Positions 1-51,656 of a DNA stretch of 51,656 nt are shown in pieces. The position numbers and the translations under genes are program-made. This DNA is from a virus. Each line of letters starts with the position of its first letter. Within the stretch, counting starts at the first letter, position 1. The notes beneath the pieces were generated by a model. It ran no database searches. It was given only the letters and a program-made list of their open reading frames with translations, and had not been told where the DNA came from. Location: IMG/VR virus record IMGVR_UViG_3300032046_000037, positions 1 through 51,656 of that record, one strand, 5' to 3'.

Positions 1-10
1 CGATAAGCTG
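1..10. repeat. 10-bp terminal direct repeat (contig ends join)
   Basis: Bases 1-10 (CGATAAGCTG) are identical to bases 51647-51656. Joining the ends through this overlap keeps one reading frame open from 51546 through the junction to 391, which supports a circular or circularly permuted molecule. The overlap is also in the length range of cohesive phage ends, but cos sites usually lie near the terminase genes, which are 7 kb away. Confidence 0.8.
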
Positions 11-391
11 GCAGAGTATTGCTATAGTTTTAAAGAGCGGGCGGATTATATCAGAGGGGAAAAACCGAAAAAGGAGATTGGAATCCGCCTGCGATTATTC
101 AAACCGGTCAGAGGCAAACTACCTGTTAAGTTTAACAAGGTGTTGGAGGCATATGAGAAAGCGGCGGAGGCCTATGAGAAGGTGTGGGAGGCTCGTGGGA
201 AGGTGTGGGAGGCTCGTGGGAAGGTGTGGGCGTTGGAGTCCTATGAGAAGGCGTGGGAGGCCTGTGAGGAAGCGTTGAAGGCTCGTGAGAAGGTGTGGGC
301 GGAGGAGGCGTGCAAAGACAAGGTTGAGGCCTTACATAAAAAGGAATGTCCTAATTGTCCGTGGGATGGCAAGAGAATTAGATTTGAATAG
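2..391 (+). CDS. 3' part of junction-spanning gene; coiled-coil repeat protein
   Basis: This is the C-terminal part of the gene that starts at 51546; joined, the protein is 163 aa. The middle carries imperfect 7-residue repeats (YEKAAEA, YEKVWEA, RGKVWEA and similar) that read as a charged, Trp-containing helical coil. The protein ends in a small Cys motif, CPNCPWDG, near the C-terminus. An internal start at 140 has no good ribosome site, so the full-length junction reading is preferred. I recognise the general style (helical repeats plus a CPWDG tail) from phage hypothetical proteins, but know no function. It is the last-but-few gene of the ubiquitin-like operon, so an accessory or substrate role is possible but only inferred. 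Confidence 0.75.
   Translation, partial: DKLAEYCYSFKERADYIRGEKPKKEIGIRLRLFKPVRGKLPVKFNKVLEAYEKAAEAYEKVWEARGKVWEARGKVWALESYEKAWEACEEALKAREKVWAEEACKDKVEALHKKECPNCPWDGKRIRFE
177..231 (+). repeat. 21-bp in-frame tandem repeat
   Basis: A 21-bp unit (GGGAAGGTGTGGGAGGCTCGT) is repeated about 2.5 times and codes for the seven-residue repeats of the surrounding protein. Recent DNA-level duplication is likely because the copies are identical at third positions. Confidence 0.85.
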
Positions 392-421
392 CCGACAGGT
401 TTTAATCGAAAAGGTGAAAGA

Positions 422-625
422 ATGAGTATATGCGATATTTGCGGCAAACCCGCAACCGTAGAGGCCGCAGGTGGCAAAGTAATGCAATCGGCTGACAGCA
501 TTGGTGATTCTTATGGCTTCGACCGACCTTATCCGCAAAATAAAGTAATGAGATGTGATAAGCACAAAGATAAACCCGATGCATCCTTCGGCGAATTATG
601 GCGATGGAGAAAATTAACTGTTTGA
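422..625 (+). CDS. Small zinc-binding protein (67 aa)
   Basis: The ATG is preceded by AAAGGTGAAAGA. Four potential zinc ligands are visible: CDIC near the N-terminus (residues 4 and 7) and CDKH near residue 45, giving a C-x2-C...C-x2-H single zinc knuckle. The remainder is short and polar. Its function is unknown. It lies between the junction-spanning coil gene and a small membrane protein and probably belongs to the same transcript. Confidence 0.7.
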   Translation: MSICDICGKPATVEAAGGKVMQSADSIGDSYGFDRPYPQNKVMRCDKHKDKPDASFGELWRWRKLTV

Positions 626-698
626 AAAGGCAGAAAAATGATTAGTAAAAAAGAAGGAGAATAGCGATGGAGCAAGTGACGAGGAAAGAGAAAGGGGA

Positions 699-866
699 AT
701 GAGTATGAGAGATGGATGGGGCAAGAGTTTATGTCTGTTGGTATCCATGGTGATACTGCTACCATGGGCTATTCTATGGTGGATAACAAGGTGGGTGGAG
801 AGGTGGATGATATGGGTTGGTGAGGAGATGGATGGGTGGTATAAAAGGGGGCGGGGAAGTGAGTGA
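699..866 (+). CDS. Small membrane protein (55 aa)
   Basis: The frame is open from ATG 699 to TGA 864-866. It overlaps by four bases the end of an 11-codon mini-ORF (667-702) that has its own AAGGAG site, so the two may be translationally coupled. Residues 10-30 form one strongly hydrophobic segment (SLCLLVSMVILLPWAILWW), followed by a Trp- and Arg-rich tail, so one transmembrane helix with a basic C-terminus is expected. The shape fits a small holin, a spanin-like component or another membrane-active phage peptide, but nothing in the sequence picks one. Its stop codon lies inside a copy of the GAGTGAAAATTCACGC repeat. Confidence 0.55.
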   Translation: MSMRDGWGKSLCLLVSMVILLPWAILWWITRWVERWMIWVGEEMDGWYKRGRGSE

Positions 867-876
867 AAATTCACGC
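861..876 (+). promoter_or_regulatory. GAGTGAAAATTCACGC element, copy 1
   Basis: This 16-base sequence recurs exactly at 45848-45863, and its first 12 bases recur at 2599-2610. It contains the inverted repeat GTGAA-AA-TTCAC. The two exact copies overlap or directly follow a stop codon and precede an intergenic control region. It could be an operator or other protein-binding site. Confidence 0.5.
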
Positions 877-1036
877 AGTATTGGGAATGGGGGGAGGTAT
901 ATTAGATAGGTATTTAACAAAGGAGGAGGGGGTGTTAAGTAGTTAGTGAACAAGGGGGGTATGGTATAAGTAAAGTTAATAGTGGATGGGTATAAGCAAA
1001 AAAGTGACATATTTACAAGGATTTACAAGATTTATG

Positions 1037-1064
1037 TTGCACTTCATAAAGGCAGGGATATAAT
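1037..1064 (+). promoter_or_regulatory. Sigma70-like promoter for the 1138 gene
   Basis: TTGCAC at 1037-1042 and a perfect TATAAT at 1059-1064 are separated by 16 bases. The expected transcript would start near 1071 and lead into the ATG at 1138. The intergenic stretch 867-1137 otherwise shows only G-rich sequence with no convincing gene. Confidence 0.5.
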
Positions 1065-1137
1065 TTACAAGTATGATATATCCGTTGTGGATGTATCGAG
1101 ATGACTGCTTTTTGACAAGTTCAGATGAGGTGCAAAA

Positions 1138-1617
1138 ATGAGTAAAGACACAAGGCAAGAGGAACGTCTCGACAGAATGAATGAGGCCGAAACAGCGAAA
1201 GCCGACTTATCGGTGGAAGCGGGACGGGATGTTCGGGAGGCCGTCAAACGTCAGATTTTGAAGGACGTGGGACGGTGTCCAAAAGTGTTGCTGAATTGGG
1301 TATTCCGATTGGGGGAGGGAAAACCAACGTTGGCCGACTTATACCCGAAAATGGTGGCGATTGGGTATGGGACGGAGTTGGAGGTCGTCTGTGATTGTAT
1401 CAGCGAATTGGTGGCGGATGGGAAGGTGGCTATCGTTGGGAATATCCCGGCGAAGGTTACAGGCGCAGTCTTGGTTGAACACGTTAAGGCGTGGGATGCT
1501 GCAAGACACGCACGCCCGCACGTGATAAGCACGGGCGCAAGGGCTGCACTGGTGCAACCGATTAGGGTGACAGGAAAAAACCTAACAAACGAACAAGTGA
1601 TGGCGATGCTCAGCTAG
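1138..1617 (+). CDS. Hypothetical protein, possible winged-helix (159 aa)
   Basis: The ATG follows AGATGAGGTGCAAAA. The first 40 residues are charged and helical. Residues 60-105 alternate helix and strand with the pattern LADLYPKMVAIGY...VCDCISELVADGKV, which resembles a winged-helix fold, with the final GKV..V..I as the wing. This is a shape-based suggestion, not a family match. It has its own promoter and precedes one more gene and a terminator. Confidence 0.6.
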   Translation: MSKDTRQEERLDRMNEAETAKADLSVEAGRDVREAVKRQILKDVGRCPKVLLNWVFRLGEGKPTLADLYPKMVAIGYGTELEVVCDCISELVADGKVAIVGNIPAKVTGAVLVEHVKAWDAARHARPHVISTGARAALVQPIRVTGKNLTNEQVMAMLS

Positions 1618-1693
1618 CTGAAACGTTGGCACAGCAGCGAAGGCGGGCAGTAATAGCAAGGGCTTGGCTGCAATAAATTGAAGGGAATTGAAT

Positions 1694-2056
1694 ATGGCGA
1701 TAAGAGGACATATAAGACAGACGGACTCTCAAGTGGTCTATGATGAAGCAACCGGGACACCATTAGAATTGGCGGTCATAGAATCACCCGCTGAACGGGC
1801 GGAGAGAGACTATCAAATAGAATTATCTGAACGGCTACAGCAGCAGATTAATACGGCGGTCGATGTATTAGGCGTAGTAGCGATATTGCAAGCCCTATTG
1901 ATTAGTAGCCGTAAATCATTAGTGGATGTAAAAGAATCGTTATCACCATCATCAATACTCCAGGGCTGTCTAGAGTATTATTGGCAGGAGACCGTAGCAG
2001 TAGTTTCGCAGGCGATTGGACGGATGTTGGTCGCCGAAAAGAGAGCCGGGGCGTAA
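1694..2056 (+). CDS. Hypothetical protein (120 aa)
   Basis: ATG 1694 is chosen because AAGGGAA lies six bases upstream; a TTG at 1688 is also in frame but lies on the ribosome site. The N-terminal third is polar. Residues 45-75 are hydrophobic (VDVLGVVAILQALLIS) and could be an amphipathic or membrane-associated helix. No family was recognised. It is the last gene before the strong terminator at 2080. Confidence 0.6.
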   Translation: MAIRGHIRQTDSQVVYDEATGTPLELAVIESPAERAERDYQIELSERLQQQINTAVDVLGVVAILQALLISSRKSLVDVKESLSPSSILQGCLEYYWQETVAVVSQAIGRMLVAEKRAGA

Positions 2057-2079
2057 AACCACAAACGGTGAACCAGCGA

Positions 2080-2116
2080 AAAGCCCAGATGCTCACAAAG
2101 CTCTGGGCTTTTTTTG
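2080..2116 (+). terminator. Intrinsic terminator
   Basis: A perfect 10-bp stem (AAAGCCCAGA paired with TCTGGGCTTT) with a 12-base loop runs straight into a T-tract (2109-2115). It lies 24 bases after the stop of the 1694 gene. It is the best terminator in the window and probably ends transcription of the operon that begins at 46131 and crosses the junction. Confidence 0.92.
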
Positions 2117-2344
2117 TTGGATGCCACGCCCCTCTCTTGAACCCGCAGCGGGGGGTAGTTTTATACCCTCCCATCTATTCTAATCGATTGTAGCCCCTCC
2201 TACGCATCCGTTTTTTGCCGATGTCGTCTGATTTCGCTCTTTTTTGCTCCTGCCCGTCAAAACCCCACTTTCGAATGTCCCCTCCTATGTCCCTCCCGAT
2301 GTCCCTATATGGGGACAGGGGATACAAAAAAGGCCGGTGAGTGT

Positions 2345-2383
2345 GGGCTGCCGACTTGGGCTGCCGACTTGGGCTGCCGACTG
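2345..2383 (+). repeat. 13-bp tandem repeat x3
   Basis: GGGCTGCCGACTT occurs twice exactly (2345-2357, 2358-2370), then once with a final G (2371-2383). It is non-coding. Function unknown; three direct repeats of this size can be protein-binding iterons. Confidence 0.9.
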
Positions 2384-2598
2384 CTCCTCTGCAAAGTGAA
2401 TCCCTCCGTGACTATCACACTTTTCCCTCGAAAGTCAAGAAAAGCACTACATAACAAACCACAAATTTAGTTGCATATCTACCACAAACCACATAAACCA
2501 CACAAATCGCCTAAAGCCCCCCACCCCCCCGACCCCCCAGCGAAAGTGGAGATATATGGGGGAAAGACCTCCCCCCTTTTAATTCCCCCCAGGATTCT

Positions 2599-2755
2599 GA
2601 GTGAAAATTCCCATAGTCTTGGTCCGAATCCGGCCCCCTCTTTTTTTTCTGCAGAGGTAGTTTCAGGACTTCCACCAACTTCCTATAGGGAGTTGGGAAC
2701 TGGGAACTGGGAGTTGGGAGTTGGGAACATCCTACAGGGAACAGGAAGTTTGTTG
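2599..2755 (+). repeat. Composite repeat module, copy 1
   Basis: Three elements lie close together: GAGTGAAAATTC (2599-2610), TTCTGCAGAGG (2647-2657) and AACTTCCTATAGGGAGTT (2677-2694), followed by GGGAACT / GGGAGTT direct repeats to about 2755. The same three elements recur at 45831-46065, upstream of the ubiquitin-like operon. Confidence 0.75.
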
Positions 2756-3023
2756 GATATTTAACTAACATATTACCCTAACCCACTACCCCTACCCCGC
2801 AAACATATAGTATTTTTTGGGGGAATAAAATTATAATTCTAATAGAAATAAGGACTTACAATAGTTTTTATCTGGTAAAGGGGCTAAAGGTAAGTTCTTT
2901 TAATTAAGTTGGATATGTATATATATAGGGGCGGGTGGGGGGGGATAGACCCAATTTTTTTTCCGGCAACTTTTTCTAAAAAATCCACTAATCCTCTTTT
3001 CTGTTAGATTTATAAATTTTTGA

Positions 3024-3071
3024 AAATAAATTTATTTTTTCCCTTGACATAGGGAGGGGGGGTGATATAAT
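3024..3071 (+). promoter_or_regulatory. Promoter for the zinc-protein/methyltransferase genes
   Basis: TTGACA (3044-3049) and TATAAT (3066-3071) are both perfect, with a 16-base spacer. An A/T element, AAATAAATTTA (3024-3034), lies exactly nine bases before the -35, matching with two changes the AAATAATTTTT element of three other promoters here. The transcript would start near 3078 and reach ATG 3134. Confidence 0.85.
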
Positions 3072-3133
3072 ATGAGTAATGGATATTGGTATAAACCAGT
3101 CGATATTATTTGAAAATGTGAAAGGAAAAACTA

Positions 3134-3826
3134 ATGAATAAAATGAGAACACTTTTCACGCCTCTCCTGGAGCCACGGATACCTCCACGACAATGTATTC
3201 AATGCAAGATTTATTACCCTAATAAAAGAAGATATTTCCACAGACGACACTCCAGTTGGTATGAAGGATGGTGTTGTTATTGTGTGGCAGAAAAATTTGC
3301 TCCCCATCAACAGATACACTATGACCCTAATACCCCTCCTAATGAGGCCAAGGGGGAACAGAAATGCGGAGTTTGTAGCCGCAACTTTATTTATCACCCC
3401 CACAACTTCAATTTGAAGTATCATCATCCATCCGGTCTTTCTCCGTGCTGCCGCCTGTGTGAGGCACAGGAACGCCGTGAATTCTGGCGAAAAGTAACTG
3501 AAAAGTATCTCAAACGCAAGACAGATGATGAGGCCATCGCCGCCGCTTTCAAGCGGGGACAGGAAACTGGCGATATGTCCGAATGGCAATACCTCTATGC
3601 CAGACAGGAGGCCGAGGACATCAATGCAGACCTCGATGAACTCCACCGGCAACAAACTATTCGTTACGCCAGATATGAAGAAGAGTTGAAACAACTTACA
3701 GGTGGAAAGGAAGATAATGACCCAAAACCAGATGACACCGGACAGGATGAAACTAATCCTGAGCAGTTTGAAACCTGTGGAAACCGTGGAAACCAAAGAT
3801 TCGACTCCATCTCAGAAGGCATTTGA
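3134..3826 (+). CDS. Double zinc-knuckle protein (230 aa)
   Basis: The ATG follows GAAAGGAAAAACTA. The protein has two Cys4 clusters: CIQC (21, 24) with CCYC (47-50), and CGVC (78, 81) with CCRLC (105-109). Both look like treble-clef or zinc-ribbon modules of the kind found in HNH-type nucleases and phage transcription regulators. The HNH catalytic His-Asn-His arrangement is not clearly present. The C-terminal half is charged, helical and rich in Glu and Arg. As the first gene after the strong 3044 promoter, it could regulate late genes or act at packaging; that is inference. Its end overlaps the next gene by 110 bases. Confidence 0.75.
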   Translation: MNKMRTLFTPLLEPRIPPRQCIQCKIYYPNKRRYFHRRHSSWYEGWCCYCVAEKFAPHQQIHYDPNTPPNEAKGEQKCGVCSRNFIYHPHNFNLKYHHPSGLSPCCRLCEAQERREFWRKVTEKYLKRKTDDEAIAAAFKRGQETGDMSEWQYLYARQEAEDINADLDELHRQQTIRYARYEEELKQLTGGKEDNDPKPDDTGQDETNPEQFETCGNRGNQRFDSISEGI

Positions 3827-5141
3827 ACTGCCCATCAACCAAATCCTATGTGGAGATTGCCGAGAGGTCGTCCAGTCGTGGCCTGCCGCCTGCATAGATA
3901 CCATCATTACGGACCCTCCTTATAATTTGGGTTTTATGGGCAAGGAATGGGATTCATCTGGTATTGCTTTCAATGTCCCATTATGGAAGGAAATGCTGCG
4001 TATTGCCAAGCCGGGTGCCATTATGCTCGTATTCGGAGGCACCCGCACCTTCCACCGCCTGACCTGTGCCATAGAGGATGCCGGTTGGGAAATCCGAGAT
4101 TGCCTGATGTGGCTTTATGGCAGTGGCATGCCAAAATCTATGAACATAAGCAAAGCCATCGACAAATCCAAGGGGGCACAACGAGAAGTAATCGGAGAGG
4201 GAAGAAGTGGAAATCCAGAAACTCACACATCGATTTATCGAATGAGTCAGCAAGGAAACAATACTTTTGGGGGTAAAATTGACATTACTATTCCCGCCTC
4301 TGACCTCGCCAAACTCTGGGACGGATGGGGCACTGCCCTTAAGCCGAGCTTTGAGCCTATATTATTATGTCAAAAACCCCTTGACGGCACCTTCGCCCAC
4401 AACGCCGAGAAATACGGCGTGGCGGGGTTAAATATAGACGCAGCGAGAATAGGAACAGGGAACCATATAGTCCACGGCAAGGAAGTGGGTAAATTTCAAC
4501 CTTGTGGTGGACAGGCTATAAAAGACTATCATGAAGTCCAAGGCCGCTGGCCCGCCAACGTAATCCTCGAATGTATCTGTGATGAGGTGATAGAGGGAAA
4601 AGAGATAGGTAGAGAAGGGGGATATAATTTTGAAAAATCCAACAATGATAATCCTTCTCATATAACTACAAACATAAAAAGTGGTATTCACTTCAAAGAT
4701 AGACAGCTCATCCACACCAATCCCGAATGTCCTTGTTATATGCTTGACCAGCAAAGCGGCACACTCAAAGGTGGAGCCAGCAGATTTTTTTATTGTGCTA
4801 AGAGTCCAAAATCAGAACGTGATGCTGGATTGGAAGATATGCCCGAACAAATCAAAGTATGGACTGGTCAATCTGATAAATCGAGTAAGGATATAAAGGA
4901 TGTGGAACAGCGATTTACGACCAAGATAAAGAACAGCCATCCCACAGTCAAGCCCCTGAAACTGATGGAATACCTCTGCAAACTAACCTCTACTCCCACC
5001 GGCGGTCTTATTCTTGACCCCTTCTGTGGTTCTGGTTCGACTTGTATAGCCGCCAAGCGTCTTGGCCGTCCATTCATAGGAATAGATAAAGAAAAAATTT
5101 ACTGCGAAATATCTTGCAAACGTCTAAATGCTGTAGTATAA
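3717..5141 (+). CDS. DNA methyltransferase, beta class, DPPY type (474 aa)
   Basis: A site-specific DNA methyltransferase, probably making N6-methyladenine. Motif IV DPPYNLG is at about residues 66-72 and motif I, DPFCGSGST, is near 434. The order IV, recognition domain, I is that of the beta class. The blocks GRWPANVIL, GGASRFFY and HPTVKPLKLMEYL are typical of a phage/prokaryotic orphan methyltransferase family. ATG 3717 is preferred over GTG 3702 because AAAGGAAG lies just upstream. No restriction partner is present, so protection from host restriction or methylation of phage control sites is likely. Confidence 0.93.
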   Translation: MTQNQMTPDRMKLILSSLKPVETVETKDSTPSQKAFELPINQILCGDCREVVQSWPAACIDTIITDPPYNLGFMGKEWDSSGIAFNVPLWKEMLRIAKPGAIMLVFGGTRTFHRLTCAIEDAGWEIRDCLMWLYGSGMPKSMNISKAIDKSKGAQREVIGEGRSGNPETHTSIYRMSQQGNNTFGGKIDITIPASDLAKLWDGWGTALKPSFEPILLCQKPLDGTFAHNAEKYGVAGLNIDAARIGTGNHIVHGKEVGKFQPCGGQAIKDYHEVQGRWPANVILECICDEVIEGKEIGREGGYNFEKSNNDNPSHITTNIKSGIHFKDRQLIHTNPECPCYMLDQQSGTLKGGASRFFYCAKSPKSERDAGLEDMPEQIKVWTGQSDKSSKDIKDVEQRFTTKIKNSHPTVKPLKLMEYLCKLTSTPTGGLILDPFCGSGSTCIAAKRLGRPFIGIDKEKIYCEISCKRLNAVV

Positions 5142-5142
5142 T

Positions 5143-5709
5143 ATGGATAGTATGATTGAGACCCAACAAAAAAAGGTTAGTTTTGCAGAGGCCAATGGCG
5201 GCATTCCCACGGATATGATGGGTGCTGGTTTCGGTATCCATCTGTTCTCATTCGGGACTATGCGGGAATTGAAGTATCTCTGCCAGGCATTTGGAATAAG
5301 CCGCCAGTCGGCCATTCATTTGTGTAAGGCACTCCGTGTCCCTCTATTCTATATAGGCAAAGCCATTCTATTCCAACAATTTGCTCTGGAGCGAGTCCTC
5401 TACATTCTTACCCGTGCTGGCGGAACAGGGTTTGCTGCTCCGGGGTCTAAGTTCAAGGCAAGAGGCAGGAGTGGCGTGCCGTTTGATGTAACAGATTCAC
5501 ACCTCAAGATGCTGAATGACCCATTGATACTTGCAGAAATGTTCTTTGGTAGTGGCAGACGTGAGAAAGCCGCCAAGGCCCTGGCAGATGTTATCAAGAA
5601 GCTGGGACTTCCCCGGAATCGCCACAAAAAAAAGATTGACACAAGAGGGGAGAATGTGGATAATGAGAATATCGAGAATAAACATAGATATGACGAGGTT
5701 GCAGGATGA
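5143..5709 (+). CDS. HTH-containing protein (188 aa)
   Basis: It starts one base after the methyltransferase stop; ATG 5152 is an alternative. Residues 30-70 (LKYLCQAFGISRQSAIHLCKALRVPLFYIG) read as a helix-turn-helix of the excisionase/MerR kind, followed by a conserved-looking region rich in Gly and Arg. The C-terminus is Lys- and Asn-rich and disordered. Its position upstream of terminase makes a small-terminase or packaging role possible, but no family match was made. Confidence 0.65.
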   Translation: MDSMIETQQKKVSFAEANGGIPTDMMGAGFGIHLFSFGTMRELKYLCQAFGISRQSAIHLCKALRVPLFYIGKAILFQQFALERVLYILTRAGGTGFAAPGSKFKARGRSGVPFDVTDSHLKMLNDPLILAEMFFGSGRREKAAKALADVIKKLGLPRNRHKKKIDTRGENVDNENIENKHRYDEVAG

Positions 5710-5909
5710 AAATTCAATTTGAATCAGAATTTAGATGTGGAGACAGAGTGCACCTTGTTTTGAACCCCCTGCTCAAAGGGCAAACAGTTTGCATCCAGGT
5801 ATGGAATAACTCAAATATAGACTATAAGGTGACATATCTTGATGTAGATGGAAATGTTAGAGAAGGTGTCTTTTTTCCTTATGAACTGGAAAGTGAGGAG
5901 GCAGAATAA
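5706..5909 (+). CDS. Small beta-rich protein (67 aa)
   Basis: It overlaps the preceding stop by ATGA, so it is translationally coupled. Residues 8-60 alternate short strands, ending with YLDVDGNVREGVFFPYELE. An SH3-like or OB-like small barrel would fit. No function is known. Confidence 0.6.
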   Translation: MKIQFESEFRCGDRVHLVLNPLLKGQTVCIQVWNNSNIDYKVTYLDVDGNVREGVFFPYELESEEAE

Positions 5910-5958
5910 GAGATGAAAAGTGCTGACCAAAAATGAAACAGGAGTTGTAGGATAATAG

Positions 5959-6525
5959 ATGGATAGCAGTATTATACAACTACAACGATTAACGCCAGAC
6001 CAGTTACAGCGACTAATTGGATTCTCTGACCCTATTTCCTTATTAGAACAGCTTGAGACCTGTGACTGGAATAATAAAGAGGAAATACAGCAACTCGTAG
6101 AACTGGCACGTCAGGAGGATAATCTTAACGTAAAGTTGAGGGCTATTAAGTATTTGCGTGAATTGCTTTATCAGGCCCTGGAAGGTCTTGGTTTGAGAGT
6201 CCACGCCAAGAGAACTCTGGCGGGAACGGATGGCAGCACCATCTCATTGAGTGCCGACCTCATAGCCAAAGCCTTGTCTGATAAACCAATAAAGATATTA
6301 CCAGAAAACATAGAAAGCGAAGTGGCACCGCCACAAGGAGAACCAAATGACTCCAGAAACCGAAGCAAGAATGAATCAACCTCAGAAACAACCTCAGAAA
6401 CAACCTCAGAAACAACCAAAGAAGGAGGAGGATGTGTCGATAAAGACCAGTCCACAGGAGACCATCGCCCCCCCGGAGAATCCTATTCAAACCTCTTCCC
6501 CGGCCTTGCCTCCGGGGGAGATTGA
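5959..6525 (+). CDS. Possible small-terminase-like protein (188 aa)
   Basis: The first 110 residues are helical, with LTPDQLQRLIGF and LLYQALEGLGLRVH. The last 70 are low-complexity (SETT repeats, Pro and Gly rich). Together with the next gene it occupies the place where a small terminase usually sits. Its last 179 bases also encode the start of the next gene in another frame. No family match was made. Confidence 0.6.
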   Translation: MDSSIIQLQRLTPDQLQRLIGFSDPISLLEQLETCDWNNKEEIQQLVELARQEDNLNVKLRAIKYLRELLYQALEGLGLRVHAKRTLAGTDGSTISLSADLIAKALSDKPIKILPENIESEVAPPQGEPNDSRNRSKNESTSETTSETTSETTKEGGGCVDKDQSTGDHRPPGESYSNLFPGLASGGD

Positions 6526-6886
6526 GGTAGGATTGTATAACTTCATCACCTATCTCCGTGAGAATTGGCATACTTACGCCGTTGCTATGCACTTCAAAGT
6601 CCTGTGTAGTGAATTGCCCGCCATACTACCGCAATCTCCATTGTGGGCGATTCCACGGGCTATGGAAATTCCAGTAATGGTCCATGCACGAATGATGGAC
6701 CCGGATTACATCGCTAGCATATGGCCGTCCCTGAAAATCGTAATGGGGTCTAACATAGGTAATCTCCAGTGGACAGCCAATGTAGCAACTTCCATAACAC
6801 TATTCAATGTAATAAATCTACTCCCGGTAATCGTTGACCAGTTCGAGAAATTGGAAAAGGATTCTGGCAAAGAAATAACAAGATGA
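6347..6886 (+). CDS. Hypothetical protein overlapping its upstream neighbour (179 aa)
   Basis: ATG 6347 has AAGGAG six bases upstream, so initiation inside the upstream gene is credible. The N-terminus is QPQK repeats made by the same 12-bp DNA repeat that gives SETT in the other frame. Residues 60-175 look folded, with WAIPRAMEIPVMVHARMMD and a hydrophobic helix near 150. A tiny ORF (6883-6927, 14 aa) overlaps its stop. It sits just before the large terminase, so a packaging role is plausible. Confidence 0.6.
   Translation: MTPETEARMNQPQKQPQKQPQKQPKKEEDVSIKTSPQETIAPPENPIQTSSPALPPGEIEVGLYNFITYLRENWHTYAVAMHFKVLCSELPAILPQSPLWAIPRAMEIPVMVHARMMDPDYIASIWPSLKIVMGSNIGNLQWTANVATSITLFNVINLLPVIVDQFEKLEKDSGKEITR
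6379..6417 (+). repeat. 12-bp repeat read in two frames
   Basis: CCTCAGAAACAA is repeated three times. In the upstream gene it encodes SETT and in the downstream gene QPQK. Both proteins therefore gained a flexible low-complexity segment from one expansion. Confidence 0.9.
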
Positions 6887-6948
6887 ATGAATATGATTTT
6901 GAAGTAGAAACTGAAAAAGGCAGATGATTATTTAAGGGGGTATAAAAA

Positions 6949-8778
6949 TTGACAACTTGGTTCCCGTTACCTGAAAACTACGGCGATATGACCCCCGCCG
7001 ACCAGAGGACTGCACGACTTGCAATCCTTATGGCTCAATCTACGCCTGAGAAACTCGTGCGGGCGTGGGAATTTTTCCGTAACATCTACCTTAAACCGAT
7101 TGGCAAAGGCTTCTACAGAACAGGATTTGTTCCATCTCCGCCCTTTCACTTTACAATGATAGAAGATTTAGGACGCTATGCTCGTAATGCTGAGGCTGCA
7201 CCACGTGGGTCAGCCAAGTCAACAGTGATAGGATGCGAAGTCATCTTACTTTTGCTGTTGACCCGGCCTTACTTTTCTATCGTTCTTGGTATGGCCACTG
7301 ATTCTCTAATTGAGGCACGTTTCGATACCGTAATGGACCAACTTACTACAAATCCTTTAATTATTGAGGATTTCGGGAATCAAAAACCAAATAGAGGAGA
7401 TGCCATTTGGAACCACCATCACATTCACCTAAATAATGGTTCTACTTTGCAGGGTTTTAGTGTTATGGGTAGAAAACGGGGTGCACGTGCCCATTTGTTC
7501 ATCCTCGATGACCCCGAATCAGACCCTGATTCCGAATCACAGGAATCACAGCAGCTTGTCCTTGAAAAATTTGAACGTATCCTGTTTCGACAGATTATCC
7601 CGATGTTGGAACATGGGTCTGCCATATTCTGGATTGGCACTCTTATCAATCGAAGGTCTTTCCTCTATCATGCTACCTGTTCTGACGACCCTCGTTTTAC
7701 CTTCTGGAACCGCCGTGTATTCTCGGCCATCGACTATAATCAGATAGACCCCACCCATGTTTCTATCTTATGGCCGGATAAAATGTCTCGTGAATTCCTT
7801 GAGGCCAGACGTGCAGAGATAGGGGACTCCGCCTTTGCCGCCGAATATATGAATGACCCAACCAGCGAGACCGCCAGACTCTTTACCGTTGACCCACGAC
7901 TCAACGAATATACTGTCCTCGATTACAACTACGATGAACCTCCGACAAAGAACCCTTTTGCATCCTCTGCAGAAGTAATTTGGTATCTCAAAGACGGGGC
8001 AAACTTCAAAGAGTGCAAAAAACTATTTAAGGATTGGATTGCCCCAATGTATCGGATTGCTACTTTCGATTTTGCAAGTGGACTGGGGCAGCACGCTGAT
8101 TACTCCTGTCTCGCCATTATGGGATTTGATACTTTTAATATCCTATGGCTTCTCGATATGTGGCTCGGACGTGCACGAGATGCACAATTACTCTCTACTA
8201 TTTACCAGATGACGGAAAAATGGAAAGTGAGGATTATAGGGGTAGAGTCATCGAGTATTCAAATTCAGTTTGCAGAGGCAGTTGATGAATTTGTGGGAAC
8301 ACGGTCTGCATCCTCTCTAGGTGGTTGGAGACCACGGGTTATGCCGGTGAAGTATCCGCCCAATATGTCGAAAGGAAGCAGGATAGCAGGGCTTGAGTGG
8401 CGGTTTGTAGCAGGTAAGATAAAGTATCCTGCCCATCTTGCAGGCAGGTGGCCATTCAGCCAATTATATATGCAGACCCACGATTTTACCAAGGATTTGG
8501 CGCTCTTGCCGAAGGATGATGCAGTAGATACAGTGGCTATGTCGCAATATGTAGTCCACACAAAAGGAACAAAGTCGGCACTTGGAGAGAAGAAGAAAGG
8601 AACCCTTGTGGACCGTATAATGCTCGGCGAGCAGGTCACAGGATTGCCTTTTCTTTCCAGTGCCGACTTACACTCTTTGACTCCAGAGGAAATGGCCGCT
8701 CTTGAGGACAAGGCATATAGGACAAGTAAGGTAAATAGGACACGGTTTGACATAAGAAGGCCGCAAGTAATAGGTTGA
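6949..8778 (+). CDS. terL: Large terminase subunit (609 aa)
   Basis: The ATPase-nuclease that packages phage DNA into the prohead. The Walker A variant APRGSAKST is at residues 84-92 and Walker B LFILDD is at about 182-188. The RNase H-like nuclease starts with FDFASG (about 374) followed by ADYS, and continues to DDAVD near 525. The start is TTG 6949, supported by AAGGGGG eight bases upstream; the next in-frame ATG is at residue 14. Full length for the family. It leads the head gene block. Confidence 0.93.
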   Translation: MTTWFPLPENYGDMTPADQRTARLAILMAQSTPEKLVRAWEFFRNIYLKPIGKGFYRTGFVPSPPFHFTMIEDLGRYARNAEAAPRGSAKSTVIGCEVILLLLLTRPYFSIVLGMATDSLIEARFDTVMDQLTTNPLIIEDFGNQKPNRGDAIWNHHHIHLNNGSTLQGFSVMGRKRGARAHLFILDDPESDPDSESQESQQLVLEKFERILFRQIIPMLEHGSAIFWIGTLINRRSFLYHATCSDDPRFTFWNRRVFSAIDYNQIDPTHVSILWPDKMSREFLEARRAEIGDSAFAAEYMNDPTSETARLFTVDPRLNEYTVLDYNYDEPPTKNPFASSAEVIWYLKDGANFKECKKLFKDWIAPMYRIATFDFASGLGQHADYSCLAIMGFDTFNILWLLDMWLGRARDAQLLSTIYQMTEKWKVRIIGVESSSIQIQFAEAVDEFVGTRSASSLGGWRPRVMPVKYPPNMSKGSRIAGLEWRFVAGKIKYPAHLAGRWPFSQLYMQTHDFTKDLALLPKDDAVDTVAMSQYVVHTKGTKSALGEKKKGTLVDRIMLGEQVTGLPFLSSADLHSLTPEEMAALEDKAYRTSKVNRTRFDIRRPQVIG

Positions 8779-8803
8779 CAGGAAAGAAAAAAGAGGGTAT
8801 AAT
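8775..8803 (+). promoter_or_regulatory. Perfect-consensus promoter at the terminase/portal boundary
   Basis: TTGACA (8775-8780) and TATAAT (8798-8803) have a 17-base spacer. The -35 overlaps the terminase stop, and the -10 ends one base before the next ATG (8804). A transcript from here would start inside the 8804 gene and serve the portal and capsid genes. Confidence 0.55.
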
Positions 8804-9106
8804 ATGGAAACGATGATTTTACTAGTAATCGTAATAGGTTTTGGATTAGTCTTGGCCGTTTTGCTGGAGACGATATATCTACTTACAAAAACGGTATCCA
8901 GCCAAAATAGAGAGTTGTGTGCATTAGCACGTGAATCTCTAATAGCGGATGTATCAAAAGAAAATCCCAGTGCAGGGCGGTTGATTTTAGCATCAGATAA
9001 ACTCGATGGATTAGCAAGAAGTAACCTGAAGCCGATGGAAATAAAGAAACAACCAGAACAACCCAAGAGTGGGGTAGAGTTCACGATGGGTAATATCGGG
9101 GGGTAA
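8804..9106 (+). CDS. Small membrane protein (100 aa)
   Basis: Residues 4-27 form one long hydrophobic helix (MILLVIVIGFGLVLAVLLETIYLL), followed by a polar helical tail with two Pro/Lys-rich parts. AAGAGGG precedes the ATG, overlapping the promoter above. An N-out/C-in membrane anchor of unknown role. Its location between terminase and portal is unusual. Confidence 0.65.
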   Translation: METMILLVIVIGFGLVLAVLLETIYLLTKTVSSQNRELCALARESLIADVSKENPSAGRLILASDKLDGLARSNLKPMEIKKQPEQPKSGVEFTMGNIGG

Positions 9107-9112
9107 AAAAGC

Positions 9113-11101
9113 ATGTCCTACAGACTGATAATCCCGGCTGACGATGACCAGGCAGCATCCGTGGTTAAAGGGTGGATAGAGAAGGGAAAACAGTTGCGTA
9201 ATCCAGTGGCTGTAAGATGGTGGGTGAATTACTGGTATTTGAAGGGCTGTAGGAACTTCACCAATATCAACTATGGCAATGGCACCGTGCAGGTTTCTTA
9301 CTTGGACGAATCGGGGACTTTGAAGTTTCAATACGAAGAAATTGTCTCCAAATACCAGACCCAGCTTGGACGATTGATGGCATTGAATCTTTCTCCCGCT
9401 ATAAAACCGAAGGGTATTAGTTTGGACGGCCTCAGGAAGTCGAGTATAGCCCAGGCATCTCTCGATGCTGCATTTCCAGACGATAAAGTCCTCCAGTTGA
9501 AAATGCGGCTGCTCCCACCTCTCTTGCAATATGGCACTGTTGGTCTAGGAGTATGGGTCGAAGATGAAGATTCGATAGGAATAGAGACCATTCCACCGTG
9601 GGAACTCCTGCCAATACCTGCCGATGTTGCGAGTGTGGGTGAGGCCAGAGGACTTATGAGGACACGATGGGTGCCGGTCGATTGGGTCAAAGGACTCCTA
9701 ATGACTCCGGGTGCCAAGGCAAAGACATACAAAGAGGTGGAGACAATTACCGTTCCATCTGGACAGATTCCTTCACAAGTATCGTCAAAGTTCCAGGGAA
9801 CAATAGCTTCTTTCGGAGTAGGTGAGAATCTTTATATTTCGTCAAGAAAATCATCCAATGTTTCTGCACCAAAGAAGAAAGATGAAACTACGATGGACAT
9901 TGCCGAGTTCACCGAAATATGGACTGAAACATCCGATGGATACCTTGACCAATATCAAATCTTTGTGGGGGGGAAACGACTATATACTGCCGACCATGCC
10001 AATGAAAAGATACACATGCCGGTTCGTATTGTTACAGCCATAGAAGTAGGCGGATTCTGGGGGAGAAGTTATACCGACCTGCTCATACCAATAAATACAG
10101 AGGTCGAATATATGATAGGCAAAGTTTTCCAGAATATCCAGGAGTGGGATTTGTATGGTCTTTTGATGTGGCCGACCTCGCTTGGAGTTAATGTGGAAGC
10201 TACACGAGGTGTGGACGGTATAAAGAGAATAGGATATGAACCTGATTATTCTGTTCCTGATACGAAGCCATTTAATATAGCCCCTGCAAATGCCGGATTG
10301 ATGCCCGCCAGAGCAATGGAGATTGGCCTCAGTCTTATGGACAGGATTGCCAATCAACCTACCGAACTATTGTCGGGTAATGCCCCTGGTCGTGTAGATT
10401 CCTCGGCTGGGATTGGATTACTTTACGAGATGAGTGGTGTCCCTCTATCTCCTACGGCACGGAACATAGCGGCTGCAGTAAGTGGATGTTATAAGGCCAT
10501 TCTTGGTATAATCCGGGGTTTGTGGAAGGATGATAAGATTGTTGACATCAGCCATTTGGATGACTCTTTGGCGGGGATTATGTTTGATTCGGCAACAGGA
10601 GCAATGAGACTTACGGAAAATGCCATTCCTCATCCCGATGAAATCACAATTACGGTAGCCTCGGAAATCCCTAAATCAGATGAACAACAAAAGATGGAAC
10701 TTAATGAGGCCCTAAAAATGCTAGTCATAACACCATTCGAGTATCGCACCGAAGTCCGCAAACGAGGACTCTCTCTTCCTGTCGGAAATGAAGTTGAGTG
10801 GCAAAACTACCGGCGTGCTATGATGGAAAACCTTATTCTGTTTGGAGACGGCAAACAACCCGGACAGGTCGTTGTATCAGAACGGGACTTACATCCAGTC
10901 CACTTGCAAGTCCTCTCCGCTTTTATGGCACGACCAGAATTCTATCTAGCTTCATCGGCAGTCAGGAACGCATTTGGAGACCACTACGATATGCACGAGG
11001 CCGGGATGGGAAAACTACCGGAGGGAATGCCTAATATGGAACAGGCCGCCAGCGAAGCAATGGGAAAGGAAATGTCACCAGAGATGATGGGAGGAATGTA
11101 A
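9113..11101 (+). CDS. Portal protein (662 aa)
   Basis: Called from position (after large terminase, before scaffold and capsid), size and sequence style. There is an N-terminal alpha/beta domain, a central region (about residues 290-400, with MPVRIVTAIEVGGFWG and PINTEVEYMIGK), a helical stem, and a C-terminal Met/Gly-rich tail ending MGKEMSPEMMGGM. It forms the dodecameric DNA gate of the head. GGGGGG precedes the ATG at a normal distance. Confidence 0.8.
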   Translation: MSYRLIIPADDDQAASVVKGWIEKGKQLRNPVAVRWWVNYWYLKGCRNFTNINYGNGTVQVSYLDESGTLKFQYEEIVSKYQTQLGRLMALNLSPAIKPKGISLDGLRKSSIAQASLDAAFPDDKVLQLKMRLLPPLLQYGTVGLGVWVEDEDSIGIETIPPWELLPIPADVASVGEARGLMRTRWVPVDWVKGLLMTPGAKAKTYKEVETITVPSGQIPSQVSSKFQGTIASFGVGENLYISSRKSSNVSAPKKKDETTMDIAEFTEIWTETSDGYLDQYQIFVGGKRLYTADHANEKIHMPVRIVTAIEVGGFWGRSYTDLLIPINTEVEYMIGKVFQNIQEWDLYGLLMWPTSLGVNVEATRGVDGIKRIGYEPDYSVPDTKPFNIAPANAGLMPARAMEIGLSLMDRIANQPTELLSGNAPGRVDSSAGIGLLYEMSGVPLSPTARNIAAAVSGCYKAILGIIRGLWKDDKIVDISHLDDSLAGIMFDSATGAMRLTENAIPHPDEITITVASEIPKSDEQQKMELNEALKMLVITPFEYRTEVRKRGLSLPVGNEVEWQNYRRAMMENLILFGDGKQPGQVVVSERDLHPVHLQVLSAFMARPEFYLASSAVRNAFGDHYDMHEAGMGKLPEGMPNMEQAASEAMGKEMSPEMMGGM

Positions 11102-11104
11102 CCT

Positions 11105-11446
11105 ATGTTGGAGTTATTGTTAGCACAAGCAGTGTTGGCCGCAAGAGGTAGGTCATTATTGGCTGACACCCTAGATGGAAAGATAGCTGATGCAATATAT
11201 AGGATTGAAGGGGGAAGCAAGGCGAGAGTTCCTTATGGTATTCTCTCTGTGCCGGTGAAAGATGAAGCAGATGCTCGTAGAATATGTCTAAATACTATTC
11301 GCAACAATAGGGAGAGATGGAGAAAGGCCGGGCAGCCCGGAGATTATCTGGATTTCTTGGCAGACAGATATTGTCCCCCATCCGTTGATAAGCAAGGCAA
11401 CCTGAATTGGAAGAAAAACATCAGGAAGATACTGAAGACTGAATAA
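11105..11446 (+). CDS. Lysozyme/transglycosylase-like protein (113 aa)
   Basis: Residues 25-110 match the pattern of small phage SLT/lysozyme-like proteins. There is a potential catalytic Glu in IYRIEGG, then VPYGILSV, a long ICLNTIRNNRERW helix, FLADRYCPP, and an NWKKNIRKIL end. It probably cleaves peptidoglycan. Its place inside the head gene block points to a virion-associated enzyme or the phage endolysin; no other lysin was seen. The first 20 residues are hydrophobic and may be a short membrane-targeting helix. Confidence 0.55.
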   Translation: MLELLLAQAVLAARGRSLLADTLDGKIADAIYRIEGGSKARVPYGILSVPVKDEADARRICLNTIRNNRERWRKAGQPGDYLDFLADRYCPPSVDKQGNLNWKKNIRKILKTE

Positions 11447-11512
11447 CCTACTATCCATCAATGTGATGGTCGTAGCACCTATATATCACGTTTGAAAAAT
11501 AAGGAGAATACA

Positions 11513-12445
11513 ATGACAATGGACAAAACACCGGAAGAATTGAAAATAGAGGCAGATGCCAAGGTTGCTACTGATGCAAAAGCCACTGCAGATGCCAAGG
11601 CCAGGGCGGACCTCATCAACATCAAGATAGACGGGGAAGAGAGAGGAGTCAGCCTTGATGAATTGAAGAAAATGGCAGAGAAGTCGGGTGGGGCTGATGA
11701 GCGATTCAGGAAAGCATCAGAGAAGGAAAAGGCAGCCGTAAGGGGTTTGCGAATTGAGACCCTTTTCAAATCACTATCGGAGGTCGAAGAGATTGATGAG
11801 GATAGTGCCAAGGAACTTGCAGGTCTCTTAGGAATTGACCTCACCGAATTCCTGACCACTCTCAAGGAACTGAGTGGGGGGGATGAGGAAGAGGCTCCCG
11901 GCAAGAAAGGCAAGGTAAAGGGTTCTGCAGAGGTCAAAAAGATAGGTTTTGATGACCTTTCGCCGGAACTCCGTCTCGCTGCCGAAGCCGCCCAGAAGGG
12001 GGAATTTGATAAGACGGTTGATTTGGTGAAGAAAAATTGCAAGGAGGCTCTTGACAAGGATGAGATTTTGGGTAAAATGATTATGGAGATGGCAGACACC
12101 GATGATAAGAATAGTGAAAAGGTGTCTGACATCAAGGATACGCTCACTGAAATGGTGTTCGAGGATGTTCAAAGGAGGATTTTGGCACGTGAGCAATATG
12201 GACCTGAACTAATTGAAAGTTCGTTGCAAAGAGCAAGGGCACGATTCAAGAAGTTCGGCAATCCATCTAAGACGTCCAAGGAACTGCCTGTATTGGGGCT
12301 TGGGCCGTCAGGTTCGTTGCCTGCTGAAGTCTATGCCAAAGAACCAGTTAAGCGGATTGCCTCCACCGAAGCTGGTTATGAGGACAATGCTGCTGCCCGT
12401 GTATTGCAATCTATGATTCAATCGGCAAGAAGTAGCGGCAAATAA
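11513..12445 (+). CDS. Scaffold-like head protein (310 aa)
   Basis: ATG 11513 is chosen for AAGGAG six bases upstream. The protein is highly charged (Lys, Glu, Asp, Ala) and largely helical, with a low-complexity acidic centre, as in phage scaffolding proteins, and lies directly before the major capsid gene. The C-terminus (residues 260-310) is less charged and could be the capsid-binding end. Identity rests on composition and position. Confidence 0.7.
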   Translation: MTMDKTPEELKIEADAKVATDAKATADAKARADLINIKIDGEERGVSLDELKKMAEKSGGADERFRKASEKEKAAVRGLRIETLFKSLSEVEEIDEDSAKELAGLLGIDLTEFLTTLKELSGGDEEEAPGKKGKVKGSAEVKKIGFDDLSPELRLAAEAAQKGEFDKTVDLVKKNCKEALDKDEILGKMIMEMADTDDKNSEKVSDIKDTLTEMVFEDVQRRILAREQYGPELIESSLQRARARFKKFGNPSKTSKELPVLGLGPSGSLPAEVYAKEPVKRIASTEAGYEDNAAARVLQSMIQSARSSGK

Positions 12446-12481
12446 CGGCATAGGTGGTGGGACCGGCTGGGCTGGTAGTCC

Positions 12482-12509
12482 TTGACAATGACCATTTTTG
12501 CAGTGTGAT
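12482..12509 (+). promoter_or_regulatory. Possible capsid promoter
   Basis: TTGACA (12482-12487) is followed after 16 bases by TGTGAT (12504-12509), four of six matches to a -10. It lies 40 bases before the capsid ATG. An extra promoter for the most abundant protein would make sense, but the -10 is weak. Confidence 0.35.
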
Positions 12510-12549
12510 AGACGAAAAATTGTAAGGTTATTGTTAAGGAGTATTTGAG

Positions 12550-14112
12550 ATGACAGTTACAAATACTTTGACTGCATTGGACAACTTCATTCGTGAAGAG
12601 TTGCCAAGGGTCATAAATGAGTCACTGCCTCAAATAGCCCCTATTTTCTCCGATATAGAATCCAGTTCTATAGATGTAGTTCGTAATGAAGGCATAGGTC
12701 GTGGATGGAAGGTCATCCACTTGTTCTCAACTGGTGTAGCCGGACTGATTGAATATGCGAATCCTGCCGGGCCTGCAATGCTCGGAGGCTCATCTTCGGA
12801 TAATCTTTCTGTCCTCAATCCAGTTGGAACCGACTTTGCTCCATTCCCCACTGCGTCCGAATCGCCGCATACCGGCAATATCAAAAGGGAACTGACCCTC
12901 CACAAAATGGTAGGCAATTTCAGTATCCCCATTGAGTGGATGCAATTGGATGCCTTGTCAGCCACGCAGATTAAGCAAGTGGCGAGAGATATTAAGGCTG
13001 TTGGAGAACTGAGGGCCATTACTGAGGCCGCAAGTTTATTTGGATATGCCGTTGCTAATGCCGGCGGCTATATGGTCGATGTGCTGGGTCGTATCTCGGC
13101 GATTGCCGAAAAAGGAAGCACCGACTATATCAATATAACACTGAATGAGACCTATGGACGTATCCACAACTTCCGTCCCGGAATGAGGATTGATGTTGTG
13201 GCGGATAGTTCCGGTGTCATTCAGACAGGAACAGACCCAGATGGAACCGATGTTCGCAACTATACACATACTACTAATGTATATGTATGGTTAATTGTTG
13301 ATAGCGTTGATTATCTGAACAAGATAATTACACTTCGACCCATCCATTCGGTTCTTGGCACTACACCTAATTATGGTTCAGGTTCATCGGGTGATGTGTT
13401 TGCCGTAGCGGCTGCTGCCAACGACTGGTTGGTTGTATCAAGATGCAGCAGATATACTGCCGGGACACGGCCTCTGCACAGTTGGGGATTTGAGGATTGG
13501 CTTAAAGGGTCTGGACTTATTATGGGTGGGGCCGCCCTCGCCGGGGGTCTTGACCTTGATACTTTCCCACAATTCAAATCACAAGTTGTTGCAGTCAACG
13601 GGCCGCTTACCGATACAGTAATGAATACCTACTTGGGCGGGTATCTCGACTCCTATCCGGGAGTATCGCTTGATACTATAATAACGACCACTGGTGTTAC
13701 CCAGAAGTATATCGAGCAGGCTTCCCTCTACAACAACAGGATGATTTACGACAGGACAGGAAAAGCCTTGAGCATAGCTGGTGGATGGCAGACTGTCGGA
13801 TATAGTTTCAATGGCCGTGAACTCAAGTGGATAGTCAATCCTATGGGGCTGAAGAATCGCCTCTATGCACTCAAACTCGCCGGTGGAAATATAAAAAGAT
13901 ATGTTCCCCCCAAGATTGGTGGAGCAGATGCTCGTATCGGCAATGAGATTGAGTTCGTTGGGCCTCTGACCGGGCATAGTGGAATCTTCTTGGAGAGCCG
14001 TGCCAGCACAGGTGCTGTGCAGGACATCATCGAGGCTCCATTCTGGCAATACAAGCTGATTGCTCCCATTGACGTAAGAGGGTGTAAATTTACCGATGTG
14101 ACGGAAGCATAA
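12550..14112 (+). CDS. Major capsid protein (520 aa)
   Basis: Placed after the scaffold, with a strong AAGGAG site. The N-terminus (LPRVINESLPQIAPIFSDIES) and the later GRGWKVIHLFSTGVAG segment look like the HK97-type N-arm region of large capsid proteins. The rest alternates beta and loop regions with a RASTGAVQDI segment near the end. At 520 aa it is larger than the minimal HK97 fold, suggesting an inserted domain around residues 170-320. Confidence 0.8.
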   Translation: MTVTNTLTALDNFIREELPRVINESLPQIAPIFSDIESSSIDVVRNEGIGRGWKVIHLFSTGVAGLIEYANPAGPAMLGGSSSDNLSVLNPVGTDFAPFPTASESPHTGNIKRELTLHKMVGNFSIPIEWMQLDALSATQIKQVARDIKAVGELRAITEAASLFGYAVANAGGYMVDVLGRISAIAEKGSTDYINITLNETYGRIHNFRPGMRIDVVADSSGVIQTGTDPDGTDVRNYTHTTNVYVWLIVDSVDYLNKIITLRPIHSVLGTTPNYGSGSSGDVFAVAAAANDWLVVSRCSRYTAGTRPLHSWGFEDWLKGSGLIMGGAALAGGLDLDTFPQFKSQVVAVNGPLTDTVMNTYLGGYLDSYPGVSLDTIITTTGVTQKYIEQASLYNNRMIYDRTGKALSIAGGWQTVGYSFNGRELKWIVNPMGLKNRLYALKLAGGNIKRYVPPKIGGADARIGNEIEFVGPLTGHSGIFLESRASTGAVQDIIEAPFWQYKLIAPIDVRGCKFTDVTEA

Positions 14113-14123
14113 AGTAAAGAAAT

Positions 14124-14192
14124 TTCAGGGGTGGTGGTTTCATCCTTCTCTTCCTTTCTCCGGTTGGGTTGTTGACTGGAACCACCCCTGAA
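14124..14192 (+). other. 12-bp inverted repeat after the capsid gene
   Basis: TTCAGGGGTGGT (14124-14135) pairs perfectly with ACCACCCCTGAA (14181-14192) around a 45-base loop. No T-tract follows, so it is unlikely to be a simple terminator. It may protect the capsid mRNA 3' end or reduce read-through into the next gene. Confidence 0.65.
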
Positions 14193-14219
14193 TCTATTAA
14201 CCGGACTTGGAGAACAAAA

Positions 14220-15191
14220 ATGGCAAAAAATATACGGGATATGGTGCGAATGTATGGCCAAGAATATCTCGCAGTCTGTGGACTTGCCAAGTATTTCCCA
14301 ACTATGAATGCCGAAAGTTCGGTGTTCTTTGTCAATGGGAGTTCTGGTAACGACAGTGCTGCAAACTTCGGCCAGACACCCGATACTCCCCTCTTAACCA
14401 TAACCAAAGCCCTAAGCCTCTGTAGAACCGGCAAGAATGACTACATCTTCATCCTTGATTATTATCAGGCGACCGGCGAAACGTGGCCCATTGCGATTGC
14501 TAAAAGTCAAGTGCATATTATCGGTATTACTGGTAATGCCATCTCCTGGCCGTGGGTTCAACCCCCTGGGGATACGGCTGCATTTACTTTCGGCAGTGAC
14601 AGTGCTTATAGCGAAACTGCTGGTCTTGAAATAGGTGCAGGGGCTTCCCATGGTTGTATAGAATTTATTACTGGTGGTCTCTGGGGTGTGCACATCCACG
14701 ACTGTGGATTTGGCACACATAATGGAATGACTGCAATGTGTGGCATTCGTGCCACCGGTGGTTCTACTCCAACTATAGGAGAGATAATCAACGGATTGAT
14801 TGAGAACAATAGATTTGGTGCACAACTTACCCTTAGTGGTATTGAAGTGCCTGCCACTTTTGTTGGGCCAAACAGTGTTGAAGGGACAATTATCCGAAAC
14901 AATACATTTAAGGTTGCTACGGGTAACTTTGGTATCAATGTTCTTCACACTACGGCCAATTTCGCTGATGGCGGCATCTTCGACAATGTATTTATAGTTG
15001 TTGATGAAGCAGGTGCAGCCATTACATTCGCTGCCGGTGCACTGGGTATGGTTGATGGAAACAAGGCCGTTGGACTTGTAAGTAATGCTTTGACAGCTAA
15101 AGTTTTTCTCACCGGCGAAGCGGGGTTTGGTTGGGGTCGGAATTACGTGAATGTAACAGCAGTAGCCAATGAAGCCGCGTATCAGGCATAA
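14220..15191 (+). CDS. Beta-helix virion protein (323 aa)
   Basis: ATG 14220 follows TTGGAGAACAAAA. After a short basic N-terminus, the protein consists of strand repeats with Asn, Gly and Ile stacking (IIRNNTFKV, GLIENNRFG, IFDNVFIVV), typical of right-handed parallel beta-helices. Residues 40-65 (VNGSSGNDSAANFGQTPDTPLLTITKALSL) match the DUF1565-style opening of such folds. Likely a head decoration or fibre protein, since it directly follows the capsid gene and is abundant-gene-like in spacing. It has no signal peptide, unlike the related 15852 protein. Confidence 0.7.
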   Translation: MAKNIRDMVRMYGQEYLAVCGLAKYFPTMNAESSVFFVNGSSGNDSAANFGQTPDTPLLTITKALSLCRTGKNDYIFILDYYQATGETWPIAIAKSQVHIIGITGNAISWPWVQPPGDTAAFTFGSDSAYSETAGLEIGAGASHGCIEFITGGLWGVHIHDCGFGTHNGMTAMCGIRATGGSTPTIGEIINGLIENNRFGAQLTLSGIEVPATFVGPNSVEGTIIRNNTFKVATGNFGINVLHTTANFADGGIFDNVFIVVDEAGAAITFAAGALGMVDGNKAVGLVSNALTAKVFLTGEAGFGWGRNYVNVTAVANEAAYQA

Positions 15192-15250
15192 GGGTGGAAT
15201 GGGTCTCTTGGCCGTACCGGCGTAATTAGTAACAGTTAGAATTTTCGATT

Positions 15251-15286
15251 GGACTGGGCCTGCCACAAGTAAGGGAGGCTCAGTCC
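15251..15286 (+). other. Intergenic hairpin
   Basis: GGACTGGGCCT pairs with AGGCTCAGTCC (11 bp, one wobble) around a 14-base loop, without a T-tract. It lies 60 bases after the beta-helix gene. Possibly an RNA-processing or stabilising structure, like the one after the capsid gene. Confidence 0.6.
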
Positions 15287-15315
15287 TCCTACTTGTAACT
15301 ATAGAAAGGGAAAAA

Positions 15316-15831
15316 ATGCTGACCCATACAATCAAAGAAAACTGGTTCACAGTGAGAAATGCCATAGCAACCATCGACTGGCCAACTGCCACCAATGTAT
15401 ATAATCCAGTGGCGACAGTGACTCACCGACTGGTCTCACGAATGCTCAATACACTTGAAGTAGCCATAGACCCGGTTAATATACATCTTAAGTTGAGCCT
15501 CAACAAACTGGTGCTACGTGCTCATCTTAGTGATGCTGAGGCAACGGCAACTATGCACATTTTTGGTTCTTGCAGAGGTGAGTTGACGGCGAAATATCTG
15601 GGTCAAGTAGTGTGGACGGCAGGAACCCAAACCAATGAAAATGACAGATATTTTGCAAAAACTGCGGTGGTTACTAGTTATGCTTTTATGGGGATTGCCC
15701 AGAATGCAACGGATGAATCCGGCACAGGCATTGCAGAAGTGGCCTTTGATACAACCATTTATGATAGAATCTGGATAGGTTTTACCACAATTTCGGCGGG
15801 TAATATAACCATAGAAGGAAACGGATACTGA
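15316..15831 (+). CDS. Beta-rich virion protein (171 aa)
   Basis: AGAAAGGGAAAAA precedes the ATG. The sequence is rich in Thr, Val and Ala strands with few charged helices, fitting a beta-sandwich head decoration protein. No family was recognised. Confidence 0.6.
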   Translation: MLTHTIKENWFTVRNAIATIDWPTATNVYNPVATVTHRLVSRMLNTLEVAIDPVNIHLKLSLNKLVLRAHLSDAEATATMHIFGSCRGELTAKYLGQVVWTAGTQTNENDRYFAKTAVVTSYAFMGIAQNATDESGTGIAEVAFDTTIYDRIWIGFTTISAGNITIEGNGY

Positions 15832-15851
15832 TTGGCTGAAAGAGAACTAAA

Positions 15852-17471
15852 ATGAGGCAACTATTCTTATCTGTATTACTTTTGGTTTTGTTGAGTAGTC
15901 CTCTCTGGGCTGCTACTACTTATTATTGCGACCCTAATGGCCGCAACGATGCCAATGGGTTAGACCCGGCACACGCTTGGGGAACGTTGCAATCTGTTAA
16001 TATAGCTGGCAAATTTAATGGTGTGATAATCAAAAGCGGGGATACCGTCAAATTAAGGACTGGATTTCACGGCCGGTTTGTAATAAGTTCTAAAGATAAC
16101 ACAGATTACATCACTATCGAAGCAGATGACGGCGCTGTTGCTGATGTGAATTATGTGCAAATCAAGTATAGTGATTACTGGTGTATAAAGGGTTTGCGGA
16201 TAAGTCCTGAGTTTGACGGGCCTATTACCGAACCGTTAACCGACTACTTCGTGATGGTTCGTATTGTCAGTGGCAATCATTATATCACAGTCGAGGACTG
16301 CAACATTTTCACTGTCGCAGATACTTCCTTGTGGGAACCAAACGACTGGGATGACCTTAGTTGTCAGGGAATAGATGCCGGCAATGGTATAGGCACAGGC
16401 GGAATCATTCGTAATAATTTTATACATAATGTGGGTCGTGGGATGTGCACGAATGGTTGTAATGGTGCTCTTATAGAAAACAATACTATTGATGGTTTTT
16501 CTGGGGATGGCATTGTTACTAATAATTCTGGTGGAACTATTCAGAGAGTTCAGGACAACCGTATTATAAATGTTTATACTGATAATAATAAGGACACGCA
16601 TTCAGATGCAATTCACGTAAGCGGGAACAACATAATCGTTCGGCGTAATTATATTTGTGCAAGGACAGACCCTAATCGCACGTCAGATGGAGGGTTACAA
16701 GGGATTTATCAAAATGGTGCTAGTCCACTAACTAATAGCACAATCGAAAACAATGTCGTTATGGCCAAAAATGAGAGATGGGGCATTTCTTTTGGTGCTG
16801 ATTCAAATAATGTAAAGATTCTTAATAATACAGTTCTAAGACCTTATAATACTGGGGAGTGGCCGGATATAAATGCTGGTTCATCTTCTCAACATAACAT
16901 TATAATCAGGAACAACATTGCCGACAATTTCCCGGCAAATGACCCATCCAGGAACCTCGTGGTTGACCACAATTTCGATATAAGCAACTATAACCCCCTT
17001 GTTGAGTTTGTTGACTATGTCCACGGTAATGTGCACTTGGCCGCCGACAGCAATTTTATAGATAAAGGGCTTGCTGTTGACGTGAACGCTCCGACTGATG
17101 ACCTTGACGGCCTATCGAGACCGCAGGGGACATATTTTGATATTGGTGCCTATGAATATATTCCCATTGTCGGAAGTAATGACCCTGAACTTGATACCAT
17201 TGGCAACAAGTCTGTCAATGAAAATTCTACACTCACCTTCGATGTAAATGCTTGCGATGTCGATGGAGACACTATTGTTTATTCCTGCAATTATCTTCCC
17301 TCTGGGGCGACTTTTTCCGTAAAGACTTTCGCCTGGATGCCGACCCATCGTCAGTCCGACTCTTATCAGGTCCGATTTTATGTTTCGGATGGCAAGGGTG
17401 GAGTCGATAGCGAGTTAATCACAATAACTGTTAATAATGTTCCACGATACGGTATTTTCAGGAGACAATAA
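15852..17471 (+). CDS. Secreted beta-helix protein with cadherin-like end (539 aa)
   Basis: Residues 1-20 are a classical Sec signal peptide (MRQLFLSVLLLVLLSSPLWA, then ATT). From about 22 there is a DUF1565-type start (YYCDPNGRNDANGLDP...WGTLQS), then PbH1-like beta-helix rungs with NN-rich turns up to about 430. Residues 440-535 form an Ig/cadherin-like domain (SVNENSTLTFDVNACDVDGDT...VRFYVSDGKGG). Such architecture is common in bacterial surface proteins. A Sec signal on a phage structural-region protein is unusual: it would go to the envelope, not into the cytoplasmic virion assembly line. Confidence 0.8.
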   Translation: MRQLFLSVLLLVLLSSPLWAATTYYCDPNGRNDANGLDPAHAWGTLQSVNIAGKFNGVIIKSGDTVKLRTGFHGRFVISSKDNTDYITIEADDGAVADVNYVQIKYSDYWCIKGLRISPEFDGPITEPLTDYFVMVRIVSGNHYITVEDCNIFTVADTSLWEPNDWDDLSCQGIDAGNGIGTGGIIRNNFIHNVGRGMCTNGCNGALIENNTIDGFSGDGIVTNNSGGTIQRVQDNRIINVYTDNNKDTHSDAIHVSGNNIIVRRNYICARTDPNRTSDGGLQGIYQNGASPLTNSTIENNVVMAKNERWGISFGADSNNVKILNNTVLRPYNTGEWPDINAGSSSQHNIIIRNNIADNFPANDPSRNLVVDHNFDISNYNPLVEFVDYVHGNVHLAADSNFIDKGLAVDVNAPTDDLDGLSRPQGTYFDIGAYEYIPIVGSNDPELDTIGNKSVNENSTLTFDVNACDVDGDTIVYSCNYLPSGATFSVKTFAWMPTHRQSDSYQVRFYVSDGKGGVDSELITITVNNVPRYGIFRRQ

Positions 17472-17508
17472 CGAAAAAGTTGATAGTCTTTATGAAAGGA
17501 GCCCTAAA

Positions 17509-18174
17509 ATGTTAAGAAAACTAATTGCTGCAACGATGTTAGTATTTATGACGCTTTGTCTTGTTCTGCCCCTGACGCCAGTGGGAGCAGTTTTGACAAA
17601 GACGACCACGATTGACCAGATTGATGCCTGGCAAGCTGTTACTGCCGGAACTTTGGTAGTAGGAACGTCCAAAAGCGTTTCTGATAGTTATAGTGCAGTT
17701 CTGTATATTGAGACTGCTTACATAGAAGCTGATGCCACTGATGGCGTTGAAATTATGATTGAAGTTTCTTATGGTGACGATGACTGGATGTTACTTACTA
17801 TGGTTAAAGGAACAGCAGAGACTACGGTAACTACTACAACGGTTGGTGCCGTAACTGATGCCAATTCAGTAATTGACCTTACAGATTCCGCAACAGGGGC
17901 TTTTGATGTTGTAGGCAGAAAATGGTTTATTAAAGATGGAACGATAGGAAATTCCGAATCCGTGCGAACCAAAGCCAATGCTGCCAATGCAGTAACTTTG
18001 TGCAGTGGTATTATGCGTTCCCACGCTTCCGGGGTAAGTGTATATGACCGAGTAGATGAGTGGGTAATTCAAATACCGGTTGGTGTCGCATACGTAAGGA
18101 CTTTATGTAATAATGTAGATGCCACTTGCGACTGTGCTTTTACCAGTCGCATATCAAAGGTAACAGGACTATGA
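17509..18174 (+). CDS. Secreted beta-rich protein (221 aa)
   Basis: ATG 17509 follows AAAGGAG by seven bases. Residues 1-27 are a signal peptide (MLRKLIAATMLVFMTLCLVL, cleavage expected after VGA). The mature part is rich in Thr, Val and Ala strands and has the repeated YIEADATDGVEIMIEVSYGDDDW pattern of a beta-sandwich. Its stop overlaps the next start (ATGA), so the pair is translationally coupled. Function unknown. Confidence 0.7.
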   Translation: MLRKLIAATMLVFMTLCLVLPLTPVGAVLTKTTTIDQIDAWQAVTAGTLVVGTSKSVSDSYSAVLYIETAYIEADATDGVEIMIEVSYGDDDWMLLTMVKGTAETTVTTTTVGAVTDANSVIDLTDSATGAFDVVGRKWFIKDGTIGNSESVRTKANAANAVTLCSGIMRSHASGVSVYDRVDEWVIQIPVGVAYVRTLCNNVDATCDCAFTSRISKVTGL

Positions 18175-19031
18175 GGCGGATACTACTGATTTTTATTTTA
18201 CTGATTTGCTCGACTACAGTTAGTTTGTCCCAACAAATAAAACCAATGCTGGGGGAGCGACTTAACTGGTCTCATCCTCTCGCCAGAGGTCTTGTCAGCT
18301 GCTGGCTGATGAATGAGGGCCGTGGGAACAAAGTTTATGATTTGAGCGGCAATAGCATCACTTTAGCATTGACTAATATAGGATGGACACCAGGCAAAAC
18401 AGGGTTTTCTATACTCATTAACAGCACTTCTGATACTGTCATAGCAAATCAACCAGTTGCTTCGCAAACGGAAGGCACAATAGTTTTTATAATCAAAAAA
18501 ATTAGTAGTTATGGGTCGGATACGGCACTTTGTCAGGTTGATACTACTGCTTTGGATAGTTCACACGTTTTAAGTTTGCGATGTGTAGGTGGGGGCTCCA
18601 TTAGATTTTACCCTAACCTAACCCAAGATAGTGATAAGTATTGGTCTTTTGGCAACCACAGCACGACACTACCTGCTTATGAGACAGTATCACTGGTAGT
18701 TGTATGGAAACAGAACAGGTTGCTTCAAGGTTATCGGAATGGAATGCTTTATGGCGTGCAAACGGGCACTACAGCTTGGACTGCATCAAGTTGGTCTGCT
18801 AATGAGATATTTAGTATGAACAAGCCATCAGGTACGGTAAATGCCTGTATTGAGTTAGCATATATTTTCAATCGTGCCTTGTCTGCCTCTGAAATCGCCT
18901 GGCTTTACAAACAGCCATTTGCGATGTTCGACACATATCCTGTCTGGTGGTTTTACATTTTTGGTGAAGGTGCGGGGGGACAGATGATTTTTGGCGGGCA
19001 AAGAATTTTAGATGGTGGTGTAGTTAGATAG
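18171..19031 (+). CDS. Secreted LamG/ConA-like lectin protein (286 aa)
   Basis: The start at 18171 overlaps the previous stop. Residues 1-20 form a signal peptide (MRRILLIFILLICSTTVSLS). The mature protein opens with the LamG-type sequence LARGLVSCWLMNEGRGNKVYDLSG and ends with RALSASEIAWLYKQPFAMF, the usual end of phage and bacterial LamG domains. It should bind glycans or act as an adhesive head decoration. In other phages this kind of LamG protein lacks a signal peptide. Confidence 0.8.
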   Translation: MRRILLIFILLICSTTVSLSQQIKPMLGERLNWSHPLARGLVSCWLMNEGRGNKVYDLSGNSITLALTNIGWTPGKTGFSILINSTSDTVIANQPVASQTEGTIVFIIKKISSYGSDTALCQVDTTALDSSHVLSLRCVGGGSIRFYPNLTQDSDKYWSFGNHSTTLPAYETVSLVVVWKQNRLLQGYRNGMLYGVQTGTTAWTASSWSANEIFSMNKPSGTVNACIELAYIFNRALSASEIAWLYKQPFAMFDTYPVWWFYIFGEGAGGQMIFGGQRILDGGVVR

Positions 19032-19041
19032 GAGTATTAAA

Positions 19042-19716
19042 ATGAAAAAGGCAATTTTGGTTTTAATGTTATGTCTGTCAAGTCTGTGTTTTGCGGATTA
19101 TCTTGGCTCGTGGAAGATAGGTGATTATGTTACTATTACAGCCACGACCCATCAATTCAGCACGGGCAATGCTTATGCTGCAACCGGCAACGTCACATAT
19201 TCCATTTACGAGGATAGTAACGCTACGCAGTTAATAGATGCCAATGCAATGCCAACTTTTGACAGCATAACCGGACTCTATCTTGGCAGACAGCAGTTGA
19301 CCACCGCCTTAGGATTTGAGAGGAGCAAACACTATACCGTTTTGGTGAAGGCGACTGTCGATAGCGTTTCTGCAATCACAACCCACACTTTTCAGATAAA
19401 CGCAGCGGTAGATGTTAATACTGTTGGGGAAGAAGTACCTATTACTGATGACAGATTCGATGACCTTGACTCCGCCCTTGCCGCCGCACAAGGAGATATT
19501 ACCGCTTTACAGGGAGACATTGTTACGATTTTGGGTTGGAGTGATGGTTCGGGATTTACGGATATACCCTGGAATGCAGCGTGGACGACTGAAGTTACCG
19601 CCGCTGTGCCTGATGCCAATAGTATCTTGGATAACGTGATGGCCGGACATAAAACCACTGGAACTTTCGGTGGAACATTATGGGCAATTTGGCAGAAAGT
19701 TATATTGTTGAGGTGA
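19042..19716 (+). CDS. Secreted Ig-like protein (224 aa)
   Basis: Residues 1-18 form a signal peptide (MKKAILVLMLCLSSLCFA). Residues 20-125 resemble an Ig-like sandwich (WKIGDYVTITATTHQFSTG...VTYSIYEDSN). The C-terminal third has a short helix with ALAAAQGDITALQGDI and then a domain like those found at the ends of phage LamG/Ig tail proteins. It is the last of four consecutive genes with Sec signals. Confidence 0.7.
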   Translation: MKKAILVLMLCLSSLCFADYLGSWKIGDYVTITATTHQFSTGNAYAATGNVTYSIYEDSNATQLIDANAMPTFDSITGLYLGRQQLTTALGFERSKHYTVLVKATVDSVSAITTHTFQINAAVDVNTVGEEVPITDDRFDDLDSALAAAQGDITALQGDIVTILGWSDGSGFTDIPWNAAWTTEVTAAVPDANSILDNVMAGHKTTGTFGGTLWAIWQKVILLR

Positions 19717-19720
19717 GAAG

Positions 19721-20116
19721 ATGCTTGGATTATCGTGCCAATATGACCCGGCTTCCCACTTTCTATTTGAGGGAAACTCCGAACCCGAATTGATGAGGTG
19801 GGTCAGGAGACAGTTACCCGAAGCCTCGCCTCTGCAGAACCAACTATTTATGTATCACCACCTCAAAGAGGATACCTTCGTCATAGGACTCTGGATAGAC
19901 AAACCACGTGGCAGGTTCGTGGATGCACTGAATATAGGTTATTCACTGACTGGCTTCGACAGGAGTATGGCACAGGGATTCATCCAGCACCTTATACATC
20001 CTGTTACGGCGGAAGAGACGATAAGAATGTTGCAGGAACACAAGACCGATTTTGACCACATTACCCAAAATAAAGCAGCGGCGGTTCAGGAGACTAATGA
20101 GAGAATGGGGGGATAG
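19721..20116 (+). CDS. Hypothetical protein (131 aa)
   Basis: Starts five bases after the previous stop, with GGTGAGAAG upstream. Mixed alpha/beta, with a conserved-looking LDQ-like patch and an amphipathic helix at the C-terminus. No family was recognised. Confidence 0.55.
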   Translation: MLGLSCQYDPASHFLFEGNSEPELMRWVRRQLPEASPLQNQLFMYHHLKEDTFVIGLWIDKPRGRFVDALNIGYSLTGFDRSMAQGFIQHLIHPVTAEETIRMLQEHKTDFDHITQNKAAAVQETNERMGG

Positions 20117-20119
20117 ATT

Positions 20120-20308
20120 ATGGAAAAGACAGACCACGACCTTCTGATAGAGAATAATATAGTATTAAATCTACTGGCAAATGAGTTCAAAAACCATCTC
20201 CATCGCCATTGGGAAATAACCATGATAGCTCTTGCTTCGGGGATGACGGGGGTAATTAGCTTGATAGTGAGTGTTATTGTTCTTTTCTGCATCAAGAGAG
20301 GTGGATGA
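20120..20308 (+). CDS. Small membrane protein (62 aa)
   Basis: One transmembrane helix at residues 33-58 (ITMIALASGMTGVISLIVSVIVLF) ends in KRGG. The N-terminus is polar. It overlaps the next gene by four bases. A holin-like or virion membrane peptide is possible. Confidence 0.6.
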   Translation: MEKTDHDLLIENNIVLNLLANEFKNHLHRHWEITMIALASGMTGVISLIVSVIVLFCIKRGG

Positions 20309-21222
20309 TGACCTCGGAATATGATGCAAGTTTCCTTTCACTGGCCGTTGCCGATACCAGAAGGAACATAGATGAGCCTATCATCAGTGCCAAGTATTCT
20401 ACTGCCGACATCATCAGACAGTTGGAGGCTTCCTACTCACAAATCCTCGGCGAATTGAACAGAAATACAAAAACTCCAGTTGTATTGAAGCCGGAGATTA
20501 CGGTGGGGGATGGGATATATAACTATGAACTGCCCCCCATCATAGCGTCCGTGTATGCCGTGTATGAACAGAATGAAAACGGATACAAGGTATTCTTTGA
20601 TTCAAGGGGAAGATTCAATCAATATGGACGAGGAATATGGATAGAAGGCAAGACGTTGTGCGTCCAGAATCCAGCCGATATAGGGGTTGGAACTATCCTG
20701 ACTATCGAATGTCTGCCACTTGGAACGGCCCGGTTGCATAATGGAGTATGCACCATAAGTGTAGCAGGAGATAAAGTAACACTTGCTGCCACTCCAAATG
20801 CAGGGACGCTGGATACTCACCAAAATGCCTATGCTGGGTCGATACTGCGAATCATAAAGGTATCCGGGGCAGGGGCAACGGGTGATTATATACAAGAGAG
20901 GATTATCACCGATTATGACAATACCACTCGTGTGGCTACTTTGAAAACTGCTCTTACCCCCAAACCAGTAGCCGGGACAAACGGGTCAATCTTTTATGAA
21001 ATAGCCCCTGCAATCAACCAAGGTTTGGATAGCATCATTGCGGCCTACACTGCTTACTACTTCATCAGTCTGGAGGGGAACCAAAAAAGAGCAATATCCA
21101 TATTGGCACTTTATCGTGACCAAATCAGACACCTGCGACTCACGGCTTATTATTCTAATTTGCAGGAAGCCAGTGTTGTGCATGGTGACGACTATCGAAA
21201 TCGCCGGTATAGGAATTACTGA
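20305..21222 (+). CDS. Head-tail adaptor-like protein (305 aa)
   Basis: ATG 20305 overlaps the preceding gene (20308 is an alternative). The helical N-terminus (YSTADIIRQLEASYSQILGELNRNTK), a beta-rich centre and the long helical C-terminus with LALYRDQIRHLR suit the adaptor or gatekeeper that joins portal to tail in short-tailed phages. This rests on position and shape. Confidence 0.5.
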   Translation: MMTSEYDASFLSLAVADTRRNIDEPIISAKYSTADIIRQLEASYSQILGELNRNTKTPVVLKPEITVGDGIYNYELPPIIASVYAVYEQNENGYKVFFDSRGRFNQYGRGIWIEGKTLCVQNPADIGVGTILTIECLPLGTARLHNGVCTISVAGDKVTLAATPNAGTLDTHQNAYAGSILRIIKVSGAGATGDYIQERIITDYDNTTRVATLKTALTPKPVAGTNGSIFYEIAPAINQGLDSIIAAYTAYYFISLEGNQKRAISILALYRDQIRHLRLTAYYSNLQEASVVHGDDYRNRRYRNY

Positions 21223-21227
21223 TACTA

Positions 21228-23750
21228 ATGGCTGATGTTCTTTTAGATTCTGGGATAAAAATGGAGACTGAAGGGGGAGTTCCTGCCCCGGTGATGCGGG
21301 GAGATTTCGTGCCTTCGGTCGATGCAACTCTTGTAGATGGATTTGGTCTAACTACACCCTGGGGCGGAGGGGCATTGGTTAGAGACTATGGAGCATATTA
21401 CGATGAGTCAGGTTCTGCAGAGGCACAACGAATGAACGACTTGGTTGACTTGATTAGGAACATAGCGACCACCGCCAAACAAACGGTAATCAATTATAGT
21501 TTTGGCGGAATGGTTGGGGCGGCAGGCCCTCCGGGACCATCAGGACCACCGGGATTGCCCGGCGTTGGAATAATGGGACCTGCTGGTGCAAAAGGTCTGG
21601 CAGGAACAATTCTCATCCATCAACCCACCTGGACTGGGGACTTCTATTCCAATACTCCGACTGCTGGAAAGGTGTCGTGGTCAACTGGGACACTGACATA
21701 TCAAGGGGCCGAATATACAATAACAGCAAATTCGGCAGGGACTACAGATACGTTTATATACTGGGACTTGGCTTCTTCTACAATCTTTCAATCCACTAAT
21801 GACAGGAACGAAGCGGTTGGTGCAGATAGGTTCTTGATGTGTTACAACGATGAAGGGAGTGCCTTTGATATTACCGGCGGCCAGATGATTCCGGGGCAGT
21901 TAATTCTAGATGAAACCATCCTTGCTGATGCTTTGGCCGACAATGCAGTTACAACTGCCAAACTCGAATCACTTGCCGTGGATGCTTCCAAGTTGGCTAG
22001 TTCGGCTGTCACCGAAGGTAAGATAGCGGCTGCTGCCGTGACTGCTGCCAAGACATCTCTTGCTGCCATCAATGCCACGACTGGGACACTTAATAATAAT
22101 ACAGTGGGGACTAACCAGATTTACAATGGGGCAGTTACGACATTAAAGATTCTGGCAGATGCGGTTACAGCAGCCAAGATAAATGTGGCGGGACTTGATG
22201 GAACAACCGGCGATGTTTCGGCCAACCATATAGTGGCCACTATGTTACAAGCAGGATGTGTCACTACCGAAAAGATTTATGCCGGGGCTGTCACGGCTAA
22301 TAAATTGACTCTTCTTAATTTCATATTGTCGGAGGGAATTTGGACCGACAACTCACCCACAGCAGTTGAAGTTACTTGGGCTGGTTGCAAGGTCGTATAT
22401 AATGGAACGGAGTATCCGATTGTTATGGGGGGTAATACTTCCGATAAATTCATCTATTGGCAATCTGCCTCTCCATATGAATTTGCAACATCAGATACTC
22501 TTCCTTCTCTTGGTGATAGCGACTTCATTGTAGCGGAAAATCTGTTGGGGACCCATATTCTTGTTTGGAACTCAACGGTGGTAGATGGAGGCAGGATAAG
22601 GACGGGGAGTGTAACGGCCACACAGATTCAGGCATCGACAATAACGGCCAACGAGTTGGCTGCCGATGCAGTGATAGCGGCCAAGATACTTGCAGGGGCA
22701 GTCACAACGGCCAAACTCACCATAGCCAGCCACTTTGTTGATAACTTGGTCTTAACGAATAATAGTCCATCAGCCGGATATATTGCGTGGTCTGCTTGCA
22801 CCATGACTTATAATGGGACGCAACAATCTATTTCGGGGGGTAATACCGCTGAAAAATATATATATTGGGATTTTGATACAACTCCTACTGTGTTCCGAAC
22901 TTCCGCCACTAAACCATCACTGACGGCATCCGATTGTCTGATTGCCATTAACGATACCGGAACTGCCAGACAGGTTCTGGGGGCTACTCTGATTCACGGC
23001 AATTCCATTATGGCAGGGTCCATCTATGCAGATGAGATTGCTGCCCTTACAATCACGGCAGCGAAGATTGCTACTGATGCCATAACCGCCGACAAAATTC
23101 AAGCTAATGCCGTAACAGCCAATAAGATTCTGGCAGGAGAGATAGGCACCAATCATCTGGTTGCAGGGGCAGTTACTTCGGCAAAGATAGCTGCCAATAC
23201 CATTGTAGCTGCCAATATAGCTACCGGGGTTATAACGGCTAATGAAGTAAATGTTGCTTCGCTTAAAGCCGCTATCCTTACTGTAGGATGTATAACTGCG
23301 GCATCAGGTTACATAGCGGATTTGGCCGTAGAAACACTCAAAATAAAGGGGTCGGCAGTAACCACGCCTAAAATAGCGGATGATGCTACCCGAATACTTG
23401 AGATGGAAAATACGGCAGGGGGTGTGGAATACGGCACAACAGAGGTAACAATACAATCTTGCCCAATAACAAGTTTGGGGAATGGAATAACCGTATTTTT
23501 TAATACGAAACTAGTATCAGTTGCACCTCCTTATACCGCTTATACCACTTTAAGGTTATTAAGGAACACTACACAAATATGGATGGCCGATTATAGTATT
23601 GGAACGAGTCAAGAAGTCTCTTATACCAAACTGGATTTCCCAGTGGCGGGAAGTTATACGTATTATCTCATGGCCAAAATATACTATGTAAATAAAAACG
23701 GAATAGCATCAGAACGGGTTATAAAATTAGAGGAATCAAAGGGCAAATGA
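21228..23750 (+). CDS. Tail fibre with collagen-like segment (840 aa)
   Basis: Residues 95-120 hold collagen-like Gly-X-Y triplets (GPPGPSGPPGLPG...GPAGAKG), known in phage fibres as trimerising stalks. From about 220 the protein repeats AVTAAKI / ITANELAADAV units, a hydrophobic, Ala-Thr-rich coiled or beta-spiral stalk. Three copies of an Ile-Trp-like globular segment (TPTAGKVSWSTGTLTY, SPTAVEVTWAGCKVVY, SPSAGYIAWSACTMTY) follow the same pattern and look like repeated receptor-binding modules. The last 110 residues are a beta-rich tip. Confidence 0.85.
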   Translation: MADVLLDSGIKMETEGGVPAPVMRGDFVPSVDATLVDGFGLTTPWGGGALVRDYGAYYDESGSAEAQRMNDLVDLIRNIATTAKQTVINYSFGGMVGAAGPPGPSGPPGLPGVGIMGPAGAKGLAGTILIHQPTWTGDFYSNTPTAGKVSWSTGTLTYQGAEYTITANSAGTTDTFIYWDLASSTIFQSTNDRNEAVGADRFLMCYNDEGSAFDITGGQMIPGQLILDETILADALADNAVTTAKLESLAVDASKLASSAVTEGKIAAAAVTAAKTSLAAINATTGTLNNNTVGTNQIYNGAVTTLKILADAVTAAKINVAGLDGTTGDVSANHIVATMLQAGCVTTEKIYAGAVTANKLTLLNFILSEGIWTDNSPTAVEVTWAGCKVVYNGTEYPIVMGGNTSDKFIYWQSASPYEFATSDTLPSLGDSDFIVAENLLGTHILVWNSTVVDGGRIRTGSVTATQIQASTITANELAADAVIAAKILAGAVTTAKLTIASHFVDNLVLTNNSPSAGYIAWSACTMTYNGTQQSISGGNTAEKYIYWDFDTTPTVFRTSATKPSLTASDCLIAINDTGTARQVLGATLIHGNSIMAGSIYADEIAALTITAAKIATDAITADKIQANAVTANKILAGEIGTNHLVAGAVTSAKIAANTIVAANIATGVITANEVNVASLKAAILTVGCITAASGYIADLAVETLKIKGSAVTTPKIADDATRILEMENTAGGVEYGTTEVTIQSCPITSLGNGITVFFNTKLVSVAPPYTAYTTLRLLRNTTQIWMADYSIGTSQEVSYTKLDFPVAGSYTYYLMAKIYYVNKNGIASERVIKLEESKGK

Positions 23751-23923
23751 AAAAATATGTAATATATGATAAAGAAGGAAATATCTTGTCTTTTGGGATT
23801 CACTCAAATCAAACATTTGAGGATTTACAGCAACAGGGAAAACGGATTATTGAAGTCTCGTCTTTGTCCTCTGATTTAGACCTTACTCACAAAATAGTTG
23901 ACGGAAAGGTAGTAGATAAATGA
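23747..23923 (+). CDS. Small protein after the tail fibre (58 aa)
   Basis: The ATG overlaps the fibre stop (ATGA), and its own stop overlaps the next start, so it is coupled both ways. Residues 1-20 (MKKYVIYDKEGNILSFGIHS) and the end KIVDGKVVDK are the pattern of small tail-fibre-associated phage proteins. Fibre assembly or attachment is a likely role. Confidence 0.65.
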   Translation: MKKYVIYDKEGNILSFGIHSNQTFEDLQQQGKRIIEVSSLSSDLDLTHKIVDGKVVDK

Positions 23924-26547
23924 CAATATCTCTTCCTAGAAATTATATTGCCTATCCCATGGTAGGACCCCGGATGGACAAGTCCACGCCTCCTACCCAC
24001 GTCCAGCCGGGTAACTTCAGCCACCTATGCGGGGTGGATGGGAGATACCTTGGCTGCCTCCACAAGTTCTATGGAATGACAGAAGTTGTAGATTTGGTTG
24101 ATAAAGGATTTCCAATAGATTCATATAGTGGCCCATCCTTCTTTAGGTATGTTGCTTTTGAACAGATAGGAACCCCCCTTGTCTATCGTGGGTTCGTTGT
24201 CAGGTGGGATGGAACCGGTAGTTTGACAGACCAACGGGTTGATTTGTTCTATACTCTTGATAATGGTTCCAACTGGTATCAGCATACAATATGGGCAACG
24301 GGAGAGGGAAATGGTATAACCAATGCTCTTGAGATGGACTGTGCAACGAATGAAGGATACCTGTTCGTATGTGTAAAAGGTAAGCAGCCTAAGACCATAT
24401 ATTGGAATGGTTCACAGTTAAAAACGGCAGATATGGGGCCGGGAGCATTTAGTGCCGCCCTCGGTGCTCTTACACTGTATGGTTCACCATCCAAAGACAG
24501 CAATCATTATCTAAAGGGAAATGGGGCATATCAAGTAGCGTGGAGATTCTATGATTCAAAACGGGGAATCTATAGTGCATTAAGCAATCCTATTACCATA
24601 AAACTGGATGTTACCAAGACAACTGCTGCCACTGGAAGTATCTCTTTCAACCTCAGTGGTAGTGATGACGGTAAGATGGTAGCCGGAGATACGATAACCA
24701 TAAATACCAGAACATATAGATATATTGATAGCGGGGGGGATGTTACCATTCCCGTTGCAAGTCCTGATACTACTGCCGGTCATTGTCAGGCAATAACAGA
24801 TGCTATAAATGGGGATACCAATGCAACTGTAACAGCAATAGCGGGAGAAACATCGGTAACACTCACTGCTAAGACAAGAGGGGCAGAGGGAAATAGTTAT
24901 GGTCTGTCCATATCCGAAGAACCCCCCAGTCAAGATGATATATCCGTAAGCGGGACCCATATGGTCGATGGCGGGGCTTCTACAACCGACCCGGAGGAAC
25001 AGTGCAAGGCAGTATTGGATTTTCCAAATAGTGATACCGACCCAAGAGTATTAGCAGGGGAAGAATATGCCGACTTTGCGGAATTATTCGATACAATAGA
25101 TGTGTTCAGGTCAATCGACTTGGGAAGTTCCACCGCCGGTCAGATGGGAGCTATCCTTTATTTGGAAAAGACCATTGCTATGCCGACAGAGGAGGATTGG
25201 GACGAACTGAAAGTTACGATTGGAACGATAATGGATGAAGCATTGGTATTTCAAACGATGTATGACCCAGAGAAAGATACCGTTACTTCTCCCCCACAGG
25301 CGGGAACGATAGGAAGGTATCAGAGAATTACCTTTATGGCTGATGGGGTCGATACTTTGCATAGTAGTATGGAACATACCTCTGCAGAATACTTCTCTAC
25401 CTACAACCGCCGTTTCGGGTCTGTGGATGAGGGAGAACCACTGCGGTATTTCGTGGCTGCAGATTCCTTGTTTATTCTTGCACCAAGTGCCATTATTCAC
25501 TGTTTCAAAAGTATGCAAGGGAGGCCTCTACAATTCACCATCCTACATATGCAACGGGGTCTGGCTGGGAAGGGAGCCGCCCACGTAGTGGGAAATAGTA
25601 TCCTAATGTTGACGGGGATGGGACTGGTTATACTCAATGCAAGTGATGGAAGTATGGGTCAAATCTCCACATTGGACAGATTGTTCGCAGGAGATTGGGT
25701 CTCCTATCTGTCCAAGATAGAAAGTTGTTATGACTCTGTTCTTAATGCTTCTTTCTTTCTCAATCCAGAGCCATCCATAGGAGAAATGGCTGTAGTCTGG
25801 CATTCCACCCAGCTTGTCAATATGCTTGAAGGAGCGAACTTCGTCTCGGCAAGTATGGGGTTGGATATAGCCACCGCCAAAGCGGTAAGAGCATATTTCA
25901 TAACCAAGACAGGACTGATTGTAAGTCCTGCTATTACCACATCAGGTAGCGGGACTATGTGGGGATTTGCTAATTATCCTATTACTCCTAACGGCATTGC
26001 AACAACGGCTGGAGAGAGCCTCGTTGCATCTGCTGCTACTTTCCACGCTGATATGGTAGGTGCTCTATGTTATATGACGAGTGGGGCAAACGCAGGGAAA
26101 TACAAGGAAATACTCACCGTGAATCCAACGACAAAGACCCTTACTTTTACGTCCAAGTTCGGCTCGACTATCGCTGTTGGAGACCGATTTGCGATTAGCC
26201 CTGTGCCGTTCAAAGCCCGATTGTGGCCTCTGCAGGACGCAGAAACCCGCAAGTTCCAACGGTGGATTATGACGGGTATAGCACTCAAAGTAAGTGGGTG
26301 GAGTAGCACCGCCAATAATCCCAATGATGTGTGGCGGGTGGGGGCATACAGGAATGGGAGTGCCACGCTGGTGAGTAATACGGTGGAGATAGATGTAACG
26401 GAAAATCCACAGGATTCTGCAGGGGTTCTCAGTGTGGATGGTATAGATGTAGAACCCTATATAGAGCAAATCGCTGCGGGCGTGGATTTTGAGTTGACAG
26501 AAGTGGAAATTTCAGTTACAATGACGGATAGTAGAAAGGTTGGATAA
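23920..26547 (+). CDS. Large tail protein (875 aa)
   Basis: It begins with RNYIAYPMVGPRMDKSTPPTHVQPGNF, followed by a beta-propeller-like or beta-rich domain. Residues 220-350 contain a domain recognisable from phage tail proteins (DTITINTRTYRYIDSGGDV ... AINGDTNATVTAI ... LTAKTRGAEGNSY). The size and place after fibre and adaptor suit the tubular tail (nozzle) protein of a short-tailed phage. The C-terminal 300 residues are a further beta-rich part. Confidence 0.65.
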   Translation: MTISLPRNYIAYPMVGPRMDKSTPPTHVQPGNFSHLCGVDGRYLGCLHKFYGMTEVVDLVDKGFPIDSYSGPSFFRYVAFEQIGTPLVYRGFVVRWDGTGSLTDQRVDLFYTLDNGSNWYQHTIWATGEGNGITNALEMDCATNEGYLFVCVKGKQPKTIYWNGSQLKTADMGPGAFSAALGALTLYGSPSKDSNHYLKGNGAYQVAWRFYDSKRGIYSALSNPITIKLDVTKTTAATGSISFNLSGSDDGKMVAGDTITINTRTYRYIDSGGDVTIPVASPDTTAGHCQAITDAINGDTNATVTAIAGETSVTLTAKTRGAEGNSYGLSISEEPPSQDDISVSGTHMVDGGASTTDPEEQCKAVLDFPNSDTDPRVLAGEEYADFAELFDTIDVFRSIDLGSSTAGQMGAILYLEKTIAMPTEEDWDELKVTIGTIMDEALVFQTMYDPEKDTVTSPPQAGTIGRYQRITFMADGVDTLHSSMEHTSAEYFSTYNRRFGSVDEGEPLRYFVAADSLFILAPSAIIHCFKSMQGRPLQFTILHMQRGLAGKGAAHVVGNSILMLTGMGLVILNASDGSMGQISTLDRLFAGDWVSYLSKIESCYDSVLNASFFLNPEPSIGEMAVVWHSTQLVNMLEGANFVSASMGLDIATAKAVRAYFITKTGLIVSPAITTSGSGTMWGFANYPITPNGIATTAGESLVASAATFHADMVGALCYMTSGANAGKYKEILTVNPTTKTLTFTSKFGSTIAVGDRFAISPVPFKARLWPLQDAETRKFQRWIMTGIALKVSGWSSTANNPNDVWRVGAYRNGSATLVSNTVEIDVTENPQDSAGVLSVDGIDVEPYIEQIAAGVDFELTEVEISVTMTDSRKVG

Positions 26548-26549
26548 AT

Positions 26550-27638
26550 ATGACTTTGGCTGCGACTGTAAATCCAAATGCTTTCCTAAAGCCGACAGAC
26601 CCCGCTGCGGCATGGTCAGACCCTATAAACTATGAGGCATTGAATAAGGCGATACAGGAGGCTGCTACTAGAACAAGGAATGTGGTAGGGCCAATGAGTC
26701 TTCCAAAAGTAGTTGTTCCTAGTGCTCCTCAACGCTATGGATTTTCACCCGGAGGAATCAATCCCTTGACTGGACAGCCGGAAATAACGTGGTCATCATC
26801 GGGAGGGTTTCATGCAGCACCTCCTTTAGATATGACTGCTCAGGAGACGGCAGAGAAAGCGGCAAAGTTGCAAATAGAAGGATTACGAACAGGATATGCA
26901 ACTCAGGCTAAAGCCAAGAAACAGGAGGCGGAAAAAGCTGCTACGAGCCTTGAGATGATGGGTGCCCAAACGCAGGCAAGTATGCAGTATTATGCCAAGT
27001 TACAGGAGCAGGCGGGTCAGCGTGTTACTGAATCGGCTGCCCTGTGGAAAGGTGTAACGGAGAAGGCAGACGAATATGTGCAGAGTAGTAAAGACCGTTT
27101 GGCTGATACACTGGGCAGGTTAGATGTAATCAATACGAAGATGTGGACAGATATGGACTTCTCCAAGGCACACGATATGCAGATTGCAGTGCAGTCTTCG
27201 CTTGGGACGATAGGGGCGGAAGATAGGAATATAGCCGAAAGATATGGTGTAGAGAGTCCTGAATATGCATCATTCCAGAATAGCAAAAAGATGACATTGG
27301 CGACTATGCAGAGCAATCTACATTCTACCTATGCCAAGCTGGGGGAACAACGGTGGGAGACATATTTGCAGGCTACAAACGAGGCATTATATCGTGGTAA
27401 TATGTTCATAAATTATGCAGAACAGCAGCACGTGCAGACCTTGCAGCTTGCTACCCAGAGTTCTGATACTTACAATATGCAAAATGCCCAATTCCAAGTG
27501 AGTGTGGAGCAACTTCGGATGGCGGGATTGGAGAATCTTGCAAATTGGTTGGTGCAGACACCAGTATTTTCTATGGATGTAGTGCCTACCATTACCGCCA
27601 TCGCTGATGTAGTTAGGACAGTTACTTTGGGGGCGTAG
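26550..27638 (+). CDS. Helical virion protein 1 (362 aa)
   Basis: It starts three bases after the previous stop. The first 100 residues are polar with Pro; residues 95-330 are nearly all helix and rich in Ala, Gln, Glu and Met, like internal (ejection) proteins of short-tailed phages. No catalytic motif was seen. Confidence 0.6.
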   Translation: MTLAATVNPNAFLKPTDPAAAWSDPINYEALNKAIQEAATRTRNVVGPMSLPKVVVPSAPQRYGFSPGGINPLTGQPEITWSSSGGFHAAPPLDMTAQETAEKAAKLQIEGLRTGYATQAKAKKQEAEKAATSLEMMGAQTQASMQYYAKLQEQAGQRVTESAALWKGVTEKADEYVQSSKDRLADTLGRLDVINTKMWTDMDFSKAHDMQIAVQSSLGTIGAEDRNIAERYGVESPEYASFQNSKKMTLATMQSNLHSTYAKLGEQRWETYLQATNEALYRGNMFINYAEQQHVQTLQLATQSSDTYNMQNAQFQVSVEQLRMAGLENLANWLVQTPVFSMDVVPTITAIADVVRTVTLGA

Positions 27639-27666
27639 CATAGAATAGAATAGAAGGGAACATAAT

Positions 27667-29127
27667 ATGGCACGAGCACAGGAAGGTGGACAATCGGTTG
27701 GTGGGGCGTTAGACCCTTTTGTTACTGGTTCTATATTACAAGGTAAGCAATTAGCCGAGAGCCGTTTGATTGAGTCGATGAGACAAGCTGGAGAGACAGA
27801 ACGGACGAAGATTGCTGCTGGAACACAAGTGCAGACTACGGGCATGCGAGAGGCTGGAGAGACGCAACGGGCAGCTATGCAGGCGGCAGAGGCTGATAAG
27901 AGGGCTGCCGAACAGCTAAAGGACAATGCTATGATAAGAGAACATCAGACTGCTATGGTGAGGTTGGCAGACCAACTTGCCTCTGAAAGAGAGCGTGTAG
28001 AGCGTGAATATAACGAAGCTATTGCCAGAGGAAGTAAGGAAGATATAGAGAAGTGGCAGAAAAGAGTAATGGGAATTAGCCTCCTTCAATACACTGCCGA
28101 TAGACAAGACCACGAAGATGCACAAGGGACAATATCTCAAATGCTTGATATTGTATCCAAGAGGAATGTAGATAAGGTGCGTAGTGCACAGGCAATGCAA
28201 GACCAGGTAAAGACCCAGAGAGTCAACAGCACAGTCTATAATCAGATAAGCAATGAGACGATAAAGGATTTGCAGGATAATCCGTCTTTTTATGAGACTC
28301 CGAAGGAAGAAGAGTTGGAGGCAAGAGTCAGAGGACGCACGGCGGTCTCTGGAGTGGATATATACTTTAATAATAAAATGAAGGATATAGGATTGCTGGG
28401 TGTAACTGCTGACTTGTTCCGACCAGAAGGAAGGGACAGATTGCGTGAAATGGTTGAGACAAGGAAGATTGGATTTGGAGACATCCTGAAAGTCAGGGCT
28501 GTTATAGATGCCATCGACAATACTCTTGCTGGACGAAAGACAGAACTAAAGAGGGAGAAACTAACAGAGAAAGTTCCTGGCAGAGTTATGCTGCCATTTG
28601 AATCCTTATTTGCTCCAAAGAAGGGACAGGAGGTAGCTCCTATTAAAGAGGGTGAGACTATTCTTGGTGTTGGTCCTGCTGTGGGAAGGGATGTGTGGAG
28701 AGAACCTCCCAAGACAGTAAAGACCATTGTTGGCAAGGAGGCCAATATGAGGAGAATACAAAGTGCAAATGTAGCAGCAATGAAACTTGGTTTGCAGAGA
28801 CTGGGAGACATGAAGACACCAGAGGGCAAGATGATAAGAGATGCCTTGAGTGTTGCCGATGGAACCTCCGTGAATGATATTCTGGTCAGTGACCTCGCCG
28901 GACTTGGTAAGGATACCCCCGATGAAACCGACATTAGCACGCTTGCAGATATAGCCCGCACCAGATTGCAGTCACGAAATCCCTTGTCTTATCTGCAATG
29001 GGGACTGGATAATGATGTGATTGATAAAGAAGTGTATGATATGTATGCTCCCCTATATTTGGGTAAAGACAAAGCCCTTGGCAGGACATTTGATGTAAAT
29101 AGTTTGCCAGTGGAAGTATTGCCATAA
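27667..29127 (+). CDS. Helical virion protein 2 (486 aa)
   Basis: AGAAGGGAACATAAT precedes the ATG. A long charged coiled coil at residues 30-190 (many Glu, Arg, Ala and Gln) is followed by a more globular part. It lies in the ejection-protein block; no enzymatic motif was found. Confidence 0.6.
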   Translation: MARAQEGGQSVGGALDPFVTGSILQGKQLAESRLIESMRQAGETERTKIAAGTQVQTTGMREAGETQRAAMQAAEADKRAAEQLKDNAMIREHQTAMVRLADQLASERERVEREYNEAIARGSKEDIEKWQKRVMGISLLQYTADRQDHEDAQGTISQMLDIVSKRNVDKVRSAQAMQDQVKTQRVNSTVYNQISNETIKDLQDNPSFYETPKEEELEARVRGRTAVSGVDIYFNNKMKDIGLLGVTADLFRPEGRDRLREMVETRKIGFGDILKVRAVIDAIDNTLAGRKTELKREKLTEKVPGRVMLPFESLFAPKKGQEVAPIKEGETILGVGPAVGRDVWREPPKTVKTIVGKEANMRRIQSANVAAMKLGLQRLGDMKTPEGKMIRDALSVADGTSVNDILVSDLAGLGKDTPDETDISTLADIARTRLQSRNPLSYLQWGLDNDVIDKEVYDMYAPLYLGKDKALGRTFDVNSLPVEVLP

Positions 29128-29139
29128 GGAGGATGTGAT

Positions 29140-29571
29140 ATGCTTGCGGCATTAGCTAAATTACCTTTGATGTGGAAGATAATCCTTGGGGTATTGGGGC
29201 TTAAGGCGGCAGATTGGGCTGGTGAGAAACTATCTGGCCGGGTCGCAGGAGAGATGCGTCTTGGGGAAGCCCAACTAGCATTACAGAAGGCTATGTTCGA
29301 GGGACAGCAGGAGGCAGGCAAACTAGGTTTCCGTGAATCAGCCAAGACTACTGAGAATATAATGAGGATGGTGACGCAGGGAAAGGCACAAGAAAGGTTG
29401 GATGCCCGTGAACTTATGGCTTTGCAATACAGGATGGGGGGCGAACAGAGCAGAACTGCTATGATGATGGCACTCATTCAGGCTTTAGCTCAAGCTGGGC
29501 AGAATAGACCACAGTTACCGATGCCTTCGTCTCCTGTAACTATGTCTGCACTCCTGAGAGGAGGTTACTAA
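29140..29571 (+). CDS. Helical protein with hydrophobic N-terminus (143 aa)
   Basis: Residues 1-24 are a hydrophobic helix (MLAALAKLPLMWKIILGVLGL). The remainder is an amphipathic helix rich in Met, Gln and Arg. It could insert into membrane during ejection. Confidence 0.55.
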   Translation: MLAALAKLPLMWKIILGVLGLKAADWAGEKLSGRVAGEMRLGEAQLALQKAMFEGQQEAGKLGFRESAKTTENIMRMVTQGKAQERLDARELMALQYRMGGEQSRTAMMMALIQALAQAGQNRPQLPMPSSPVTMSALLRGGY

Positions 29572-29572
29572 T

Positions 29573-29989
29573 ATGGCAATTGATTATGCCACAGCCGTAG
29601 AAGATATAATGAGTAATCCTTCCTTCACAACGGATACAGCCACGGAAGCATTGAAGGCTCTTGGTCGTAATAGGAAAAAAGGATGGAGTAATATCTTCAA
29701 AGGCAAAGAGGGTATGGGTAAGACGATGGGGGCAGGATTACTCGGTCTGATTCTATATCAGTATATAACCCAGATACTGGAAGGACGCAAAGAATCAAAG
29801 ATGATGAACTTGCAAGCAGGTGGAATGAGAGAGCAGGCAGAGGCAATAGACCCACAAGCTATGATGTATCAAGCGATGATACCACAGCAACAGGCAAGTC
29901 AGCAACTTGCACAGGAGGCTTTAATCCGGCAATTACTTGGAACTACGGGGCCAAGTCTAGCAAGGGGCGAAAGTCTTGTGGGCAGATAG
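29573..29989 (+). CDS. Small membrane-inserting virion protein (138 aa)
   Basis: Starts two bases after the previous stop. Residues 50-68 (TMGAGLLGLILYQYITQIL) are one hydrophobic helix, flanked by helical polar segments rich in Gln and Met. Grouped with the ejection-type proteins by position and composition. Confidence 0.55.
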   Translation: MAIDYATAVEDIMSNPSFTTDTATEALKALGRNRKKGWSNIFKGKEGMGKTMGAGLLGLILYQYITQILEGRKESKMMNLQAGGMREQAEAIDPQAMMYQAMIPQQQASQQLAQEALIRQLLGTTGPSLARGESLVGR

Positions 29990-30017
29990 CAGAAGGCAGG
30001 AAGGAAGATGAAAATTT

Positions 30018-33000
30018 ATGGCAAATCCTCGATACGATATTTTTCCGGAGGGTGATGACAATTATGTTCCTCCCGGTATTGCGGGAAGTGAGTTCCCGAT
30101 TTCCTTATACGATAGACCACAATTAGCTTTGAGCAATTTAATCTTACACGCTGATGTGGACGCAGCTACACGCTCGATATTTTCCCCCCAAACTCTGTCT
30201 CCTAATGAGATGTTGACATTTCGCAAGATGATGCTTAAGGGAAGGAAACCCAATAAACTTCTTGAGACTCTTCTCGATATATCCACGAATCCACTTGTCA
30301 TTATAGGACTGGTAGCAGGACTCCATTGGCCGGTGGGAAGCACGAAACCTCTCTTCGAGATAGCGGAAGGATTGCGTCCTATAGCTACCAAGATGCTTCC
30401 CTTTATGTCTTCAATCCATTCTGCCTTCACCAACCTCCGTAAGTGGCCTGAATTATATCAATGGATGACAGGAGTAAGTAGAGCGACTGCCGATTTCATA
30501 GAGGAATTCGGACCTAAGATGAACAACATATTTAGAGAAGGCGGCAAGTTAAACAGCCTTGACCAGTCCAAGATTGTATTTTATATAGAGAGATGGAACA
30601 AACCAGTAGTGAAACACATAGCCGGAAAGATACAAACCATCTATCCTGAACTGGGAATAGAACCGCTTGCTCCTGGATTACAAGCAAAGATGGAACCTCG
30701 ACTAATAAGTATTGCAGACCAACTAACAGGGTTATTTGCACAGATACGAGATAAGTTTAAGCCGGAAGTATTGGATAGAATAAGAGGAGAATTGCAAGGG
30801 AAAGGAATTAAGATAGGAGACTGGATGGAGAACTATTTTCCCCACAAGTCTCTGTATAATAAATATGAAATGGAAGCAGTAAAGGCACTGGAAGGAATAC
30901 CTGGGAGACGAAGGTGGGCATATACATTAAATGACATTGTAGAGAAGTGGATTGCCCCCAGTCTAAAAAGAAGAACCGGTGCGAGCATCCCCAATTTTGA
31001 GGCATTAGAAGAAGCAACCAAAGCAGGCATCCTGCGTCCTGACATCCTTCCTACACTACGAAAAATAGTTGATGAAGACGTATCCACTGTAATGAATGGT
31101 ATAAGAAATTATATTGAATCAGCGGAAAAAGCGGCAATAGCCGACCCTTCCATAAACAAATACAAATTATTTTATAATAAGATGAAAGAAGGATTATCTG
31201 GAAAGACAGGGCAACTAGCTGGACGGGGTTTCAATATAACAGGACGGTTGGGGCACGCCGAAGCAGTAAGCAAGACACTTGATGTAATGGCAAGAAATCT
31301 CTTTGGAACTTGGGGCACACCGGAATTTGAGGAAACACTAGGTGCCGTGGCCAAAGCCATCGCTGCCCCTGCAGAATACTCGATGAGCCTCTACAAAGTA
31401 ATGCCTTCCTATCTCAATGCTATGTCCTCCACCTATGCTTGGCAAGGCACTGGTCTTGGTCAACAGATAATGGATTTCGTGAAATCAGGGCAACTTACCG
31501 GATGGGCAGTTCCTTATGTAGAAGACCAGTTGATTCCTCATCTCCGTGGATTGAAGTCGTGGAAATCTCTCCAGCGAGTTATGAATTGGACACAATATAA
31601 AGAGATGATTTCCAGATGGCTCAATTCCCCCTCTTCCATGGCACAGACCATTCCAAAGGCACAGAAAGATTGGTTGCTTGAACATTTCACGGCAGATAGT
31701 TCACTAGGCATTGAGTCAATGATGGGGCAGGTCAATCAGTGGTTCACTCTTTCCACATTGGGTGGGAATGTGTCAGCTTCTATAAAAAATGCCTTACAGC
31801 CGTTCATTACTATCCTGCCATTATTCGGGGCAAAAGGATTTGGAAGAGGAATCGAGATGTATCTGCCCAAGTTGGGGGAATATGCCAAACTTCGGGTTGG
31901 TGGAATGGCACACGAAGCAGCATTTAAGCAGGCATTTCCTGATTTCGTAGAGGCACTCGGCACACGGTCTAATACTCTTCAACGTGCCATACTGTCGGGG
32001 GATATAATGAGAGAGGGAACTACCATTCCCCCTATTGTAACCTCGACTTGGGGTAAAGTAAAACAAGCAGCAATGACCCCCTTTATGGCAGCAGAAACCA
32101 ACAACTGGTTGATTAGTTTTTACACAGGTAAGGCAAATGCACTGGCGGAGGGGTATATACCGGAGATGATTGCAAAGGGGGCAGTGAAGGTTTCTGCAGA
32201 GGTTGCAGCGGGTCAGTTTGGTGCACGAGTTGTAGAGATGACGCAATTCCCCGGTGGTGCACTTGGTCTGCCAAAGATACTGCTTGATATACGTGCTCCT
32301 TTGCGACAGTTTATGCACTTTCCATTAAGGTATCTGGATTTTCTTACAAGTTCAGTCAGATGGGGGCCAACAGAAGCACTCAATCTTGGGACTATTGGGC
32401 GGACTATGGCGGGTTCGACTGCCCTCTATCTTGCCGCCAAGAACTTGCTGGGGGCAGATTTAAGTCAGGGATTGTTGACAGGTGCTCTTCCTCTTCCTGC
32501 CTATGAACAGGCACCTTTCTTCCCGTGGCCTCTTGTGCCTCCGATTGGTGGGGCACTAGGAGGAGTAGCACAAGCATTATATAAAGGAGAGTTCAGACCA
32601 CTTGAATCTACTCTTGCCCTTATGACTCCGGGTGGAATTATGGGCAGGCGTTTGTATAAGACCTTGAGTAGGAAGTATGCCGACTATGAGAATAGGACAC
32701 AGGAAGGATTGATACCAACTTATAACGAACAAGGCTCACTGGTAGGTAATTTTACTCCTTTGCAACTTACACTTCGTGCCATTGGTCTTATGCCCACTTC
32801 GGTTAGTGCAGAACAAGGGGCGGCCAAATGGTTGCTTGCACAGCGAGACCAGCTTCGTGGTTATAGGCGGACTTATCTTCAAGCGATGACAGAGAATGAC
32901 TTAGATAAAGCAGATAGAATAAATAGAGATTTTCAAAGACGGTATCCAGAGTTGGGGCCGCTCCAGATTAAGAAGAGCGACATCACTGCCATCAAGAATC

Positions 33001-33152
33001 GCAGACAGGTCAGCAGACTCGACCGGATACTTCGGGGATTCCCCACCGAATATCGTCCTTTGTTTCAACAGATGGTAACAGAAGCAAGTCTCGGAAAAGT
33101 CACACAAGACATCCAGAACCAACCACTTGCAGCCGAGTGGTATATGCAGTAA
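30018..33152 (+). CDS. Large ejection-type virion protein (1044 aa)
   Basis: The last gene of the virion block and the longest in the window. Almost all helix, with a hydrophobic patch at about residues 90-115 and amphipathic helices around 780-870. The size, position and helical character match the biggest internal virion protein of short-tailed phages, which forms the channel across the envelope. No peptidoglycan-cutting or polymerase motif was seen. A short hairpin (GTAACTC / GAGTTAC, 33149-33175) straddles its stop. Confidence 0.65.
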   Translation: MANPRYDIFPEGDDNYVPPGIAGSEFPISLYDRPQLALSNLILHADVDAATRSIFSPQTLSPNEMLTFRKMMLKGRKPNKLLETLLDISTNPLVIIGLVAGLHWPVGSTKPLFEIAEGLRPIATKMLPFMSSIHSAFTNLRKWPELYQWMTGVSRATADFIEEFGPKMNNIFREGGKLNSLDQSKIVFYIERWNKPVVKHIAGKIQTIYPELGIEPLAPGLQAKMEPRLISIADQLTGLFAQIRDKFKPEVLDRIRGELQGKGIKIGDWMENYFPHKSLYNKYEMEAVKALEGIPGRRRWAYTLNDIVEKWIAPSLKRRTGASIPNFEALEEATKAGILRPDILPTLRKIVDEDVSTVMNGIRNYIESAEKAAIADPSINKYKLFYNKMKEGLSGKTGQLAGRGFNITGRLGHAEAVSKTLDVMARNLFGTWGTPEFEETLGAVAKAIAAPAEYSMSLYKVMPSYLNAMSSTYAWQGTGLGQQIMDFVKSGQLTGWAVPYVEDQLIPHLRGLKSWKSLQRVMNWTQYKEMISRWLNSPSSMAQTIPKAQKDWLLEHFTADSSLGIESMMGQVNQWFTLSTLGGNVSASIKNALQPFITILPLFGAKGFGRGIEMYLPKLGEYAKLRVGGMAHEAAFKQAFPDFVEALGTRSNTLQRAILSGDIMREGTTIPPIVTSTWGKVKQAAMTPFMAAETNNWLISFYTGKANALAEGYIPEMIAKGAVKVSAEVAAGQFGARVVEMTQFPGGALGLPKILLDIRAPLRQFMHFPLRYLDFLTSSVRWGPTEALNLGTIGRTMAGSTALYLAAKNLLGADLSQGLLTGALPLPAYEQAPFFPWPLVPPIGGALGGVAQALYKGEFRPLESTLALMTPGGIMGRRLYKTLSRKYADYENRTQEGLIPTYNEQGSLVGNFTPLQLTLRAIGLMPTSVSAEQGAAKWLLAQRDQLRGYRRTYLQAMTENDLDKADRINRDFQRRYPELGPLQIKKSDITAIKNRRQVSRLDRILRGFPTEYRPLFQQMVTEASLGKVTQDIQNQPLAAEWYMQ

Positions 33153-33185
33153 CTCTTGCCCACATAAGGAGTTACAACAAACTAA

Positions 33186-33234
33186 AAATAATTTTTATTA
33201 TTCTATTGACAAACTGCCGAATCCTATTTAAGAT
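33186..33234 (+). promoter_or_regulatory. Promoter of the replication region (class A)
   Basis: AAATAATTTTT (33186-33196), nine bases, TTGACA (33206-33211), then TAAGAT (33229-33234) after 17 bases, followed by TATAC. The A/T element and its nine-base distance are identical in the promoters at 37605 and 46111. Confidence 0.8.
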
Positions 33235-33240
33235 ATACTT

Positions 33241-33317
33241 GATAGCTGGTGTGGACAGTCTCCATATACGAAACTATCCGAAGGAGTAGATATGCATTAG
33301 AGTCCCACCAGTTTTTT
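33241..33317 (+). ncRNA. Short leader RNA ending at a strong terminator
   Basis: Transcription from the promoter just upstream would start near 33241 and meet an intrinsic terminator. CTGGTGTGGAC (33246-33256) pairs with GTCCCACCAG (33302-33311), one bulged T, followed by TTTTTT (33312-33317). The expected product is about 75 bases. It may be a free small RNA or an attenuator that controls entry into the replication genes. The loop carries a ribosome site and a two-codon ORF. Confidence 0.65.
33292..33300 (+). CDS. Two-codon minigene (Met-His-stop) in the leader
   Basis: AAGGAG (33281-33286) is followed after five bases by ATG CAT TAG. The ribosome site and spacing are near ideal, but only two codons are encoded. 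Comparable minigenes are known in phage lambda (bar sites), where they can trap peptidyl-tRNA. Here ribosome binding in the terminator loop could also affect folding of the hairpin. This may be coincidental. Confidence 0.4.
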   Translation: MH

Positions 33318-33337
33318 GAAAGGGGAAAAGGAATAGA

Positions 33338-33556
33338 ATGATTTACATAGCGATTGACAATTTAAGTAGTCATAATACTGACCGCATTTATCGACTGGTG
33401 TCTGATGATGAGCAAGAGGCAGAGACTCTTGCTCTTGCATTGAGTATAATGCTGAAATATCTTCCTAATAGACGAGACAAATTGGAACGATATTTCCACA
33501 TTTTGACGAATTGCGTGACGGATTACTTCAAAGAGAGAAAGAGAACAGGACAATGA
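33338..33556 (+). CDS. Hypothetical helical protein (72 aa)
   Basis: AAAAGGAA precedes the ATG. Mostly helical with acidic (SDDEQEAE) and basic (KERKRTGQ) ends. First gene of the replication region. No family was recognised. Confidence 0.55.
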   Translation: MIYIAIDNLSSHNTDRIYRLVSDDEQEAETLALALSIMLKYLPNRRDKLERYFHILTNCVTDYFKERKRTGQ

Positions 33557-33610
33557 ATATGAAAGTGCCGGGGAAGCGGGCGTAGAAAAATTCAATTTGA
33601 AGGGGATAAA

Positions 33611-33934
33611 ATGATACTTGCTGATATGAGTAAAAATCCGCCGGATGTAACAATAGTAGAACATAAAAAAAAGACCGATGAATGTCCTGTGAGTAGTCAA
33701 CATAAATACAACCGAACTCCAAGAGATATGGAAAAGACATCGGACATATTAAGACAAATTGCAAATGAAATGGATTGGCACGAAGGATGGACTGACAATT
33801 TGTTGTTCAACTGGGCGACTAAACTCAATAAGATAACTATGAATTTAGTCTATCATCGTGGCCAGCTCAAAGGAACAAAAATTTGCATAGGGGTAGCTGA
33901 TAAGGTCCGGCAGGACTCAGCGGAAATTGTATGA
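33611..33934 (+). CDS. Hypothetical protein (107 aa)
   Basis: AAGGGGAT precedes the ATG. Basic N-terminus, helical centre with WHEGWTDNLLFNW. Its stop overlaps the polymerase start (ATGA), so it is translationally coupled to the DNA polymerase. Function unknown. Confidence 0.55.
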   Translation: MILADMSKNPPDVTIVEHKKKTDECPVSSQHKYNRTPRDMEKTSDILRQIANEMDWHEGWTDNLLFNWATKLNKITMNLVYHRGQLKGTKICIGVADKVRQDSAEIV

Positions 33935-36594
33935 TTGAATTTGCAGATTGTTCCAAATGCACTGATTGTCCTTTGCACGAATCTGCCAAGCATCCGGGGA
34001 TTCCTACAAGGCCATATTCTGTTACCGGCAAGGAACAGGCATTGCTCATCGTGGGTGAAGCACCCGGCCATACTGAGGACAGAAGTGAGAAGAAACTATC
34101 GTGGATTGGTTATGCCGGGCAGCTTCTTGACAAGATGATTAAAGCGGCTGGGCTGCAAGAATATGCCGACATCTTCCTTGCCAATGCCTGTCGTTGCAAA
34201 CCGCCACAGGGAGATAGTCCAGAACGAAGTCATATAAACAAGTGTCGCCCTTACCTGCTGAAAGACATCGAAACACTGTTGGGGGCATACAAACATCTTA
34301 CAATACTTGCGTGTGGTGCACCTGCTACATACAGTATATCCAAAATAAAGACGCTGGCCGCTGCATTTAGAAGTCAAGGGGCAAAGGGGACTCTGACTAC
34401 ACCTCTCTTACAATCTCTACCTCCTCCTATGGAGTCCTCTTGCCCCATTTTATTTTTCACTTACCATCCTGCGGTGCTCCATCCGAGCAGGAAACCAGCA
34501 TTGATTACTTCGGTGGAAGCCCACTTCGTCCTATTGGCAAGATACTTGAAGGGAGAATTCATACCCAACGAAATTCAAGTCATACCAGAGATAGGAACCG
34601 ACCCCGGCAAATTGAAACTACCAAGTCAGGTGTGTGTTGATATAGAGACCTATGGTATCCTGAAAGGGAAACATCAGACCGTCTTTACGCCTATACAATC
34701 GAAGTTATTGGATGGTATAGAGTATGACAAGCAGGTTATCACTGTATCCATTGGATATAGAGAGAACGGCAATAAGAGAACCCATCTGTATATCTTCGAG
34801 GACAGGATACATAGACAACGACTTGAAGAATGGTTTAAGAGAATTGTAAAGGAGAAGATTACTCTTCTGGGACAAAATATAAAGTTTGACCTTCTTTATT
34901 TGGCCTCTGCAGATAAAGGCATAAACTACTGGATTGACCCCCGCTGGTTACGTCTCGATGATACTCTCCTGCTCGGTGCTCTCCTGTATGAACAGCAACC
35001 GGAGAAGGGAATGAAAGAGGTTGCTCTGCTTTTTGGAATAGCCGATTATGGCCAGCTCAAGGTAACGGCCAAGACTGCCAATGCTGAATCGGCCTATGAC
35101 CCAAATCTTCACTACTACAACTGTTTCGATGTGGCAGTAACCTTGACTTTATATGACGAACTCCTTGCTCGAATAGAGAAACGATATGGCAAGAAGTCGA
35201 ATAAGTTTAGTCCTGCCTGTGCAGATATGCGTAATGCCGTCTTATGGGACACCATAGAGCTGGAACGTGCGGGCGGAGCATTTAGTATTCCTCGTCTGAA
35301 GGAGGAACACAATAACGCTACTGCAATATGTGTCAAATGTATAAACAGGCTGACATCTGCTGGAATTATACCTCACGGGAAAGGGTCTGACAGGTCATTA
35401 CGTGAATTCATAACACAGGGAATAAGAGAAAGCAATCTATTTGAAGACCCACGGGTCCAGTTCACCAAGAAGAAGAAAGAGATTTCCATAGGAAAGGAAA
35501 ATACCAATCTATTACTGGAATACATCCCAACTGAAAGTCCTCTCTATCCCCTCTTAAAGGACTTCAAGACATTTACAGAAAACTCAAAGATTGTGAATAC
35601 TTATACACAACCACTACTGGAGAACAAGGAAAAGGGAATTGTGGGGATAAAAGACAATGGAAGGATTGGCATGGTATATCCAACCTGGTATCCTGTTCCG
35701 GGGTATCATAGTAAAGAGGCAGGTGAGAAGGAGAAAATGGGGGGAACAATACAGGCAAGGATTACCTGTCAAAGACCTCCTCTGCAAACTCTACCCCCGG
35801 TTATCTTTGGCTGCCAGACTACCCGGTTCAAACCGGGGATACTGGTCGAATATGATATGAGCCAGAGTCATTTGAGGATGGCAGCTTTATTGTCTGGAGA
35901 CCCTCTATTGATGGGTGCCTATGAGAAGGGATTGGATTTACACGATGAAACGACACGGTTGATTTATCCAAATATAGATGCAATTTTAGCCCCCCGTGGC
36001 GAGACCCTTAAGGATTCAAAAGAGAGGCAATTATGTAAAAGTATTAACTTTCTTGTTTTATTCCGAGGGGGGGCAAAAGCATTACAGGATACAGCACGGG
36101 CAGACCTTGGACTTATGCTGGAACAGGAATTCTGTGATAGATTGATTAAACAGTGGTATAGAGACCATATTACATTCAAGTTGTGGCAGGATTCTTTACT
36201 TGATACTGCGGCAACACAGGGATACCTTGAAGTTCCTACGGGGTGGAGCAGGACATTTGCATTTGGATATGATGGGATAGTAGCGTATTCAAATGAGATA
36301 TGTAATTTTCCGATTCAGACGCTGGATGCACAGGTAACTGAAAGTGCTCATTTTCAGATTCTGCAGAGGATTAGAGAGTGTGGGTTGCAGAGTGTAATAT
36401 CCCTGCAACGGTATGATTCCCTGGTAGTTGATATGCCTCAAAGAGAGGAAACAAAAGTGGATAAAATCGTAGGAGAAGCCTTGACACGCCCCCCTATTCT
36501 CGCTATAATAGAGAAATCTGTGACCCGTTCAGTTCCGTGGTTATATAGCAGGAAGGTTCTTGATGCCTACCCGAATCAGAAAAGTAAAGAATAA
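33931..36594 (+). CDS. DNA polymerase A with N-terminal family-4 UDG domain (887 aa)
   Basis: The phage replicase. Residues 1-180 are a uracil-DNA glycosylase-like domain with GEAPG..ED (42-50), WIGYAGQLLD, and Cys residues suited to a Fe-S cluster (7, 10, 13, 87, 89, 105). The 3'-5' exonuclease follows (VDIE near 235, GQNIKFD, YNCFDV). The polymerase has motif A YDMSQSHLRMA near 641, motif B RQLCKSINFLVLF near 700 and motif C QRYDSLVVDMP near 830. In motif B a Phe holds the place usually taken by the sugar-selecting Tyr, and motif C has lost the usual His and Glu around the Asp. UDG-PolA fusions are known in a few phages. Confidence 0.93.
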   Translation: MIEFADCSKCTDCPLHESAKHPGIPTRPYSVTGKEQALLIVGEAPGHTEDRSEKKLSWIGYAGQLLDKMIKAAGLQEYADIFLANACRCKPPQGDSPERSHINKCRPYLLKDIETLLGAYKHLTILACGAPATYSISKIKTLAAAFRSQGAKGTLTTPLLQSLPPPMESSCPILFFTYHPAVLHPSRKPALITSVEAHFVLLARYLKGEFIPNEIQVIPEIGTDPGKLKLPSQVCVDIETYGILKGKHQTVFTPIQSKLLDGIEYDKQVITVSIGYRENGNKRTHLYIFEDRIHRQRLEEWFKRIVKEKITLLGQNIKFDLLYLASADKGINYWIDPRWLRLDDTLLLGALLYEQQPEKGMKEVALLFGIADYGQLKVTAKTANAESAYDPNLHYYNCFDVAVTLTLYDELLARIEKRYGKKSNKFSPACADMRNAVLWDTIELERAGGAFSIPRLKEEHNNATAICVKCINRLTSAGIIPHGKGSDRSLREFITQGIRESNLFEDPRVQFTKKKKEISIGKENTNLLLEYIPTESPLYPLLKDFKTFTENSKIVNTYTQPLLENKEKGIVGIKDNGRIGMVYPTWYPVPGYHSKEAGEKEKMGGTIQARITCQRPPLQTLPPVIFGCQTTRFKPGILVEYDMSQSHLRMAALLSGDPLLMGAYEKGLDLHDETTRLIYPNIDAILAPRGETLKDSKERQLCKSINFLVLFRGGAKALQDTARADLGLMLEQEFCDRLIKQWYRDHITFKLWQDSLLDTAATQGYLEVPTGWSRTFAFGYDGIVAYSNEICNFPIQTLDAQVTESAHFQILQRIRECGLQSVISLQRYDSLVVDMPQREETKVDKIVGEALTRPPILAIIEKSVTRSVPWLYSRKVLDAYPNQKSKE

Positions 36595-37189
36595 GACGGA
36601 TATACATTACCGTTACAAGATTCCTACTCATGTCACGGTTCAGATAGATACCCGTGAACAGTATCCTATATTGTTTCCTGTCCGTATTCTAATTCCTCAT
36701 CCTGAACAGGCATATAAGGATTTAATAGTTGAGGTGAAGATTGAACACAGAGCATTGGAGTATGGTGATTATCGGTTGAAGGAGTATCCCAACTGTTGTG
36801 TGATTGAACGAAAAGCAAGCCAACCGGAGTTGTTTAAGAACCTTATGGAGAGTGTGGATGCAGTAAGGCAGGCCAAGTCATTCCGCAAATTATCGGAGTG
36901 CGAGTATCCATACTTGCTTATAGAAGCCTCCCCTGATGAGATGCTTGATGATAGGATGATGAAGAACCCAGAGGTAGTAGTGCACAGATTGGCATTGGTA
37001 GGGGCCAAATATGGGTTCCATATCCTGTGGTTTCCTTGGAAAAAGCAGGGGTCAAGTGCCCGTAGGAAACTGGGGACGTTGTTAATCCATATAATGCTCG
37101 GCTGTGCCCTGCGTGCCACACTGGACATCTTACCGGAGTTGGTGGAACCAGAAGAAGATGAGGAAGTTATAAACATAAGAACCGATTAG
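36563..37189 (+). CDS. ERCC4-family nuclease (208 aa)
   Basis: ATG 36563 lies inside the polymerase end, with GGAAGG six bases upstream. The family signature is clear: IDTREQ at 28-33, EYGDYRL near 70 and VIERK near 80-84, the metal-binding D...E-R-K of the XPF/Mus81-like fold. No helix-hairpin-helix tail is visible, so it probably needs a partner for junction binding. A structure-specific nuclease for recombination or repair is expected. Confidence 0.9.
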   Translation: MPTRIRKVKNKTDIHYRYKIPTHVTVQIDTREQYPILFPVRILIPHPEQAYKDLIVEVKIEHRALEYGDYRLKEYPNCCVIERKASQPELFKNLMESVDAVRQAKSFRKLSECEYPYLLIEASPDEMLDDRMMKNPEVVVHRLALVGAKYGFHILWFPWKKQGSSARRKLGTLLIHIMLGCALRATLDILPELVEPEEDEEVINIRTD

Positions 37190-37199
37190 GAGGTAAGCC

Positions 37200-37358
37200 A
37201 TGCCATTGCCAAAAACCACAAACATAGGGACATTGGTCAATGAGTTGAAAGCTGCCAATCGGGGAAAGAAGAAGAAAAGGTCGAAAGCACAGATACTTGC
37301 TATTGCTCTTGACCAAGCAAGAAAGAGCGGGGCAAATATACCGAGAAAGAAGTGGTAG
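37200..37358 (+). CDS. DUF6496-like small basic protein (52 aa)
   Basis: AGGAGG lies close upstream. The end AQILAIALDQARKSGANIP is the pattern of the DUF6496 family of small phage and bacterial proteins, with a very basic KKKKRSK stretch before it. It probably binds nucleic acid; exact function unknown. Confidence 0.65.
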   Translation: MPLPKTTNIGTLVNELKAANRGKKKKRSKAQILAIALDQARKSGANIPRKKW

Positions 37359-37399
37359 GTGAATGCCACAACCAGAGAACATAAATAGGGGATAAAATA

Positions 37400-37606
37400 A
37401 TGGCTAAACGATGGATGCAAAAAGCATTCGCTGGTGCTACGGGGCAGTTGAGAAAGAAACTTGGGATAAAGAAAGGACAGTCTATGTCCTTATCCCAAGC
37501 TGAGACTGCCGGTGCGAAGCCGGGCAGGACTGGTAGGCAGGGCCGGCTCGCTGCCACGGCAATCAAGATAGCACGCAAGCGAAACAGGCGGACTAAAAAA
37601 GTGTAA
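37400..37606 (+). CDS. Small very basic protein (68 aa)
   Basis: AGGGGAT precedes the ATG. About a third of the residues are Lys or Arg, in the style of nucleoid or DNA-packing peptides (QLRKKLGIKKGQ, KIARKRNRRTKKV). Its stop lies at the start of the next promoter's A/T element. Confidence 0.6.
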   Translation: MAKRWMQKAFAGATGQLRKKLGIKKGQSMSLSQAETAGAKPGRTGRQGRLAATAIKIARKRNRRTKKV

Positions 37607-37653
37607 ATAATTTTTATTTTCTTCTTGACAAGGATGAGTGACTGTGGTAGGAT
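37605..37653 (+). promoter_or_regulatory. Promoter for the 37787 gene cluster (class A)
   Basis: AAATAATTTTT (37605-37615), nine bases, TTGACA (37625-37630), then TAGGAT (37648-37653) after 17 bases, followed by ATAC. Same architecture as the promoters at 33186 and 46111. Confidence 0.8.
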
Positions 37654-37679
37654 ATACATATAAGAAGCCTCTGCAGAAT

Positions 37680-37724
37680 GATAAGGGGTGGTTGGGACAA
37701 CCTTCCATCCCTTATCGCATTTTT
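37680..37724 (+). terminator. Terminator-like hairpin in the 37625 leader
   Basis: GATAAGGGGTGG pairs with CCATCCCTTATC (one wobble), with a further GGTTG/CAACC inner stem, followed by GCATTTTT. It starts about 20 bases after the promoter's expected start point and is overlapped at its foot by a CCTCTGCAGAA repeat (37668). It may act as an attenuator or end a short RNA. Downstream lies TAAGTAACTAACTAAC, with stops in all three frames. Confidence 0.7.
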
Positions 37725-37786
37725 GGAGACAAGGGTTTGTTAAGTAACTAACTAACAAGGCAACCTGTGTGTAAAGGAGAAAGGAA

Positions 37787-38170
37787 ATGGATAATCGTAG
37801 GAAAAGCATAAGAAGGGCAAAACAGGCCAATCAGTCCAGCACAGATAATCTGCCTGTGATATTCATACCTGATGATACATGCCTGTCGAAAGAGGGATTC
37901 CTATGGGCTGACAAGGCAATCGTGATTAAGAACAAAAAACGATATGATATGCTGCGGGCAATCATAGGTGGTATAGAAATGGAAGGGGACAATGGACAAA
38001 GAATTATTCGACCGAGATTTGCAGAGACAGGCAGAGAAGAGAAGTTACGAGAGGATACGGCAGAAGATAGCAGAGGACATTCGACAGTTGATGGCAGACA
38101 ACTCGATAACATTCGGCCAGATGGCAGCGAAATTGAAATGGCCGGTGAGGGAAACAAGGACACGGATTAA
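37787..38170 (+). CDS. Hypothetical protein (127 aa)
   Basis: AAAGGAG seven bases before the ATG. The first 65 residues look folded (VIFIPDDTCLSKEGFLWADKAIVIKNKKRYDM). The second half, which overlaps the next gene by 179 bases, is low-complexity. Function unknown. Confidence 0.6.
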   Translation: MDNRRKSIRRAKQANQSSTDNLPVIFIPDDTCLSKEGFLWADKAIVIKNKKRYDMLRAIIGGIEMEGDNGQRIIRPRFAETGREEKLREDTAEDSRGHSTVDGRQLDNIRPDGSEIEMAGEGNKDTD

Positions 38171-38273
38171 CTCGGCGGACTTGCGATTGTCCCAACTGGT
38201 TGCAATACTCAATGTGTTTGGTCTGGACTTCTATCCGGTTATGAGACCACGAAAACCATGGATAGGAAATTAG
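37992..38273 (+). CDS. XRE-like HTH protein (93 aa)
   Basis: AAGGGG precedes the ATG inside the upstream gene. Residues 38-76 (ITFGQMAAKLKWPVRETRTRI ... LSQLVAILNVFG) form a Cro/CI-type helix-turn-helix. It may control one of the promoters here. No repressor-integrase lysogeny module accompanies it. Confidence 0.75.
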   Translation: MDKELFDRDLQRQAEKRSYERIRQKIAEDIRQLMADNSITFGQMAAKLKWPVRETRTRINSADLRLSQLVAILNVFGLDFYPVMRPRKPWIGN

Positions 38274-38291
38274 GAGAAAGGGGAAAGGATA

Positions 38292-38483
38292 ATGGGTAAA
38301 GAACTTGACGCATTTATTAAGGTGTTGGAGGTTTATGCCAATACAGATGTTCAAATAACCCAGGATTTTTACCAGGGTTTATGTGGAAGAGCAAAAGATT
38401 ATCTTATTGGTCAACAGCACTTCATTGAGGAATTGAAATCTACCATAAGCCTTTATCAGAAGGGGGAAAAGAAAGATGATTGA
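38292..38483 (+). CDS. Hypothetical helical protein (63 aa)
   Basis: GGGAAAGGATA precedes the ATG. All helical; ends in charged residues. It overlaps the nuclease gene by eight bases. No family was recognised. Confidence 0.55.
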   Translation: MGKELDAFIKVLEVYANTDVQITQDFYQGLCGRAKDYLIGQQHFIEELKSTISLYQKGEKKDD

Positions 38484-39486
38484 GAAACTTGAGGAGATGA
38501 AAGAGTTGAGACCGCCGATTTCACAGTCGGCGATTATTACTGCCTTGCGATGTCCCCGGTGCTTCCTATATCGGTATCGGTGGGGATTGGTTCCGAAGAT
38601 TGAACGATATGCCCGTGCTGCTACCATTGGCAGTTTGTTCCACAGGTTGATGCACGTGGGAGAGGGGAGGATTGTCACGGTGCAAAGGGAAGTTGCCGAC
38701 CAACAGAATGAACTGATGGCAAGGATACAGAAGGGGGAAGATTTGACAGGAGACTTGGCGAGGACGGCACAGGGACTAACGGAATTGTATAACAAGGCAT
38801 TAGTTATGGCGAGGATATTTTGGAAGAGATTTCCTTGTCCTGATTATCTGGAGACTATGGCAGCAGAGAAAACAATAGAAATGGCACTATCCTCTTTCCC
38901 TGGTATAACTATAAAAGGAAGGTTAGATAAAATCGTGCGGGATACTCGTGATGGCGTAATGTGGATTAGGGACTCAAAGACTACCTCACGTGATATTGCC
39001 TATACCTTGACTGGGTATATGTTCTCTATACAGTGCAGACTATATCGGTTATTGGCGATTGACTATGTCCCAAAAGGTTTCATTCTCGATATTGCACGAG
39101 TTCCATCTATAAAGTTTTGTAATAAGGATAAGGATTTCGATGCCTACCTGATACGGGTAGAGAAGTGGTATGAGGAACAGGAGGAACTGGGTGTGACACC
39201 GATGACATCCAAGGCAATTATCTTCTCGGAGCCACTAATGAATGATGAATTGACTAATGTTTTAGCGACTGCTATAGGTTTGGCTAATAAGAAAATGATG
39301 CCCAATAACTTCTCACGTGATGTAACTACGAGCTATTGCAAGGATTACAACAAGGTGTGTCCTTATTATGACCTCTGCAATTCTGATGAAGCAGGGTGGC
39401 CGAGTTTGATTAACAGATTGTATGATGTTGTTGATAGCCCCATAACGGAAGAACAACAACAAGAACGTATAAGTGAAAATGAATAG
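38476..39486 (+). CDS. RecB/Cas4-like Fe-S nuclease (336 aa)
   Basis: A PD-(D/E)XK nuclease of the Cas4/AddB type. An N-terminal Cys pair (26, 29) and a C-terminal set C288-x6-C295-x5-C301 form the expected 4Fe-4S ligands. GRLDKIV and the downstream WIRDSKTT give the D..(D)SK catalytic core, and QCRLYRLL is the late helix with the Q-x3-Y motif. It probably works with the Sak4-like ATPase next door in recombination. At 336 aa it is normal for phage Cas4-like enzymes. Confidence 0.88.
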   Translation: MIEKLEEMKELRPPISQSAIITALRCPRCFLYRYRWGLVPKIERYARAATIGSLFHRLMHVGEGRIVTVQREVADQQNELMARIQKGEDLTGDLARTAQGLTELYNKALVMARIFWKRFPCPDYLETMAAEKTIEMALSSFPGITIKGRLDKIVRDTRDGVMWIRDSKTTSRDIAYTLTGYMFSIQCRLYRLLAIDYVPKGFILDIARVPSIKFCNKDKDFDAYLIRVEKWYEEQEELGVTPMTSKAIIFSEPLMNDELTNVLATAIGLANKKMMPNNFSRDVTTSYCKDYNKVCPYYDLCNSDEAGWPSLINRLYDVVDSPITEEQQQERISENE

Positions 39487-39500
39487 AAAGGAGATTTGAA

Positions 39501-39992
39501 ATGGGAACGAGAAAAAGAATTGTATTGTTATGGTTATGTGCCATCGCCATATTGGGGATTGGTGGGTGTCTGAAAACGGTAAGCACCGACCCCAATACTG
39601 GTAAAACTGTGACCGAGTATTCTGTAGATGCGGGGACATTGGCCAAGTATGAAAAGCCGGTGGAAGCGGGGGTCAGTATCTTGGTGATGTTGACTACCTT
39701 ACTTCCCGGTCTGATTCCTGCCGGACTCGCTACCATCCTTGCAAGTATTCTTGGAACCTACTACAAGATTAAGCCAAAACTTCTGGCGGCACAGACTGCT
39801 GCCGAGATTGCTTATACAGCAAGTCAGGCGACAGTGCTTGGTATCGAGGATTACAAAAAGGTGGCACCACAGGAATGGGAAAAACTATGTCAACTTCTCG
39901 ATGCACAGAAAGCAAAGATAATTAGACCAGAAGACCAACTTGTTATTGAAAACTTCATCCGTGGATTGCGTGGTCTATCGGCGAAAGCATAA
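39501..39992 (+). CDS. Lipoprotein with a second hydrophobic segment (163 aa)
   Basis: GAAAGGAG precedes the ATG. Residues 1-23 are a lipoprotein signal with lipobox IGGC (Cys 23). A hydrophobic hairpin at 57-87 (ILVMLTTLLPGLIPAGLATILAS) would place the chain back in the membrane, followed by a soluble helix. A role in lysis (outer-spanin-like) or superinfection exclusion would fit. Its presence supports a host with lipoprotein export. Confidence 0.7.
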   Translation: MGTRKRIVLLWLCAIAILGIGGCLKTVSTDPNTGKTVTEYSVDAGTLAKYEKPVEAGVSILVMLTTLLPGLIPAGLATILASILGTYYKIKPKLLAAQTAAEIAYTASQATVLGIEDYKKVAPQEWEKLCQLLDAQKAKIIRPEDQLVIENFIRGLRGLSAKA

Positions 39993-40019
39993 ATTAGAGA
40001 AAGGAAGGAAGGATAGACA

Positions 40020-40904
40020 ATGGTAGAGTCCACTGTTAATGTTGTAACTACTATAAGGCCGGGGGATGTTCCTGTCCCTGCCGAGTATGCTGCATTAGGT
40101 GCCAAATCTGGATATGCTCCCTGCCCTGCCGATGAGTTGAGGATGTTAATTGATGGGCCTGAAGGAGAGGGTAAAACCACCTTTGCTGCCAGTGTCCCGG
40201 ATAATATCATTCTCGACTTCGAGAGAGGGGCAGACGGTATAGTTGCCCCCCGCTCGGTTCGTATCCACATAAAAGGATATGACCACTATGTTCATGTAAC
40301 AGACAAGCTGCTGGCAGACGCAAAAGCAGGCAAGAGACCGTTCAGCCGGATAACCTTCGATACTACTGACAGATGGGTTACTATGATAGCTACACAGATT
40401 GCCCACGAAAAGATGGTAGAGGACATAGTAGAGTATGGGCAAGAGGGACACGGTTGGCAACTATTAAGGAATAGATGTTGGTCGAAGGTGCAGGAGTTGG
40501 AGGAAGCGGGATATGCCTGGACTATGGTTGGGCACCTGACAGAGAAGACAGTAACCGACCCGGTGACAAAGAAGGATATAACTGTTCCCCGGCTTTCTGT
40601 ATTTCCTACATTGAAGAATCCTCTTGTCCAAAGTGTAGAGTTCCACGGGACTGTATTCTGCATAACGACAGAGGAACCCGATATGGAGACCGTCAAACTT
40701 CCGAGTGGGCAATCGATTTCCCGGCCAAAAGCCGCCAATAAGAAAATCACGACATACTACTTTGATTGTTCCTCAACGTTAGGGAAGCAGGGCAAGAAGC
40801 GTGGTGTTCCGACTATGAAGGCAAGGATTGAATTACCATTGGTTAATGGATGGGATGTGTTTATAGAAGAATATAGAAAAGCAATTAGAAAGGAGCAAAA
40901 GTAA
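40020..40904 (+). CDS. Sak4-like RecA-family ATPase (294 aa)
   Basis: Walker A GPEGEGKT lies at 46-53, followed by NIILDFERGADGI. This is the core of the AAA_24/Sak4 family, phage single-strand annealing or recombination ATPases. The partner in many phages is an SSB-like protein; here the next gene (DUF669-like) overlaps by one base. It acts in recombination-dependent replication. Confidence 0.85.
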   Translation: MVESTVNVVTTIRPGDVPVPAEYAALGAKSGYAPCPADELRMLIDGPEGEGKTTFAASVPDNIILDFERGADGIVAPRSVRIHIKGYDHYVHVTDKLLADAKAGKRPFSRITFDTTDRWVTMIATQIAHEKMVEDIVEYGQEGHGWQLLRNRCWSKVQELEEAGYAWTMVGHLTEKTVTDPVTKKDITVPRLSVFPTLKNPLVQSVEFHGTVFCITTEEPDMETVKLPSGQSISRPKAANKKITTYYFDCSSTLGKQGKKRGVPTMKARIELPLVNGWDVFIEEYRKAIRKEQK

Positions 40905-41353
40905 TGAGTGATTTGAGTTTTGAAAAGATATTGGCTGAACATAATAAAGCCTATGCAGAGGCAGAAGTGTTTAGCAGTTGGATGCCGCCCGAAGGGGAAT
41001 ATATCGTGGTAGTGAGCAACACCAAGCGGGGGACGACAATAGATGACGCTGGCAATGAACAACCGTGGTGGAGGATTACAGGCAAAATACAGGAACCCGC
41101 CAATCCCGACCTCGACCAAGCGGAATTTGCAGTGGGATTCTATCGCTCTTCGGCGTATGGTATTCTCAAGGGAGCAGCCGCCGTGCTGGCGGGTAAGCCG
41201 GTAGTAGCAAACCTGCGGGAAGCAGATGAGATAGTGATGGGAAGCAAAGGAAAGGTGCTGAAAGTAAGAGTAGAGATGGTTGAGTCAAAGAAATATACAG
41301 GACCACGTTGCTCTATTCTGCAAGTTATAGAAGTGCAGGAAGTTACTGCATAA
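40904..41353 (+). CDS. DUF669/SSB-like protein (149 aa)
   Basis: Starts on the last base of the Sak4-like gene (TAATG). FEKILAEHNKAYAEAEVF, WWRITGKIQEP and later LKVRVEMVESKKYTGPRCSIL are typical of DUF669-type proteins that pair with Sak4-like ATPases and serve as phage single-strand DNA-binding proteins. Confidence 0.75.
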   Translation: MSDLSFEKILAEHNKAYAEAEVFSSWMPPEGEYIVVVSNTKRGTTIDDAGNEQPWWRITGKIQEPANPDLDQAEFAVGFYRSSAYGILKGAAAVLAGKPVVANLREADEIVMGSKGKVLKVRVEMVESKKYTGPRCSILQVIEVQEVTA

Positions 41354-41390
41354 CTATAACTACTAAAACTACTAACTCTGTCTCTGCGTG

Positions 41391-41422
41391 TGGGGGGTAG
41401 TCGCACGATTGCCCCCCAAATT
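41391..41422 (+). terminator. Weak terminator-like hairpin
   Basis: TGGGGGG (41391-41397) pairs with CCCCCCA (41412-41418), with inner TCG/CGA pairs and a following AATTTT. The T-tract is short, so termination is probably partial. It separates the recombination pair from the next genes. Confidence 0.5.
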
Positions 41423-41436
41423 TTGGAATTATAAAT

Positions 41437-41583
41437 ATGGGTAAAGGAAGTCAATACAGGTCAACTAATAAAAAGAAATTTGATGCCAATTACGATAGGA
41501 TATTTGGCAAGAAACCCTTGAAATTGTGGAGAAAATCCAAACGTGAAGTCCAGCGAAATAGTAAGATTCCCAATAACTATTAG
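41437..41583 (+). CDS. Small basic protein (48 aa)
   Basis: ATG 41437 to TAG 41581-41583. About 30% Lys/Arg. It overlaps the next gene by 41 bases. No strong ribosome site is seen, so the call is tentative. No family was recognised. Confidence 0.4.
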   Translation: MGKGSQYRSTNKKKFDANYDRIFGKKPLKLWRKSKREVQRNSKIPNNY

Positions 41584-41992
41584 GTCCCACATTCAGGGGG
41601 GAAAACTAACTGGCCATTACATACACGCTGGCAGGATGTTTCCTCTGGGACTTCCTGTTATAGATAAGGAACAGTTTGTCGGCGTGCACCGATGGTTGGT
41701 CATTACCATTGGCAGGCCACAAGAAATAGATGACCTTTTCAAGTTGACTGCAGACTTGCCGCAAACTCCTGCCAGTGATAGGATTATATGGATTGGAAAG
41801 GTCAAGTTGTATTTTACCAAACAGGGTATCACCGCTTATCTCCCTCTGCAGATATGGAACCCCGGTGATATAAAGTTTCAAGAAAAGATTATTACTTCCG
41901 GGTTCGCAGAGACCATTTACAATCATAGGAATTGTCCATATACTTTGGTTCACGTTCCGCTATTGACCCACTCTCTGATGGGAAGAATATGA
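41543..41992 (+). CDS. Hypothetical protein (149 aa)
   Basis: The longest reading uses GTG 41543; the ribosome site (GGAG at 41527) is far, so the start is uncertain. Beta-rich sequence with HIQGGKLTGHYIHAGRMFPLGLPV. Its stop overlaps the AAA+ gene start (ATGA). Function unknown; coupling suggests a helicase accessory. Confidence 0.6.
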   Translation: MKSSEIVRFPITIRSHIQGGKLTGHYIHAGRMFPLGLPVIDKEQFVGVHRWLVITIGRPQEIDDLFKLTADLPQTPASDRIIWIGKVKLYFTKQGITAYLPLQIWNPGDIKFQEKIITSGFAETIYNHRNCPYTLVHVPLLTHSLMGRI

Positions 41993-43191
41993 CAATAACA
42001 GAATCACCGTTGGCAACTATCAAGAGACTGTGCCAAGAGATATTGAAGTTCAACGAAGATGATAAGGTGGTAGTGGATGTATATACCAGCGTCCTTACGG
42101 CTGCTTATCATTCCAACATACCGGAGTTCGTGTGGATGTATATAGTTGGACCACCAGGATGTGGCAAGACAGAGTTGGTGTGCCTGATGATACATCACGA
42201 AGGATGTGAGTTTATAGATGACCTGACAGAACACGCCTTGACCAGTGGGTATTCGGATGAGACAGGATTTGACCCATCATTGCTGAACAAGTTGAACGGC
42301 AAAGTGCTAGTGATAAAGGACTTGGGGGACTTCGCAGAGAACAATCCACGGTTGGTCGATAAGATATGGGGGGAACTGCGAGCGATATTCGACAAGTATT
42401 ATGTGAAGGCATCTGGAGTTGTGGGGACACGGGAATATAATGTAAGGTTCGGGATAGTAGCGGCAGCAACGGAATACATAGATAAGTTCAGTGAGAGGCA
42501 TAGACAACTGGGAGAGAGGTTCCTTTCGTTCAGGCTGGCAAGGACACCACTAACTTTGGGGGAAAGGCGGGAGTTCAACAAGCGGTGTGTCGCCTTGATG
42601 AATGACAAAGACAGTTGGCAACAGAAGTTGCGGGGAGCAGTGCAAAAGGAAGTGGACAGGATAATGGAAAGGTGCAGGAGGAAAGATAGGTTGCCAGAGA
42701 TTTCTGCAGAGGCATTGGAGGTGTTGTTGGGATTGGCAGACTTGTTGTGTTTATTCAGGACGATTCCGATAGAAGGAACAGCAATGCAGCCGGAGTTTGC
42801 GAGCAGGGTGGTTCAGCAGTTGGTAGGGTTAGTGCAAGCCCACGCATTTGCAGATGATAGAGACCTGATAGATGAATCAGATTTGGCCTTGGCAAGGAGA
42901 GTGGTAATAGATTCACTGTCCGTAGTGAGAAGGAGGATGATACACTGGATGTATTTGAGAGGGGCACATAGACTAGGAGTGTCGAAGGAACAGATTGCTT
43001 CTACTTGCGGAACCACTCCTATTATAGTATGGCCGATACTTGTTCAGTATCTACACAGCAAGGTAATAGAACTAACTTCGGTAAGTGAGAAGGAGGAGGC
43101 GATAGAATTATACAGACTGACACCGGAGATATATAAGATAGTAAAAGATTGTGGTTTGTTGGAAGGAACTCACATGACAGGTTTAACTTAA
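41989..43191 (+). CDS. AAA+ ATPase, MCM/loader-like (400 aa)
   Basis: The start at 41989 overlaps the previous stop. Walker A GPPGCGKT is at 54-61 and Walker B VLVIKDLGDF near 105. A later arginine-bearing helix (LGERFLSFRLART, about residues 180-192) resembles the AAA+ sensor region. A C-terminal segment (MYLRGAHRLGVSKEQIASTCG) reads as a winged helix. This organisation resembles bacterial/phage MCM-like or helicase-loader ATPases. No DnaB-type helicase or primase was identified elsewhere, so this is the prime candidate for the replicative motor. Confidence 0.7.
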   Translation: MTITESPLATIKRLCQEILKFNEDDKVVVDVYTSVLTAAYHSNIPEFVWMYIVGPPGCGKTELVCLMIHHEGCEFIDDLTEHALTSGYSDETGFDPSLLNKLNGKVLVIKDLGDFAENNPRLVDKIWGELRAIFDKYYVKASGVVGTREYNVRFGIVAAATEYIDKFSERHRQLGERFLSFRLARTPLTLGERREFNKRCVALMNDKDSWQQKLRGAVQKEVDRIMERCRRKDRLPEISAEALEVLLGLADLLCLFRTIPIEGTAMQPEFASRVVQQLVGLVQAHAFADDRDLIDESDLALARRVVIDSLSVVRRRMIHWMYLRGAHRLGVSKEQIASTCGTTPIIVWPILVQYLHSKVIELTSVSEKEEAIELYRLTPEIYKIVKDCGLLEGTHMTGLT

Positions 43192-43205
43192 AGAGGGGAA
43201 AGAAA

Positions 43206-43637
43206 ATGGAACGATATTTATATTTAGCCCACCCTTTTCCCACCCGGCAACGGATGAGAAAATGGGAATTGAAAGTTGAAAATAAAACCGGATTATCTCT
43301 GTTCAATCCTTTCTATGATATAGATAGGAAAGATGTTAAGGAGATAGACTTGGGCAGGCGGGACAGATATAAACTCAACCCCGCCTCCGTGGTAAATGCC
43401 GATATAAAAAAGATAAAAGAATCCACAGGATTGATTGGATATGTAGATGGAAGTCTATCCTATGGAACGATAATGGAAATAGTATATGCGTTCAATTATC
43501 AAGTTCCCGTTTATTTGATAATTACCAACGGACATCACAATCATCCGTGGTTTCGGTATCACGCAACTAAAATCTTTACGGGGTTGGAGGACTTTGAAAA
43601 ATGGGCACAGAAAGAATTACAAAAGGTGATGGGATAG
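43206..43637 (+). CDS. Nucleoside 2-deoxyribosyltransferase-like protein (143 aa)
   Basis: AGAGGGGAAAGAAA precedes ATG 43206. YLYLAHPF opens the fold, NPFYDID follows, and IGYVDGSLSYGTIMEIVYAFNYQVPVYLI carries the Gly-Thr-x-x-Glu pattern expected for the nucleophile Glu of this family. It probably handles deoxynucleosides in pyrimidine or purine salvage. Confidence 0.75.
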   Translation: MERYLYLAHPFPTRQRMRKWELKVENKTGLSLFNPFYDIDRKDVKEIDLGRRDRYKLNPASVVNADIKKIKESTGLIGYVDGSLSYGTIMEIVYAFNYQVPVYLIITNGHHNHPWFRYHATKIFTGLEDFEKWAQKELQKVMG

Positions 43638-43639
43638 AA

Positions 43640-43963
43640 ATGGTAAAGGAGATGGACAAAGTGTATGGTCATCCAATGTTCTATAAATTACTCGACAGGA
43701 TGGCTGACCTCCATTCCAGAAAAAATCATGACTACGCCGGACAAGACCCGTTGAGCAATTTGAAATCATCTCTTCGGCTGGGGTTGTCTCCATTCCTTGG
43801 GGTGCTGGTAAGGTTACAGGATAAGTGGTCGAGACTGGAACAGTTTGCGAGAAGCGGACAACTAATGGTAAAGGATGAAACAGTAGAGGATACTTTGATG
43901 GATATAGCGGTTTATAGCTTGCTGGGTATAATCCTGCGGAGAGAGGAGAAAGAAGGCAGATGA
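43640..43963 (+). CDS. DUF1599 (nucleotide-modification-associated) protein (107 aa)
   Basis: ATG 43640 is chosen; a longer reading from 43601 is possible and overlaps the previous gene. LHSRKNHDYAGQDPLSNLKSS and DTLMDIAVYSLLGIILR are family hallmarks. DUF1599 proteins are linked to phage nucleotide metabolism or base modification. Its stop overlaps the next start. Confidence 0.75.
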   Translation: MVKEMDKVYGHPMFYKLLDRMADLHSRKNHDYAGQDPLSNLKSSLRLGLSPFLGVLVRLQDKWSRLEQFARSGQLMVKDETVEDTLMDIAVYSLLGIILRREEKEGR

Positions 43964-44274
43964 GTGGCAACGAACAACCATCCTATACAGAGGGGGATAT
44001 AGTTGAGATAAGATTCCATGATATTCAGCAGATAAGTAACTGGACACCGCTCGACCTTGCCAAGAAGGATACTCCGCCTATTTGCAAGATGGTAGGATAC
44101 TTACTGGAAGAAACATCAGATACCGTGATTGTAGCTTGCGGTGTTTCTAATGATGGAGAGGGGGATTATTGGATACTTCCTCACGGATGTGTCATTAGTA
44201 TCAGAAAAGTAGAAGAAGCGGAACTGAATGATTTTCAGGAGAATAAAAATGGCAAAGATTCCCCACACGATTAA
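43960..44274 (+). CDS. Conserved-type phage protein (104 aa)
   Basis: Translationally coupled to the preceding gene (ATGA). The pattern GDIVEIRFHDIQQISNW ... KMVGYLLEETSDTVIVACGVSNDG ... WILPHGCVISIRKVEE is shared by small beta-barrel proteins found in many phages near replication genes. Function unknown. Confidence 0.65.
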   Translation: MSGNEQPSYTEGDIVEIRFHDIQQISNWTPLDLAKKDTPPICKMVGYLLEETSDTVIVACGVSNDGEGDYWILPHGCVISIRKVEEAELNDFQENKNGKDSPHD

Positions 44275-44926
44275 CCCACGGAAAATGACGAAGAAGGAAT
44301 TGACGGACAGGTTTGATTTCAAGTGCAGACATTTCAAGAATGGCCTTGAACATCCTGCTTGTTATGAGAGAGACCATTCTGATAGCATGCGAGTTGGTTG
44401 TCTGGACATAGAAGCATCGGGGCTGAAAGCCAACTTCAACTTTGTATTGTCGTGGTGTATTAAGGAACTTGGCGGAGACATAAAGGGAGATGTGATAGCG
44501 GGAGAGGATATACGAGCAGGAGTCTTTGACAAAAGGATTGTCCAAAGTTGTATAGAGGAGTTAAGGAAATACAATAAGATACTCACCCATTATGGAACTA
44601 ACTTCGACATCAAATTCTTACGCACACGGGCACTCGTCCACAGACTTGACTTCCCACAGTATGGAGAGATACTGCATACGGACGTTTATTATATGGCCAA
44701 AAGAATCCTGCTACTACACTCAAATAGACAGGACTGTGTAACGGAGGCTCTCTATGGCAGAAGTCATAAGACAAGGATACATCCCGATATATGGATGCAG
44801 GTTACACGAGGGAATCTGAAAGCACTGAAGTATTTGTATAAACACAATATGATAGATGTGAAAGAATTGGAAAAGAATTACTTGAAACTCAAACCATTTA
44901 GCAGAGAGACCAAGAAGTCCATTTGA
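44249..44926 (+). CDS. DnaQ-like 3'-5' exonuclease (225 aa)
   Basis: ATG 44249 follows CAGGAG. Exonuclease motifs: LDIE (D53, E55), THYGTNFDIKFL (Asp near 120) and HTDVYYMAK. This is the RNase H-like DnaQ/YprB fold. With the polymerase's own exonuclease present, it may process recombination ends or RNA primers. Confidence 0.85.
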   Translation: MAKIPHTINPRKMTKKELTDRFDFKCRHFKNGLEHPACYERDHSDSMRVGCLDIEASGLKANFNFVLSWCIKELGGDIKGDVIAGEDIRAGVFDKRIVQSCIEELRKYNKILTHYGTNFDIKFLRTRALVHRLDFPQYGEILHTDVYYMAKRILLLHSNRQDCVTEALYGRSHKTRIHPDIWMQVTRGNLKALKYLYKHNMIDVKELEKNYLKLKPFSRETKKSI

Positions 44927-44945
44927 CCTCTGCAGAAAGAAAACG

Positions 44946-45098
44946 ATGAATAAACTATACCTTATCTTCGGGATACTTACCGTAATGAGTCAGGGGGGAA
45001 TCAGTATCGTGGCCTTCTATTCGGGTAAAGCGAAAGAAGGAATAATAGGAAGTCTCTTTGCAATAGCCAATGGGATTATTTATTTATGGAAAGGATAA
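44946..45098 (+). CDS. Two-helix membrane protein (50 aa), holin-like
   Basis: ATG 44946 to TAA 45096-45098. Two hydrophobic segments (LYLIFGILTVMS and GIISLFAIANGIIYLW-like part) are joined by a short GKAKEG turn. The shape is that of a small holin or antiholin. A CCTCTGCAGAA repeat lies just upstream of its start. Confidence 0.55.
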   Translation: MNKLYLIFGILTVMSQGGISIVAFYSGKAKEGIIGSLFAIANGIIYLWKG

Positions 45099-45102
45099 GA
45101 AG

Positions 45103-45849
45103 ATGGAACTTGATACCATAATCCAGGGAGATTGTATTGAAGAGATGCAGGCTATGCCTGATAACTCCATAGACCTTGTGGTTACAAGTCCTCCTTATAA
45201 TGTGGGGATTGAGTATGATACCTTTAATGACAAGCGACCTTATCCTGCTTATCTTTATTGGTGCAGACAGTGGTTGGCGGAGATACTGCGGGTGCTCAAA
45301 CCAGATGGTAGGTTGTGTCTTGACCATTATTTGTCTTGTGGAACTGCAGAATATAGATTTGTTCCTCTTATGGATTTGAATGCTATTGCTCTTTCACTTG
45401 GATTCAAACATCATGGGATAGCAATATGGTGGGATATAACTTTGACAGAGAGAACTGCGTGGGGAAGCTGGTTGAGTGCAAGTGCCCCCTATATCAATTC
45501 GCCTTTTGAGGGAATACTGATATTGTTCAAAGACCATTGGAAAAAGGACAGGCCGGGGGCTACAGAGATTAGCAAAGAGGAGTTTATGGAAGCGTGCAGT
45601 GGGGTATGGAAGATTCCAACAGACAGAGAACGATTGACACCTGCTACTTTCCCGGTGGCATTGGCGGAACGGTGCATCCGGTTGCTGTCTTGGGAAGGAG
45701 ATATAGTATTCGACCCTTTTTCCGGGAGTGGGACGACTTGTATAGCGGCTAAAAAAACGGGAAGGAGATTTGTGGGGATTGAACTTAGCCCAGCTTATTG
45801 TCAGGTGGCAAGGGAAAGGATTATGGGGGTTTCTGCAGAGGTTGAATGA
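45103..45849 (+). CDS. DNA methyltransferase, SPPY type (248 aa)
   Basis: ATG 45103 follows AAGGATAAGAAG. Motif IV SPPYNVG at 29-35 and motif I DPFSGSGTT at about 204-212 make it a beta-class enzyme, compact and lacking extra domains. SPPY is typical of N4-cytosine or N6-adenine enzymes. The substrate site is unknown and there is no restriction partner. A TTCTGCAGAGG repeat forms its last codons. Confidence 0.92.
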   Translation: MELDTIIQGDCIEEMQAMPDNSIDLVVTSPPYNVGIEYDTFNDKRPYPAYLYWCRQWLAEILRVLKPDGRLCLDHYLSCGTAEYRFVPLMDLNAIALSLGFKHHGIAIWWDITLTERTAWGSWLSASAPYINSPFEGILILFKDHWKKDRPGATEISKEEFMEACSGVWKIPTDRERLTPATFPVALAERCIRLLSWEGDIVFDPFSGSGTTCIAAKKTGRRFVGIELSPAYCQVARERIMGVSAEVE

Positions 45850-46065
45850 GTGAAAATTCACGCCGTTGAAATCGTCAACTTCCTATAGGAAGTTCCCTGT
45901 AGGATGTTGGGTGTAGGCCGTTGGGAGTTCCCTGTAGGGAGTTGGGAGTTTCCTACGGCCTGTTGTATATAGGGAGTTCCCTGTAGGGAGTTCCCTGTTG
46001 GGAGTTCCCTGTAGGGAGTTGGGTGTAGGGTGTTGGCTGTTTCCTGTAGGGAGTTGGATATAATT
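45831..46065 (+). repeat. Composite repeat module, copy 2
   Basis: TTCTGCAGAGG (45831-45841), GAGTGAAAATTCACGC (45848-45863) and a perfect 18-bp palindrome AACTTCCTATAGGAAGTT (45877-45894) are followed by about 170 bases of imperfect GGGAGTTCCCTGTA and GGGAGTTGGGTGTA units. The same set lies at 2599-2755. It is non-coding and precedes the ubiquitin-like operon promoter. Confidence 0.8.
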
Positions 46066-46110
46066 TTTAATGCGGTTATAAGTATTTTATTGACAAAGAG
46101 TTATGAGCAA

Positions 46111-46159
46111 AAATAATTTTTGGAAAATGTTTGACAGTCCCCCCGGCCTTCCTTATACT
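46111..46159 (+). promoter_or_regulatory. Promoter of the ubiquitin-like operon (class A)
   Basis: AAATAATTTTT (46111-46121), nine bases, TTGACA (46131-46136), 17 bases, TATACT (46154-46159). The hexamers are strong and the upstream element is identical to two replication-region promoters. A second TTGACA at 46090 lacks a good -10. Transcription should start near 46166. Confidence 0.88.
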
Positions 46160-46183
46160 ATATATACGCAGACGGACGGGCGG

Positions 46184-46200
46184 TTGGCGATTTTTGCCAA
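46184..46200 (+). other. Small hairpin in the operon leader
   Basis: TTGGC-GATTTTT-GCCAA forms a five-pair stem near the 5' end of the predicted transcript. It may stabilise the messenger. It is not a terminator. Confidence 0.5.
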
Positions 46201-46252
46201 AAGTATAGATATAGATATGATGTAGTGTAGAGAAAGGGGGTATGACAATGAG

Positions 46253-46537
46253 ATGAAATGGGGAGCAGATGACCCAAGTATAGTGGAAGTGGTGGAGGCG
46301 TTTCTGGCTCGGAGTAAGAGGGAGGTAGTTGTGCCATTGACGACAGACGGCATTGAGCTGGTCAGCTTCGGAGTCCCAATAGCAAGATGGGATGGAGACA
46401 AGCTGGTAATGATGATTGGAACATCCGGGGAAAGAGAGGAGGATAAAGGTAGCGGTAGTAAAGGGAGGAAGATGCACAGGAAGTTGGTATTGGCGCTGGC
46501 AAAACAGAGTCAGGTGGAAATTGTGTTATGTGAGTAG
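46253..46537 (+). CDS. First gene of the ubiquitin-like operon (94 aa)
   Basis: AAAGGGGG precedes a four-codon ORF (46242-46256) whose stop overlaps this ATG. Residues 1-20 are helical. Residues 25-55 (VVPLTTDGIELVSFGVPIARWDGDKLVMM) form beta strands of a style seen in small phage proteins that carry an S-[FY]-G-x-P-I-A segment. A helix (KMHRKLVLALAKQ) follows. No function can be assigned. As the promoter-proximal gene it may regulate or be a target of the system. Confidence 0.6.
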   Translation: MKWGADDPSIVEVVEAFLARSKREVVVPLTTDGIELVSFGVPIARWDGDKLVMMIGTSGEREEDKGSGSKGRKMHRKLVLALAKQSQVEIVLCE

Positions 46538-46582
46538 GTAAAAAGTATAATAAGTAATGGGTAGAGAAAGGAGCAAAAGAAG

Positions 46583-46873
46583 ATGAGTATTGGCAATATG
46601 AATAATGATAATGGTAGTGTGTTGTTTGTTAATAATGAAGGCGGGGGGTTCGCAGAGGAGAAACCCATAGCCGTGGGAATGACTATAGGAGAGTTCCTTG
46701 CACGGTGGAATCCGGATGCGGATGTGGATGACTGTCTGATACGGGTAAATGGAGAAATTGTGGCAAGGAGTCAGGAACTGACGGACGGGGATAAGGTTAT
46801 CGTGGCAATGAATACTCCTTTGCAGGACGGAGATAGGGTTACAGTCAGCCCTGTCAATGTAAAGGGGGCATGA
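46583..46873 (+). CDS. Ubiquitin-like beta-grasp protein, Ubl1 (96 aa)
   Basis: AAAGGAG lies seven bases before the ATG. After a polar N-terminal tail (1-22), residues 25-92 show the ThiS/MoaD/ubiquitin-type beta-grasp pattern: a strand, helix TIGEFLARW, CLIRVNGEIV (51-60), then ELTDGDKVIVA and LQDGDRVTV. The chain ends VNVKGA, so Gly95 is next to last, instead of the usual terminal Gly-Gly. It sits next to E2, JAB and E1 genes and is the likely modifier. ThiS/MoaD sulfur carrier is the alternative, but no thiamine or molybdopterin gene is present. Confidence 0.75.
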   Translation: MSIGNMNNDNGSVLFVNNEGGGFAEEKPIAVGMTIGEFLARWNPDADVDDCLIRVNGEIVARSQELTDGDKVIVAMNTPLQDGDRVTVSPVNVKGA

Positions 46874-46914
46874 TTGGGGCCTGCACTTGGACGTGGATGC
46901 TAGGATGCTATGTG

Positions 46915-46950
46915 GGGCTGGTAGGATACTGAATAGGGTCCTGCCAGCCC
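46915..46950 (+). other. Hairpin between Ubl1 and the E2 gene
   Basis: GGGCTGGTAGGA (46915-46926) pairs with TCCTGCCAGCCC (46939-46950), 12 pairs with one wobble, and a 12-base loop. No T-tract follows. It could protect the upstream Ubl1 message or lower read-through, giving more modifier than enzyme. Confidence 0.7.
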
Positions 46951-46992
46951 AGCAATTATAAGACATAGATAATGGTAGAAAGGAAAAGAGAT

Positions 46993-48102
46993 ATGGATAT
47001 GAAGTGTAACGGTAAAGGTAAAGCAGAAAAAGAGAAGGAGGAGGAGAGAAAGCCATATACGATACAATTCTTTGGGAATGAGATAACGATTGGCACATCG
47101 AGGAGATTCCCAAGGAAGAATCTGAAGAAATGGTCTGTGAAGGAGAGGAAGGCACTACGGCTGGCATACAGGATATATCATCAATGTCTATTGAAGGGGG
47201 AAGAGGAATATAAGGAGCTATTGGCAGTGGCAGCATCCAAGTTGGTTGTAGTTCGTAAGAATCTGGCACGTGTGGAATTAGAGGGGACACCCTGCTTGGT
47301 TTGGGAGTGGGGAAGGGGAAGAGATGCACAGGACGAGAGAGGAGAGGGGATAATAACCGAAACGGCAACCTTGTTATATACCATAAAAGAGCTGTTGGAG
47401 TGTGCATGCAAGTTTCGGAGGGTGGCACGGAGGAGAGGGGGGGTAATTGCCTTTGCTACCTGTTTAGAAGGGATTGAAAAGGAGTTCGGGGTTACGTGGT
47501 CATATAGGAAGGGAATGTTAGTAGTAACCACCATAGCACCGATAGTCTTAAAAGATACAAGTATGGACTTGGCAGTGAATATGGGGAAGTTCAAGATAGA
47601 GATGCCTCTACGAACAGACTGGTGTGGCATAAGGGTGAGCCGTGTAATAGACGGGGATGCGAATGCAGATGTAAGAGGGAAGTGGAAACCTCCTAGCTAT
47701 ATACATCCGCATGTGAACACGGATGGGTATCTATGTTTAGGGGACTATGGGAAGAGTATAAGGGCAGCATGGGAGAGGTTAGATTTGGACTCCTATCTGC
47801 ATCTAGTATTAGAGATACTAAGGAATTATAATAGTGGAAGTCCCTATGTTCGATTATCAGAGTATGTGGAGGGGTGTAGCTGTATAAGGTGTGGCGGGTT
47901 CATCCTCCTTGAACATATGGGGGAGGAGAGTGTTGTATGTGAGAGATGCAAGCGAGTAATGCATAGGAGATGTGCAAACCACACGTGCATTTGTGGGACT
48001 AAGGGAATATATTGCAGAATATGTTGTTCTCTGCACCAACGAGGTGAGGATGAGGAAGGTAATGCTGTATGTGTAATCCATGGAAAACCTATTAGTGTAT
48101 AG
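46993..48102 (+). CDS. E2-like conjugating domain fused to a C4HC3 RING/PHD-like domain (369 aa)
   Basis: ATG 46993 is preferred (AAAGGA eight bases upstream); 46972 is also in frame. Residues 20-190 are not recognised but include strands such as YTIQFFGNEITIG. Residues 232-283 hold an E2 active-site signature: HPHVNTDGYLCLGDYG, with His238, Asn242 and candidate catalytic Cys248, then Trp260 and a C-terminal helix LHLVLEILRNYNSG. Residues 297-348 are a zinc cross-brace: C297-x2-C300, C316-x2-C319, H324-x2-C327, C341-x2-C344, with extra Cys at 295, 332, 334 and 345. Fusion of E2 with a RING/PHD-like domain would join conjugase and ligase in one chain. Confidence 0.82.
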   Translation: MDMKCNGKGKAEKEKEEERKPYTIQFFGNEITIGTSRRFPRKNLKKWSVKERKALRLAYRIYHQCLLKGEEEYKELLAVAASKLVVVRKNLARVELEGTPCLVWEWGRGRDAQDERGEGIITETATLLYTIKELLECACKFRRVARRRGGVIAFATCLEGIEKEFGVTWSYRKGMLVVTTIAPIVLKDTSMDLAVNMGKFKIEMPLRTDWCGIRVSRVIDGDANADVRGKWKPPSYIHPHVNTDGYLCLGDYGKSIRAAWERLDLDSYLHLVLEILRNYNSGSPYVRLSEYVEGCSCIRCGGFILLEHMGEESVVCERCKRVMHRRCANHTCICGTKGIYCRICCSLHQRGEDEEGNAVCVIHGKPISV

Positions 48103-48120
48103 AGTAAGGAGAGTGAAAAG

Positions 48121-49179
48121 ATGAGTAGAAAGCACGGGGATAAAGGGAAGCATAAAGATAAAGGATTGCGATTCTGGCAGGGTAATGGAAAGCCAGCGAT
48201 AACGAAGGTGGGGAAAGGGGGGATGGAGATGGTATTAAGAATAAGTCCAATGGCGTGGGCAAAGATACTCTGGTTCAAAGACAAGGCAGATGGATTAGAG
48301 ATAAGTGGATTTGGAGTAACGGCAGTAGATGACCCACTATATATGGAAGAATTCCACACCATAAAGCAGGAATGCACCGGCAGCAGTGTGGATATAGATG
48401 ATGAGGATATTGGCAGGTATTTTGACGAGCAAGTGAACAGGGGAAAGCAACCAAAAGACTTCGCAAGGATATGGATACATACACATCCAGATGGAGTCAC
48501 ACAGCCAAGCGGGGTAGATACAAATACACAGGAGAGCGGGTTGGGGGGTGCAAGCTGGACTATTATGATGGTAGTAGTGGGGGAAGGGGCAATAGCTAGG
48601 ATAAGGGTGATACCCTTTGGCAATTATGCAACGGAAGGAGAGATACCAGTAAGGATAGATTGGACGGAGAGACCCTTTGGTGGGTCTGACTTTGAGGGAT
48701 GGGGGCGGGAGTTTGATAAGAACATAAAGAGGAAAGCAATAGTATGGGAAGTAGGAGTAACTGATGCTCTAATTTCAAATAGATGGGGAATAGCAGGAAT
48801 AGCAGGAATAGCAACAGCAGGGGCAGTGCCAGACAACAAGGTGATAATGCCAGCAACAATGGTAAGTAATAGGGAGACCATCATTATGGGGGATTGGGCG
48901 CTAACGGCAGCGGATATTGGATGTCTGAAGAATAGAGGGTTCACACTTATGGAAATAGATATGTATGGAGATATGTTATTCGGAATGACACCGGCACAGT
49001 TGGAACGGTATGAGTGCAACTTGTATGGAGTTAGTCTGGAACAGTTACGGGACGAGAAAGTAGTAGAAAGGAAAATAGGAGATAGTTATGAAAACAGCAA
49101 GCAAGAGGAAAGTAGAGACAACGGAAGTGGAAGTGGAAGACCCCCGGTTCATACGACAGCAGGAGATAATACCCCTTAA
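48121..49179 (+). CDS. JAB/MPN (JAMM) deubiquitinase-like protease (352 aa)
   Basis: AAGGAG precedes the ATG. The JAMM site is complete: Glu60 in LEISGFG, then H120-T-H122-x7-S130-x2-D133. These are the zinc ligands and catalytic residues of Rpn11/AMSH-type metalloproteases and of the bacterial deconjugases in ubiquitin-like operons. Residues 180-330 are a second, unrecognised domain with a Gly/Ile/Ala-rich helix pair. The final 30 residues are disordered and overlap the E1 gene by 92 bases. It should process Ubl precursors or remove Ubl from targets. Confidence 0.9.
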   Translation: MSRKHGDKGKHKDKGLRFWQGNGKPAITKVGKGGMEMVLRISPMAWAKILWFKDKADGLEISGFGVTAVDDPLYMEEFHTIKQECTGSSVDIDDEDIGRYFDEQVNRGKQPKDFARIWIHTHPDGVTQPSGVDTNTQESGLGGASWTIMMVVVGEGAIARIRVIPFGNYATEGEIPVRIDWTERPFGGSDFEGWGREFDKNIKRKAIVWEVGVTDALISNRWGIAGIAGIATAGAVPDNKVIMPATMVSNRETIIMGDWALTAADIGCLKNRGFTLMEIDMYGDMLFGMTPAQLERYECNLYGVSLEQLRDEKVVERKIGDSYENSKQEESRDNGSGSGRPPVHTTAGDNTP

Positions 49180-49894
49180 AGCCATACAGGAGTTGACAGT
49201 CTTGGTAGCGGGGGTAGGAGCAGTGGGGAGGCAGGTGGCACTGCAACTAGCGGCAATGGGTATAGGCACAGGAGGAGAGGGGGGAAGGTTGATTCTGGTT
49301 GACCCAGATGTTGTAGAGAGACATAATTGTGCCACGCAGGGATATACCCAAGGAGATGAAAATAAGAACAAATCTATAGTAACAACAGTGGATTGCCGAG
49401 GCATCCATGGAGTAGGGGAGAGAGGTATTCAGTATTATTCTTATGGAGAGGGGGTCAAGGCAGAGGATATTGACTATGGTGACGAAAAGGTGGATATAGT
49501 ATTTGTATGTGTGGATAATATGGAAGCACGGGGAAGGATATGGCGGAGGATAATTAAGACAGGGAAGGGAATCAAGCTGGTAATAGATACCAGGATGGAC
49601 TCGGAGGTAATAAGGATACTGACAGTGCCGTTGGATGATTCGGATGATATGGATGCTATGGTGGTAGTAGATAGATATGTAAGGGAGGCATTGTTTGCAG
49701 ATGAGAAAGCAACAGAGGGAAGATGCACGGCAAGGATGACTATATATTCAGCGGCTGTGAACGCAGGATTGGCTGTGGCACAGTTTGCCAAGTGGTTACG
49801 GAGAGACAAGGGAATACCTCTGCAGAAGGATATATCCTTTAATCTTCTGACTATGGAGTTATCGGATTTGTATGGTAATGGGGGGAGTAGGTAA
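49088..49894 (+). CDS. ThiF/E1-like activating enzyme (268 aa)
   Basis: AGGAG lies before ATG 49088, inside the end of the JAB gene. VLVAGVGAVG gives the nucleotide-binding G-x-G-x2-G at 42-47; VDPDVVERHN follows with Asp72 and Asn80; later FVCVDNMEARGRIW and IDTRM are usual E1 blocks. Cys213 in EGRCTARMTIYSA is in the place of the conserved Cys of many prokaryotic E1-like proteins and is the best thioester candidate. At 268 aa it is a single ThiF domain. It should adenylate a Ubl C-terminus and pass it to the E2. Confidence 0.9.
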   Translation: MKTASKRKVETTEVEVEDPRFIRQQEIIPLKAIQELTVLVAGVGAVGRQVALQLAAMGIGTGGEGGRLILVDPDVVERHNCATQGYTQGDENKNKSIVTTVDCRGIHGVGERGIQYYSYGEGVKAEDIDYGDEKVDIVFVCVDNMEARGRIWRRIIKTGKGIKLVIDTRMDSEVIRILTVPLDDSDDMDAMVVVDRYVREALFADEKATEGRCTARMTIYSAAVNAGLAVAQFAKWLRRDKGIPLQKDISFNLLTMELSDLYGNGGSR

Positions 49895-49926
49895 TAGGTA
49901 GTAGGTAAGAGGTAAGGAGATAAGGT

Positions 49927-50136
49927 ATGGGAACGATTAGTGTAAGGTGGAGTTATCCATCAAAGTATGACAGACAAATGGAGATAAAGGAGGGGGAGAC
50001 CCTCGCAAGCATAGTAGGGCGGCAAATAGGCCATATAAGTAGAGATGATAAAGTGCGGGTTGAGTTGAATGGAAAGGAAGCATCTTTAACTACTGTGGTG
50101 AAGGTTGGAGACAAGATACATATTTTTACATCCTAG
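49927..50136 (+). CDS. Second beta-grasp protein, Ubl2 (69 aa)
   Basis: AAGGAG lies seven bases before the ATG. A compact ThiS-like layout: two strands (ISVRWSY, RQMEIKEGE), helix TLASIVGRQIG, then VRVELNGKEA (43-52), linker, and VVKVGDKIHIF. The VNG/LNG turn and GDK strand match Ubl1, but the two proteins differ in sequence. It ends IFTS without any Gly, so it cannot be joined in the usual way unless the tail is used differently. It may be a binding partner or decoy of Ubl1. Confidence 0.7.
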   Translation: MGTISVRWSYPSKYDRQMEIKEGETLASIVGRQIGHISRDDKVRVELNGKEASLTTVVKVGDKIHIFTS

Positions 50137-50169
50137 GAATAGGAAACAGGAAAAGAGAAAGGAGCAAGT

Positions 50170-50610
50170 ATGTGTTTGGACATTGTATATAGTGAAACGA
50201 AAAGGGAGAGGAGGTTGGCGAGGAAGCGGCAGGATGTATTTGCTGTTTATAAGAATGTAGAGTGGGGATGGAAAAGGGGAAAGCTAGTGGCATGTCCGGA
50301 GATATTCGGGTATAAGAGCCGTCACTTCAAGGCGGGGATTAACAAGGCTAAGGAGATGGGACCACATCGGATAATACAGGCAAACGCCGGGGGATGGTAT
50401 GAGGCAGGATTCCATTGTTATATGGCGCAGGCCGGATGCCTAAGAAACCGGAAGCAACTGAGATGCTTTGTGAAGAAGAGGGATATAGTAGCAATGGGAA
50501 AGCAGATGGGACTGGTAGTTATAGTGGCCAGCAAGATGAGGATTTATAAAAAAGATTGGGATAAAGCGAAAGGGGTGTTTGAGGACTATTTAGCAATAGA
50601 GTGGGGATAA
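50170..50610 (+). CDS. MCLD-type conserved hypothetical protein (146 aa)
   Basis: AAAGGAG precedes the ATG. The start MCLDIVYSETKRE, the centre EAGFHCYMAQAGC and the end KKRDIVAMGKQMGLVVIVASKMRIY follow a pattern I recognise from phage and bacterial hypothetical proteins with a shared [GA]-FH-x-[YF] block. Function is unknown. It follows the Ubl genes at normal operon spacing. Confidence 0.65.
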   Translation: MCLDIVYSETKRERRLARKRQDVFAVYKNVEWGWKRGKLVACPEIFGYKSRHFKAGINKAKEMGPHRIIQANAGGWYEAGFHCYMAQAGCLRNRKQLRCFVKKRDIVAMGKQMGLVVIVASKMRIYKKDWDKAKGVFEDYLAIEWG

Positions 50611-50639
50611 GTAAAGAGAAAAGAGAAGGGAGGCAGAAG

Positions 50640-51083
50640 ATGGTTCGCAAGAATGAGGATATGGAAATGGAAATGGAAATGGAGGAAGTAGAGGGGGAGC
50701 AGGGGCATAAAGGGAAGTTTGCAGAGGCCGTTGAACGGGGCAATGAAAATAGTGGAGAATTGAAGAAGGACTCGGAGGAGGCCCCGGAATTGCTCATGGG
50801 GGAGATTCCAAAGTATATGAAACTGGAAGAGGAGACGCTGATAATTGAGGTGGAGGACTTCGAGGGGCGAAGGGAGTTGAGGATAGGGGTGGATGAGGTA
50901 GCGAAGTATTACGCAGAGGAAGCACCAAATATAACGAGTGGATGCAGGACATTGGCCGGATATACAGGAGATTGGAGGAATATAGACCAGTTGGCAGGGG
51001 CCTGCTTGGCTACATTCATACATGTATGTCCAGAGAAAATGAAGGAAGCGGGGAAGAGGGTAGGACTGAAAGCAAGGTTTTAA
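50640..51083 (+). CDS. Acidic hypothetical protein (147 aa)
   Basis: ATG 50640 has GGGAGG six bases upstream. The first 55 residues are very acidic and disordered (an ME-repeat made by a GAAATG DNA repeat). Residues 60-147 look folded, with a helical end (IDQLAGACLATFIHVCPEKMKEAGKRV). No family was recognised. The long disordered start would suit a modification substrate, but that is a guess. Confidence 0.6.
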   Translation: MVRKNEDMEMEMEMEEVEGEQGHKGKFAEAVERGNENSGELKKDSEEAPELLMGEIPKYMKLEEETLIIEVEDFEGRRELRIGVDEVAKYYAEEAPNITSGCRTLAGYTGDWRNIDQLAGACLATFIHVCPEKMKEAGKRVGLKARF

Positions 51084-51106
51084 CAGAACGAAGATAGGAG
51101 GCAAGT

Positions 51107-51295
51107 ATGTTGACAGAGAAAGATTTTGAGGAAATAGCAGGGACAGTGAAGGATGCCAGAGAGGCAATAGATACAGGGGGAGCACCAAGGGAGGAATACT
51201 TGGCAGTGAGGCTGGCAGACTGGCTGGAAGAGCAGAACCCCCGATTCGACAGGGATAAGTTCCTGAAGGCGTGTGGTATGGAGGATAGAGAATGA
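51107..51295 (+). CDS. Small conserved-type phage protein (62 aa)
   Basis: TAGGAGG precedes the ATG. Helical, ending in the pattern RLADWLEEQNPRFDRDKFLKACG, common in small phage proteins of unknown function. Its stop overlaps the next start. Confidence 0.65.
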   Translation: MLTEKDFEEIAGTVKDAREAIDTGGAPREEYLAVRLADWLEEQNPRFDRDKFLKACGMEDRE

Positions 51296-51531
51296 GAATG
51301 ACAGTAGGCGATGAGCATAGGTATTACTTGGAGGATGGAGACAGGGTATATTCAACAGGATGCTGGCTGGAATGGCGGGAGGCGGTGGGGGGCAGCAGCG
51401 AGGAAAGACCAACCACTGATGAAGGTATGGTGTGGGTGTTCGGTGGGTGGGAGGATGATACATACTTCGATGGAGAGCCGTTAGAGTGGGACGATGAATT
51501 GAGCAGGCCATATATAGTAGAGAAGAATTGA
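51292..51531 (+). CDS. Small acidic protein (79 aa)
   Basis: Coupled to the previous gene (ATGA). Trp-, Glu- and Asp-rich, with several short strands. No family was recognised. Confidence 0.55.
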   Translation: MRMTVGDEHRYYLEDGDRVYSTGCWLEWREAVGGSSEERPTTDEGMVWVFGGWEDDTYFDGEPLEWDDELSRPYIVEKN

Positions 51532-51545
51532 AAGGGGAATGGCAA

Positions 51546-51656
51546 ATGAAAACAAAAGGACACAAACGAAAATCAAAAGATATTTGGGATAGAGTATCCG
51601 ACTTTCTATCTAACATTGAAAGGGGGATGTTCTGGCACGTTCACCACGATAAGCTG
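51546..51656 (+). CDS. 5' part of junction-spanning gene
   Basis: AAAGGGG lies eight bases before the ATG. Thirty-seven codons are open to the window end, starting with a basic stretch (MKTKGHKRKSKDIW). The frame continues at base 11 through the terminal repeat to the stop at 391 (163 aa in all). See the entry at 2-391 for the repeats and Cys tail. Confidence 0.75.
   Translation, partial: MKTKGHKRKSKDIWDRVSDFLSNIERGMFWHVHHDKL

Follow-up and report, generated by a model that had tools for sequence, protein, structure and literature searches.

A putative ubiquitin-like protein-conjugation cassette in a phage, with counterparts in crAss-like phages and planctomycetes

The phage genome analyzed here very probably carries its own protein-conjugation cascade. 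The window, which is the whole of IMG/VR virus record IMGVR_UViG_3300032046_000037 (51,656 bases), contains at 46,583–50,136 a cassette of plus-strand genes in the order Ubl1, an E2-like protein with a C-terminal cysteine-rich domain, a JAB protease, a ThiF/E1 enzyme, and Ubl2. We place the probability that this cassette is a phage-borne conjugation cascade, its role aside, at roughly 85% based upon the order of the genes, the folds and catalytic residues of their products, the conserved tails, and residence in a phage lineage, all of which were computed. A preliminary description of this DNA had listed five such open reading frames and a complete phage-encoded set; all five are present, and the set of Ubl, E2, JAB, and E1 is complete, with active sites that are intact in the sequence. 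Phage genes recognized in the window include large terminase, PolA, exonuclease, and tail fibre, and neither tRNAs nor genes for a tyrosine integrase or a serine recombinase/resolvase were found across its length.

Ubl1 (46,583–46,873, plus strand) is a 96-aa ThiS-type beta-grasp modifier with one Ubl domain, its single ThiS match (Pfam, 2.3e-7) lying above the cut-off, and with the C-terminus ...SPVNVKGA. The C-termini of relatives mark Gly95 (46,865–46,867, plus strand) as conserved, followed by one Ala predicted to be removed by JAB, and in Ubl1 and its relatives the C-terminal glycine is kept with zero to three residues beyond it. Window-type Ubls end in SPVNVKGA, SPQKVAGA, SPRKVGGA, or HQGGVIA, those of further phages in VKGGIA, VKGNK, EGGR, EGGSK, SGGKQ, SSGC, or KVKSGK, and a planctomycete Ubl in TPTKIEGA; crAss-type Ubls have KKIKSG and then short or long extensions. 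A glycine with a short tail would be as expected of a JAMM-processed pro-modifier, and processing of this type with E1 and E2 has been reconstituted for Caldiarchaeum subterraneum (PMC5654768). The Ubl1 terminus is VKG-A rather than GG, which counts against the conjugation reading. Ubl2 (49,927–50,136, plus strand; 69 aa), earlier put forward as a second beta-grasp protein, stands as an open reading frame, but its ThiS-like assignment is marginal: because its ThiS match (1.4e-3) falls below the cut-off and its C-terminus, IHIFTS, is without a terminal glycine, it is the weakest member of the cassette. It is weakly similar (0.0014) to a Ubl gene located 3′ of E1 in locus L118.

The E2-like protein (46,972–48,102, plus strand; 376 aa) was assigned from AlphaFold models, profile comparison with the PDB, and structure alignment. 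AlphaFold predicts a long helical hairpin (residues about 56–154), a UBC-like domain (about 157–300), and the cysteine-rich C-terminus. The full-length single sequence had no Pfam match, and UQ_con was matched by 2 of 50 family members (best 9e-4). With the family profile, E2 enzymes accounted for 40 of 41 sequence matches in the PDB (best E-value 0.034), and the profile segment HPHVssdgrlClG (HPHV..dG.lClG) aligned with HPNVYADGSICLD of PDB E2s. The active-site motif HPHVNTDGYLC (residues 245–255; 47,704–47,736, plus strand) ends in the predicted catalytic Cys255, and an alignment of 53 sequences shows no variation at H245, P246, H247, C255, or G257. The full-length model (mean pLDDT 79.5) matched only helical hairpins in a structure search, residues 55–156 occupying the list, and the fold search was repeated with the E2 domain alone so that the hairpin no longer masked the remainder. 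The domain-only model (pLDDT 82.3) comprises a helix, beta meander, active-site loop, and two helices. Its first three Foldseek matches were a Plasmodium E2, the UFM1 E2, and the Vps23 UEV (E 0.055 to 0.37), and the best 50 VIA-align rows were ubiquitin-conjugating enzymes without exception (Z 6.8–7.8, rmsd 3.4–4.5, 114–124 of 153 residues aligned). Two points count against the assignment: this protein has HPH where classical E2s have HPN, and each E-value taken by itself is weak (at best 0.034 for the sequence profile and 0.055 for Foldseek), with Z below 8. Single scores are modest, yet profile, Foldseek, and VIA-align agree with one another, and the E2 call of the preliminary description holds, with a predicted UBC fold and catalytic cysteine.

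The C-terminus of this protein contains a Cys/His-rich domain (CxxC..CxxC..HxxC..CxxC; 47,878–48,030, plus strand), recognized from its sequence and from Cys-rich tails in relatives, that probably binds zinc. The RING/PHD-like E3 module proposed earlier corresponds to this cysteine-rich region and was not supported as such. RING and PHD profiles had no significant match to the domain, its best Pfam match was C1_1 (0.012), its PDB matches were assorted zinc domains (E 0.18 or worse), and its C4HC3-like spacing was judged by eye.

The JAB/JAMM metalloprotease (isopeptidase; 48,121–49,179, plus strand; 352 aa) is encoded with a 92-nt overlap with the start of E1, and as a single sequence it has weak Pfam support (Prok-JAB 0.041). 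Its JAMM motif HTHPDGVTQPSGVD (48,478–48,519, plus strand; H120, H122, S130, and D133), together with E60 (48,298–48,300), is intact as originally reported: E60, H120, H122, and D133 are conserved in 100% and S130 in 99% of 237 sequences, percentages that, like those for E1, are biased upward where positions belonged to search patterns. The E1/ThiF-type adenylating enzyme (49,088–49,894, plus strand; 268 aa) has a single adenylation domain (Pfam ThiF 4e-18), and its best phmmer matches in the PDB are E1 enzymes, in keeping with the E1-like ThiF protein first described. Its predicted catalytic Cys213 (GRCTARMTIY; 49,724–49,726, plus strand), which was part of the genome-scan pattern only, is present in 100% of 246 sequences, and R23, GxGxxG, D72, D74, N80, K95, D143, R148, R169, and C213 are 97–100% conserved in the same set. 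Counting against the assignment, the family does not keep the Arg that in E1 enzymes usually follows the conserved Asn (positions 81–83).

We hypothesize that JAB trims the C-terminal tail of pro-Ubl1 between the G and A of VKGA, which would expose the glycine. E1 would adenylate Ubl1 with ATP and then hold it as a thioester on Cys213, from where Ubl1 would pass to Cys255 of E2. Attachment to a lysine of the target protein would be carried out by E2, with its helical and cysteine-rich parts probably assisting substrate choice, and JAB might also be able to take the tag off again.

Single-sequence searches of viral contigs, phages, and plasmids with E2 and E1 gave no match at strict thresholds, and the sole match of a first E2 DNA pattern was a chance hit inside the gene of another protein. 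A permissive search matched ThiF genes of crAss-like phages, and further viral loci were obtained by scanning with E1 and E2 patterns. When viral loci with 4 kb or more of upstream sequence were counted (139, near-duplicates included), JAB was detected in 137, E2 in 132, Ubl in 122, and all four genes in 118, and the order Ubl-E2-JAB-E1 is retained across phage loci. The cultured gut phage crAss001 has the window’s order in gp79 (Ubl, KKIKSG and tail), gp78 (E2-like, HSHV...PCTG), gp77 (JAB), and gp76 (E1), which are annotated as hypothetical, hypothetical, metalloprotease, and ThiF, respectively, and are all of “unknown function” in PHROGs. Its cluster differs in an E1 about 27% identical to that of the window, a long Ubl C-terminal extension, and the kind of phage that carries it. 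BLAST gave no significant match of the window E2 to gp78 or of the window JAB to gp77; crAss-type and window-type E2s are connected through their motif, their gene position, and a moderately strong hhalign profile comparison (probability 56%, p 1e-4). Cultured phages with a crAss-type E1 also include DAC15, DAC17, and relatives of Flavobacterium phage FpV4; DAC15 has an E2 as well, and the E1 of FpV4 is preceded by two hypothetical proteins whose size and position match. Primase, UDG, and exonuclease genes neighbour the cassette in crAss001 and FpV4, and a gene for an ATPase of Sak4 appearance adjoins E1 in L025. The cassette is not peculiar to the window phage: the same four-gene order occurs in many phages (crAss001 and relatives) and in planctomycete genomes. 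Open papers yielded no account of phage Ubl cascades, although an earlier mention in subscription papers or preprints (e.g., in Aravind-group E1/E2 surveys) is possible, and the main text of the crAss001 and crAss-like genome papers mentions neither ubiquitin nor ThiF.

A genome scan for E1 returned mostly Planctomycetota, with E1 about 40% identical and the same gene order; all four genes are present in 38 of the 43 cellular loci with enough flank. Planctomycete operons (e.g., L179 and L215) contain homologous E1, JAB, E2, and Ubl genes in identical order, their E2 sharing the HPHV motif and Cys-rich tail, and differ in their location in cellular genomes and in an E2 motif that reads HPHV..LCEG. 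The papers searched contained no description of the function of these operons. The planctomycete-type operon is the closest family, and the window cassette is a phage variant of it. In a tree of 135 E1 sequences the cellular E1s group in a single 38-member clade that also contains the window and 12 phages, and the other branches are all viral. We make no claim on the direction of transfer because the tree has no root and the cellular sequences were sampled by how close they are to the window. Two planctomycete-type operons, L180:2,568–6,678 and L179:3,942–6,645, come from MAGs whose labels read Thermoplasmata archaeon and Actinomycetes; these contigs are perhaps misbinned.

Since cellular operons of planctomycetes carry the same genes and GC skew climbs at about 46 kb, the cassette might be an assembly chimera in which a bacterial operon was joined to a phage contig, an objection that the preliminary description had itself named. 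We regard this as extremely improbable, and a sister phage with core genes and cassette in common with the window refutes it. The sister contig G007 (locus L088) has TerL (40%, 4e-118), PolA (33%, 3e-48), and other core genes, six being common to G007 and the window phage, and its Ubl-E2-E2-JAB-E1 genes lie 12.7 kb before TerL, compared with 12.0 kb in the window when its ends are joined. Cassette codon usage also falls within the core range. GC skew is about 0.37–0.45 at 1–2,000 and 46,000–51,656 and mostly 0.0–0.3 elsewhere, such that the skewed block of 46–51.6 kb runs on into 1–2 kb; this match between the end stretches suggests that the record ends adjoin. No end repeat was found in the record, and it is synteny and skew that point to its circularity.

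By analogy of predicted mechanism, the cassette is of the Bil/Caldiarchaeum kind. BilABCD, a cellular defence system, likewise has Ubl, E2, JAB, and E1 within one operon, in the same order if judged by Bil gene letters (PMC11354881). Identity with Bil was rejected on three defining features (PMC11354881): BilA has two consecutive Ubl domains, whereas Ubl1 has one; BilB has a CEHH motif (C, +6 E, +8 H, +13 H), whereas the window has K261, I263, and E268 at the equivalent places after C255; and BilD is an E1 with inactive and active adenylation domains, whereas the 268-aa window E1 has one ThiF domain. The operon of Caldiarchaeum subterraneum resembles the cassette in having an E1, an E2, and one Ubl that is made as a pro-protein and trimmed by a JAMM protease, and differs in belonging to an archaeal cell, in having a separate small RING protein as zinc E3, and in a JAMM gene that adjoins the operon instead of lying inside it (PMC5654768). 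CBASS Cap2/Cap3 was rejected (Cap3 14 bits against a curated cut-off of 200; window E1 and E2 are separate genes, not fused), and PADLOC returned only weak JAB and E1-E2 matches on the window. PRTRC systems contain ThiF, JAB, E2, and Ubl parts, and membership was rejected with the window E1 scoring 9e-9 and 35 bits against PRTRC_ThiF, for which the cut-off is 144.75.

The gene run that includes the cassette is headed by a 94-aa open reading frame of unassigned function and without a Pfam match (46,253–46,537, plus strand). A consensus scan located two sigma-70-like promoter sites 5′ of the cassette (46,090–46,159, plus strand; TTGACA-16-AATAAT and TTGACA-17-TATACT), each with 11 of 12 positions, which are suggestive only, the site total in the region being close to the shuffle mean. 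Directly before them, at 45,898–46,069, are 14-base imperfect tandem repeats (TAGGGAGTTCCCTG) with a methylase gene on one side and the cassette on the other. The window phage has two N4/N6 DNA methylases (3,702–5,141 and 45,070–45,849), which suggest a phage under defence pressure, and encodes nucleoside deoxyribosyltransferase-like and DUF1599 (nucleotide modification) proteins at 43,149–43,637 and 43,601–43,963, possibly base modification genes.

As to role, our leading but tentative hypothesis is that the cascade is expressed early from host-type promoters and tags host or defence proteins, which would redirect or disable them. This reading draws on the two 11-of-12 sigma-70-like sites, on the DNA-metabolism and replication genes around the cassette in other phages, and on the methylases. 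The composition and order shared with BilABCD (PMC11354881), which tags the central tail fibre of a phage (PMC11364771), would fit a weapon between phages, with Ubl1 placed on virion proteins of a co-infecting phage, spoiled progeny, and superinfection exclusion as the result. We think this unlikely given that the tandem Ubl, CEHH motif, and double-domain E1 of Bil are missing and that the cassette sits among DNA-metabolism genes in crAss001, FpV4, and L025; moreover, no integrase or recombinase was found in the window, so that the phage is unlikely to keep others out over the long term as a prophage.

The cascade might instead act on proteins of the phage itself, such as those of replication or of the capsid, as part of ordinary growth. 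This would suit a block that is near-fixed across divergent phage lineages and often placed by replication genes, which looks more like a core function than an accessory one. We also give this a low chance, since neighbours vary by lineage and no conserved phage substrate was recognized beside the cassette. In a sulphur-carrier role, a ThiF-made, JAB-trimmed Ubl thiocarboxylate would supply a nucleotide, tRNA, or cofactor, and the E2-like protein would not conjugate. The ThiS/ThiF-type Ubl and E1, the nucleotide-related genes in the window, and known JAB-Ubl-ThiF sulphur operons (PMC1779556) are compatible with such a role, but the E2 is conserved with HPH and Cys invariant, and this retention of its active site makes sulphur transfer very unlikely; nor was a rhodanese, cysteine desulfurase, or acceptor enzyme recognized in the cassette.

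Extending the host-tagging hypothesis, we tentatively propose, at somewhat less than even odds, that Ubl conjugation belongs to the core early functions of many tailed phages, whose own E1, E2, Ubl, and JAB tag host or defence proteins as the phage takes over the cell, and that cellular operons (e.g., those of planctomycetes) are relatives exchanged with the viral pool. If true, a phage cascade has so far been hidden behind annotations that read hypothetical, metalloprotease, or ThiF. Bacterial Ubl conjugation is a known anti-phage weapon; a large, conserved, and so far unannotated group of phages with a complete cascade of their own would reverse that use and make reversible protein tagging a viral strategy, and E2 enzymes and pro-ubiquitins would have diversified in a wider pool. 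The proposal can be put to the test right away in crAss001, DAC15, and the Flavobacterium phages, all of which are in culture.

Several viral loci show additional genes or variants. A gene of unassigned function lies directly 3′ of E1 in crAss-type cassettes (L004:6,576–7,388, crAss001 gp75), and its product is a possible substrate or ligase. L106, L117, L129, and L130 each have more than one E2-like gene, on contigs of about 180–190 kb except for L130 (57 kb). Two Ubl genes are present in both L106 and L117, and the Ubl of L129/L130 is 245 aa long and may be a multi-Ubl protein.
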